Assembly: GCA_031255175.1 (NCBI GenBank) | Contig: JAIRTA010000059.1 | Span: forward strand, 1 to 40,581 | Length of the DNA stretch: 40,581 nucleotides | Origin: Oscillospiraceae bacterium | Lineage (GTDB): Bacteria > Bacillota > Clostridia > Oscillospirales > UBA929 | Reading direction: 5' to 3' | Shown: in pieces, positions 1 through 40,581 of the stretch | How positions within the stretch are numbered: position 1 is the stretch's first letter | How the letters are laid out: every line of letters starts with the position of its first letter | Notes under the pieces: model-generated | Database searches by the model: none | What the model saw: the letters and a program-made list of their open reading frames with translations, nothing else | Told to the model about the DNA's origin: nothing | Position numbers and translations under genes: made by a program

Positions 1-207
1 GATCCGCAGTGTGGCGGAGAGGCCGTCCAGCCGCGGCATCATCACATCCAGCACAATCAGCCGGATCTCCTCACGGCCCAAGATCTCCAGCGCCTCCTGC
101 CCATCCGAGGCCGTACACACCTCATACCCCTCCTGTGTGAGCAGCACCCGTATGGCCCTCGTGATCTCGCGGTCGTCGTCCACCACCAAAACAGTCTCCC
201 GGCCCAT
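1..207 (-). CDS. Response regulator, receiver domain (partial; runs off the window start)
   Basis: The first 69 codons of a two-component response regulator read leftward from an ATG at 207. The N-terminus reads GRETVLVVDDDREITRAI, giving the hydrophobic beta-1 strand and acidic pocket of a CheY-like receiver. About 40 residues later LIVLDVMMPRLDG carries the phospho-acceptor Asp and the usual MMP turn. The output domain lies outside the window; the receiver looks most like the OmpR/PhoB group (VanR-like), but that is inference. An in-frame ATG at 252 exists, yet the ATG at 207 has a GAGGAGAGG ribosome site at good spacing. Upstream at 263-305 are 11-bp-spaced direct repeats of the type this family binds, so autoregulation is plausible. 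Confidence 0.85.
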   Translation of the reverse strand, partial: MGRETVLVVDDDREITRAIRVLLTQEGYEVCTASDGQEALEILGREEIRLIVLDVMMPRLDGLSATLRI

Positions 208-262
208 CAGCCTCTCCTCCTCTTTCCGCACCCCGCCAACCGTCTTTTTCATGGTATCAGGG

Positions 263-305
263 ATTTCTTACCGTGACACGGACAAATTTCTTACAAATTT
301 CTTAC
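263..305 (-). promoter_or_regulatory. Direct repeats, 11-bp spacing, upstream of the response regulator
   Basis: The unit AAATTTCTTAC occurs twice back to back at 284-294 and 295-305 (period exactly 11 bp), and ATTTCTTAC recurs at 263-271. OmpR/PhoB-type regulators bind head-to-tail repeats with about 11-bp period. The repeats sit 56-98 bp before the proposed start of the response regulator on the minus strand. Binding by the adjacent regulator is inference. Confidence 0.5.
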
Positions 306-378
306 AAAATGATTCGCCGGGCCCACAAACGCCCCTGTGGATATCTGATATCATGCGTCAATAGATCAACACACCGGC

Positions 379-414
379 AAAAAACCCGTCGAGAATTTTC
401 TCGACGGGTTTTCT
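379..414 (-). terminator. Rho-independent terminator of the tRNA operon
   Basis: A perfect 14-bp stem (381-394 with 399-412) closes a 4-nt loop; on the minus strand it ends in six T residues, as expected for the end of the tRNA-Thr/tRNA-Tyr transcript. The plus strand also has a short T run, so it may act in both directions. Confidence 0.85.
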
Positions 415-431
415 TGTCTCCGGGAGACTTG

Positions 432-470
432 CGGCAGCCGCGAATGCCCATCGGGTGTTCGCGGCTGCCG
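432..470 (-). other. Strong hairpin just downstream of tRNA-Tyr
   Basis: Perfect 13-bp arms (432-444 and 458-470) with an inner CCC/GGG pairing lie 6 bases after the encoded CCA of tRNA-Tyr. There is no T tract, so it is more likely a 3' processing or stability hairpin ahead of the true terminator at 379-414 than a terminator itself. Confidence 0.6.
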
Positions 471-475
471 GGTTG

Positions 476-561
476 TGGTGGGGGAGGACGGATTCGAACC
501 ATCGAAGCGATCACGCAACAGATTTACAGTCTGCCCCCTTTGGCCACTCGGGAACTCCCCC
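476..561 (-). tRNA. tRNA-Tyr (anticodon GTA)
   Basis: Minus-strand class II tRNA with a long variable arm. The acceptor GGGGGAG pairs with CTCCCCC, the anticodon loop contains GTA, the T arm reads GGTTCGAATCC, and the discriminator A is followed by an encoded CCA (476-478). It is the second gene of an operon with tRNA-Thr. Tyr tRNA with a GUN anticodon is a substrate of Tgt, encoded at 2968-4098. Confidence 0.96.
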
Positions 562-609
562 CTGTCGGTCCCTCGCGGAGACTCCGGGCGCGCCGCCCGA
601 AAAGCGGAT

Positions 610-685
610 GGAGCTGGTGACCGGAATTGAACCAGCAACCTGCTGATTACAAATCAGCTGCTCTGCCGATTGAGCTACACCAGCC
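610..685 (-). tRNA. tRNA-Thr (anticodon TGT)
   Basis: Minus-strand tRNA: acceptor GCTGGTG pairs with CACCAGC, the anticodon stem-loop GCTGA-TTTGTAA-TCAGC exposes TGT, the T arm has GGTTCAATTCC, and CCA is encoded (610-612). First gene after the promoter at 727-756. Confidence 0.96.
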
Positions 686-726
686 TGTCGCGATACGGCG
701 CGAGATGCGAAGACTCAGCAACGTTT

Positions 727-756
727 ATTGTAGCAGAAATCCTCCCTTTTTGTCAA
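727..756 (-). promoter_or_regulatory. Sigma-A type promoter of the tRNA-Thr/tRNA-Tyr operon
   Basis: On the minus strand a perfect -35 TTGACA (751-756), an 18-nt spacer and -10 TACAAT (727-732) precede tRNA-Thr by about 40 nt. It lies only 8 bp beyond the stop codon of the Gx-type membrane protein gene. Confidence 0.8.
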
Positions 757-764
757 GCGTCGTT

Positions 765-1349
765 TTACATTTTATTTTGCGTTTCCCCCCGGCGCCCGTC
801 CGGGCTGCGCGTATATCGCCGCACATAGGGCAGCGTATATCTCACGGCCAGCCCCACGAGCAGCCCCGTGACCGTACCCGACACAAGCAGGACGGGCAGA
901 TAGACAAACACATACACACTGCCCATCACGGCGCAGGCCGCCAGCATTTGTCCCAGATTATGGAAAACAGCGCCCGCGATGCTGACGCCGACCGGGCTGA
1001 CGCGCGCGCGCGCGAGGCGCAGGACCCCAAACATGACGAAGAAACTGAGCAACGACCCGCTGACGCTGTAAAGGAACGAGACAAAAGTGCCGGCCAGCAG
1101 CGCCGTCATCACACATTTGAGGATGACAAGCGTCAGCACGTCCCGAAAAGAAAACAGATAGAGCGCGAGCAAGATCAGCGCGTTGGGCAGCCCCAGCCGC
1201 ACGCCCGGGATCATCACATCCATCGGGATGGCCCGCTCCACAATGCCCAGGATCAAGGCCAGCGTCAACAGCATGGCAAGCAGTACAAAACGCCGCGCAG
1301 ACGAAAGCCCTTCTTTTGGATTAACCTTCGGATCAACCGACAACGACAT
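765..1349 (-). CDS. Gx transporter family / heptaprenyl diphosphate synthase component I-like membrane protein
   Basis: A 194-residue, strongly hydrophobic protein with about five or six membrane segments. The core (MDVMIPGVRLGLPNALILLA, then FSFRDVLTLVILKCV) fits the family annotated as Gx transporter or heptaprenyl diphosphate synthase component I, which resembles ECF-type S components. I chose the ATG at 1349 because GGGGGAGG sits directly upstream and the family N-terminus begins there; a longer open frame upstream is read-through of the neighbour. The start overlaps the end of the NusG domain II gene by 17 nt, so the two are probably translationally coupled. From memory, EetB of the Listeria flavin-based electron transfer locus belongs to this family. 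The substrate here is unknown. Confidence 0.85.
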   Translation of the reverse strand: MSLSVDPKVNPKEGLSSARRFVLLAMLLTLALILGIVERAIPMDVMIPGVRLGLPNALILLALYLFSFRDVLTLVILKCVMTALLAGTFVSFLYSVSGSLLSFFVMFGVLRLARARVSPVGVSIAGAVFHNLGQMLAACAVMGSVYVFVYLPVLLVSGTVTGLLVGLAVRYTLPYVRRYTRSPDGRRGETQNKM

Positions 1350-1707
1350 CCACCTCCCCCTCCGCGCGCCCTGTGAGCTTGATGAGCACCCGATGGGGCA
1401 GGCAGGCGATGACGCCGCCGGGCACGGAGATCCGCCCCGTGTGCACACAGGTGAGATTGCCGCAGTTGGCCTCCGCCACACACACGCCGGCCGGCTCGAC
1501 GCGCAGCAGATTCCAGCCGCCGTCCCCGGTTTCGATCCGCCGCTCGGTGACAGGCCCGTCGAGGGGAACGCGCTCCACCAACCGGCCGGCAAGATAGACC
1601 TCCGCCGTCAGCGCGCCGGTCTCGCCGCCGCCCCGGGCAAAGACCAGGAAGAGCACGCCGGCCAGCACCAGCGCGCCAAGCAGGATGAAAATATCGGCTT
1701 TCTTCAT
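1333..1707 (-). CDS. NusG domain II-containing membrane-anchored protein (EetA-like)
   Basis: A 124-residue protein with one N-terminal membrane segment (residues about 6-24) and an extracytoplasmic NusG-domain-II fold. The family signature is visible: ANCGNLTCVHTG, then VPGGVIACLPHRVLI, with three conserved Cys. It is not the transcription factor NusG. Its start ATGA overlaps the apbE stop by 4 nt and its end overlaps the Gx-type gene, forming a tight three-gene unit. An ATG-proximal alternative at 1722 would overlap apbE further and is less likely. From memory, EetA of the flavin-based extracellular electron transfer system carries this domain. The role in electron transfer is inferred from family and neighbours. 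Confidence 0.83.
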   Translation of the reverse strand: MKKADIFILLGALVLAGVLFLVFARGGGETGALTAEVYLAGRLVERVPLDGPVTERRIETGDGGWNLLRVEPAGVCVAEANCGNLTCVHTGRISVPGGVIACLPHRVLIKLTGRAEGEVDVVVG

Positions 1708-2777
1708 GGCGCGTTCACCCACACATAGCTCTCGTCGGCGACCGTGAAGACGTCCGCGAGGCCCGGCGTCGTGTGGATTGTCCGGTCCGACGCGATCAGC
1801 ACGCCCTCCACACCGTCCAGCGCGCCGAGCAGCGCCAGGGCCCCGTCAAGCCCCAACACAAAGCAGGCGGTGGAGAGCGCGTCGGCCCGGGCGGAATTGT
1901 CGCAGATGATCGTGGCCGAGAGCAGGCCCGTCTCGGCCGGACGCCCGGTGGCGGGGTCCATGATATGGTGGTAGACGGCGCCGTCCTCCGCGACGAAGTA
2001 GCGTTCGTATCCGCCGGAGGTGACGACGGTGCCGTCGCGCAGCGAGAGGACACACGCGTACCCGTCTTCGCCGGGGACCGGTTTGCGGATCCCGACCCGC
2101 CAGGGCTTCCCCTCCGGGTGGCCGCCGCGCAGCAGCACATTGCCCCCGAAGTCCAAGATCGCGTGCGTCACACCGGCCTCGTCCAGCAGCCGGTTGGCCT
2201 CGTCGGCCGCGTACCCCTTGGCGATGCCGCCCAGATCGAGCCCCATGCCGGCTTCCGGGAGATACACGGTGCGGTCGGTCCCGTCCAGCACCACCCGGCG
2301 GTAATCGACCAGTTTGAGGACGCGCGCAATATCGGCCTCCGCCGGCACGGCGGCCGCCCCCGTGCCGATGCCCCACAGCGCCACCAGCGGTTCGACCGTG
2401 GGGTCAAACGCGCCGCCGGAGAGCGCCGCGACTTCCAGCGCCAGCGTCAGGAGCCCGTAGGTGTCCTCCGACACGGGCACGGGCGCCCGCCCGCTCGCGG
2501 CGCGGACCGCGCCGATCTCGCTGCCCGGGGTGTGGGCCGTCATGGCGTTTTGAACGGCTTCGCCGCGCGCGCGGACCGCCGCCAGCACCGCGTCGGCCTC
2601 TCCCTCATCCATTGCGTCGTGCAAAGACACCGTGATAACGGTGCCGAACAGGTCATCCCACGTCGCGGACACCGGCGTGCGCGCGGCCGGCCCGCAGCCG
2701 GCCGTCGCGGCCGCCAGTACGACCGCCAGTGCGACACACGCCGCGCGCCGCGTCCTTTTGCTTCGTCTCTGTCCCAT
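1704..2777 (-). CDS. apbE: FAD:protein FMN transferase (ApbE), lipoprotein
   Basis: A 357-residue ApbE family enzyme, which transfers FMN from FAD onto Thr/Ser of target proteins outside the membrane. The N-terminus is a lipoprotein signal ending in a lipobox (AATAGC, Cys near residue 28). Family motifs include DLFGTVITVSLHD, GAFDPTVEPLVALWGIG, GMGLDLGGIAKGYAAD and VTSGGYERYFV, followed by HHIMDPATG near the Mg/FAD site. Of three close in-frame ATGs (2792, 2783, 2777) I prefer 2777, which has a GGGGGG ribosome site 6 nt upstream. It leads a unit with the NusG domain II and Gx-type genes. No FMN-binding acceptor protein is in the window, so its substrate is elsewhere. Confidence 0.93.
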   Translation of the reverse strand: MGQRRSKRTRRAACVALAVVLAAATAGCGPAARTPVSATWDDLFGTVITVSLHDAMDEGEADAVLAAVRARGEAVQNAMTAHTPGSEIGAVRAASGRAPVPVSEDTYGLLTLALEVAALSGGAFDPTVEPLVALWGIGTGAAAVPAEADIARVLKLVDYRRVVLDGTDRTVYLPEAGMGLDLGGIAKGYAADEANRLLDEAGVTHAILDFGGNVLLRGGHPEGKPWRVGIRKPVPGEDGYACVLSLRDGTVVTSGGYERYFVAEDGAVYHHIMDPATGRPAETGLLSATIICDNSARADALSTACFVLGLDGALALLGALDGVEGVLIASDRTIHTTPGLADVFTVADESYVWVNAP

Positions 2778-2967
2778 ACGCATCCCCCCCATGTCCGCCG
2801 CCGCTCCCGGAGGCGCACCCGCAACAAACGGGCGAACAATAGTATATCACACCCGCGGCGCGCTGGGAAGTAAAAGTTTGATCTTTCATACTTTTTATAA
2901 ATTCTTTCACATACCGCTTTTCGGCATAGGTTTTCGGCCCAATTTCCGGTGGGCCGCCTGTGACCGC

Positions 2968-4098
2968 TCAGATCCGCCGGTCGAGGCGTTCGGCCTTGGC
3001 CTGCCGGAGCGCCTCAAAGCGCCCCGCGTCAAGCGCGTCGCGGATCTCGGCCATCAGCCGGTTGTAGAAAAACAGATTGTGCAGTACGGAGAGGCGCAGC
3101 GCCAAGATCTCCCCCGCCTTAAACAGATGCCGCAGATAGGCGCGGCTGAAACGCCGGCAGAGCGGGCAGTCGCAGGCGCCGTCAACGGGCGCGGCATCCC
3201 TGGCATATTTTTCATTTTTGATGTTCAAACAGCCCTCCGCGGTGTAAAGATGTCCGTGCCGCGCGTTGCGGGCGGGCAGCACGCAGTCGAAGAAATCCAT
3301 GCCGCGCGCCACCGCCTCCAAGATATTGCCCGGCGTCCCCACTCCCATCAGGTACCGGGGCCGGTCCGCCGGCATGTGCGGCTCGACCAGGGAGATGACG
3401 CGGTACATCTCCTCGGTGCTCTCCCCCACCGCCAACCCGCCGATGGCGTACCCGGGCAGCGCCAGCGCGGCAATCTCCCGCATGTGCGCAACCCGCAGGT
3501 CGTCGTAGGTTCCGCCCTGGTTGATGCCGAAGAGCGCCCGGTCTTGGTTTTGCGCCTCACCCCCGGTCAGCCGCCGCCACTCGTCCCGGCAGCGGACAAG
3601 CCAACGCGCGGTGCGGGCGCAGGATGCCTCCACATAGTCGCGCGGCGCGGGGTTTGAGACGCACTCGTCAAACGCCATCACAATGTCCGCGCCCAAAGAC
3701 GCCTGAATGGCTATGGACTCCTCCGGCCCGAGGAAGAGCCGGCGCCCGTCGATGTGTGAGGCAAACCAGACGCCCTCCTCTGTGACGCGCCGCAGCGAGG
3801 CCAGCGAAAACACCTGAAACCCGCCGCTGTCGGTGAGTATGGGGCCGGACCATTGCATGAATCCGTGCAATCCGCCCAGGGTCCGGACAATCTCCTCCCC
3901 GGGGCGCAGATGCAGATGGTAGGTGTTGCAGAGCGCGACTTGACACCCAATATTTTCCAAATCAAACGACGACAACCCGCCCTTGATGGCGGCCTGTGTG
4001 GCCACGTTCATAAAGACCGGGGTTTGGATCTCCCCGTGGGCCGTCCGGTATACGCCGCGCCGCGCGCGGCCCTCTGTTTTCAGCAGGACAAACGACAT
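2968..4098 (-). CDS. tgt: tRNA-guanine(34) transglycosylase (queuine tRNA-ribosyltransferase)
   Basis: A 376-residue Tgt that swaps guanine-34 for preQ1 in GUN-anticodon tRNAs (Asp, Asn, His, Tyr). The substrate-pocket motif ILTDSGGFQVFSLA and the catalytic nucleophile motif FDCVLPARNARHG are present; the latter has Ala where Thr is usual. A C-terminal zinc site is visible as CDCPLC followed by a distant His (SVLHN). The start at 4098 (MSFVLLKTEG) follows GGGGAG and gives the normal family length; an upstream in-frame ATG at 4131 lacks conserved sequence. In many Clostridia tgt sits beside yajC and the SCIFF genes; here those are about 34 kb away at 36040-38671, so the usual cluster is split. 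Confidence 0.95.
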   Translation of the reverse strand: MSFVLLKTEGRARRGVYRTAHGEIQTPVFMNVATQAAIKGGLSSFDLENIGCQVALCNTYHLHLRPGEEIVRTLGGLHGFMQWSGPILTDSGGFQVFSLASLRRVTEEGVWFASHIDGRRLFLGPEESIAIQASLGADIVMAFDECVSNPAPRDYVEASCARTARWLVRCRDEWRRLTGGEAQNQDRALFGINQGGTYDDLRVAHMREIAALALPGYAIGGLAVGESTEEMYRVISLVEPHMPADRPRYLMGVGTPGNILEAVARGMDFFDCVLPARNARHGHLYTAEGCLNIKNEKYARDAAPVDGACDCPLCRRFSRAYLRHLFKAGEILALRLSVLHNLFFYNRLMAEIRDALDAGRFEALRQAKAERLDRRI

Positions 4099-4161
4099 AG
4101 ACTCCCCGGGGCCGCCGGGCCCCTCCTCCATTCCAAAGCGGCAATACGATGGTTCGGACCT

Positions 4162-4890
4162 CTACCGGGCCAGCCACGCCACCCCTTGCACGACCGCGTA
4201 GATGACGGGCTGGTGCAGCAGGTAGATGAGCAGCGTACGCCGGCCGACGGCCGGCAATATGGGCACGCGCCATGTGTAAAACCACGCCGGGAATCGCCGC
4301 TCCCGGATGTACGCGCCCAGCCAAACGCCCAGCAAATACAAAAAGAACCACGGGATGAGCGGAAAATAGTCGTAGGCGTGAAACGCAGGATCCACAACGC
4401 CGAACATATACACATACGGAAACCGCGAGGCGTCTGTGACATAGAGCGGGAAAAACAGACACCCCGCGACAAAGCACGCGGAAAAAAGCACGGGCTGCCA
4501 CCCGCGCGGGACGCGGTCCACCCAAGCGGCGGGAGACCCGCAGAGCACCATACAAAAACCCAGGCAATGCAAGATCCCGAACGGGATCTGAACGTCCACA
4601 AACCCGGCGGCAAGCGACACCAGCAGCGCGCACCCGAGGACCTGCAGCCCGCGCCGCCTGTTGTCCCGCGAAAAACGGGCCGATACGCCGGCCAGCAGGA
4701 TGAAGACGCCGGCAAAGAGGGGTTGCAGCACAGAGAGCAGCGGGTTGAACAACAGACCGCGCGGAGAGAGCCCCGCCTCCACAAGGTCATAACCGGTGTG
4801 GTACGCGACCATCAGCAAAATAGACAGGCCCCGCACGGCGTCGATGAGTTCGATGCGCGGCGCGGCGGCGCGGGGCCCTGCGTCAGACAT
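4162..4890 (-). CDS. Heparan-alpha-glucosaminide N-acetyltransferase domain (DUF1624) membrane protein
   Basis: A 242-residue polytopic membrane protein with about seven hydrophobic segments. The N-terminus RIELIDAVRGLSILLMVAYH is the signature of the DUF1624/HGSNAT catalytic domain, related to membrane acyltransferases that move acetyl groups onto surface sugars. The family further shows PLIPWFFLYLLGVWLG and the C-terminal LLIYLLHQPVIY, both present. The ATG at 4890 overlaps the ychF stop by 8 nt, so translation is probably coupled. The substrate is not predictable from sequence. Confidence 0.85.
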   Translation of the reverse strand: MSDAGPRAAAPRIELIDAVRGLSILLMVAYHTGYDLVEAGLSPRGLLFNPLLSVLQPLFAGVFILLAGVSARFSRDNRRRGLQVLGCALLVSLAAGFVDVQIPFGILHCLGFCMVLCGSPAAWVDRVPRGWQPVLFSACFVAGCLFFPLYVTDASRFPYVYMFGVVDPAFHAYDYFPLIPWFFLYLLGVWLGAYIRERRFPAWFYTWRVPILPAVGRRTLLIYLLHQPVIYAVVQGVAWLAR

Positions 4891-5977
4891 TGAACCGGAA
4901 CAGCACGACGTCGCCGTCCCGCATGACATACTCTTTGCCCTCCGAGCGCACAAGACCGCGCTCTTTCGCGGCGGGCATCGAACCGGCCGCCATCAAGTCG
5001 TCGAAGGCGATCACCTCGGCGCGGATGAATCCGCGCTCGAAATCGGAGTGGATGACGCCCGCGGCCTGGGGCGCTCTGGTCCCCTTGCGGATGGTCCACG
5101 CGCGCACCTCAGGCTGCCCGGCGGTGAGATAGGAGATAAGCCCCAGCAACGTGTAGGAGGCGCGCACCAGCCTGTCGAGGCCGGCCTCTTCCAGACCCAG
5201 CTCAGACAGGAAGAGCGCCCGTTCCTCCTCCGGCAGTTCCGCGATGTCCTGCTCCAGCTTCGCGCAGATCGGGAGCACCTGCGCGCCCTCGCGCGCGGCG
5301 ATCTCCTCCACAGTCCGCAGATACGCACTGTCCGCCCGGCCGGCAAACCCTGTTTCATCCATGTTGGCGCAGTAGATGACGGGCTTGCCGGACAGCAGCG
5401 GCGCCGAGGCCGCCAGCGCGCGTTCATCCTCGCCCTCACAGGGGAACGACCGGGCCGGCCGGCCGGCGTTGAGGTGGTCCGACAGGCGTTGGAAGAACTC
5501 CGCCTCCGCGAGATATTTTTTGTCTCCCTTCGCCAGCTTGCCGGCCTTGTCGATCCGGCGGCCCACGATCTCGATGTCTGAGAGGATCAGTTCCATGTTG
5601 ACAATATCGACGTCGCGGGCCGGATCGGCGCCGCCCTCGACATGGACGATGTTGTCGTCGTCAAAACAGCGCACCACATGAACAACCGCGTCCACCTCGC
5701 GGATATGTGTCAAAAATTGGTTGCCCAACCCCTCGCCCCGCGCCGCGCCGCGCACGAGCCCGGCGATGTCCACAAACTCGATGACCGCCGGCGTAATCTT
5801 CTGCGGGTTGTGCATACGCGCCAGCGCGGCCAGCCGTTCGTCCGGGACGGACACCATCCCCACATTGGGTTCGATGGTGCAAAACGGGTAATTGGCCGAC
5901 TCGGCGCCCGCGCGGGTGATCGCGTTGAACAACGTGCTCTTGCCCACATTGGGCAAGCCGACAATGCCTAATTTCAT
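4883..5977 (-). CDS. ychF: Redox-regulated ATPase/GTPase YchF (EngD/OLA1 family)
   Basis: A 364-residue YchF, an OBG-like P-loop NTPase that associates with ribosomes and prefers ATP over GTP. Visible motifs are the P loop GLPNVGKSTLFN (residues about 8-19), G3 DIAGLVRGA, and the YchF-specific G4 variant CANMDE in place of NKxD, which explains the ATP preference. The C-terminal TGS domain ends RDGDVVLFRFNV. The start at 5977 (MKLGIVGLPNVGK) is the family start; longer in-frame ATGs up to 6076 add unrelated sequence and run through a palindrome. It overlaps the acyltransferase gene downstream. Confidence 0.96.
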   Translation of the reverse strand: MKLGIVGLPNVGKSTLFNAITRAGAESANYPFCTIEPNVGMVSVPDERLAALARMHNPQKITPAVIEFVDIAGLVRGAARGEGLGNQFLTHIREVDAVVHVVRCFDDDNIVHVEGGADPARDVDIVNMELILSDIEIVGRRIDKAGKLAKGDKKYLAEAEFFQRLSDHLNAGRPARSFPCEGEDERALAASAPLLSGKPVIYCANMDETGFAGRADSAYLRTVEEIAAREGAQVLPICAKLEQDIAELPEEERALFLSELGLEEAGLDRLVRASYTLLGLISYLTAGQPEVRAWTIRKGTRAPQAAGVIHSDFERGFIRAEVIAFDDLMAAGSMPAAKERGLVRSEGKEYVMRDGDVVLFRFNV

Positions 5978-6045
5978 CGTGACAACCGTGCCTTTCTTTC
6001 GACGGACGGTCTCTCCCCGCCCGCCGGCGCGGACCCATCGGTCCA

Positions 6046-6135
6046 TGTGAAAACCGCGTCTCTTGCATTCGCACATACAATATGTAGTATAGACATACTA
6101 CATATTGTATGTGCGAGGACTCTCCCGTTTTCACA
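6046..6135. repeat. 90-bp inverted-repeat element with a 21-bp perfect inner palindrome
   Basis: The inner part has perfect 21-nt arms (6070-6090 and 6095-6115) around a 4-nt loop AGAC. An outer pair TGTGAAAAC (6046-6054) and GTTTTCACA (6127-6135) frames it, so the whole element is symmetric with unequal linkers. The core is AT-rich in a GC-rich background. It lies between the MBL-fold gene and ychF, both read leftward. It could be a MITE-like insertion, an operator or an mRNA hairpin; there is no T tract typical of a terminator. Confidence 0.75.
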
Positions 6136-6158
6136 CGGTCTCCCGCCGGGGTCCGGCG

Positions 6159-6980
6159 TCAGATCTCGACCTCCAGGCCGTCATAAGCAACGCCGATGCC
6201 GTAAAGGCGCAGACGCTCCTCCATAGGGCGGTGCAGGAAGCCGGAAGTGTGCGAAAAATGCGTGGCCAGGTAGCGCGTGCGCGCGGTGGAACTCTTTTGC
6301 TGGAACAACCGGCGTTTGACGGTCACGTTGTCTTCCAGCGTCATGTGGTTGGGCGTGTCGGAATGGACGGGATTTGTGCAGTCCATGCTGACCATATGTA
6401 CCGAACGGCCCACCAAAAAATCCCATGTCTCTTCGGGGAAGAAGCCCGTGTCGTTGGCATAGAGCAGCACCTTGCCCTCCGATTCGATCAGGTAGATGAA
6501 GGCGCCCGGGCAATGTCGGGCCTGCAACGGCGTGACGGTGTATTTTCCAAACGTGGCGGGTGTGAAGAGTTTGAGTTCCGTAAACTCTATCAACGGTTCC
6601 AGGCGCTTCAGCTCATCCACGCCCAGCACCTGCTCCATACGTTCCCAGACGGCGTAGCTGCCATAGATGTAGAGTTTCTTCCGCTCTGCGTGCAAGCAGT
6701 AGGGCGCGCGCAGGTTGGAGAGCTCCGCCGCGTAAAAGTGGTCCGCATGCGTATGGGTCACCAGGAGATACTCAATCCCGCCCATCTCCAGCTTCCACTC
6801 GGCGGCTTGCGAGAGCAGGTCCGGCGGCAGATCCACAAGCAAGGTGCCGTCGATGAGCATAGAGGACCGGCGGCGCACGTTCCGCCCGCCCTGCGCGCGC
6901 GACTCACGACAGGCGGTGCACTGACAAAATACGCCGGGGAACCCCTCCGCGGCGCCTGTACCAAGATATCGAATATGCAT
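6159..6980 (-). CDS. MBL-fold metallo-hydrolase, PhnP-like
   Basis: A 273-residue metallo-beta-lactamase-fold hydrolase. The metal motif VTHTHADHF is at residues 74-82, with further ligands H156, D177 (ANDTG) and His residues near 241-244 (THFSHT). An N-terminal Cys cluster C19, C21 and C24 (FCQCTAC) resembles the extra zinc site of PhnP, the cyclic phosphodiesterase of phosphonate breakdown. No phn genes are nearby, so the substrate may be another cyclic phosphate or unrelated. The start at 6980 is supported by GGAGGG 6 nt upstream. Confidence 0.85.
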   Translation of the reverse strand: MHIRYLGTGAAEGFPGVFCQCTACRESRAQGGRNVRRRSSMLIDGTLLVDLPPDLLSQAAEWKLEMGGIEYLLVTHTHADHFYAAELSNLRAPYCLHAERKKLYIYGSYAVWERMEQVLGVDELKRLEPLIEFTELKLFTPATFGKYTVTPLQARHCPGAFIYLIESEGKVLLYANDTGFFPEETWDFLVGRSVHMVSMDCTNPVHSDTPNHMTLEDNVTVKRRLFQQKSSTARTRYLATHFSHTSGFLHRPMEERLRLYGIGVAYDGLEVEI

Positions 6981-7123
6981 GATAACCCTCCGAGCATAAG
7001 GAGTTTATGACCTAAACCGGAATTTAATTTTACCGTATCTTATGATTTCTGTCAACCTAACTTCGGCAAAAACGCGTCATATTGCCAATCACGAAAAATC
7101 GACCCGGCCCAAACGCAAAATAC

Positions 7124-7152
7124 TTGCCACGCTACCCCCAATCATGTATAAT
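7124..7152 (+). promoter_or_regulatory. Promoter of tRNA-Ser
   Basis: TTGCCA (7124-7129), a 17-nt spacer and a perfect TATAAT (7147-7152) lie about 100 bp before tRNA-Ser. The roughly 95-nt leader would be removed by RNase P. Confidence 0.65.
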
Positions 7153-7254
7153 TACAGAGGAGCGCTTTTTTGACGCGCCATATTGTGGATGATATGAGAT
7201 AAAGCGTGCCGATTCCTGTCCTTTGCCAAAGGGCGAAGGCAGATTGGGACACCC

Positions 7255-7343
7255 GGAGGATTAGCGAAGTGGTCATAACGCGGCGGTCTTGAAAACCGTT
7301 TGGGGGCAACCCCACGGGGGTTCGAATCCCTCATCCTCCGCCA
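7255..7343 (+). tRNA. tRNA-Ser (anticodon TGA)
   Basis: Class II tRNA with acceptor GGAGGAT pairing ATCCTCC, anticodon loop CTTGAAA (anticodon TGA), a long variable arm (GGGGGCAACCCC), T arm GGGTTCGAATCCC, discriminator G and an encoded CCA at 7341-7343. The region to its right (7381-9608) is a patchwork of remnant and accessory genes, as often seen beside tRNA genes. Confidence 0.96.
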
Positions 7344-7345
7344 GG

Positions 7346-7378
7346 AAAGCCTGTAACCGCAAGCGGTTCAGGCTTTTT
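7346..7378 (+). terminator. Terminator of tRNA-Ser
   Basis: AAGCCTGTAACCGC pairs imperfectly with GCGGTTCAGGCTT around a 2-nt loop, followed directly by a T run. It starts 5 nt after the CCA end. Confidence 0.88.
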
Positions 7379-7409
7379 CCATTTTTTGTCAGTCGTTTAT
7401 TTTTTCTTC

Positions 7410-7441
7410 GTGGTAACGAATTCGTGGTAACATGTTACCAC
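7410..7441. repeat. Repeated GTGGTAAC box with an 18-bp perfect palindrome
   Basis: GTGGTAAC occurs at 7410-7417 and again at 7424-7431; the second copy is half of the perfect palindrome GTGGTAACATGTTACCAC (7424-7441). The core GGTAACAT...GTTACC resembles the arms of the larger inverted repeat at 8986-9049. Function unknown; it may be a recombination or operator site next to the tRNA. Confidence 0.55.
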
Positions 7442-7476
7442 AGCGGCCGGGAATTTCTCAGACCCGGCGGCCGGCA

Positions 7477-7617
7477 CCGTCCTCTGTGGACGGCGCGGTC
7501 TCCCTGCACGAGGCCCACGACATCGCCCAGCGCGTCTACGACACCATCGAGGCGGAGTTTCCTTCCGTCAAACACTGCATGGTCCACGTCAACCCGGACG
7601 ACAAAACAGAGGCGTAA
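7477..7617 (+). pseudogene. C-terminal remnant of a cation diffusion facilitator (CDF) transporter
   Basis: The plus frame ending at TAA 7615-7617 encodes SVDGAVSLHEAHDIAQRV, then EAEFPSVKHCMVHVNP. This matches the cytoplasmic C-terminal domain of CDF zinc/iron/manganese efflux proteins (pattern ..EAH.IA..V...I...FP.V....VHV.P). The six membrane helices and metal sites are absent, and upstream sequence in frame is not transporter-like. It is therefore a truncated relic beside tRNA-Ser, probably left by deletion or insertion. Confidence 0.7.
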
Positions 7618-7657
7618 GAAGCCGCCGCCGGGGGTTTTGCATGTGGAAATTTATGGT

Positions 7658-7745
7658 TATCTGCATATTATTTGTTGTAAAATATGCAGATACTTTGTTT
7701 TTTGGCTTGACAATCTGCATATAATCGATTATGTTATATGCAGAT
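7658..7745 (+). promoter_or_regulatory. Two palindromic operators upstream of the Fic gene
   Basis: Operator 1: TATCTGCATATT (7658-7669) and its exact reverse complement (7681-7692), 11-nt spacer. Operator 2: ATCTGCATATAA (7713-7724) and its exact reverse complement (7734-7745), 9-nt spacer. The decamer ATCTGCATAT thus occurs four times in 88 bp. Operator 2 covers the spacer and -10 of the promoter at 7707-7735; the operator centres are about 54 bp apart, near five helical turns. This looks like a tightly repressed, probably autoregulated promoter. Confidence 0.8.
7707..7735 (+). promoter_or_regulatory. Promoter of the Fic gene
   Basis: A perfect -35 TTGACA (7707-7712), 17-nt spacer and -10 TATGTT (7730-7735) precede the Fic start by about 43 bp. 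It is embedded in operator 2. Confidence 0.75.
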
Positions 7746-7778
7746 ACCAAAAGCGCATCTGACAAAGGCGGTATGCAT

Positions 7779-8822
7779 ATGAGATATTTTGATTATTCCT
7801 TTCTCGAACACGGCATGCTCCCCGCGGGGCTCGTCAACGTTGTCGGCGCGATCAACGACATGCGCGGTCGCGAGAACGCACTCAGGGCAAACTATCCCGA
7901 CATTTTCACGCAACTGGAAAGCATTGCGAAAGTAGAAAGCGTCAAAGGCTCGAACGAAATCGAGGGCATTGTTACGAGTGAACAACGCATAAACGAGATT
8001 GTGAACCACAGTGCCGCGCCGCAAAATCACAACGAGGCGGAAATTGCCGGATACCGCGACGCGCTCGCGCTTGTCCACGCCGACCGCGCCATGCTTGATA
8101 TTCGCGAACGCGATATTCTGCGGCTGCATGAGATTATGCTGTCGTACTTACCGACAGGCGGCGGCCGCTACAAAAGCAGCGACAATGTGATTATGGAGAT
8201 CGACGCGCACGGAGCGCGGCGGGTTCGTTTTACGCCCACACCCGCCGCCGAAACCGCTGAAACAATGGAGCAGCTGATCCTTGCGTACATGGACGCACGT
8301 GATAACCCAACCGTAAACAGTCTGCTTTTGATCCCGTGCTTTGTCCTCGACTTTCTCTGCATACACCCATTTTCGGACGGCAATGGACGTGTTTCACGTC
8401 TGCTGTCACTGCTGCTCCTATATAAAAATGGGTTTGACGCAGGTCGGTATATTTCGTTTGAGGAACAAATCAACGTAAATAAAGAAGCCTACTACAGAGC
8501 GCTAAAAGAGAGTTCCAACGGATGGCATACAGGCGAAAACAGCTATTTCCCGTTCATTGAGAACTTCGTCACAACGCTTCTTTTGTGCTACAAAGAACTC
8601 GATAAGCGATTCGCGGCCGTAAACAGCGGCAAGGTCACCAAACGGGCACGCATTGAAGCGACTGTGCTGAACAGTCTGCTCCCGATAAGCAAGCGGGAGG
8701 TCTGTTATCTCCTACCGGACGTGAGTCCAACCACCGTTGAAATGGTGATCGCGTCAATGCTGAAGTCAGGCGCGATTGAGAAAATTGGCTTGGCACGGAA
8801 TACAAAATATATCCGGCGATAA
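7779..8822 (+). CDS. Fic family protein (AMPylase) with C-terminal winged helix
   Basis: A 347-residue Fic-domain protein, expected to move AMP (or a related nucleotide moiety) from a nucleotide to a protein hydroxyl. The active-site motif HPFSDGNGRVSR is complete at residues 196-207. An N-terminal inhibitory-helix motif SNEIEG at about 58-63 fits [S/T]xxxE[G/N], so the enzyme should be self-inhibited (class II). The last 50 residues (SLLPISKREVCYLLPDVSPT, then IEKIGLARNTKYIRR) look like a winged helix-turn-helix. I chose ATG 7779 because the AAAGGCGG site is 7 nt upstream; ATG 7773 is too close to it. The DNA-binding end together with the operators upstream suggests autoregulation (inference). 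Confidence 0.93.
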   Translation: MRYFDYSFLEHGMLPAGLVNVVGAINDMRGRENALRANYPDIFTQLESIAKVESVKGSNEIEGIVTSEQRINEIVNHSAAPQNHNEAEIAGYRDALALVHADRAMLDIRERDILRLHEIMLSYLPTGGGRYKSSDNVIMEIDAHGARRVRFTPTPAAETAETMEQLILAYMDARDNPTVNSLLLIPCFVLDFLCIHPFSDGNGRVSRLLSLLLLYKNGFDAGRYISFEEQINVNKEAYYRALKESSNGWHTGENSYFPFIENFVTTLLLCYKELDKRFAAVNSGKVTKRARIEATVLNSLLPISKREVCYLLPDVSPTTVEMVIASMLKSGAIEKIGLARNTKYIRR

Positions 8823-8833
8823 GATAGAAACGC

Positions 8834-8867
8834 AGCCCATACCCACTGTGTGACAATGGGTGTGGGC
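8834..8867 (+). terminator. Hairpin after the Fic gene
   Basis: GCCCATACCCA pairs with TGGGTGTGGGC (one G-T pair) 12 nt after the Fic stop. The T tract is poor (CTTATAT), so termination is likely but not certain. Confidence 0.45.
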
Positions 8868-8956
8868 CTTATATGTGGACAAAGCGATGGCGAATTTACT
8901 GATACTCGCGCCGGACGAGGTAACACAGCGCAAAACCCAAAACACGGCGGCACCTG

Positions 8957-8986
8957 TTGACGAAGGGATCAAGTAGGTGATAAAAT
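8957..8986 (+). promoter_or_regulatory. Putative promoter abutting a long palindrome
   Basis: TTGACG (8957-8962), an 18-nt spacer and TAAAAT (8981-8986) precede the dehydratase beta subunit gene. The 60-bp palindrome begins on the last base of the -10, so transcription would start inside its left arm. Confidence 0.5.
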
Positions 8987-9049
8987 ATACCTGAGAGCGG
9001 TAACATTTGCCGCAGGTGTGGTAAATGTTACCGCTCTCAGGTATACAAA
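8986..9049. repeat. Long inverted repeat, copy 1 of a dispersed element
   Basis: Arms 8986-9011 and 9020-9045 are 26 nt each with a single mismatch, around the 8-nt loop GCAGGTGT. A related copy lies at 38690-38750 before yajC; the two share AGCGGTAACATTTGC / GCAAATGTTACCGCT-type arms and the flank GGTAYACAAA. It sits in the 5' leader of the gene at 9075. It could be an operator, an mRNA hairpin or a REP-like mobile palindrome. Confidence 0.8.
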
Positions 9050-9074
9050 CAGCCAAAACAAACGGAGGAAACAT

Positions 9075-9608
9075 ATGTGGCAGCACATCGACGCGCCGCT
9101 TTCGGATGAGGTGATTTCGCGGCTGCGCAGCGGGGATATGGCAACGGTGAGCGGCGTCGTCTATACGGGCAGAGACGCCGCTCACAGGCGGATGGCGGAG
9201 GCCCTCGCGCGGGGAGAGGCCCTCCCTTTTGAGCCGGAGGGCCAGATCATCTACTACGCCGGCCCCTGCCCCGCTCCGCCGGGCCGGGTGATCGGTTCCA
9301 TCGGGCCCACCACCAGCGGACGCATGGACGCTTACGCGCCCGCGCTGATCCGGCGCGGCCTGAAGGTCATGATCGGCAAAGGCCTGCGCAGCCCCGAGGT
9401 TATCGAGGCCATACGGGCCTGCGGCGGCGTCTATTTCGCCGCCGTCGGCGGCGCCGCCGCGCTGATGAGCCGCTGTGTCAAACAGGCGGAGGTCATCGCC
9501 TACCGGGATCTCGGCACGGAGGCCGTCCGCCGCCTGCTCGTTGAGGACCTTCCCGTCGTCGTGGCCATCGACTGCCACGGGGGCAACTTATACGCGCGCC
9601 GCCATTAA
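9075..9608 (+). CDS. Fumarate hydratase class I / L(+)-tartrate dehydratase beta subunit, lone
   Basis: A 177-residue protein of the beta-domain family found as the C-terminal half of class I fumarases and as the small subunit (TtdB/FumB-like) of two-subunit enzymes. Family motifs are YYAGPCPAPPGRVIGSIGPT, TTSGRMDAYAP, and MIGKGLRS, with FAAVGGAAALMS further on. The [4Fe-4S] cluster is carried by the alpha subunit, which normally precedes this gene; none is present in the window. Either the alpha subunit is elsewhere or the gene is a leftover. GGAGGA sits 5 nt before ATG 9075. The 3' end overlaps the convergent hemerythrin gene by 21 nt. Confidence 0.9.
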   Translation: MWQHIDAPLSDEVISRLRSGDMATVSGVVYTGRDAAHRRMAEALARGEALPFEPEGQIIYYAGPCPAPPGRVIGSIGPTTSGRMDAYAPALIRRGLKVMIGKGLRSPEVIEAIRACGGVYFAAVGGAAALMSRCVKQAEVIAYRDLGTEAVRRLLVEDLPVVVAIDCHGGNLYARRH

Positions 9609-10010
9609 CACTTCCCCGCGAAGATGCGCCGCGACTTTTTTGTCCTCACGTTTGATGTGACTCACCAGCCAGTCGCCGATGCGGGCGTTCACCTTTCCCA
9701 CCATCGCGATGGTGGGGCCCTCCGATTTGAGCTGCCGGCTCAAGTCGGCCACCGCCAGTTTGAACCCGTCGTGGAGCCGCTTGTGGTTTGTGTAGTCCGG
9801 GTAGCGGTGCTGCACTTGCAGCTTCTCCTCATCCGCAAAATGCTTGGCTGTGTATTGCGACAGAAAATCCATCGTCTCGTTCAGCGCCGCGCGGCCTTTG
9901 CCGCCGGAGCACGCCGCCAACAGGTTGTTGATGGCATTGATCAATTCTTTGTGCTGTGTGTCGATCAGCGCGTACCCTGTCTCCAGGTCCTGACTCCATG
10001 TGTAAGACAA
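9588..10010 (-). CDS. Bacteriohemerythrin
   Basis: A 140-residue single-domain hemerythrin, a four-helix bundle binding O2 at a di-iron site. All seven expected ligands are present: H20 (DTQHKEL), H57 and E61 (KHFADEE), H76 and H80 (HKRLH), H118 and D123 (SHIKRED). The length is typical. The start codon is TTG at 10010 (TTG TCT TAC ACA TGG), with AAGGAG 9 nt upstream; no ATG fits. In anaerobes such proteins are thought to sense or scavenge oxygen. The gene converges with and overlaps the dehydratase beta gene. Confidence 0.93.
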   Translation of the reverse strand: MSYTWSQDLETGYALIDTQHKELINAINNLLAACSGGKGRAALNETMDFLSQYTAKHFADEEKLQVQHRYPDYTNHKRLHDGFKLAVADLSRQLKSEGPTIAMVGKVNARIGDWLVSHIKREDKKVAAHLRGEVLMAARV

Positions 10011-10127
10011 CCGTGGTCACTCCTTATGTATTCATTAAAGACCTTCCCAAAATGGTGCGGTCCCCTTACTCATATCATCGATGGGACAAAGCCGCGTTTT
10101 TAGTGTTTTTTGGAAAAGAGGGCGTTC

Positions 10128-10799
10128 ATGGCGGAAATTTATCTGCTGAATCTGACGGCCCCCCTGCCCGAAGCGCAGTATGGGGCATTGTTGTCGCGCG
10201 TGTCGGCGGCGCGGCGCAAACGGATTGAGGCCTTTCGGTTTGAGGCCGACCGCGCGCGGTGCCTGCTGGGCGCCGTCCTGGTGCGCTACCTGGCCGCCCG
10301 CGCGGGCCTTCCCCGCGGCGAGGCGCTCATGTTTACCTGCAACCGCTACGGCAAGCCGTATTTCGCGGGCCGGGGCCGGTATTTCAATCTCTCCCACTCC
10401 GGAGACTGGATCATCTGCGGGTGGAGCGACCGGGAGATCGGCGTCGATGTGCAGCACCTGACCCCGGTGGCGCCGGACATCGACCGGCTCGTCTTCCACG
10501 AAAAGGAGCGCGCGGTGCTGCGGACCGCGCGGAGCGACGAGGCGCGGCGGGTGCTCTTTTACGACTACTGGACATTAAAAGAGGCCTATGTCAAGTACCT
10601 GGGCACGGGGCTCTCCACCCCCCTGCGCTCGATCTGTTTTCACCTCTCCCCCGACGGCGGCGTCCGCTGTGAGGGCCTCGGCGACACGCCGCGCTTTTTC
10701 CGCCGCGACGTCGACGCCACCCACAAGCTGGCCGTTTGTACCGAAGACGGCGGCGTTGACTTTCACGCGCTGACGGTCGAACAGCTGGCGGACGCCTGA
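10128..10799 (+). CDS. 4'-phosphopantetheinyl transferase, Sfp type
   Basis: A 223-residue Sfp-type enzyme that loads phosphopantetheine onto a conserved Ser of carrier proteins. Key motifs are NLSHSGDW (residues 87-94), GVDVQ (105-109) and FYDYWTLKEAYVKYLGTG (about 144-161) with the Mg-binding Glu of KEA. The second Mg ligand, usually Glu in GVD.E, is Gln here. I chose ATG 10128 after AGAGGG; a TTG at 10110 would add six residues without a better site. No polyketide or nonribosomal peptide genes are in the window, so its carrier protein is elsewhere. Confidence 0.92.
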   Translation: MAEIYLLNLTAPLPEAQYGALLSRVSAARRKRIEAFRFEADRARCLLGAVLVRYLAARAGLPRGEALMFTCNRYGKPYFAGRGRYFNLSHSGDWIICGWSDREIGVDVQHLTPVAPDIDRLVFHEKERAVLRTARSDEARRVLFYDYWTLKEAYVKYLGTGLSTPLRSICFHLSPDGGVRCEGLGDTPRFFRRDVDATHKLAVCTEDGGVDFHALTVEQLADA

Positions 10800-10823
10800 A
10801 ATTTTATGCTTCAACGACAGAAA

Positions 10824-10865
10824 GGCCCGCTATATTATTGTATAAACCACAACACATAGCGGGCC
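10824..10865 (-). terminator. Hairpin between convergent genes
   Basis: GGCCCGCTAT (10824-10833) pairs exactly with ATAGCGGGCC (10856-10865). On the minus strand it is followed by TTTCTGT, so it probably ends the small membrane protein transcript and may also serve the phosphopantetheinyl transferase. Confidence 0.55.
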
Positions 10866-10948
10866 CATGAAATTCTCACGCACCTGTGAAACTCTCACGC
10901 AATGGCACTTAATGGAACTTAATTACATTCAATGGAATTCAGCGGCAT

Positions 10949-11347
10949 TCAACGGTCAAATTTGTCCTCGTTCGCGTTCAGCTCGTCCGGCAGTACGGCG
11001 GGTTCCGGGTCTATCTGCCACTCGCCCTGTGTCTCGATCAGTTCCGGGGGCGCCTCAACGACGTTCGGCTGCACGGGGGCGGGCACGGCGGCAAGGGCCA
11101 TGAGCTTCTGCTTCTGGATCAGCCAGCCCAGCGCGGCGAGAGCCACGGCATAGATGACGTAAATGATGGAGCTCTGCATGAAGTCGTTTAAGATGTTCAT
11201 CGCGTAGGGGGCCAGGTCCACGCCGCTGGCCTTGGCTTCATCCAGACTTTTGACCAGCTCGTTGGCAAAGAGAACCGCGCATGTGAGGAGGCCCGCGGCC
11301 AACAGGAACAGGAAGATGCCGAAAATGGAGACTTTAAACTTTTTCAT
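10949..11347 (-). CDS. Small membrane protein of unknown function (two TM segments)
   Basis: A 132-residue protein starting MKKFKVSIFGIFLFLLAAG. Two hydrophobic segments are clear (about residues 6-30 and 60-78), joined by a short acidic stretch, then a Pro/Glu-rich C-terminal tail (ALAAVPAPVQPNVVEAPPEL) that is probably disordered. I do not recognise a family. The start at 11347 has a GAGAGGA site; an in-frame upstream extension to 11413 is not convincing. It is divergent from the efflux operon at 11616, separated by about 270 bp that include a TATAAT at 11577-11582 facing the operon. Confidence 0.65.
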   Translation of the reverse strand: MKKFKVSIFGIFLFLLAAGLLTCAVLFANELVKSLDEAKASGVDLAPYAMNILNDFMQSSIIYVIYAVALAALGWLIQKQKLMALAAVPAPVQPNVVEAPPELIETQGEWQIDPEPAVLPDELNANEDKFDR

Positions 11348-11615
11348 CGTGTCTTTCCTCTCTGTCTTCAAATGGCGCCCGGCAGACCGCGGACCGAATG
11401 ACAATTCGCCCAAACAGCTGCAAAACAGATTTCGCTTTTTGAGCGTTTTGACGCGAAGACCGGACTCCCCAAATTGTACTACATCCCCGGCCGTCTGTCA
11501 ATCTGCCTGCGATACTTGCCTGTGATATTTCTCATAAAATTTACATTTTGTCCAAACACTGTTTCTTTTTTTTCTTTATAATCAAAGGCGAGAATTCGTG
11601 CTGAGGGGGAGTTTT

Positions 11616-13607
11616 GTGAATCCGTCAGTTCCCGCACCAGAGCGCATACCTGAGTCCGGCGCCGCGACGCCGGTCGAAAAAAAGGCCGGACGCAGGAAGA
11701 CCGGCAAGCGTCTTAAAAAGATCCTCATCATCGTGGCAGTGGTGGTCGCCGCGCTTGTGCTCCTATACTTGTGGCGTCACCGCCCGGTGGAAGAGGGCGG
11801 CACGCGGTACATAGACAGCACGGTCACGCGCGGCAACATCTCCGTGTCGATCAGCGGGCCGGGCGCCATCGCGCCGAACAACCAATACGAGGTCATTGCC
11901 CTCGTGCAGGGGGAGATCTTGGAATCTCCTTTTGAGGAGGGGCAAGAGGTCGAAAAGGGAGACATCTTGTACCGGATCGACCCGGAGAACGCGATCAACA
12001 ACATCGACAGGGCCCGGACGTCGCTGGAGCGGGCCGAGCTCTCGTACGAGCAGACGCTAAACGGCACCAAGGTCGATTACCCGAATGTCACCGCCTCCAT
12101 CGGCGGCATCATCACGACGCTCTATGTGGAGGACGGCGACAACATTCAGACCGGCGGCCGCGTGGCCGATATTGTGGACAGCGACCATCTGCTGCTCACC
12201 CTGCCTTTCAATGAAGACGCCGCCGCCACACTGTCGGTGGGCGCCGCCGCCACGGCGTATCTCGAAGACAGCGACATCGCCATTGCCGGCTCGGTGCGCC
12301 GCGTGTACGACGCCGTATCCGTCTCCGCCACCGGCGCGCCGGTGCGCAATGTGGAGATCCTGCTTGAAAACCCCGGCGCCGTCGGCGAGGGGGACCGCGC
12401 GACGGCGCTGGTGGGCAGCGTCGCCTGCAACGACGCCGGGACGGTCGGCTACCTCGACACCAAGACGGTGACGGCCCGGTCCGGCGGCAAGATCCAAGGT
12501 CTCACCGTGCGGCAGGGCGACCGCGTCTCCGCCGGCCAGCGGCTGGCTGTCGTCACCTTTGACGCCGGCAGTTCCACGGAACTGCAAATCCGCTCGGCCT
12601 CTTTGGGCGTCAAAGACGCGCAGCTCACCCTGGAAAACGCGGAGGCGCAGCTCGACGACTATGTGATCACCGCCCCCATCGGCGGAACCATACTCAAAAA
12701 GACGTCAAAGGCGGGCGACACGCTGGACGCGACGAATACGCGCACCGTAATGGCGATCATCGCCGATATGTCGCAGGTGACCTTCGACATCAGCGTCGAC
12801 GAACTGGACATCAGCCGCGTCGAGGTGGGCCAGACGGTGGAGGTGACCGCCGACGCGCTGCCGGGCAGCGTCTTTATGGGCGCGGTCGACAGCATCAGTA
12901 TGCTGGGGGTCACGCAAAACGGCGTCACCACCTACCCTGTGAAGGTGGTCGTCAAAGACCACAAGGGTCTGCTGCCGGGGATGAACGTAACCGGTGCCAT
13001 CTTGTTTGAGTCGGCGGAAAATGTATTGCGCGTACCCGCCGCCGCCGTGATCCGCGGCAACTTCGTGCTGCTGAAGCTCGCGGAGGGCCAGACGGAGGAG
13101 GACGCCCGGCGGGAACACGCGCTGTCGTCCGCGGGCGCAAACGGCGGAGCTTCTTTTGACGGTTCTTTCGGCGGCGCGGCCGGCGAAGGCACGCCGCCCG
13201 GTCGGGGCAACTTCGGCGGCGCGGAGGGCGCGCGGGGCGAACCACCGCCCGGCGGCTTTGGCGGCACGGCCCGAAACGCCGGCGCGGCGGACCGGGCAGA
13301 CACGCCGCCGGCTGAAAATGCAGGCGGCGCGGAGATCTCCGCGGACGGCGGCGCCGAGAGGCCTTCGGCCAACCAGGCGGCGGCTCCGGCCGGCTACGCG
13401 TATATCCAGGTGCGCACGGGGATCAACGACGAGACGTGGATCGAGATCACGGACGGCCTGCGCGAGGACGATGTGGTCGCGATACAGGTCAACATCTCCA
13501 ACGCAAACAACGGCTTCTTCGGCATGGGCGGTATGGGCGGCGGTATGGGCGGCGCCGCCAGGTCGATGCCGGCCGGCGGTGCCACGTTCTCCGCGGGCCG
13601 AGGTTAA
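11616..13607 (+). CDS. MacA-like efflux adaptor (HlyD family) with duplicated lipoyl half-motifs
   Basis: A 663-residue membrane-anchored adaptor for an ABC exporter. A basic N-terminus leads to one membrane helix (about residues 35-53). The extracytoplasmic part has four lipoyl-like half motifs: VQGEILESPFEEGQEVEKGD (about 97), IGGIITTLYVEDGDNIQTGG (about 162), SGGKIQGLTVRQGDRVSAGQ (about 289) and IGGTILKKTSKAGDTL (about 355). A normal MacA has two, so one domain appears duplicated. Residues about 507-591 are a low-complexity Gly/Ala/Pro insert, and the end is a Gly-Met-rich tail. The start GTG 11616 follows GAGGGGGAG at 5 nt; GTG 11598 is weaker. It is 5 nt from the ATPase gene. Confidence 0.88.
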   Translation: MNPSVPAPERIPESGAATPVEKKAGRRKTGKRLKKILIIVAVVVAALVLLYLWRHRPVEEGGTRYIDSTVTRGNISVSISGPGAIAPNNQYEVIALVQGEILESPFEEGQEVEKGDILYRIDPENAINNIDRARTSLERAELSYEQTLNGTKVDYPNVTASIGGIITTLYVEDGDNIQTGGRVADIVDSDHLLLTLPFNEDAAATLSVGAAATAYLEDSDIAIAGSVRRVYDAVSVSATGAPVRNVEILLENPGAVGEGDRATALVGSVACNDAGTVGYLDTKTVTARSGGKIQGLTVRQGDRVSAGQRLAVVTFDAGSSTELQIRSASLGVKDAQLTLENAEAQLDDYVITAPIGGTILKKTSKAGDTLDATNTRTVMAIIADMSQVTFDISVDELDISRVEVGQTVEVTADALPGSVFMGAVDSISMLGVTQNGVTTYPVKVVVKDHKGLLPGMNVTGAILFESAENVLRVPAAAVIRGNFVLLKLAEGQTEEDARREHALSSAGANGGASFDGSFGGAAGEGTPPGRGNFGGAEGARGEPPPGGFGGTARNAGAADRADTPPAENAGGAEISADGGAERPSANQAAAPAGYAYIQVRTGINDETWIEITDGLREDDVVAIQVNISNANNGFFGMGGMGGGMGGAARSMPAGGATFSAGRG

Positions 13608-13612
13608 CGCCC

Positions 13613-14299
13613 ATGATAAGACTGGAAGATATTTACAAAATATACAACACCGGGGAGAACGAAGTCCGCGCGGTCGATGGCATCTCCCTCACAATCCAAA
13701 AGGGCGAGTATGTGGCGATTGTCGGCCAGTCCGGCTCCGGCAAATCGACGCTGATGAACATCATCGGCTGCCTCGACGTGCCGACTGCGGGCCGTTACCT
13801 GCTGGACGGGGACGACGTAGGGGCGCTGTCGGACAACAAGCTGGCCGACATCCGCAACCGGCGCCTCGGATTTGTCTTTCAGCAGTACAATCTCATCGCC
13901 AAGCTGAACGTGCTCGAAAATGTGGAACTGCCGCTCCAATACGGCGGATATTCCGCGCGGCAGCGGCGGGAGAAGGCGGAGGGAGCGCTTGCGCGCGTCG
14001 GACTGTTGGACCGCTTGCACCACCTGCCCTCCCAGCTCTCCGGCGGCCAGCAGCAGCGCGTATCGATCGCCCGGGCGCTGGTGAGTGACCCTTCCGTCAT
14101 CCTGGCCGACGAGCCCACAGGCGCGCTGGATTCGAGAACGGGCCTCGACGTGCTCCAATTTTTGACACAATTGAACGAGCAGGGCAACACGATCGTGCTC
14201 ATCACTCACGACAGCAAAATCGCCTCGATGGCCCGGCGCGTCGTCAATATCAGCGACGGGAAGATCATCTCCGACGAACCGTCGGCCGCGCCCGCCTGA
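13613..14299 (+). CDS. ABC transporter ATP-binding protein, MacB/LolD type
   Basis: A 228-residue ATPase of the MacB/LolD class, powering a mechanotransmission-type exporter. Walker [10 protein letters not shown] is at residues about 39-47, the Q loop in FVFQQYNL, signature LSGGQQQR, Walker [14 protein letters not shown] and the H loop [12 protein letters not shown] is characteristic of this class. It starts 5 nt after the adaptor stop and precedes the permease, the standard adaptor-ATPase-permease order in Gram-positives. Confidence 0.96.
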
Positions 14300-14412
14300 C
14301 ACCGGATTTTGGGGCGAAATTTCAGGCCGCATACGGTTCGAACGCCGGAAACCCGTCCGGCGCCGGCGCGCCGCCCCCGACTGCACAGGGAGGGGACCAA
14401 GGGAGGGACCAG

Positions 14413-15585
14413 ATGAATATCAAACAATATTTTTTGCTGGCGCTGAAGAGCATCCGCACCAGCAAGCTTCGCTCCTTTCTCACGATGCTGGGCATCATCA
14501 TCGGCGTGGCTTCCGTCATCGTGCTCGTCAGCATCATGAACAGTTTTTCCGGCGAGATGTCCTCCACCTTCGAGAGCTTCGGCGCGCACCTGATCACGGT
14601 CAACATCTTCGGCCGGTCCTCAAACCGCACCGTCTCGGCCGAAGATCTCTACGAGTGGGTGGACGCCTACCCCGACCAGCTTCGTTTTGTCTCCCCTTTT
14701 ATCGCCTCCCCCGTGACGGTGAAAAACGGCACCAAAAGCCTCACGACCACGCTGAACGGCACGGGCGAGGACTACGATAAGATCCGCAACAAAGAGGTGG
14801 AAAACGGGCGTTTTTTGGGTTATATCGATATGGAGCGGCGCCAAAAGGTCTGCGTGATCGGAAGCTACGTCGCCACGGAGCTCTTTGGCGCGGATGACCC
14901 CGTCGGCCGGCAGGTGCGCCTCGGCGGAGACATCTTCAACGTCGTCGGCGTCCTCAAAGAGACGGGGGGCGGTCTTCAGGGCGGAGACGACGACTGCGTA
15001 TTCATCCCCTACACGCTGGCGCTGCGCATGTTCCGCCAGATGAGCGGCGTCTATTACCTCTCGGCCTCGGACGGCAACCAGGTGGACTCGGCGGCCGCGC
15101 TGCTGAGAAGCAAGCTCTACCAGGTCTACCAAAGCGACGACGCCTACCGCGTCGCCAGCATGAACGAGATGCTGACACAGGTGAACGAATTGCTTGGGAT
15201 GATGAGTTCCATCTTGGTCGGCATCGCGGCGATCTCGCTGCTGGTCGGCGGCATCGGTATTATGAACATCATGCTGGTGTCGGTGACGGAGCGCACGCGG
15301 GAGATCGGCATCCGCAAGTCGCTGGGTGCCAAACGCCGCGACATCCGCGGCCAGTTCATCATCGAGGCGGCGGTCACAAGCGCGCTGGGCGGCACATTGG
15401 GGATCCTGCTCGGCATAACGGGGGCTTACTTAGTCGGCCGCCTCTTGGGCTTTACCGTGGTGCCCACCCCCACCGCCATCCTGATGGCCTTTTCCGTCTC
15501 GGCCGGCATCGGCATTCTCTTTGGATATTTCCCGGCCTCCAAGGCCTCCAAGTTAAACCCCATCGACGCGCTGCGATACGAATGA
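14413..15585 (+). CDS. MacB-like ABC permease (FtsX domain)
   Basis: A 390-residue permease with one N-terminal membrane helix (about 20-45: FLTMLGIIIGVASVIVLVSI), a large extracytoplasmic MacB periplasmic-core domain (about 46-270) and three C-terminal helices of the FtsX fold. The conserved GGIGIMNIMLVSVTERTREI and GIRKSLGAKRRDI follow the second helix, and the end reads PASKASKLNPIDALRYE. All are hallmarks of MacB/YknZ-type exporters of peptides or antibiotics. A GGGAGGGA site precedes ATG 14413. The 113-bp gap from the ATPase gene has no promoter I can defend. Confidence 0.95.
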   Translation: MNIKQYFLLALKSIRTSKLRSFLTMLGIIIGVASVIVLVSIMNSFSGEMSSTFESFGAHLITVNIFGRSSNRTVSAEDLYEWVDAYPDQLRFVSPFIASPVTVKNGTKSLTTTLNGTGEDYDKIRNKEVENGRFLGYIDMERRQKVCVIGSYVATELFGADDPVGRQVRLGGDIFNVVGVLKETGGGLQGGDDDCVFIPYTLALRMFRQMSGVYYLSASDGNQVDSAAALLRSKLYQVYQSDDAYRVASMNEMLTQVNELLGMMSSILVGIAAISLLVGGIGIMNIMLVSVTERTREIGIRKSLGAKRRDIRGQFIIEAAVTSALGGTLGILLGITGAYLVGRLLGFTVVPTPTAILMAFSVSAGIGILFGYFPASKASKLNPIDALRYE

Positions 15586-15616
15586 AAGAAACGGAAAGAA
15601 ACAGGGGGATCTGTTT

Positions 15617-17494
15617 ATGAAGAAGAGTCGAAGAAGAATATTGGCCCTTTGTCTGGCGGCGGCGGTGCTGGCGGGCGGCGTCACGGCCGCGGCCGCGCCG
15701 CCGGAGCAGCCGGAGTCGGATATCCGGCAGATCATGTCTCTGCTGGGTGTCATGCACGGCTACCCGAACGGGGACTTCGGCCTCGGCGACAGCTTAACGC
15801 GCGCCCAGTTCTCCAAAATGTGCGTCGCACTCTCGCCGATGCGGGATCAGGTGGCGTCCAGTTCGCTGACCTCCCCGTTCAAAGACGTGCCCCACACCCA
15901 CTGGGCGGCCTCCTACATCCGCGCCGTCTCCCTCGCCGGGTACATGCGCGGCTACCCGAACGGTACGTTCGGGCCGGACCGCACGCTCACGGTGGAGGAA
16001 GCGGTCACCGTGGCGCTGCGCCTGCTCGGCTACACGGCGAGCGACTTGACCGGCCCCTACCCGCAAACACAGCTCTCTCTCGCCGACCGCCTGGAACTGA
16101 CGGCGAAGATCGACGCCACGCGCGGCCATGTGATCACGCGGGGCGACGCCATGACGCTGCTTTACACGCTGCTGGACACGCCGCAAAAGCAGGGGGGCAA
16201 ATTGATCATCACCCTCGGCTATCAGAGCGTGGTGCTGGACGAGATGCTGGCGGACAAATTTGAGGGCCCCGTCACGCTGGGCACAAGCCCGGACGCCGGC
16301 CTGCGGGCCCTGGGGCTGGACCCGGCCGCGCTCTCGCTCAAAAAGGACGGCGCGAGCGCCGCGCCCTCCGCGCTGCGGCCCTACGACATCCTCTACCACG
16401 TGCCCGGCTACCAGGTCGCGCGGGCCTACTCCGCGCGGGTGACGGGCCTCTACGAGAAGGCGCTGCCCAACCGGGACGCACCGGCCCAGGTCGTTGTGGA
16501 CGGCGCGACGTACACATTGGAGACAGACGAGGCCAAGGCGCTGCTCTCCGTCACCGGTTCCTTCCGGCCCGGCGAGACCGTGACGCTGCTGATGGGCCGC
16601 GAGGGCGTGGCCGACGTCATCCCCGGCGGCGCCGACGACCAGCGTTACATCGGGATCGTCACGGCGGCGGAGACGCGCTCCGTGACAGACGCCGCGGGCG
16701 TTGTGTCGCAGCGCCGCTTCGTCACCATGCTGCTCGACACCGGGGAGAGCCGGGAGGTACTCGCGGAGCGCGACTGGTCCGACAGCGTGGGCCTCGCGGT
16801 GCAGGTCCGCTACGAGGACGGAACGCCGAAGATACAGACGCTGATGCGGTACAACAGCGGCACGCCCGGCCTGTTTGATCTGGCCGCCGGCCGGTTGGGG
16901 AACCGGACGCTTTCGCCCGATCTCATTGTCATGGAGCGCGCCAACAAAACAGGGCGCATTGTGCTGCCGCAGCGGCTGGACGGCGTCCGGCTGACGTCGG
17001 GGCAGGTGTATTACCTGGGCGTTGACGCGCAGGGGCGGGTGGACCGGCTCGTGCTGGACACCGCCACCGACGACCATCTCTCCTACGGTTTGCTGATCTC
17101 CAAGACGGAGGCGCCGGGGGTGGGGCTGAACATCAGCGCCACATACCAATACGACATCGCCGGCCGGCGCGCCGCCGCCACGCTGAAGACGATCTTCCCG
17201 ATAAATTCCGGCCCCTGCCGCTTCTCCTTTGCCGCCGACGGGACATTGGACGACATCCAAAAGCTCCTCACCGTGGACGGGGCCGTCTCCGATCTCTCCC
17301 GGCAATACCTTAGCACCGCCGCCGGCGCGCGCCACCGCATAGCCGACGACGTATCCGTCTACGTCTCAAACAAGGGCTCGTATCTGTTCGGCACCCTCAC
17401 CCAGGCCCTGAGCCACCCCCTCACGCAGGTCGATGCCTACTACGACAAACCACTCGCCGAAGCCGGCTGCGTCAGGGTCATCATCCTCCGGTGA
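15617..17494 (+). CDS. SLH-domain surface protein
   Basis: A 625-residue secreted protein with a signal peptide (cleavage near AAAA-PPE, about residue 27). S-layer homology modules follow: one at about 35-80 (MHGYPNGDFGLGDSLTRAQF), one at 87-140 (FKDVPHTHWAASYIRAVSLA, GYPNGTFGPDRTLTVEEAV) and a weaker third to about 190. SLH modules bind pyruvylated cell-wall polymers. The remaining 430 residues are beta-rich with no motif I know. It begins 31 nt after the permease stop with GGGGGA upstream, so it is probably co-transcribed with the exporter and may be its cell-wall partner (inference). Confidence 0.87.
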   Translation: MKKSRRRILALCLAAAVLAGGVTAAAAPPEQPESDIRQIMSLLGVMHGYPNGDFGLGDSLTRAQFSKMCVALSPMRDQVASSSLTSPFKDVPHTHWAASYIRAVSLAGYMRGYPNGTFGPDRTLTVEEAVTVALRLLGYTASDLTGPYPQTQLSLADRLELTAKIDATRGHVITRGDAMTLLYTLLDTPQKQGGKLIITLGYQSVVLDEMLADKFEGPVTLGTSPDAGLRALGLDPAALSLKKDGASAAPSALRPYDILYHVPGYQVARAYSARVTGLYEKALPNRDAPAQVVVDGATYTLETDEAKALLSVTGSFRPGETVTLLMGREGVADVIPGGADDQRYIGIVTAAETRSVTDAAGVVSQRRFVTMLLDTGESREVLAERDWSDSVGLAVQVRYEDGTPKIQTLMRYNSGTPGLFDLAAGRLGNRTLSPDLIVMERANKTGRIVLPQRLDGVRLTSGQVYYLGVDAQGRVDRLVLDTATDDHLSYGLLISKTEAPGVGLNISATYQYDIAGRRAAATLKTIFPINSGPCRFSFAADGTLDDIQKLLTVDGAVSDLSRQYLSTAAGARHRIADDVSVYVSNKGSYLFGTLTQALSHPLTQVDAYYDKPLAEAGCVRVIILR

Positions 17495-17503
17495 CAGAAA
17501 CGC

Positions 17504-17558
17504 TTGACAGTGAGCAAAATTATGATAAAATAAGATCAATCTTATTTTATCATAATTT
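17504..17558 (+). promoter_or_regulatory. Promoter with a 42-bp palindrome across the -10
   Basis: TTGACA (17504-17509), a 16-nt spacer and TAAAAT (17526-17531) form a promoter for the ATPase gene. The -10 lies inside a palindrome with perfect 20-nt arms (17517-17536 and 17539-17558) around CA, with weaker symmetry outward (TGAG...CTCA). This fits an operator bound by a repressor. The RNA would also fold into part of the hairpin. Confidence 0.7.
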
Positions 17559-17581
17559 CTCACATCGTCCGGGGGTGTACT

Positions 17582-18808
17582 ATGGCTTACATTGAGCGGG
17601 CTCTGGAACGGAAGTTCCTCAAGATGAACGATTTTTTTAAGGTCGTTCTGGTCACCGGGGCGCGGCAGGTCGGCAAGACAACCATGCTGAAACGGCTCGC
17701 CGAGGGGCAGAACCGCACATATGTCAGCCTCGACGACATGATGGCGCGGACCATAGCGCAGACGGAACCGGAGTTGTTCTTTCAGACGTACAAACCCCCG
17801 ATGATCATTGACGAGGTGCAATACGCCCCGCAGTTGTTCACGCGGATCAAGATCCTGTGCGACAGCGGCGACGCGCGCGGGGCGTTTTGGCTGACAGGTT
17901 CACAGCAGTTTCAGATGATGAAAAACGTACGGGAGTCACTGGCCGGGCGCATAGGCACGCTGGAACTGTACAGCCTCACAAAACGCGAGATAGACGGCGT
18001 GCATTTTTCTCATGAGCTCGACTTCTCTTTCGACACGCTGCACGCCCGGCAGCGAACCGCGAAACCCACCGACATTACAGACGTCTTCCGCCACATCTGG
18101 CGCGGAGGTATGCCGCAGCTCGTCGGCGCGGACGCGGAACAGCGGCAGGAATATTTTTCCTCCTACGTCAACACATATTTGATGCGCGACGCGGCGGAAC
18201 TGGGCGGGATCGCGAATGTGAGCGCGTTCGGCAAATTCCTCACCGCGTGCGCCTCACTCGTCGGCGAGCAAGTCTCATACAAAACACTTGCGGAAGCAGC
18301 GGACATTTCCGAACCGACTTCCAAAATGTGGCTTCGCCTTCTGGAGGGCATGGGAATCATCTGTTTGCTCCGTCCATACGCAAACAACGCGCTGAAACGT
18401 CTGAGCAAGACTCCGAAGCTGTACTTTCTCGACACGGGGCTTGCCGCGTATCTGTCAATGTGGCTCTCACCGGAAACCCTGATGAACGGCGCGGCAAGCG
18501 GTCATTTTTTTGAAAATTACGTCTTTACGGAACTCCTGAAGCACTACGCCTACGCCAAAACAAAAGCCAACCTGAGCTATTACCGCGATTCAAACGCGAA
18601 GGAGATCGATATATTTGTTGAGCGCGGGACCTCGGTTCACCCGCTCGAAATCAAAAAATCCGCGAATCCCGACCGTCGTGAGGTCAAGAAGTTTGACGTT
18701 CTCGCCAAAGCGGGCGCAGAACGCGGCGCAGGCGGCATCCTCTGCATGTGCGAACGGGTCACGCCCATCAGCGCGACCGACAGCTTCATCCCGGTGAACC
18801 TGATATAG
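17582..18808 (+). CDS. AAA ATPase with DUF4143 C-terminal domain
   Basis: A 408-residue P-loop ATPase. Walker A is TGARQVGKTT (residues 25-34), Walker B MIIDEVQ (74-80), and the sensor-1-like motif LTGSQQF is at 104-110. The C-terminal DUF4143 region includes YFLDTGLAAYL and ends in a nuclease-like core, KEIDIFVERG...HPLEIKKS, matching the D...ExK pattern of the PD-(D/E)XK fold. These proteins are widespread, often mobile, and their role is unknown. Downstream at 18824 is a strong terminator, upstream the palindromic promoter, so it forms a self-contained one-gene unit. Confidence 0.92.
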   Translation: MAYIERALERKFLKMNDFFKVVLVTGARQVGKTTMLKRLAEGQNRTYVSLDDMMARTIAQTEPELFFQTYKPPMIIDEVQYAPQLFTRIKILCDSGDARGAFWLTGSQQFQMMKNVRESLAGRIGTLELYSLTKREIDGVHFSHELDFSFDTLHARQRTAKPTDITDVFRHIWRGGMPQLVGADAEQRQEYFSSYVNTYLMRDAAELGGIANVSAFGKFLTACASLVGEQVSYKTLAEAADISEPTSKMWLRLLEGMGIICLLRPYANNALKRLSKTPKLYFLDTGLAAYLSMWLSPETLMNGAASGHFFENYVFTELLKHYAYAKTKANLSYYRDSNAKEIDIFVERGTSVHPLEIKKSANPDRREVKKFDVLAKAGAERGAGGILCMCERVTPISATDSFIPVNLI

Positions 18809-18823
18809 TTTTGTGTTGCAGGC

Positions 18824-18855
18824 AAAAAAGAGGCCCCGAAAGGGGCTTCTTTTTG
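18824..18855 (+). terminator. Terminator of the ATPase gene
   Basis: AGAGGCCCC-GAAA-GGGGCTTCT followed by TTTTT. An A run on the left side makes it work both ways. A near-identical terminator lies at 25355-25385. Confidence 0.9.
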
Positions 18856-18920
18856 ATGGCGTGCACGGTATGGCGATAAGCTTGGCAGCAGGCACTGTCA
18901 GCCAAAAAGCAAGGGTGTCC

Positions 18921-18965
18921 ATCGAGCGGGAGGGCGGCCAATTCATGACCGCCCTCCCGCTCGAT
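18921..18965 (-). terminator. 17-bp hairpin after the GH3 gene
   Basis: Perfect 17-nt arms (18921-18937 and 18949-18965) around an 11-nt loop lie 26 bp past the GH3 stop. There is no immediate T run, so termination by this hairpin is possible but unproven. Confidence 0.5.
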
Positions 18966-18990
18966 GACTCATCCCATAAGGACGACCCGT

Positions 18991-21900
18991 CTAAAACTGT
19001 CGGCTCCACGCCGCGTCAAGCGGAGCGTGCGCGCTATCCCACAGGAACACCTTGACGGTCGCCGCATTCGCCGGCGGGGCGTCAAACACATAGACGCCGT
19101 CTCTGGTGACAGCCTCAGTCTGAACCGCAAGCAGCCTGCCGTCCGCGGAATACGCGGCCAGGATCACGCTGGCGGCGCCCTGGGACGCACCACGGCTGAT
19201 CGCCACCAAAACCTCGTCGGATGAAACCGTCACATCGTCAATGGACCAGATAGAGGCAGGGGCGGCTGCGTTGAGAACGTACAATTCGTAAATCGACCAA
19301 TACTGCCCGCTGTTCACGCCGGTGTTGCAGATTTGGAATTCGTTTGTGTACACCGTGTCAAAGGTGAACTCCTGCACGCCGGCTTGCCCGGCCGCGTCTG
19401 TGACAAGCGTCTCCCACTCGCCGCCGACCAGCGCCTTGATGGTGTATTCCCGCCCATAGTCGGCGGTGTCGCTCGAAATCCGGAGGGTGTCAACGGGGTA
19501 CACATCATTCAGGTGCAGATAGAAGACTTGCGTACCGTCCTGCATCGCGCCGCTCGACCACTTTGTCCGATTCGGTATTACATCGATGTTGTCGTACACA
19601 AGATCCGGCGGGTGCGACGTGTGCGATACGCTTGCGGCCGCCGACCAGTTGGCTTTGGGTATCTCCGTCTTGGCCGCCTGGTAGCGGGCACTCGCCGCCG
19701 CGGATTTGGGCGAGTTTTCACCATCGGCTGCAATCGCGACAATCTCATACGTGTACAGTTTGTTTGGACGCACGTTCACGTCCACATAGCGCGCCGACGT
19801 CCAATTGCCCTGGATGAGCACGCCGTCGCGGTAGACGTCGTAGTGATGCGCCGTAAAAAATCCCTCCACCGGCGGGAACCAATCCAGCCGGATGAACCCG
19901 TTGTACCCGGCTGCGGTGAGTTGCTGCGGGCAATCCAGCGTATCGTAAAACGCCACGTTGATGTCGAAGATGGACCACCAGTCGCCGCGCGCGGCGCCCG
20001 TTTGATTGATTCTGATATAACGGGCTGTCGCCGGCTCGGTGAGAATGACGTTGATCGCGTTTGGTACGCCCGCGCCCGAAGCCAGCGGCTCCGACCAGGT
20101 GGCGCCGTCGTTGGACGACACGATCTCGTAGGCCGTCGGATAGTCCGTCACATTGCTCTTGATGGTGATCGCGTTAAACTTGTACGCGAGTCCCATATCC
20201 ACTGTGATCCACATGCCGGGCGCGATCCCGGTGCCGGTTGTCATGCGTGAACCCTCGTCGGCGTCGATGGCGTTCTGCGGCGGAGTCGACGAATGCGCAT
20301 GGGACGCGGACGCCTGCCAGCCCGCGCGCGGAATATTCACCGCCAGCGGATCGGACGACGCGGTCACGGCGTTCGACGGATTGGAACGCCCGCCCAGGAT
20401 GTCAATGAGTACTACCGTATAGACATGCTCTGTTGCGTCGCCTTCGTCAATCATATCAACATAACCCGTTCCGGACGTCCGCGCGACCGGCTCGCCGTCA
20501 CGGAGAACCTCGTAGTATCTTACGCCGGATACATTGTCCGCCGCGTTCCAGGTGAGTTTGATCTGGCGGTTGATCCGCGTCGCCGCGAGGCCGGTCGGCG
20601 CGGTTGGCGGCGGCAGCTTGGGCAGCACTTCCTCCGGCAGTTTGAAGCCGTAAGCCTCGTAGACGCTCCACCAACTGCTCGTGTTGCCTGTCTGGACGAC
20701 TTTGATGAACCGGGTCGTTTGCGTCGGGAAAACGATGTTGGTAAACATCGGCGATCCGGGGCCCGCGGCGACCGGGCCGATCCACTCGATGCCGTCGTCG
20801 GAGACAAAGCACTCGTATGCCCGTGTGTAGTCCAAGATGGTGCTGCCGACATTGCTCGTACGGCACGTCAGCAGCAGTGCGTTGATATCAAGCGGCTCGG
20901 CGAACTCAATGGCAAACCAGTCCCGGTTGGCGCTTGACTGCGCGGCGCCCGACGTCCAGCGCGAAGCGCGGTTGTCGTCGACGATGCGGTTCAGGCCGTC
21001 CGTGCTGGGGTAATTGTCCCGAACGCCCGTCACCTGCCAGCCCGCCTTTGAGTACGGTTGTTCCACAAGTGCGGCGTTGACGTTCGCGCCCACAAAGTTG
21101 AGCGTACCCGACGTCACATCCACTTTTACATAGTGCAGGCCATACGCCTGATCGGCCGCGTTGTAGAACGCAGCGGTTTTGCCGTCGGTGTCCGTCAGCG
21201 TCACGGATTCCGGCGTGAGTACGTCGTCAAACCAGACGTTGACGACCGCCTCGTCATCCTGCGCGGCGCGCAGGACGGCCTCGTTCCCGTAATACCAGAA
21301 ATTCAGCGACGCGTCGGTGCCGGCGCTTTTCGCCGCGCCGGTATCTGTCCACGTCCCGCTGTACACGATCGACGGGTCGTTGTAATTCGCCGGCGGCACA
21401 AGGAATGTGAACGCATATGGTTCGGCCAGTCCGTTGCCGGACGTATCCAGCGCCGCGTTCGGGTCGATTGTGACCGTGTAGGTCATGCCGCTCTGCAGAT
21501 GGGCGGCGTCCGGCGTCACCGCCAGCTTGACACCCGACACCGTGAAGCTCGACGGGATCACGTTCGCGTCGGCGTCCGTGATCGTCACGCTGCCGGGGCC
21601 GGCTTCGACGGCTTCGGAATAATACGCCGAAACATCGTTGAGCCACCGTCCGCCGTCTCCCGGCGATGTGCCATTCACGACGGGTGCCTCAGTGTCGAGG
21701 TAGCCCATACCACCGATGATCTCGATCTTGTCCAGGTTGACGGCGCCCGACAGGGCGTCAAACAGGAGCGTATTGGTCCCCGTCAGCATCGTGATCTCGT
21801 CGGTCTGCTCGTACCGCCAGGTGCTGTCGCTCCCGGTCGGGCCAAAGGTGTAGGTGTACTTTTTGACCCCATTGACGTACAGGTCGCACGGCACAGGCGA

Positions 21901-24792
21901 ATCCAACCCGTTGGAATAGGTCACCTGAATCCGGAACCGGACGCTCGTGGGCGCATAGACGGGGATCGTTGCGGATGATCCGACGCCGCGTAAATTCACA
22001 TAGCCCTCGCCGGAATACCCCGCCGCGGCGGTATCTACGACGGCGCCGGTCAGCAGGGTTGCGGTCTCCGCCTCAAAGACATTGTCATCGGTCGGCGTCA
22101 GGCCGCCGCCCATGTCTGCGGACGCGACGGGGTCCGGCCAGCGTTGTTCGATTTTCTGAGCGATCAGCTTGTCGACGCGAACGCCGGCGGAGCGGTCCGT
22201 ACCCCGAAGCGTGACCGTGTTCACGCCCGCGTCCAACACCACGTCAATGGAGTCATAATTCCAGACGTCGGCGCGGCGCGTATTCTGGAAATCGTAGACG
22301 CCGCTTGGTTCGCCATTTACGACAAGTTCGGTCAGCCGGTTGTGTCCCTCTGTCGTGCCATTGATATTGCCGCTGAACGCGTCGTTGCTGTAGCGGAAAA
22401 TCAGCGAATACTTCCCCGCTTCCGGTGCAGTCAACGACCATGTCGCGAAAGCGCCGACGCCGCCGAGCATGACATACTGATTCGGCGCGTGGCTGACCGC
22501 AGAATCGACCTCAAACGCTTCTCCGATCGTCACGCCGCTCTGCGCGTCGTAGTCCTCCGCCTGGACGACTGTATAGTTGGGATCCGGCGCGGAATCCGCG
22601 GTCAGCGTAATGGTCGCTTCCGCGCGAATGCTGTCCGACGCGTCGCCGATGAGGATGTTAAACGTCCCGGCCTCCGCTTTCATGGAGTGGGTGTTGACGT
22701 CCCAAAAACTCAAATCGTCCTTGTCAATCTCAAAGGTGAACGTCTGGCTGCCGTTTGCGACAATTGACTTTTTCTGGAAATTTTTGAGTTCTTTCCACGG
22801 CCGCGGAACCGACGAAACCGGATCGCGGACATAGAGCTGAACAACCTGTTTGCCGGCAACGCCATTTGTGTTGGTCAGCGTAACGCTGGCGGTAAGCGTG
22901 CCCTCCGGCCCCATTTCACTGGCACTCAACGTGACGCCAGACCAGTTATACGTCGCGTACGAAAGGCCGTGGCCAAAGGCAAACTGCGGCTGGATGTCGT
23001 TTGCCGGATCGTTGTCGTGAAGACGCAGATCGTAGTAGCGATACCCCTCAAACACGCCCTCGGCGTAGTTGGCTTCCACGTTCTTGACCGTCTCCTGATT
23101 CCCGCCCTCCGGTACATTCGGGACATACCCTTGTGTGTCTTCATAGCGTTTCGGCCAGGTGAACGGCAGTTTCCCGGACGGATTCACAAACCCGACCAGG
23201 ATATCGGCGGTCGCCGTTGCGCCATTTTGTCCGGGGTAGAATGTCGTGAGGACGGCGTTCACGTCGTCCACCCAGTCGACAACCTCAAACACCGACCCAT
23301 TCAGCACGACAACCGTCTTTTGACCGGCGACCGCGGAGACGGCCTGAATGAGACGAAGCTGCGCCGCCGGGAAGTCGAGTTCCACGCGGTCGTTGCCCTC
23401 CGTATCGGGGGCGTTCCCCTCCTGATGTTCCGGTCTGCTCTTGTTAATGCCCGCGAAAATGACAACGTAATCGGCCTGTTTGGCGGCTTCTACGGCCGCG
23501 GCCACGGAAGTGTCAATATCATTTTCGTTCGCTTCGCTGTATGTCGGCTCCAGGAATGTAGCACCGCCCGCAATGTGATTGTTGTAGAGATTCCGAAGCG
23601 CCGCGCCGCTATGCACCTGCGTGGGCGGAATCACGCTGCTGCTGCCGCCAAGACCGGACTGTTCAAAATTATACGCCACATACTTGCCGAGCAGCGCAAT
23701 CGTCGGGCTGGTCTTGGTAAAGGGCAGCAGTCCGTCGTTTTTCAGCAACACTTCGCCTTCTTTGGCGAGTTCGACCGATTCGTTTGCGTGGGAGCCGACG
23801 TTATAAGATTCGCCGGGGCTACGATCGGAGGCCCGGAAGCCGTTCGCGTTCGTCGTCGTTTTGGTGTAGTAGGCGAGACGCGCAACACGCTGAGCGGAGG
23901 TATCAACGACCTGACTGGGCAGAAGACCGCTGCGCACCGCATCCAGGAGTCCGGCGTATGGGCCCGCACGCGGCATGGAGACGTCAAGGCCCGCCTTGGC
24001 CGAGATGACATTGGAACGGACGCCGCACCAGTCCGTCATGATGATGCCCTCCAGGCCGTAGTCGTACTTCATCATGTTCGTCAGGATATAGCGGTTGTCT
24101 GACGTAAACACGCCGTTTACACGGTTCGCGCCGGTCATCATGCTCCAGGCGCCGCCCTGCGTGATGGCCGCCTTGTACGGCGGCAAATAGATTTCGTGGA
24201 TGGCGCGTTCGCTCAGGTTTGACGTCGACCAGTTGCGGTTCGACTCCTGGTTGTTGGCGAACAGATGCTTCACCGTCGCGGAAACCTCTTGGGACTGCAT
24301 CCCCTCGACGTAGGCCGCCCCGATCTTCCCCGTCAACACGGGGTCTTCACTATAGTATTCAAACGTCCGCCCGCCCGCGAGATCACGGATGATGTTCACG
24401 CCCGGACCGAGCATGATCTGCACGTTCTTGGCTTTCGCCTCCGCGCCGATGATCCTGCCCACCTCACGGGCGTGATCCGGATTCCATGTGGCCGACACGA
24501 TTAGCCCGGAACTGAACGACGTACCCGTCCCGCCGGCGTTCACGCCATTGGGTCCGTCGGACATGTTCATCCTGTCCAGCCCGCTCACAATCTGTGTGGC
24601 GCCCGCGCCGGCGGCGGCCGAGCCGCCGTACATGAGCGATACGCGATCCGCAAGCGAAAGCGCGGAAAGCGTCTGATTGACTTTCTCCTCCACGTTTTGA
24701 TCCGCAGCCGCGAGAATCCCCTGCGGAACCGCACCAAACACCAATGTGACGGCGATGAGAACGGCAAGGCCTTTCTTAACCCATTTGAACAT
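18991..24792 (-). CDS. Secreted multimodular glycoside hydrolase family 3 protein
   Basis: A 1933-residue secreted enzyme; signal peptide 1-29. GH3 N-domain (about 37-310) with nucleophile D254 in IIMTDWCGV; GH3 C-domain (about 345-545) with probable acid/base E465 in DTEGNDRVELDFP; GH3 Fn3-like domain (about 655-725). Then two CBM6-like modules (about 738-880 and 903-1027), an SbsA/Big_5 Ig-like domain (1035-1133), a beta-sandwich of unclear type (1140-1240), and F5/8C (discoidin) modules at 1247-1383, 1487-1614 and 1711-1842 separated by Fn3 modules (1396-1480, 1619-1705). The last 80 residues match the GH2 protein's C-terminus. Likely a beta-glucosidase or beta-xylosidase on complex glycans; specificity is not readable. 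AAAGGGG precedes ATG 24792. Confidence 0.94.
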   Translation of the reverse strand: MFKWVKKGLAVLIAVTLVFGAVPQGILAAADQNVEEKVNQTLSALSLADRVSLMYGGSAAAGAGATQIVSGLDRMNMSDGPNGVNAGGTGTSFSSGLIVSATWNPDHAREVGRIIGAEAKAKNVQIMLGPGVNIIRDLAGGRTFEYYSEDPVLTGKIGAAYVEGMQSQEVSATVKHLFANNQESNRNWSTSNLSERAIHEIYLPPYKAAITQGGAWSMMTGANRVNGVFTSDNRYILTNMMKYDYGLEGIIMTDWCGVRSNVISAKAGLDVSMPRAGPYAGLLDAVRSGLLPSQVVDTSAQRVARLAYYTKTTTNANGFRASDRSPGESYNVGSHANESVELAKEGEVLLKNDGLLPFTKTSPTIALLGKYVAYNFEQSGLGGSSSVIPPTQVHSGAALRNLYNNHIAGGATFLEPTYSEANENDIDTSVAAAVEAAKQADYVVIFAGINKSRPEHQEGNAPDTEGNDRVELDFPAAQLRLIQAVSAVAGQKTVVVLNGSVFEVVDWVDDVNAVLTTFYPGQNGATATADILVGFVNPSGKLPFTWPKRYEDTQGYVPNVPEGGNQETVKNVEANYAEGVFEGYRYYDLRLHDNDPANDIQPQFAFGHGLSYATYNWSGVTLSASEMGPEGTLTASVTLTNTNGVAGKQVVQLYVRDPVSSVPRPWKELKNFQKKSIVANGSQTFTFEIDKDDLSFWDVNTHSMKAEAGTFNILIGDASDSIRAEATITLTADSAPDPNYTVVQAEDYDAQSGVTIGEAFEVDSAVSHAPNQYVMLGGVGAFATWSLTAPEAGKYSLIFRYSNDAFSGNINGTTEGHNRLTELVVNGEPSGVYDFQNTRRADVWNYDSIDVVLDAGVNTVTLRGTDRSAGVRVDKLIAQKIEQRWPDPVASADMGGGLTPTDDNVFEAETATLLTGAVVDTAAAGYSGEGYVNLRGVGSSATIPVYAPTSVRFRIQVTYSNGLDSPVPCDLYVNGVKKYTYTFGPTGSDSTWRYEQTDEITMLTGTNTLLFDALSGAVNLDKIEIIGGMGYLDTEAPVVNGTSPGDGGRWLNDVSAYYSEAVEAGPGSVTITDADANVIPSSFTVSGVKLAVTPDAAHLQSGMTYTVTIDPNAALDTSGNGLAEPYAFTFLVPPANYNDPSIVYSGTWTDTGAAKSAGTDASLNFWYYGNEAVLRAAQDDEAVVNVWFDDVLTPESVTLTDTDGKTAAFYNAADQAYGLHYVKVDVTSGTLNFVGANVNAALVEQPYSKAGWQVTGVRDNYPSTDGLNRIVDDNRASRWTSGAAQSSANRDWFAIEFAEPLDINALLLTCRTSNVGSTILDYTRAYECFVSDDGIEWIGPVAAGPGSPMFTNIVFPTQTTRFIKVVQTGNTSSWWSVYEAYGFKLPEEVLPKLPPPTAPTGLAATRINRQIKLTWNAADNVSGVRYYEVLRDGEPVARTSGTGYVDMIDEGDATEHVYTVVLIDILGGRSNPSNAVTASSDPLAVNIPRAGWQASASHAHSSTPPQNAIDADEGSRMTTGTGIAPGMWITVDMGLAYKFNAITIKSNVTDYPTAYEIVSSNDGATWSEPLASGAGVPNAINVILTEPATARYIRINQTGAARGDWWSIFDINVAFYDTLDCPQQLTAAGYNGFIRLDWFPPVEGFFTAHHYDVYRDGVLIQGNWTSARYVDVNVRPNKLYTYEIVAIAADGENSPKSAAASARYQAAKTEIPKANWSAAASVSHTSHPPDLVYDNIDVIPNRTKWSSGAMQDGTQVFYLHLNDVYPVDTLRISSDTADYGREYTIKALVGGEWETLVTDAAGQAGVQEFTFDTVYTNEFQICNTGVNSGQYWSIYELYVLNAAAPASIWSIDDVTVSSDEVLVAISRGASQGAASVILAAYSADGRLLAVQTEAVTRDGVYVFDAPPANAATVKVFLWDSAHAPLDAAWSRQF

Positions 24793-25354
24793 CGATATAC
24801 CCCTTTCTTATTACCCTTTTGTCTATCTGCATATTGCGTACTTGCACACTGCTCATGGCGCATTGCTCATAGAAATCCCTCCCTGACGCCATCGAATTGC
24901 CCTCATGGTCCGGCACGGGAACACCGTCCGGAGCGCCGCCTGGGTTGCGATCCGCAATGTCATCCGGAACGCCGTCCAAAACACCGTCCGAAACGCCGGC
25001 GACGCCGGCCGGAACAACATCCGGGGCGCGTAATAAGGTATACTTTGTTGGATTTTGCATAATTTTATGTTTTTTGATTGAACTTCGTACTTGGCGTTGC
25101 TCTCAAGCAAATGATCATGGTCGAGAACGGGACGGTCGCGTTTGTGTGGTCACTGCACCGACGACGCAAACAAGCGGCACGGCCGTTTTGGCTCTTGTCG
25201 TCGTCTGTTAGATCAAACGAATCGACAGCCACAATCGCCTCTACATTATAGCACAATCGGGTCTGTGTGTCTTTAGGCTTTTGCGATACGTGTGGTGTAT
25301 TATTTGATATTTTTTCTATTTATTCGTTCTGACGAAGCGCACGCGTACGCAGGC
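24793..25354. other. Upstream region of the GH3 gene, non-coding
   Basis: About 560 bp without a credible gene. It contains the GH3 ribosome site, the dodecamer TATCTGCATATT at 24824-24835 (identical to one half of Fic operator 1), the 12-bp degenerate tandem repeat at 24910-25017, and AT-rich sequence at 25040-25340. Open frames here are low-complexity products of the tandem repeat. Confidence 0.6.
24910..25017. repeat. Degenerate 12-bp tandem repeat, about nine units
   Basis: Read on the minus strand, consecutive 12-mers include TTTCGGACGGTG, TTTTGGACGGCG, TTCCGGATGACA, TTGCGGATCGCA and CTCCGGACGGTG. Nine units fill 108 bp with no frame break. The period of four codons would give a repetitive peptide, but no start, ribosome site or partner supports translation. 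Confidence 0.6.
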
Positions 25355-25385
25355 AAAAAAGAGGCCCCGTTTGGGGCCTCTTTTT
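25355..25385 (-). terminator. Terminator of the SASP gene, bidirectional
   Basis: GAGGCCCC (25361-25368), loop GTTT, GGGGCCTC (25373-25380), with T runs on both strands. It follows the SASP stop by 13 bp on the minus strand. It is nearly identical, in the same orientation, to the terminator at 18824-18855. Confidence 0.9.
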
Positions 25386-25397
25386 GACGCGGCGTGG

Positions 25398-25586
25398 TTA
25401 TTTCAGTCCGTTCTCGTAGGCTTCGATCATCTTCTTGACCATCTGCCCGCCGATGCTGCCGGCCTGTTGGGCGGTCAGGTCACCGTTGTAGCCCTGCTTC
25501 AGCGTCACGCCCACATCGGAGGCCGCCTCGACCTTGAAGCGATTCAACGCTTCCTTCGCGTTCGGAACAAGAGACTTGCTCGCCAT
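25398..25586 (-). CDS. Alpha/beta-type small acid-soluble spore protein
   Basis: A 62-residue SASP that coats and protects spore DNA. It reads MASKSLVPNAKEALNRFKVE, with ASDVGVTLKQGYNGDLT and then AGSIGGQMVKKMIEAYE; the conserved LNRFKxE...GV and the GxxGGxMVKKMI segments are standard. The germination protease site (K-V-E-A-A-S-D) is close to consensus. The start ATG 25586 lies 12 nt after GAGGAG; an in-frame ATG at 25598 overlaps the ribosome site and is less likely. Expression would be forespore-specific (sigma-G); I cannot see a clear sigma-G box. Its presence shows the host forms endospores. Confidence 0.93.
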   Translation of the reverse strand: MASKSLVPNAKEALNRFKVEAASDVGVTLKQGYNGDLTAQQAGSIGGQMVKKMIEAYENGLK

Positions 25587-25812
25587 GATAGTAGACATCT
25601 CCTCGATTTTGATAGGATCTGCGCCGTATCCGCGCATCTCTATTTTGACCGCAGTTCGCGCAGTTATGCCTCCAAAGTTTCTCCAAGTGTGATAATTTAC
25701 ACCAAAACGCTACCGTCCGTCTGCCGCGACGTCTGCGCAGATGCCACGGACACCGGTCAAGGCAAAGTTTGAAAAAATGCGATATTTTTTGAAAGCTGGC
25801 CCAAATAGTCTG

Positions 25813-25841
25813 TTGACTTTAAATAAATTTTATAATACAAT
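25813..25841 (+). promoter_or_regulatory. Strong promoter without an adjacent coding gene
   Basis: TTGACT (25813-25818), exactly 17 nt, then TACAAT (25836-25841), in an AT-rich stretch. The next coding start on this strand with a good ribosome site is 1.1 kb away (26964). Confidence 0.6.
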
Positions 25842-25847
25842 AATTTG

Positions 25848-26040
25848 ACATTCTTCGATGAAGCAACCGGTAGGAGAGAATGTGGAGTCTTAAGCGCAGA
25901 GTTCAAGGATTGGGGGCGGCAACGCATGAGGGATCAAATCCTCAGCGGATAAAGCTTCCTCGCAGCAAAGGGCATATCTCTCGCCAGGTCACCAACGTCC
26001 GTCCCGCGAGATGGGGAATCAGTCACAAGTGGCTTTTTCC
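25848..26040 (+). ncRNA. Candidate structured small RNA of about 190 nt
   Basis: Starting about 7 nt after the -10 at 25836-25841 the sequence can form several local stems: ACATTCT/AGAATGT (25849-25882), a TGAGG/CCTCA hairpin (about 25926-25943) and TCTCGC/GCGAGA (about 25978-26011). It ends with AGTCAC-AA-GTGGCT followed by TTTTTCC (26021-26040), a short terminator-like hairpin. I compared it by eye with 6S RNA, RNase P, tmRNA, SRP and common riboswitch consensus sequences and matched none. It could be a small RNA or an attenuated leader of the GH2 region. Confidence 0.3.
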
Positions 26041-26520
26041 CCGAAAGATGGGCTAAGACACGTCGCGCCGCTGTGGATGCATGTGAAAAAATGTAACAGA
26101 CGGATTTTATATGAAAAACATAGAAATTTCAGCAAATCCAACAAAGTATACCTTTTTGTGGAAAGGCATGTCGAAGCTTCGACGTGTCTATTTTACAACA
26201 TATTGTCCTTGAAGTCAAGGTTTGTTCGGTTGAGTTTTTGTGCATATATACAATGCAAAACGGCTACAAATGGATCTGAGAGACACTTTGAAAAGGTATA
26301 GGTTATCAAGCGGACTCTGAGGGTGTCTCACGATACCGAAACCGCCGTGTTCCAAGCACTTTTGCGTCGTTTCCGCCTGGAAAAGCGGCCGCTTTGTGTG
26401 CAGACAAGGCAGCCATCGGCGGGGCTGTGTGCGGACAGTCCCCCTCTACGGTGTGACACGTCGCCAAGGGCGCTCTACAGAAAATCCTACAAAAGAAAGG
26501 GAATGACAATGACGGTGGCG
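26041..26520. other. Gene-poor AT-rich stretch
   Basis: I see no gene. An open frame at 26011-26301 has no ribosome site and no recognisable protein features. The stretch holds a perfect 14-bp palindrome GTCGAAGCTTCGAC (26170-26183), a 7-bp arm pair GAGACAC/GTGTCTC bridging about 26282-26329, and the palindrome AAAGCGGCCGCTTT near 26382-26395. Confidence 0.5.
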
Positions 26521-26524
26521 TCAA

Positions 26525-26837
26525 AGATCCGGAGTCTGTGTTGTCGGCCGAGTAGTAGATAACGGTTCAAACCGGATCCCGATGCCGAACCCGACAGTCA
26601 CCGGCCCCACAGCCTCGGGCATGGACGCGTATATATTCTCCGGCACACAGAGGATATTGTTTACTATGCCAACGTGTTTAACCAAGATGCGCGCGTATGC
26701 TCTCCGTTTTACCTTGACACCCAAGAGCGGCTCCAATGTCGGCATCTCCGAACTGCGTGTCATAGAGGACGGCTTTGTTCCTGTCATCGACGACGAGTTC
26801 GTTGACGACTTTTCATCAGGAACCCTCGATTCGCGGA
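26525..26837 (+). pseudogene. Fragment of a multimodular carbohydrate-active protein
   Basis: One plus frame reads VVGRVVDNGSNRIPMPNPTV, then MRAYALRFTLTPKSGSNVGI, SELRVIEDG and VDDFSSGTLDSR. The middle resembles the end of a discoidin-like or glycosidase beta-sandwich (ALRFTLTP...ISELRV), and the end matches the usual opening of a following module (DDFSSGTLDSRW). After 26837 the resemblance stops. No start codon with a ribosome site precedes it. I read it as a decayed piece of a paralogue of the neighbouring secreted enzymes. Confidence 0.45.
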
Positions 26838-26863
26838 GTTCATTTCCGCAATCCGCACCCCAC

Positions 26864-26924
26864 GGGGCGCCTCAGCGCCCCGGGCCATTCCCCCGTGTTG
26901 TTGAAAAACGCAGTTTTTCAACAA
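26864..26924 (+). other. Two hairpins immediately before the GH2 gene
   Basis: GGGGCGC-CTCA-GCGCCCC (26864-26881) is followed by TTGTTGAAAAAC-GCA-GTTTTTCAACAA (26898-26924). They lie 40-100 bp before the GTG start and could end incoming transcription or shape the GH2 leader. Confidence 0.5.
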
Positions 26925-26963
26925 GGGCGCAGTTCTTGTAAAATTTGACAGGAGGCGTTTTTT

Positions 26964-29900
26964 GTGAAGTACAACAGGATTTTTCGGGCAACGATTTCTG
27001 CCGTCTTGGCGCTTGTGTTGGTTGTCCAAGCTGTGGGGCCTTGTTTTGCGGCCTCCACGATTGAGCGGACCGTTCGCGACGCTCAGATTGGCGGCGAGCG
27101 CAGCAGATTGTTTAACGACGGCTGGCGGTTTCAAATCGATAACAGCGGCACAGACGCGGCGCTGTCGGCTGTGGATTACGACGACACGAAGTGGGACGAG
27201 GTGACTCTGCCGCACGATTGGTTGATTAAACAGATCAAAGACAACAGCATCGCCGGTCTCTATAAAACAGATATCGGCTGGTACCGCAAAACATTCTATC
27301 TTCCAGGCGGCACACGGGGAAAGAATGTTGCTATGCGTTTTGACGGCGTGTATATGGATTCAACGGTGTTCGTCAATGGGGTGCAGATCGGCAATTGGCC
27401 CAATGGATACAATACCTTTGAGTTCGACATAACCCCACACCTGAATTACGGCAACGTGCCCAATGTTGTCGCGGTGAAAATCAACTACGAAGATCCGAAT
27501 ACACGGTGGTATTCCGGGGCAGGCATTTACCGCGACGTCTATCTGACCGTTACAGACCCGGTGAAGGTTAATTTTAACGGTACGTACATCTCGACGAACG
27601 GAAGCGCGGTCACGGTGGACACGGAGGTTCGTAACGCATCGGATAGCCCCAGAGACGTGCAGGTGGCGCAGACGGTGCTGGATGCGTCAGGCAGCCCTGT
27701 TGCGACGAATATGTCAGCAGCGTTCCAAGTGGCGGCAGGAACGATCGTCACAGACCAGCAGGTGCTGAACGTTTTGTCCCCGCATCTATGGAATTTGGAC
27801 GATACATATTTATACACAATGAAGACGGAAGTCAAGGACGCAAACGGGACCCTGCTGGACACATACCTGTCCGCTTTCGGCTTTCGCACGATCAGGCTGG
27901 ATCCGAACGAGGGTTTCTTCTTAAATGGTCAGTACATGAAGCTGAAGGGCGTGTGTATGCACCATGACTTGGGAGCGCTCGGCTCCACCATGAACTATCG
28001 GGCGCTTGAGCGCAATCTTCAGATTATGAAAGACATGGGCGTGAACGCAATACGCACATCGCACAATATGCCGGCGCCGCAGTTTGTGGATATATGCGAC
28101 AGGCTTGGTATACTGCTTTTCAGCGAGGCGTTCGACGTATGGACATGGGCCAAAAAAAGTAAAGACTATGCCCGCTTCTTTGACGTGACGTCCACGGCAG
28201 ATCTGAGCCTTATCCCGAACGCGAGCGCGCAAGCCAAGTGGTCCGAGGTCGATGTGCGCAATTGGGTGCGCCGTGACCGCAACCACCCCTCCATGATCAT
28301 GTGGAGTATCGGCAACGAGATAGGCGATCAAACGGTCGCGGCCGGCCAACAGACGACGAGAAACCTCGTGTCGTGGGTTGAGAGCGAAGATCCGCGCGGC
28401 AACGCCTACCCGACCCTCGCAACTTGCTCTATGGACATTGTTCGCGATGAGACCGTGCGCGCCATGAACTTCGCGGAGCTTGATGTGATAGGTTATAACT
28501 ATTCCGAGGCGGCGTATGACACCGACCACGCGGACCATCCTGATAAAGTTCTGTTTGGCAGTGAAACATCATCCGCCCGGCGCAGCCGCGGGGTTTACAT
28601 TGCGGCCGACGGCCAGCGTTCAAATTACAGCATCGCCGGGACGAGCGGCGATTTGGAGAGCCGGTGGGCGGTAGACCGCGACCGCAAGTTTATTCTTGGG
28701 CAGTTTGTTTGGACGGGCATCGACTACATAGGAGAGTCGGCGACGAAAGTTTCGCATTTTGGTACTGTGGACACGGCCGGCCTTCCGACGGACGCATTTT
28801 ATTTCTATCAGTCGGTCTGGTCTGACAAACCGATGGCTCACCTGCTTCCCTACTGGTCCGACAGCTTGGGAGACACGATAAAAGTGTGGGCATACTCAAC
28901 GCAGGACAAAATGGAGCTCTTCAAAGACGGCATTTCGCTTGGGACAAGAACTGTGGAGCACGCTTCAAGCTCCGTGCTTCACGCCGAGTGGGAGGTCCCT
29001 TACTCGCCGGGCGTTGTCATGCTCAAAGCCTATGACGAGGACGGAAACGTCGTAGCTACGGATGAAATATCGTCGTTTGGACCACCCGCTTCCGTGGCGC
29101 TTTCGGCCGATCGCGCATCAATCACAGCGGATGGTAAAGATCTGGTATTTGTGACAGCGAGCATAACGGACGCTTCGGGCAACTTCGTCGCCGACAGCGA
29201 AGCGGAAGTGACGTTCAAGGTAACCGGGGCGGGCAGACTTGTGGGAACAGACAACGGAAACACGGTTGATTATGATTCATACCAGTCCCCGATACGCAAA
29301 GCCTTTTCGGGGAAAGTGGTCGCGATCGTACAGTCGGACGGGCGCCCCGGCCAGATTACGATAACGGCCGAAGGCGATGGGCTCAGCGCAGACCTCGTCA
29401 CAGTTAATTCCGTGCGCGAGCAGGCGGTTACAGACGTCACGCTTTCAGGGATCGACGGGATCGACGCCATAACGTCATTGCGGGGAACACTCGCAATGGT
29501 AGCGGACATACAGCCATCAAATGCGGACTGCGAATCTGTATCTTACATCGTCACAGAACCTGACGGCACCCCGACAGACAAGGCTGTGATAAATAAGAAC
29601 GGAGTATTGGAAGCGCTCAAGAACGGTCAAGTTAAAGTCACCGCAATCGCCGAGGACGGTTCGGGGATATCTGGCAGTGCGATTGTGATCATATCGGGGC
29701 AGAAAGCTTTCACGCCTGTCAATAAAATCACGGTTTCAGCGCCGTCAAACTTCATAGAAGTCCGCCACGGAACACTACAAATGAGCGCGGACGTGGCGCC
29801 CGCGGACGCTTCGCTCAGACGGATAGTTTGGTCCGTAGAGAGCGCCGAAGATCCATCTGCCGCGACAATCAACAGCAGCAGTGGACTGCTTCAGGCCGAG

Positions 29901-31880
29901 TATAACGGGCAGGTGACAGTGCGTGCGACGGCAGCCGACGGTAGCGGCATTTACGACGAATTTACCATCACAATTAGTTTGCAAAACATCTTGCCCACGC
30001 GCAGCCCTTACACTGTTACGCCGGCCGCTGACTACGCCAACAAGCAAGGCGACTCCATCGTCGTGGAAGCAGACGGGGCGCTGGGCGGCATCGCCGCGGG
30101 CAATAGCCTGACCTATGGTCTTTTTGCGTTTGGAAAGGCAGGTACGCAAGCGCTGAAGATAACGGCGGCCACTCCCGGAGAGGCAGGAACCGACGCGGTG
30201 CCGATAGAGTTGCACCTCGGCGACCCGAGCGGCGAACTGCTGGCCACGCTCTGGTTTGAAAAAACAGGTGATCATAATACGTTTGCGGAAAGGACGTTCG
30301 CTATCCCAATGCTTCAGGGGAACAGCAATGTGAGCTTTGTGTTCCCGAATGAGACAATAAGAATCGAGTCCTTTGTGTTCATGCTGCCTCCCGCGCGCGA
30401 TCCGTATATGGAATCCATCCTGGCCACAGCATATGACAGCACCACAAGCAGCACCGTATGGCCGGAGGGCGACGGGCTGGGAGGCTTCATGCCGGGCGAC
30501 AGTGTGACTTATGAACGTCTTGATTTTGGAGAAGAGGGCGCGGTGCGGATTAAGATGTCGGTATGCAGCCCGGCCGCAATCACTCCGATTGAGATGTATC
30601 TCGAAGGACCGAACGGCCCGTTGTTTACTACTCTTATGCTCGCACAAACAGGAGGTTCCTGGAACGTGTATGCGGAGAGGACATTTGTGATCCCCTTGCT
30701 CAAAGACGTTCAAAATATAACGTTCCGATTGCCCAACGGAGGTTTCCAGATGAAGTCGTTTGTATTCGAGAAAGCGACATCCAAGCCTTCGTTCCGCGAT
30801 CCATATGTCTCCACTGTGGCGAGCAGCTATCATGAAAAAATAGGCGGCAGCGTCACGGAAACATGGGATGGCGACGGAGTAGAAGGCTTCGGCACAGGCG
30901 ACAGCGTGACATATCACTATTTCGGCTTCGGCAGCAACGGCGCAGAAGCGATCCGGATATTCGGCTCCAACACGGGGACACAACCCGTGCCCATAAGGCT
31001 TCATTTGGTCGGAGATGGCGGGCCGGTGCTCGGCACGTTCCTATTCCCGGCAACGGGGGATAAGGAAGCGTTTGTAGGGATGACGTTTGCGCTTCCAAAA
31101 ATTGTGGGTGATCAAAGCATAAGCTTCGAATTTCCGGAAGGCGGCCCATTTGTACTGCGGGACTTCCTGTTCATGCAGTCCGGATACGCCGTCCGCGACC
31201 CGTACAGCGTGACGGCAGCCGCGTCTTTTGACGGGCAGGTTGGCGACAGCCACGAAGAACAAGGGGGTATGGGCGGCTTTTGGCTGGGATCGGGTCTGAT
31301 ATACAGTGGGTTTAAGTTCGGAATGAACGGCTCTCAAACGATCAGGTTCACGGGTTCCACTGCGGGCGAAAGTATGCCGGTGGAAATGCGTCTTGGCGGT
31401 CCTGACGGCGCAGTGCTCGCGACATTTCAGTTCACTTCGACGGGCGGCTGGGGCCTATGGGTCACCAGGGAGTTTGAGATTCCCAAACTATGGGGCGATC
31501 TCGATCTGTGTTTTATATTTCCTAATGGCGCTATGCAGATCAAAGATTTTCAGTTTATAGAAACGGTGCCGCAAGGTTCCGGCTTGACGGCCACGCCGCT
31601 CGCGCTTGACACGGCCGGCGGCACTAAATACGGCGTTTCATCCACGATCCACAACTACGACGATGAGATGGTACCGAACGTGATCTTTGCACTTTATAGC
31701 GGGGACGGGCGGCTTATGGATGTCAAATCGATAAACAGCGTGTCTGTCGCGAAAGGCGCGGACGTGTCGTTTGCGGCAGAATTTGACGTTCGCGACGATT
31801 TAGGCGGCGCGTTTGTTAAGATGTTTATCTGGGACAGCGAGTATGTGCCGTTGATGGCGGCACATACTGCCGGCACGTAA
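26964..31880 (+). CDS. Secreted multimodular glycoside hydrolase family 2 protein
   Basis: A 1638-residue secreted GH2 enzyme (beta-galactosidase class); signal peptide 1-30. Sugar-binding sandwich about 45-195 (GLYKTDIGWYRKTFYLP, RWYSGAGIYRDVYL), Ig-like domain 200-305, TIM barrel 310-615 with acid/base E452 in WSIGNEIGDQ and nucleophile E534 in LFGSETSSARR, then a DUF4982-like domain (630-705). Three bacterial Ig-like domains follow (707-815, 822-910, 920-1005). Four CBM6-like repeats of about 130 residues begin near 1010, 1143, 1275 and 1410 (pattern RDPY...GD...FGxxG...TGG...IP.L.G...FPNG). Residues 1540-1634 share a domain with the GH3 protein. The start is GTG 26964 with AGGAGG 8 nt upstream. 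Confidence 0.95.
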   Translation: MKYNRIFRATISAVLALVLVVQAVGPCFAASTIERTVRDAQIGGERSRLFNDGWRFQIDNSGTDAALSAVDYDDTKWDEVTLPHDWLIKQIKDNSIAGLYKTDIGWYRKTFYLPGGTRGKNVAMRFDGVYMDSTVFVNGVQIGNWPNGYNTFEFDITPHLNYGNVPNVVAVKINYEDPNTRWYSGAGIYRDVYLTVTDPVKVNFNGTYISTNGSAVTVDTEVRNASDSPRDVQVAQTVLDASGSPVATNMSAAFQVAAGTIVTDQQVLNVLSPHLWNLDDTYLYTMKTEVKDANGTLLDTYLSAFGFRTIRLDPNEGFFLNGQYMKLKGVCMHHDLGALGSTMNYRALERNLQIMKDMGVNAIRTSHNMPAPQFVDICDRLGILLFSEAFDVWTWAKKSKDYARFFDVTSTADLSLIPNASAQAKWSEVDVRNWVRRDRNHPSMIMWSIGNEIGDQTVAAGQQTTRNLVSWVESEDPRGNAYPTLATCSMDIVRDETVRAMNFAELDVIGYNYSEAAYDTDHADHPDKVLFGSETSSARRSRGVYIAADGQRSNYSIAGTSGDLESRWAVDRDRKFILGQFVWTGIDYIGESATKVSHFGTVDTAGLPTDAFYFYQSVWSDKPMAHLLPYWSDSLGDTIKVWAYSTQDKMELFKDGISLGTRTVEHASSSVLHAEWEVPYSPGVVMLKAYDEDGNVVATDEISSFGPPASVALSADRASITADGKDLVFVTASITDASGNFVADSEAEVTFKVTGAGRLVGTDNGNTVDYDSYQSPIRKAFSGKVVAIVQSDGRPGQITITAEGDGLSADLVTVNSVREQAVTDVTLSGIDGIDAITSLRGTLAMVADIQPSNADCESVSYIVTEPDGTPTDKAVINKNGVLEALKNGQVKVTAIAEDGSGISGSAIVIISGQKAFTPVNKITVSAPSNFIEVRHGTLQMSADVAPADASLRRIVWSVESAEDPSAATINSSSGLLQAEYNGQVTVRATAADGSGIYDEFTITISLQNILPTRSPYTVTPAADYANKQGDSIVVEADGALGGIAAGNSLTYGLFAFGKAGTQALKITAATPGEAGTDAVPIELHLGDPSGELLATLWFEKTGDHNTFAERTFAIPMLQGNSNVSFVFPNETIRIESFVFMLPPARDPYMESILATAYDSTTSSTVWPEGDGLGGFMPGDSVTYERLDFGEEGAVRIKMSVCSPAAITPIEMYLEGPNGPLFTTLMLAQTGGSWNVYAERTFVIPLLKDVQNITFRLPNGGFQMKSFVFEKATSKPSFRDPYVSTVASSYHEKIGGSVTETWDGDGVEGFGTGDSVTYHYFGFGSNGAEAIRIFGSNTGTQPVPIRLHLVGDGGPVLGTFLFPATGDKEAFVGMTFALPKIVGDQSISFEFPEGGPFVLRDFLFMQSGYAVRDPYSVTAAASFDGQVGDSHEEQGGMGGFWLGSGLIYSGFKFGMNGSQTIRFTGSTAGESMPVEMRLGGPDGAVLATFQFTSTGGWGLWVTREFEIPKLWGDLDLCFIFPNGAMQIKDFQFIETVPQGSGLTATPLALDTAGGTKYGVSSTIHNYDDEMVPNVIFALYSGDGRLMDVKSINSVSVAKGADVSFAAEFDVRDDLGGAFVKMFIWDSEYVPLMAAHTAGT

Positions 31881-31886
31881 CGGCAA

Positions 31887-32159
31887 TTACTTCGTAATCG
31901 GAGGCGCCCACTTCGCGTTCTGCCATTTCCGGCGGGTGGCAAGGCCGCCGCGGAGATGACGTTCCGCTTTGTTGGTCTCCATCACGTCCCGCACGCGGAG
32001 GTAGAGCGTGCGGTTGTACTGTTGCAGGCGCTCGGACAAGTCCTTGTGCACACTGCTTTTGGAGATGCCGAATTTTTGGGCGGCGCTTCTCACCGTCGCC
32101 CTATTTTCTATGATGTATGCCGCCACGCGGCAGGCGCGCTCTTCGATATTCCCTTTCAC
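31887..32159 (-). CDS. spoIIID: Sporulation transcriptional regulator SpoIIID
   Basis: A 90-residue DNA-binding protein that adjusts sigma-E-dependent gene expression in the mother cell. The helix-turn-helix reads TVRSAAQKFGISKSSVHKDL (about 22-41), followed by the family signatures LSERL and AERHLRGGLATRRKW. The start is GTG 32159 (VKGNIEERACRVAAYII), with GGGGGAGG 9 nt upstream; an upstream open extension to 32354 runs through a palindrome and is not conserved. The gene converges on the GH2 gene with only 6 bp between the stops and no clear terminator. Confidence 0.95.
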   Translation of the reverse strand: MKGNIEERACRVAAYIIENRATVRSAAQKFGISKSSVHKDLSERLQQYNRTLYLRVRDVMETNKAERHLRGGLATRRKWQNAKWAPPITK

Positions 32160-32324
32160 AGGCCGAGACCTCCCCCTCCATATCGCCGCGGAAGGGCCGG
32201 TCGCCGCGCCGCTTCCGGCCCTCACAACATATGTATGCCAGGGGCCGGCCGACCATGTACATTTCCCGCCGGGACACGCAAAAAATCCGTCCGCGCCGTT
32301 CGCGCAAACGGCCGCACCGACAGA

Positions 32325-32369
32325 CGGACCCACTATATATTGTGTTTTACACAAGATATAGTGGGTCCG
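32325..32369. repeat. 45-bp near-perfect palindrome between trmB and spoIIID
   Basis: Arms 32325-32345 and 32349-32369 (21 nt each, one mismatch) around TTT. The inner part is AT-rich (ACTATATATTGTGT), the outer GC-rich (CGGACCC). No T tract follows on either strand. It is similar in size and design to the palindrome at 6070-6115 but differs in sequence. Confidence 0.75.
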
Positions 32370-32390
32370 TTCGGAATGTCCGATACGGCG

Positions 32391-33083
32391 TTACGCCGTA
32401 CCGGCCGTATTTTCAGAATCTTCAGGTGTCGTCCCGTCCGCCAGCCGGCAGACGCAGCGGCAGATGGGCACACCCTGTGAGGAAAATTTTTCCTCATATT
32501 CGGTCATGACGTCTTCGCCCGGATAGTCGGGGTCGTCGTGCCAGTTGACGCTGTGCCGCAGCAGTTGGGCGCCGACGGCCTCGACCTCCGAAACCGAGAA
32601 GTCGAAGAGCGGGCGGTTGTCCGTCTTAAAGTGCAGTTCGCCCTCCGGCCGCAGGACAACGCGGTAAAGCCGGAGAAAATTCCGGTGCGTGAGACGCCGT
32701 TTGGCCCGCTTGTTGGAGGGCCACGGGTCGCAGAAATTGACAAAAAGCCTGTCGATCTCTCCGGGCGCGAAGAGATCGCAGATCGCGGCGGCGTCCCCGC
32801 TGATGAACCGGATGTTGTGAAGCCCGCGCGCCGCGGCCTTCTCCATTGTCATCAGCAGGGCCTCCGGCGTCCGTTCCAACCCGACAAACAGGATATCCGG
32901 CCGCCTGCCGGCCCATTCGCACAAAAAGCGCCCCTTGCCGCAGCCGAGTTCCACAAACAGCGCCTTCGCCGGCGGATAGAGCGACAGCCAGCGGCCCCGG
33001 TACTGGGCCGGGTCCTCCGCCAGCCGCCCCGACGACACCGTTGCCCAGCGCGACTTCAGGTTCTTCTTTTTCCGCATTCTCAA
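32391..33083 (-). CDS. trmB: tRNA (guanine(46)-N7)-methyltransferase
   Basis: A 230-residue SAM-dependent enzyme forming m7G46 in tRNA. The SAM site is LFVELGCGKGRFLCEWA (about 42-58), and the family motif FVNFCDPWPSNKRAKRRLTH (about 114-133) with the later HFKTDNRPLFDF are all present. The start is uncertain: TTG 33083 has AAAGGGG 7 nt upstream, whereas ATG 33077, two codons in, lacks a well-spaced site. The gene is on the minus strand between xerD-like and spoIIID genes and bounded on both sides by palindromes. Confidence 0.95.
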   Translation of the reverse strand: MRMRKKKNLKSRWATVSSGRLAEDPAQYRGRWLSLYPPAKALFVELGCGKGRFLCEWAGRRPDILFVGLERTPEALLMTMEKAAARGLHNIRFISGDAAAICDLFAPGEIDRLFVNFCDPWPSNKRAKRRLTHRNFLRLYRVVLRPEGELHFKTDNRPLFDFSVSEVEAVGAQLLRHSVNWHDDPDYPGEDVMTEYEEKFSSQGVPICRCVCRLADGTTPEDSENTAGTA

Positions 33084-33099
33084 AGGAATACCCCTTTTC

Positions 33100-33141
33100 A
33101 GATAACAGATAACAGTCTCCGTCGACTGTTATCTGTTATCT
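33100..33141. repeat. 18-bp inverted repeat built of AGATAACA/TGTTATCT units
   Basis: Arms 33100-33117 and 33124-33141 are perfect, around TCCGTC. Each arm holds a tandem GATAACA duplication, and related heptamers (TGTTCACTGTT, GTTGTTCACTG) continue to about 33165. It lies between the stop of the recombinase gene and the start of trmB. The T tract is absent, so it is a poor terminator. Confidence 0.65.
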
Positions 33142-33168
33142 GTTCACTGTTCAGTTGTTCACTGTCCG

Positions 33169-34053
33169 TCACGCTCTCGGGTGGGCGCGGTTGTAAACGT
33201 CCTTCAGGCGGTGCTTGATCAGGTGGGCGTACACCTGCGTGGAGGAAATATCGGCGTGCCCCAGCATCTCTTGGATCGAGTGCAGGTCGGCGCCGTTTTC
33301 CAGCAGATGCGTGGCGAAGGAATGCCGCAGCGTGTGCGGCGTGATCTGTTTGGTGATGTGCGCCTTCTCCTGGTACTGCTTGACGATCTTCCAAAAGCCT
33401 TGGCGGGACATACGCTCCCCGCCGACGTTGACAAAGAGCGCCTGTTCGGAGACCCGGTTGATCATCTTGCCGCGGGCCAGCAGCGTGTAGTCGGAGAGCG
33501 CGCGGATCGCCGCCGGATAGAGCGGGACGACGCGCTCACGCCGCCCGTTTACGCACTTGATGAACCCGGCGCTCAGGTTGACGTCGCTCACGTTGAGCGC
33601 GACCAGCTCGCTGACGCGGATGCCCGTCGCGTACAGGAGCTCCAGCATGGCCTTGTCGCGGTAGCCCTTCAGGTCGTTTGTGCGCGGCTGCAGGAGCAGC
33701 AGTTCGACCTCCTTGCCCGTCAGCACCTGCGGGAGCCGGCGGTTGGGCTGGGCAGGGGCGACGTTCTTGGCCGGGTTCTCTTTGACCAGCCCGCGCAGGG
33801 ACAAAAAGCCGTAAAAACTCCCCAGCGACGCGGCGCTGCGCTTGACGGTGGACACCGACCGGCCGTGAGCCGTCAGCCACTCTATGTAGGCAAGCACCAC
33901 GGGCCGCGTCACCTGTGGGAGCGGCAGATCCAGATTCTCCGCCGTGTATTTTTCAAATTGCACAACGTCCCGCACGTAGGAGGACAGTGTATTTTGCGCC
34001 ACTTTGCGTTCGTCGCGAAGGTACGACTCGTATCTTTGTATCAGTTCTCTCAT
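33169..34053 (-). CDS. xerD: Tyrosine recombinase, XerD-like
   Basis: A 294-residue XerC/XerD-type recombinase, expected to resolve chromosome dimers at dif. The N-terminal core-binding domain begins MRELIQRYESYLRDERK. Catalytic residues visible are R (ATGIRVSEL), H and R (HTLRHSFATHLL), H (MLGHADI) and Tyr (STQVYAHL). The beta-hairpin that usually carries the catalytic Lys (GKGNKER in E. coli XerD) reads VNGRRER here, so that Lys is not evident. The start ATG 34053 follows AAGGA at about 9 nt and gives the usual length; an ATG at 34116 would add 21 residues. XerD versus XerC cannot be settled from the window. Confidence 0.87.
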   Translation of the reverse strand: MRELIQRYESYLRDERKVAQNTLSSYVRDVVQFEKYTAENLDLPLPQVTRPVVLAYIEWLTAHGRSVSTVKRSAASLGSFYGFLSLRGLVKENPAKNVAPAQPNRRLPQVLTGKEVELLLLQPRTNDLKGYRDKAMLELLYATGIRVSELVALNVSDVNLSAGFIKCVNGRRERVVPLYPAAIRALSDYTLLARGKMINRVSEQALFVNVGGERMSRQGFWKIVKQYQEKAHITKQITPHTLRHSFATHLLENGADLHSIQEMLGHADISSTQVYAHLIKHRLKDVYNRAHPRA

Positions 34054-34127
34054 TCCGATTGTCCTTCTCTCGCCAGCGACCATCGACGCCGGTGTCTGAC
34101 CGTCGATCGTCTTCATTTCTCTTCTGT

Positions 34128-34166
34128 TACTCCAAAACGCTTACTCCAAAACTCTATACTCCAAAA
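34128..34166. repeat. Three TACTCCAAAA repeats upstream of the recombinase
   Basis: TACTCCAAAA occurs at 34128-34137, 34142-34151 and 34157-34166 (spacing 14 and 15 bp). Read toward xerD the unit is TTTTGGAGTA. The array lies 75-115 bp upstream of the chosen start. It may be a regulatory or slippage-derived array. Confidence 0.55.
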
Positions 34167-34225
34167 ACAAGATCCGCAATTCCCATTCCGAGAAGGACCG
34201 CCGCGCGGGCGGCGGGGTTTTGCCC

Positions 34226-34861
34226 TCACAGGGGCAGAAAATATCCGGCGATGAACCGGAGCAGATGCGGTGTAAGAAACGTCTCGAAGAGCGCCGACAG
34301 GCACAGCACCACCGAGCACAGCGCAAACGGGAGGAAACAGGCGGCGCCGAAACGGCCGGGCGCCGGCGGCCGGCGGGACGGGCCCGTAGCGGCGGACAAC
34401 AGCGCGGCCGAGGCGGCGATGCCCCGCAGGGAGACGAGAAACAGACACGGCAGCGTCAGCAGCGCCTGTGCGCCGAAAGCGCCCGCGGCCAGCCACAGCC
34501 CGCCGGGGCCGAAGGCCTGCACAAAGGCCGCCACGGCAAAGGAGAGGAAAAACCCCCGCACCGCCGCCACCAAGGGGATGAGCCCCACACCCAGCATGGT
34601 AAAACCCAGCAGAAAGACGGCGACGTGGTACTTAAACGCGTTGTACAACGCCCGCCCCAGCAGGATGCCCGTACCCGGCTCGTCCTGCGCGAGCAACGGT
34701 CCGCGCAGGAATTCTCGCATCGTCTCCGCCGCCGCCTCATCCGCCCGGAAGGCGACGAGACAGCCGGCCACGGCGCCGCACAAAAACAAGGCCGACAAAA
34801 CGATCAGCGCGGGCCAGCTGCGGGCCTCGGGCCGCGCCCATTTCAGGAGCGTTTGCTTCAT
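34226..34861 (-). CDS. spoIIM: Stage II sporulation protein M
   Basis: A 211-residue membrane protein of the SpoIIM family, part of the SpoIIDMP machinery that drives engulfment through peptidoglycan remodelling. Membrane segments are visible at about 19-38, 78-100, 106-140 and 170-205, with the family core NAFKYHVAVFLLGFTMLGVG and the C-terminal LLRFIAGYFLPL. GAGGGG lies 9 nt before ATG 34861. It sits between proC and the recombinase gene, an arrangement familiar in Clostridia. Confidence 0.88.
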   Translation of the reverse strand: MKQTLLKWARPEARSWPALIVLSALFLCGAVAGCLVAFRADEAAAETMREFLRGPLLAQDEPGTGILLGRALYNAFKYHVAVFLLGFTMLGVGLIPLVAAVRGFFLSFAVAAFVQAFGPGGLWLAAGAFGAQALLTLPCLFLVSLRGIAASAALLSAATGPSRRPPAPGRFGAACFLPFALCSVVLCLSALFETFLTPHLLRFIAGYFLPL

Positions 34862-34938
34862 TTGTGGACACCCCTCTCCCTATTGTATATGAGAGAGGAG
34901 ATACCGCTATGCCGCCCCCGAAGGACGCGCCGCCGCGT

Positions 34939-35739
34939 TCACTGGCTCAGTTCGTACGCGCGCTCGGTGCAGCGCAGCATTGCCCGGTGCAGCGCGTCGT
35001 CGAAGTCGGAGTCGTCCAACACGGCGAGCGCCGCCCGGGTGGTGCCGCCGGGCGACGCGACCTCGGAGACCAGCGTCTCCGGCGCGCGGCCCGTCAGCAG
35101 CATTTGGGCCGAACCTTCCATTGTTCGGGCAATCAGCGTCAGCGCCGTATCCGGGTCGATCCCCTGTGCCTCCGCGGCCCGGCGCATGACGCCGGCCATG
35201 CGGAAGAAAAACGCGGGGCTCGTGCTGGAGACGCCGATGACCTCGTTGAGTTTGTCCTCGTCGAGCACCGTCACAACACCCGCGGCGGAGAACAGATCTT
35301 GCGCCGTGTGCAGCAGTTCTTTGGGCAGGTCCTCGCTCCGGGCGATCACGGTGGCGCCGAACCCAAGGGACAGCGGCGTATTGGGCATCACGCGCACCAC
35401 ATGGGCCGACGGGTCCAGCCGCGCACGAAGATAGTGCGTAGAAAGACCCGCCGCAATGGAAAGGAAGTTTTTTTCAGCCGAGACCGGCGCCACCTCCGCG
35501 AGAACGGTCTCCATCACCTGGGGCTTGACAGCGAGGATGATGAGCAGGCTTTCCTCCGCCAGCGCCCGGTTGGACGCGGCCGCCCGTACGCCGCGCGCGG
35601 TGTGCGGAGCCAGCCGGGCCTCGTCCGGGTCGAACATCAGGATATTCTCCGGAGGAATCAGATTTTTGTCGAGAAGGATCCGCACAATGGCCGAAGCCAT
35701 GTGCCCCGCGCCGATGAAACCCAACTTGCTGTTCTCCAC
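34939..35739 (-). CDS. proC: Pyrroline-5-carboxylate reductase
   Basis: A 266-residue ProC that makes L-proline from pyrroline-5-carboxylate with NAD(P)H. The Rossmann motif is KLGFIGAGHMASAI (residues about 5-18); MPNTP (VVRVMPNTPLSLGFG) and the C-terminal EVASPGGTTRAALAVLD are diagnostic. The start is GTG 35739, with GGGAG about 9 nt upstream; a 52-residue in-frame extension to 35895 has no family resemblance. The usual SGSGPAY segment reads SSTSPAFFF, a modest departure. It is a single gene upstream of spoIIM. Confidence 0.95.
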   Translation of the reverse strand: MENSKLGFIGAGHMASAIVRILLDKNLIPPENILMFDPDEARLAPHTARGVRAAASNRALAEESLLIILAVKPQVMETVLAEVAPVSAEKNFLSIAAGLSTHYLRARLDPSAHVVRVMPNTPLSLGFGATVIARSEDLPKELLHTAQDLFSAAGVVTVLDEDKLNEVIGVSSTSPAFFFRMAGVMRRAAEAQGIDPDTALTLIARTMEGSAQMLLTGRAPETLVSEVASPGGTTRAALAVLDDSDFDDALHRAMLRCTERAYELSQ

Positions 35740-36039
35740 AGGTCCACACTCCCGTCTCCGGAATCCGGCGGCCCGGACTCCCTGACATGTTTTTGACGCG
35801 CGCTTGACATAACCGACAGCAATAATACTATAAAGCATGGACGCCGAAATAGCAAGGAACAAAAAGCCCCCCGCCGCGTTTTTGGCGAGATGCACGAAAT
35901 ATTATGTCAATAATATTATGTAAACTGCGTAACAAGAACGGCGGCCGGCCCGTTGCAGCCCATAGGAAGAGCCGCGTTGGGGCCGGCCGCCGTCTGTTTC
36001 GCGCACTGCGCCGGCCCAAGCCGGAGCGGCTGTTTTCGG
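35740..36039. other. Intergenic region between proC and the SCIFF maturase
   Basis: About 300 bp without a gene. It contains an AT-rich inverted repeat AATATTAT-GTCA-ATAATATT (35898-35917) some 160 bp ahead of proC, and the GC-rich hairpin at 35941-35990 that probably ends the scfA-scfB transcript. Confidence 0.5.
35941..35990 (-). terminator. GC-rich hairpin downstream of the SCIFF maturase
   Basis: GCGGCCGGCCC (35941-35951) pairs exactly with GGGCCGGCCGC (35980-35990). On the minus strand a short T-rich stretch (GTTCTTGTT) follows. It lies 50 bp past the maturase stop. Confidence 0.5.
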
Positions 36040-37395
36040 TTACGGCCGCGCTTCGGCCGGCGCCTCGCCGGCCATCCTGTCAACCGCTGTCAGGATCGCG
36101 CATTCGAGGCGCTTCTTCTGCATCTCGCAGCCGAGAGCATAGCGGCCGTCGAGAGCGCCGGTCATGTTGAGCGCGGCCGCCGCGCAGCCGCCGCTGCAAA
36201 AATACTTGGCCCAACAGTCGCGGCAAGACGGTTTGTTTGACACCGTGAGGGCGGCAAACCGGGCGGCCACGGCGGGGTCGAGTCGCCCCTCGCGGACAGA
36301 GCCCATCCGGTACGCCTCACGCCCGACAAACTGGTGGCAGGGGTAAAGATCGCCCTCCGGCGTGACGGCGGCGTACTCAAAGCCGGCGCCGCAGCCGCGC
36401 AGGCGCTTGTACACACAGGGGCCCTGTGTGAGATCGACCCGGAAGTGGAAGAACGAGACGCCGCTCTCCCCTCTGAGCGCCCCGGCCAGCCGATCGTAAG
36501 CCGCGAAGACGGCGGGCAGATGCTCCTCGCGGAGCGCCAGCGGGTGCCCCTCCGGCAGCACAACCGGCTCCATCGAGAGATGTTTGAACCCCAGCGAGGC
36601 GAGATACAGCGCGTCGTCGGCAAAGTCCGGGTTTCGGGCGGTAAAGGTGCCGCGCACGTAATAGTCCCTGTCTCTCCGCTCGACCAGCGCCCGGATCCCC
36701 GGCAGCACCTTTTCGTAGCTGCCCTCCCCCGCCGCCGTCCTGCGCAGCGCGTCGTGGACGCCGGGGCGCCCGTCGAGAGACAGCACGACATTGTCCATCT
36801 CCCGGTTTAAGAAGTCTATGGTCTCGTCGTCGAGCCCCAGCCCGTTCGTTGTCAGTGTAAAGCGAAAGTGCTTGCCGCCCCATTCGGCCTCGTGCGCGCG
36901 GGCGTACTCCACTGTGCGGCGCACCGTGTCGAGCGCCAGCAACGGTTCTCCGCCAAAGAAGTCTATCTCCAAATTCCGGCGCGCGCCCGAGAGGCGCACA
37001 AGCAGATCGACGGCCGTTCGCGCCGTGTCGAAATCCATCGTGACGCGCGCGCCGCCGTAGTCGCCGGCGTGCGCGAAACAGTAGCCGCAGCGCAGGTCGC
37101 AGTCGTGCGACACATGCAGGCACAGCGCCTTCAAACGCCCCGTGGGCGGCGTCAACTCGGCGGCCGGTGCAAACAGCAGCCCCTGTTTGTACAGCGTGTA
37201 CAGCTCGCGCCAGGCCTCGTCCGCCTCCGCCGGGTCGGCCCCCGCGGCGCGCGCCACCGCCGGCGGGCAGTCCGGCGCCATCGGCAGCCGGATGTGCGGC
37301 AGCAGAGCCAGCGAGAGCTCGTCCGCCAAATGGACGGCCCCGCTCTCCACATCGAGCACCACATGATGTCCCCACCCGGAGAACGTATGAATCAT
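36040..37395 (-). CDS. scfB: SCIFF radical SAM maturase
   Basis: A 451-residue radical SAM/SPASM enzyme that forms thioether links in the SCIFF peptide. An N-terminal peptide-binding region (about 1-80) precedes the radical SAM core with CDLRCGYC (C99, C103, C106) binding the SAM-cleaving cluster, and FFGGEPLLA. The C-terminal SPASM region is Cys-rich: GPCVYKRLRGCGAGFEY, DLYPCHQFVG, SCRDCWAKYFCSGGCAA and LGCEMQKKRLEC. ATG 37395 (MIHTFSGWG) is chosen over the in-frame ATG 37488 because homologues begin near here and GGGGGTG precedes it. It follows the precursor gene scfA, with a hairpin between. Confidence 0.95.
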   Translation of the reverse strand: MIHTFSGWGHHVVLDVESGAVHLADELSLALLPHIRLPMAPDCPPAVARAAGADPAEADEAWRELYTLYKQGLLFAPAAELTPPTGRLKALCLHVSHDCDLRCGYCFAHAGDYGGARVTMDFDTARTAVDLLVRLSGARRNLEIDFFGGEPLLALDTVRRTVEYARAHEAEWGGKHFRFTLTTNGLGLDDETIDFLNREMDNVVLSLDGRPGVHDALRRTAAGEGSYEKVLPGIRALVERRDRDYYVRGTFTARNPDFADDALYLASLGFKHLSMEPVVLPEGHPLALREEHLPAVFAAYDRLAGALRGESGVSFFHFRVDLTQGPCVYKRLRGCGAGFEYAAVTPEGDLYPCHQFVGREAYRMGSVREGRLDPAVAARFAALTVSNKPSCRDCWAKYFCSGGCAAAALNMTGALDGRYALGCEMQKKRLECAILTAVDRMAGEAPAEARP

Positions 37396-37440
37396 CTTCC
37401 GTTCACCCCCGACGTTTTGATCCCGCGCGCAAACCGCGAC

Positions 37441-37468
37441 AACACCCCCGCTTGGCGGCGGGGGTGTT
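37441..37468 (-). terminator. Attenuator-type hairpin between scfA and scfB
   Basis: AACACCCCCGC (37441-37451) pairs exactly with GCGGGGGTGTT (37458-37468). It lies 30 bp after the scfA stop and 46 bp before the scfB start; the T tract is weak on the minus strand. Partial termination here would give more peptide than enzyme, as suits a precursor-maturase pair. Confidence 0.6.
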
Positions 37469-37497
37469 TTTGAGACGTCCGGCTGCAAGTCGGGGTC

Positions 37498-37647
37498 TCA
37501 GTCTTTTTTCTTTTGCTCACAGCGTTGGTTGGCCACGGTGCAGGACGTCTTGCAGGCCGACTGGCAAGAGGTCTGGCATTCGCCGCAGCCGCCGCCGGAG
37601 GCGCTCTGCTTCAGCGTGGCCCCGCTGATGGTTCTGATGTGTTTCAT
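37498..37647 (-). CDS. scfA: SCIFF ribosomal peptide precursor (six cysteines in forty-five)
   Basis: A 49-residue precursor starting MKHIRTISGATLKQSA and ending in a Lys-rich tail. Six Cys at 21, 24, 28, 32, 36 and 43 sit in the pattern CGECQTSCQSACKTSCTVAN, the SCIFF hallmark; the family is now grouped with ranthipeptides. From memory, the maturase of a related peptide links Cys32 to Thr37; both residues are at exactly those positions here. AGGAGG is 9 nt before ATG 37647. The mature product's role is unknown in any organism as far as I recall. Confidence 0.96.
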   Translation of the reverse strand: MKHIRTISGATLKQSASGGGCGECQTSCQSACKTSCTVANQRCEQKKKD

Positions 37648-37786
37648 GACGATATTCCTCCTGTGTAAACTGTGTAACACGTCTCGGTTTGAGAGCCGCC
37701 CCGCGCGGCGCAAGTGACCGCGGGCGCTGTGCCCGTCGAAACCATTATACCGAAAGATCGCGAGAAAGGCAAGAGGGCGGCCGCCG

Positions 37787-38236
37787 TCAGCGGCGGCGGC
37801 GCCTTTGTTTGGGCGCGGTCAGCAAACCGCCGAAACCGCCGCCGGCCAGCGCGGCCAGCAACAATGTGCCCGCGCCGGGACCGGGGTGCAAACGCCACAG
37901 CAGCACCGCGCCAAGCAGGTAGAACGCGGCAAAAAACAGCGCGCCCAACAGTAAGCCTGCGACCGGCGGTCTCACGCCGACCAGGCGGGCCCCGGAACCC
38001 CCAAACACCAGCGCGCCCAGACCTCCGGCTCCCACCGGCCCCGCCCCAAGCACAAAGGGCGGCAGCACCTCGGCGGAGATCAGCAGCGCCCCCGCGCAGA
38101 TGAACGTCAACGACACGGCCATAGCAACGCCCAGACGAACAAACAGCCTTTTGGCCGTGCTGTCTTTGGACGCCGCGCCGTCACGCGGGACCTTCGCGCG
38201 CGCCGCCCGGCGCCCATGCGCCTTTTGGTTTGGCAT
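37787..38236 (-). CDS. TIGR04086 family membrane protein
   Basis: A 149-residue protein with a basic, Ala-rich N-terminus (about 1-30) and four hydrophobic segments (about 34-55, 58-80, 90-112, 118-140), ending in a run of Arg. Size, topology and position between yajC and the SCIFF genes fit TIGR04086, a Clostridia-specific membrane family of unknown role. AGGAGGGGG precedes ATG 38236. The residue composition is highly GC-driven, so the family call rests mainly on context. Confidence 0.75.
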   Translation of the reverse strand: MPNQKAHGRRAARAKVPRDGAASKDSTAKRLFVRLGVAMAVSLTFICAGALLISAEVLPPFVLGAGPVGAGGLGALVFGGSGARLVGVRPPVAGLLLGALFFAAFYLLGAVLLWRLHPGPGAGTLLLAALAGGGFGGLLTAPKQRRRRR

Positions 38237-38326
38237 CGCGCCCCCTCCTTCCGGTGAGCTTGTCGTCTCATCCTATGCGGAGGGAGAGCGGCATATGCGC
38301 AAAATGCGGGGCCCGTGGCGCGCAAC

Positions 38327-38671
38327 TCACTCGGAGGGCTGCGCTCCCTTGGATGAGATGGCCCAGCGCATGACCTTGATCTTGACCTTGTCCGCGCCGG
38401 TCTCCATTGTGATGGAGTCGTCTTTGATGGAGACAACGCGCCCCACCATGCCGCCGATCGTGGTGATCTCGTCACCCACGACGAGCTCGTTGCGCAGCTT
38501 GGCCGCCGCTTTTTTCCGTTTGCTCTCGGGCCGGATGATCAGAAAATAGAAGACAACGGCGAGAAGCGGCAGCATGAGCATGGAGAGCAGATTGCCGGTT
38601 CCCGCGTCTCCCGACGCGGCGCCGTCCGCCGCCGCCCACAACGCTCCAGTGTGGATCCAAGACAAAAGCAT
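38327..38671 (-). CDS. yajC: Preprotein translocase subunit YajC
   Basis: A 114-residue YajC, the small accessory membrane subunit linked to SecDF. One membrane segment (about 28-46: LLSMLMLPLLAVVFYFLIIR) is followed by RPESKRKKA and the cytoplasmic domain (VVGDEITTIGGMVGRVVSIK, then ITMETGADKVKIKVMRWAI), all typical. GGGAGG lies 6 nt before ATG 38671. The gene heads the yajC - TIGR04086 - scfA - scfB order conserved in Clostridia; tgt, the usual upstream neighbour, is at 2968-4098 instead. Confidence 0.95.
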   Translation of the reverse strand: MLLSWIHTGALWAAADGAASGDAGTGNLLSMLMLPLLAVVFYFLIIRPESKRKKAAAKLRNELVVGDEITTIGGMVGRVVSIKDDSITMETGADKVKIKVMRWAISSKGAQPSE

Positions 38672-38689
38672 GGTTTTCCTCCCTTAACC

Positions 38690-38750
38690 TATACCCCAAA
38701 CCGCAACATTTGCCATATCTGCAAATGTTACCGCTCCGCGGGTACACAAA
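38690..38750. repeat. Inverted repeat, copy 2 of the dispersed element
   Basis: This stretch aligns with 8986-9049 over its whole length: TATACC at one end, CAACATTTGCC, a short loop, GCAAATGTTACCGCTC, and GGTACACAAA at the other. Its own arms are imperfect (9-bp perfect core AACATTTGC/GCAAATGTT). It lies 19 bp upstream of yajC, in its leader or promoter region. Confidence 0.7.
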
Positions 38751-38942
38751 AATATTGCCGGAGCCCGATCGACCACCCGGCCGCAGGCCTCCGCCGCGCC
38801 CGGCGCGGGCCAATCTTTTATCTACTATATACCGTTGTCACGGAGAATGCAAGCCTTTTGTAAGAAATTCCGCCAGATTCGATATGGAAGAAGCTTACAA
38901 GGGTGTGCAGATATACCCTTTTTGATCTGCCCAACGAGGTGG
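38751..38942. other. Intergenic region before the GGDEF gene
   Basis: About 190 bp without a gene. A small hairpin AAGGGT-GTGCAGAT-ACCCTT with a following T run near 38898-38922 may be a weak terminator on the plus strand; it also overlaps the alternative pairing GCAGAT...ATCTGC. I see no riboswitch consensus. Confidence 0.4.
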
Positions 38943-38971
38943 TTGAAACTTCAAATAAAATATGCTATATT
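38943..38971 (+). promoter_or_regulatory. Promoter overlapping the first ATG of the GGDEF gene
   Basis: TTGAAA (38943-38948), a 17-nt spacer and TATATT (38966-38971). Transcription would begin near 38979, after the ATG at 38962. Confidence 0.55.
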
Positions 38972-40167
38972 ATAAGCATCACAGCGGAAACGGGGGTGAA
39001 CGCGCCATCGATACGCTTTTTCAGCTCCTCATACCCATAGAGATGTTGATTGTCAATTTGCTGATCATCGACCACTGTTCCACGCGGCGGTATGGAAAGG
39101 CCGTGACGTACACCATCCTCGGCTGCGTCGCTATCCTCCTGTTCACCGGCGCATTTTGGCTGCTCAGTCAGTTTTTCGGGATCGGCGAGGGCAACGGTCT
39201 GTTCATTTTCTTTGGCTGCCTGCTGTTTTATCCCGTACTGCTGCTCTACGATCTCACGCCGCAAAAATTGGTGAGCATCGGCTGTTCCGCCTGGGTGTAT
39301 ACGTTTTTGATGTTCTCCCTGTCCGTACACATCTCGCGGCTCTTCCCGCGGGAAGATGTGGCGCGCAACGGATTTCTGATCCAGTCGGCGCTGTATCTGG
39401 TGACATATACCCCGTTTTACCGCTTCGTCAAACGCACTTTCCTGCACATTGTCAGAAATATTCCGCCAAAACACAGCGCTTCGCTGATGTGGACAAGCCT
39501 GTGCTGGTTTGTCGCCCTCTTTGCCCTCAACAACGCGATGCTCTACGAAGACTTCACCGCCGCGCGGGTGGCGGCCCTGCTCCTGCTGGCGGTGGGCATC
39601 TTCCTCAACTACGAAAACATCCATCAGATCGTCACAAACGCGGCGCAGATCCACTCGTTGGAGACATTGGTCTATTACGACGGCCTGACACAGCTTCGGA
39701 GCCGGGTGGTCCTGACCTCCGATTTGAACAGCCTTGTGACGCGGGAGATCCCGTTCCACCTGATCTATTTCGACCTGAACCACTTCAAAACCATCAACGA
39801 CACCTATGGACACGCCGTGGGGGACGAGTACCTGTATTTCTTCGCGCAGGAGGTCAAAAAGCGGCTGGGCGAAAAGGGCGGATTTTACCGCGTGGGCGGG
39901 GACGAATTCGTCTGCCTGTTTACGGGTAAAAATCCGGACGAATTCCTAAAAAGCGTCTCCGGCCTGCCGTCCCGCCTGCCGCAGAGCAAAGTGCCGTTTT
40001 TGGGGGTCAGCTACGGCGTTTCACACTTCCCCCACGACGCACGCGACATCGACGGCCTGATGGATACCGCGGACAAGCATATGTACGCGATGAAACACCC
40101 GGCCATCACCCAAAGTGGCACAGCACTTGACAGTTCTTTCGCGGAGACAACAAATGCGCCGGAGTGA
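38962..40167 (+). CDS. Membrane-bound diguanylate cyclase (GGDEF)
   Basis: Up to 401 residues. Six hydrophobic segments (about 17-218) precede a GGDEF domain, which makes cyclic di-GMP from two GTP. Motifs are YYDGLTQLRSR (238-248), YFDLNHFKTINDTYGHAVGD (269-288) and an intact GGDEF (312-316); no RxxD inhibitory site lies upstream of GGDEF. The domain ends YGVSHFPHDA...ADKHMYAMK. The start is doubtful: ATG 38962 has no ribosome site and lies inside a promoter, while GGGGGTGA sits 8 nt before ATC 39007 in frame; the next ATG is 39043. The catalytic part is unaffected. The sensed signal is unknown. Confidence 0.9.
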   Translation: MLYYKHHSGNGGERAIDTLFQLLIPIEMLIVNLLIIDHCSTRRYGKAVTYTILGCVAILLFTGAFWLLSQFFGIGEGNGLFIFFGCLLFYPVLLLYDLTPQKLVSIGCSAWVYTFLMFSLSVHISRLFPREDVARNGFLIQSALYLVTYTPFYRFVKRTFLHIVRNIPPKHSASLMWTSLCWFVALFALNNAMLYEDFTAARVAALLLLAVGIFLNYENIHQIVTNAAQIHSLETLVYYDGLTQLRSRVVLTSDLNSLVTREIPFHLIYFDLNHFKTINDTYGHAVGDEYLYFFAQEVKKRLGEKGGFYRVGGDEFVCLFTGKNPDEFLKSVSGLPSRLPQSKVPFLGVSYGVSHFPHDARDIDGLMDTADKHMYAMKHPAITQSGTALDSSFAETTNAPE

Positions 40168-40300
40168 GAACATTTTGCGGTTTGCACAAAAGTCACACCG
40201 TTTCAGGTTTCAGGCGTTTGCTTCCTGTCGCTTCCTGCGAAACCCGAGTATATAGCAAATTATAATTAAGGTAGGCGCCTTATGATTTGGAGGGTTTGCC

Positions 40301-40435
40301 ATGCTGAAAAAGGATAAGCTGTTTCCTAAAGAGGTAGAGTATAAGCGCAAATTTGGACTTCGCATATTCAACATAGGTGGCCGCATAAAAAAAGACAAAC
40401 CCGATAAAACGGGTAATCAAACGGCGAAGAAATAA
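40301..40435 (+). CDS. Small basic protein of unknown function (44 residues)
   Basis: A short frame from ATG 40301 to TAA 40433-40435 encodes a Lys-rich protein (MLKKDKLFPKEVEYKRKFGL, then GGRIKKDKPDKTGNQTAKK) with no membrane segment. Support: GGAGGG 7 nt upstream and TATAAT at 40261-40266 ahead of it, though no good -35 is seen. I do not recognise the family. About 14 of 44 residues are Lys or Arg, so it may bind nucleic acid, which is only a guess. Confidence 0.5.
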   Translation: MLKKDKLFPKEVEYKRKFGLRIFNIGGRIKKDKPDKTGNQTAKK

Positions 40436-40549
40436 CAGCACGCCACGCCATACCGACAAACTGGAATTTAACGTGATGATTCTTGTCATAAACAGTTGGA
40501 CATACTCTAAACCGACTGCACAAAACTGGCAACCGCTTCTGCAAATTCC

Positions 40550-40574
40550 ATTGGCCTCTCTTTTTGAGGCCAAT
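40550..40574. terminator. Hairpin near the window end
   Basis: ATTGGCCTC (40550-40558) pairs exactly with GAGGCCAAT (40566-40574) around TCTTTTT. The T run is in the loop, so it is only a possible terminator, lying about 115 bp after the small basic protein gene. Confidence 0.4.
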
Positions 40575-40581
40575 GCTTGCA

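Follow-up and report, generated by a model that had tools for sequence, protein, structure and literature searches.

The window analysed here is the whole 40,581-nt stretch that forms contig C26 of a draft genome of an Oscillospiraceae bacterium (G000; 2.5 Mb, 159 contigs, 97% complete). Gene identities were read off the translations, and are Pfam-based only where a Pfam family is cited. The window contains two copies of a palindromic element, W1 (8986-9045) and W2 (38690-38746). Both lie in gene leaders, in agreement with the earlier note. About 30 nt separate the end of W1 from the start codon (ATG at 9075) of a dehydratase subunit gene (Fumerase_C, PF05683), and W2 is located about 19–20 nt upstream of the start of yajC at 38671 (yajC is on the - strand).

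At W1, an inverted repeat (8986-9014/9017-9045) has 29-nt arms with 93% complementarity, and its outer 23+23 nt pair perfectly. Folding of 8986-9045 yielded a single hairpin of 28 pairs at -49.8 kcal/mol, against a shuffle mean of -13.2 (z = -13.2), and 0 of 200 shuffles were equally stable. By these figures, the hairpin previously proposed at 8986-9049 is real. In a 420-kb sample of stretches from the same genome, 37 hairpins scored >=16, including other kinds such as terminators, versus 0 in a first-order Markov control of equal extent. Counted between the flanking dinucleotides, copy W1, TACCTGAGAGCGGTAACATTTGCCGCAGGTGTGGTAAATGTTACCGCTCTCAGGTA, spans 56 bp (8988..9043; arm profile 26.1 + 24.1 bits). 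The TA on its left (8986..8987) and the TA on its right (9044..9045) are read as a proposed target duplication. The two arms are identical at 24/25 positions and have common bases that depart from the family consensus. This agreement fits a recent copy, a template-switch correction between the arms, or selection on the hairpin.

A promoter-like TTGACG-18-TAAAAT was found directly upstream of the start of W1. The match is weak, because one was found where 0.5 were expected; since W1 begins right after it, the transcript may have the hairpin at its 5' end. In intrinsic terminator scoring, neither W1 nor W2 qualified, and an Rfam search returned tRNAs only.

W2 is a diverged second copy of 53 bp, counted in the same way (38692..38744; arm profile 22.0 + 15.7 bits), with a hairpin z of -3.5. 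It is flanked by TA on the left (38690..38691) and by CA on the right (38745..38746), which we read as a mutated TA duplicate. The two copies had been described as aligning end to end. This holds for the inner AACATTTGC...GCAAATGTT and the outer TATACC/GGGTA, which are common to both, but not for the outer stem of W2, which is imperfect or damaged. Similarly, the GGTAYACAAA flank assigned to both copies belongs to the element only in part, since sister genomes carry ACAAA(A) even where the site is empty. A supposed smaller relative at 7424-7441 is not supported: it gave no arm-profile match even at E<=5 and has only GGTAACAT in common with the copies.

A palindrome family across the draft genome

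The suggestion that these palindromes belong to a dispersed multi-copy family was borne out by the whole-genome search, which brought the total to about six copies. Whether the genome was searched with DNA, with degenerate patterns or with an arm profile, the same short list came up. The profile was made from ten arms, one of which (a half-copy on C145) was later thrown out. Recovery of the six copies by this profile is not independent, because it was made from those copies; the informative point is that no additional convincing copies appeared among the 150 of 1547 first-look candidates that were scored.

The family consists of the two compact copies, a 28-bp remnant and three long copies (122-148 bp). 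All elements are shorter than 200 bp (28-148 bp) and have no coding capacity. The remnant (C48:178-205) lies directly before a sigma-factor-like gene. One long copy (C59:14981-15114) separates a solute-binding-protein gene from an ABC permease gene, another (C73:11766-11913) separates cysS from a PiT-like permease gene, and the third (C41:18618-18739) lies in a spacer. The copies have common ends, TATACCYGNRAGCGGTAACATTTGC, with terminal inverted repeats of ~22-25 bp, TACCCGCRAGCGGTAACATTTGC. The long copies additionally have a common interior around TTTTTGCCCTCCGGCCG, which forms a hairpin of its own. Internal deletion, leaving little beyond the arms, would account for the compact copies (28-56 bp).

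Hairpins were significant against shuffles for C59 (z = -8.9) and C48 (-5.4), but not for C73 (-1.0) and C41 (-0.6). The flanking dinucleotides are TA/TA for W1, C48 and C73, TA/CA for W2, AA/TA for C59 and TG/TA for C41. Hence, one flank differs from TA in 3/6 copies, and these degraded flanks leave some doubt on TA duplication. The GC content is 0.50-0.54 in compact copies and 0.56-0.71 in long copies, compared to 0.60 in the window, so the long copies do not appear AT-rich.

Several other candidates were rejected. Matches to GGTAACATTT at C11 and C45 lie within rpmA-like and trigger-factor-like coding sequence, and near-matches on C114, C77 and C4 lack a second arm. The C145 half-copy (15.4 bits) has similar sequence at the same place in a sister genome, and is therefore not an insertion. 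An exact degenerate end pattern gave six single-arm matches among 85,000 species genomes and viral contigs, with no second arm nearby, which we take as chance. Plasmid and phage records held nothing relevant to the family, and the same-genus genomes held no family match at up to 2 mismatches.

Other repeats were seen alongside. Another leader-like motif, approximately TCTGCCGAA...TTTTTTCGGCAGATGAAACAAAAA, is dispersed in G000, at C79:3022, C77:16171, C123:29611 (L072), C68:7716 (- strand) and C99:3419. On C79 it is upstream of a phosphofructokinase-like gene, and on C77 it immediately precedes the ribosome-binding site of a gene whose product begins with MSIKIG; it may represent an RNA leader common to these sites, an operator or a further small repeat. 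Palindromes of CCACTATATCTTGTGG and its inverse, whose half-sites presumably resemble NrdR boxes, were found at 32324-32370 in the window and at C110:14952, C68:9839 and C85:12134 in G000. The palindrome in the window is upstream of a SpoIIID-like gene, and a related stretch exists in the same-genus genome G003 (L108:3298-3335). The window further contains a perfect hairpin with 22-bp arms, TCGCACATACAATATGTAGTAT, at 6069-6116, upstream of a ychF-like gene. Hairpins of repeated CAGATAACAG / AACAGTTAACAG units occur at 33099-33142 in the window and at C36:14915-15071 in G000, and one of them sits between recombinase-like and trmB-like genes.

Empty sites in sister genomes

Orthologous spacers were compared with three genomes of the same genus (G002, G003 and G004). 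Four of the six copies (W2, C59, C73 and C41) are missing from matching spacers there: C59 in G002 and G003, C73 in G002, G003 and G004, and C41 in G003 and G004. The boundaries are sharp for C59 and for C41 on the right, but approximate for C73 and for C41 on the left. For C48, no close homologue was available. For W2, yajC is 88% identical in G003 and G004, and their yajC leaders align on either side of W2 but lack W2 itself. In G004, the site reads CCCCAAATTACAAAATATGG, where the window has CCCTTAACC-TA-[53 bp]-CA-CAAAAATATTG, and the junction of this empty site, AAATTACAAAA, carries a TA.

From these absences, and from flanks that fit a duplicated TA target, we conclude that the hairpins are insertions.

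These absences also bear on the proposal that the palindromes are a shared operator, or a leader-RNA regulatory element, that defines a regulon. In its favour, both window copies lie in leaders beside start codons, and the arms of W1 were altered together, with perfect pairing over 23 bp. However, the element is missing from the orthologous spacers at four sites despite otherwise conserved neighbours, and its about six copies range from 28 to 148 bp in length. The genes beside the copies (dehydratase subunit, yajC, sigma factor, sugar ABC permease, PiT-like permease) have no relation to one another, one copy separates two genes within an ABC-transporter cluster, and the ends match an IS630 element. 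An operator is therefore highly improbable. What was suspected to be a regulon motif is a set of insertions missing from sister species, and their probable transposon source can be traced through their ends. Palindromes in gene leaders of such genomes should be checked for empty sites before they are read as operators.

Insertions may still affect the genes behind them. W1 and W2 would place an mRNA hairpin just upstream of the ribosome-binding site of their transcribed leaders. Such a hairpin could be an RNase III substrate or could alter mRNA stability or translation, as in NEMIS/Correia. Going further, compact copies might be kept as leader-RNA hairpins, with W1 perhaps co-opted as a 5' leader controlling the dehydratase subunit gene. 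The joint alteration of the W1 arms (23 bp perfect, with common non-consensus bases) makes host co-option conceivable, and the gene behind W1 has an alpha-subunit partner that no longer adjoins it, but we consider it unlikely.

The surroundings of W1 differ between genomes. In G003, a dehydratase alpha-subunit-like gene lies directly 5' of the beta subunit. In the window, this place (7255-9056) is occupied by a tRNA, a Fic-family gene (PF02661) and W1, and therefore the alpha and beta subunit genes are no longer adjacent. In the spacer ahead of the beta-subunit gene of G003 (C30:21100-21300; L108:1299 and 1413), a partial duplicate of the end of the alpha-subunit gene occurs ~114 bp beyond the original. 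Around W1, homology to G003 and G004 starts only at 9074 and 9056, respectively, because the upstream region differs.

IS630-like ends and the probable source

No DDE_3 domain (PF13358) was detected in the draft genome itself. Among 18 genomes of the taxonomic family, DDE_3 exceeded the cut-off only in G003 (contig C15), where it belongs to a decayed IS630-family element of 970 bp between flanking TAs. HTH_29 and HTH_33 are in its first frame and a C-terminal fragment of DDE_3 lies further on; the frames are broken. The transposase fragment had no relatives in plasmids, phages or viral contigs.

The ends of this element are TATACTGGAGTGCGGAAACATTTGC and, inverted, TATACTAACGAGCGAAAATATTTGC. 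They are identical to the arm consensus of our copies at 20/25 and 19/25 positions, inverted and flanked by TA. The right end was first spotted by eye. In a gap-free count over a 288-kb sample of G003, these two ends ranked first and second among all matches to the arm consensus, and Markov simulations of the 3.1-kb locus (n = 300) reached a maximum of 18 of 25. The left arm of W1 is closest to the G003 element, with 21/25 against its left end. With filters off, the arm profile scored the two ends only weakly (7.7 and 2.6 bits).

Alternatively, the copies might be MITEs of another TA-inserting transposon, with a coincidental likeness to the G003 ends. No intact partner was seen, and the ends of the G003 element carry 5-6 mismatches to the MITE consensus over 25 positions, as would suit such a source. 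Against this, the top two matches in 288 kb fall on the two ends of the single DDE_3 element that G003 yielded, and IS630/Tc1-mariner elements as a rule duplicate a TA target. We regard another transposon as very unlikely.

Our results argue strongly that the hairpins are a small IS630-type MITE family, whose autonomous partner was probably an IS630-family element resembling the decayed one in G003. The observations behind this reading are the multi-copy family, the pairing of its arms, orthologous presence and absence, TA or TA-like flanks, and the end similarity to IS630. In the proposed mechanism, an IS630-family transposase would recognise the terminal inverted repeats of ~22-25 bp and join the element into a TA dinucleotide, so that TA is duplicated at both ends. 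Such a transposase, acting at the common ends and inserting at TA, would explain the ends, the flanks, the presence and absence among genomes and the missing coding sequence. Mobilisation would have been in trans. No transposase was detected in the draft, so the family is probably immobile now and its copies are probably relics, although multi-copy transposons are frequently missing from draft assemblies. With its long, deleted and decaying copies, the family is a compact and clear example of IS630-type MITEs. A search of the clostridial literature for IS630-type MITEs found nothing related, which is not proof of novelty.

Comparison with known systems

The earlier note had also raised a REP-like family, in which a REP-associated tyrosine transposase (RAYT, Y1_Tnp) disperses extragenic palindromes. 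Like REP/BIME sequences, our copies are dispersed, intergenic and strongly palindromic, and one is found inside an ABC-transporter cluster, between two of its genes. Yet there are about six of them, whereas REPs usually number tens to hundreds, and they lack the GT(A/G)G head of REPs (PMC2817692). Instead, they end in TATACC...GGTATA, with terminal inverted repeats of ~22-25 bp, TA flanks and a DDE-type (IS630) relative. On these features, a REP/RAYT origin is very unlikely.

Bacterial MITEs are under 200 bp, with terminal inverted repeats, 5'-TA-3' ends, target duplication and stable stem-loops (PMC2229807). The family has these traits on the whole, except that two long copies fold no better than shuffles. 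For AT-richness relative to the genome, another trait of bacterial MITEs, the GC contents given above present a mixed picture.

ERIC/IRU of enterobacteria is likewise an imperfect intergenic palindrome, of ~127 bp, that ends in TA and duplicates its target (PMC2229807). It differs in its 7-bp terminal repeats, in having no IS630-like partner named, and in its much wider distribution.

Correia/NEMIS (CREE) of Neisseria resembles the family in its long terminal inverted repeats (24-26 bp), TA ends, and full-length and internally shorter forms, and also in its hairpin transcripts and its frequent position just upstream of genes (PMC2229807; PMC10969869). In contrast, it has >120 copies in Neisseria. 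It also contains promoters, and its long form an IHF site, whereas neither feature was found here. Its partner transposase was not identified by end similarity (PMC2229807). Correia/NEMIS is a precedent for long terminal inverted repeats, shorter forms and RNase III effects (PMC2229807; PMC10969869).

RUP (repeat unit of pneumococcus) with IS630-Spn1 is also a ~100-bp non-coding element with a tight fold, TA with target duplication, and IS630-like ends, a likeness to ours by description rather than by base-by-base comparison (PMC2229807; PMC3049150). It differs in its unrelated host and in its about 110 copies in one pneumococcal genome, versus about six here. RUP is a precedent for a MITE with IS630-type ends (PMC3049150). 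The family is new but its kind is well known, and it is comparable to RUP and Correia/NEMIS.
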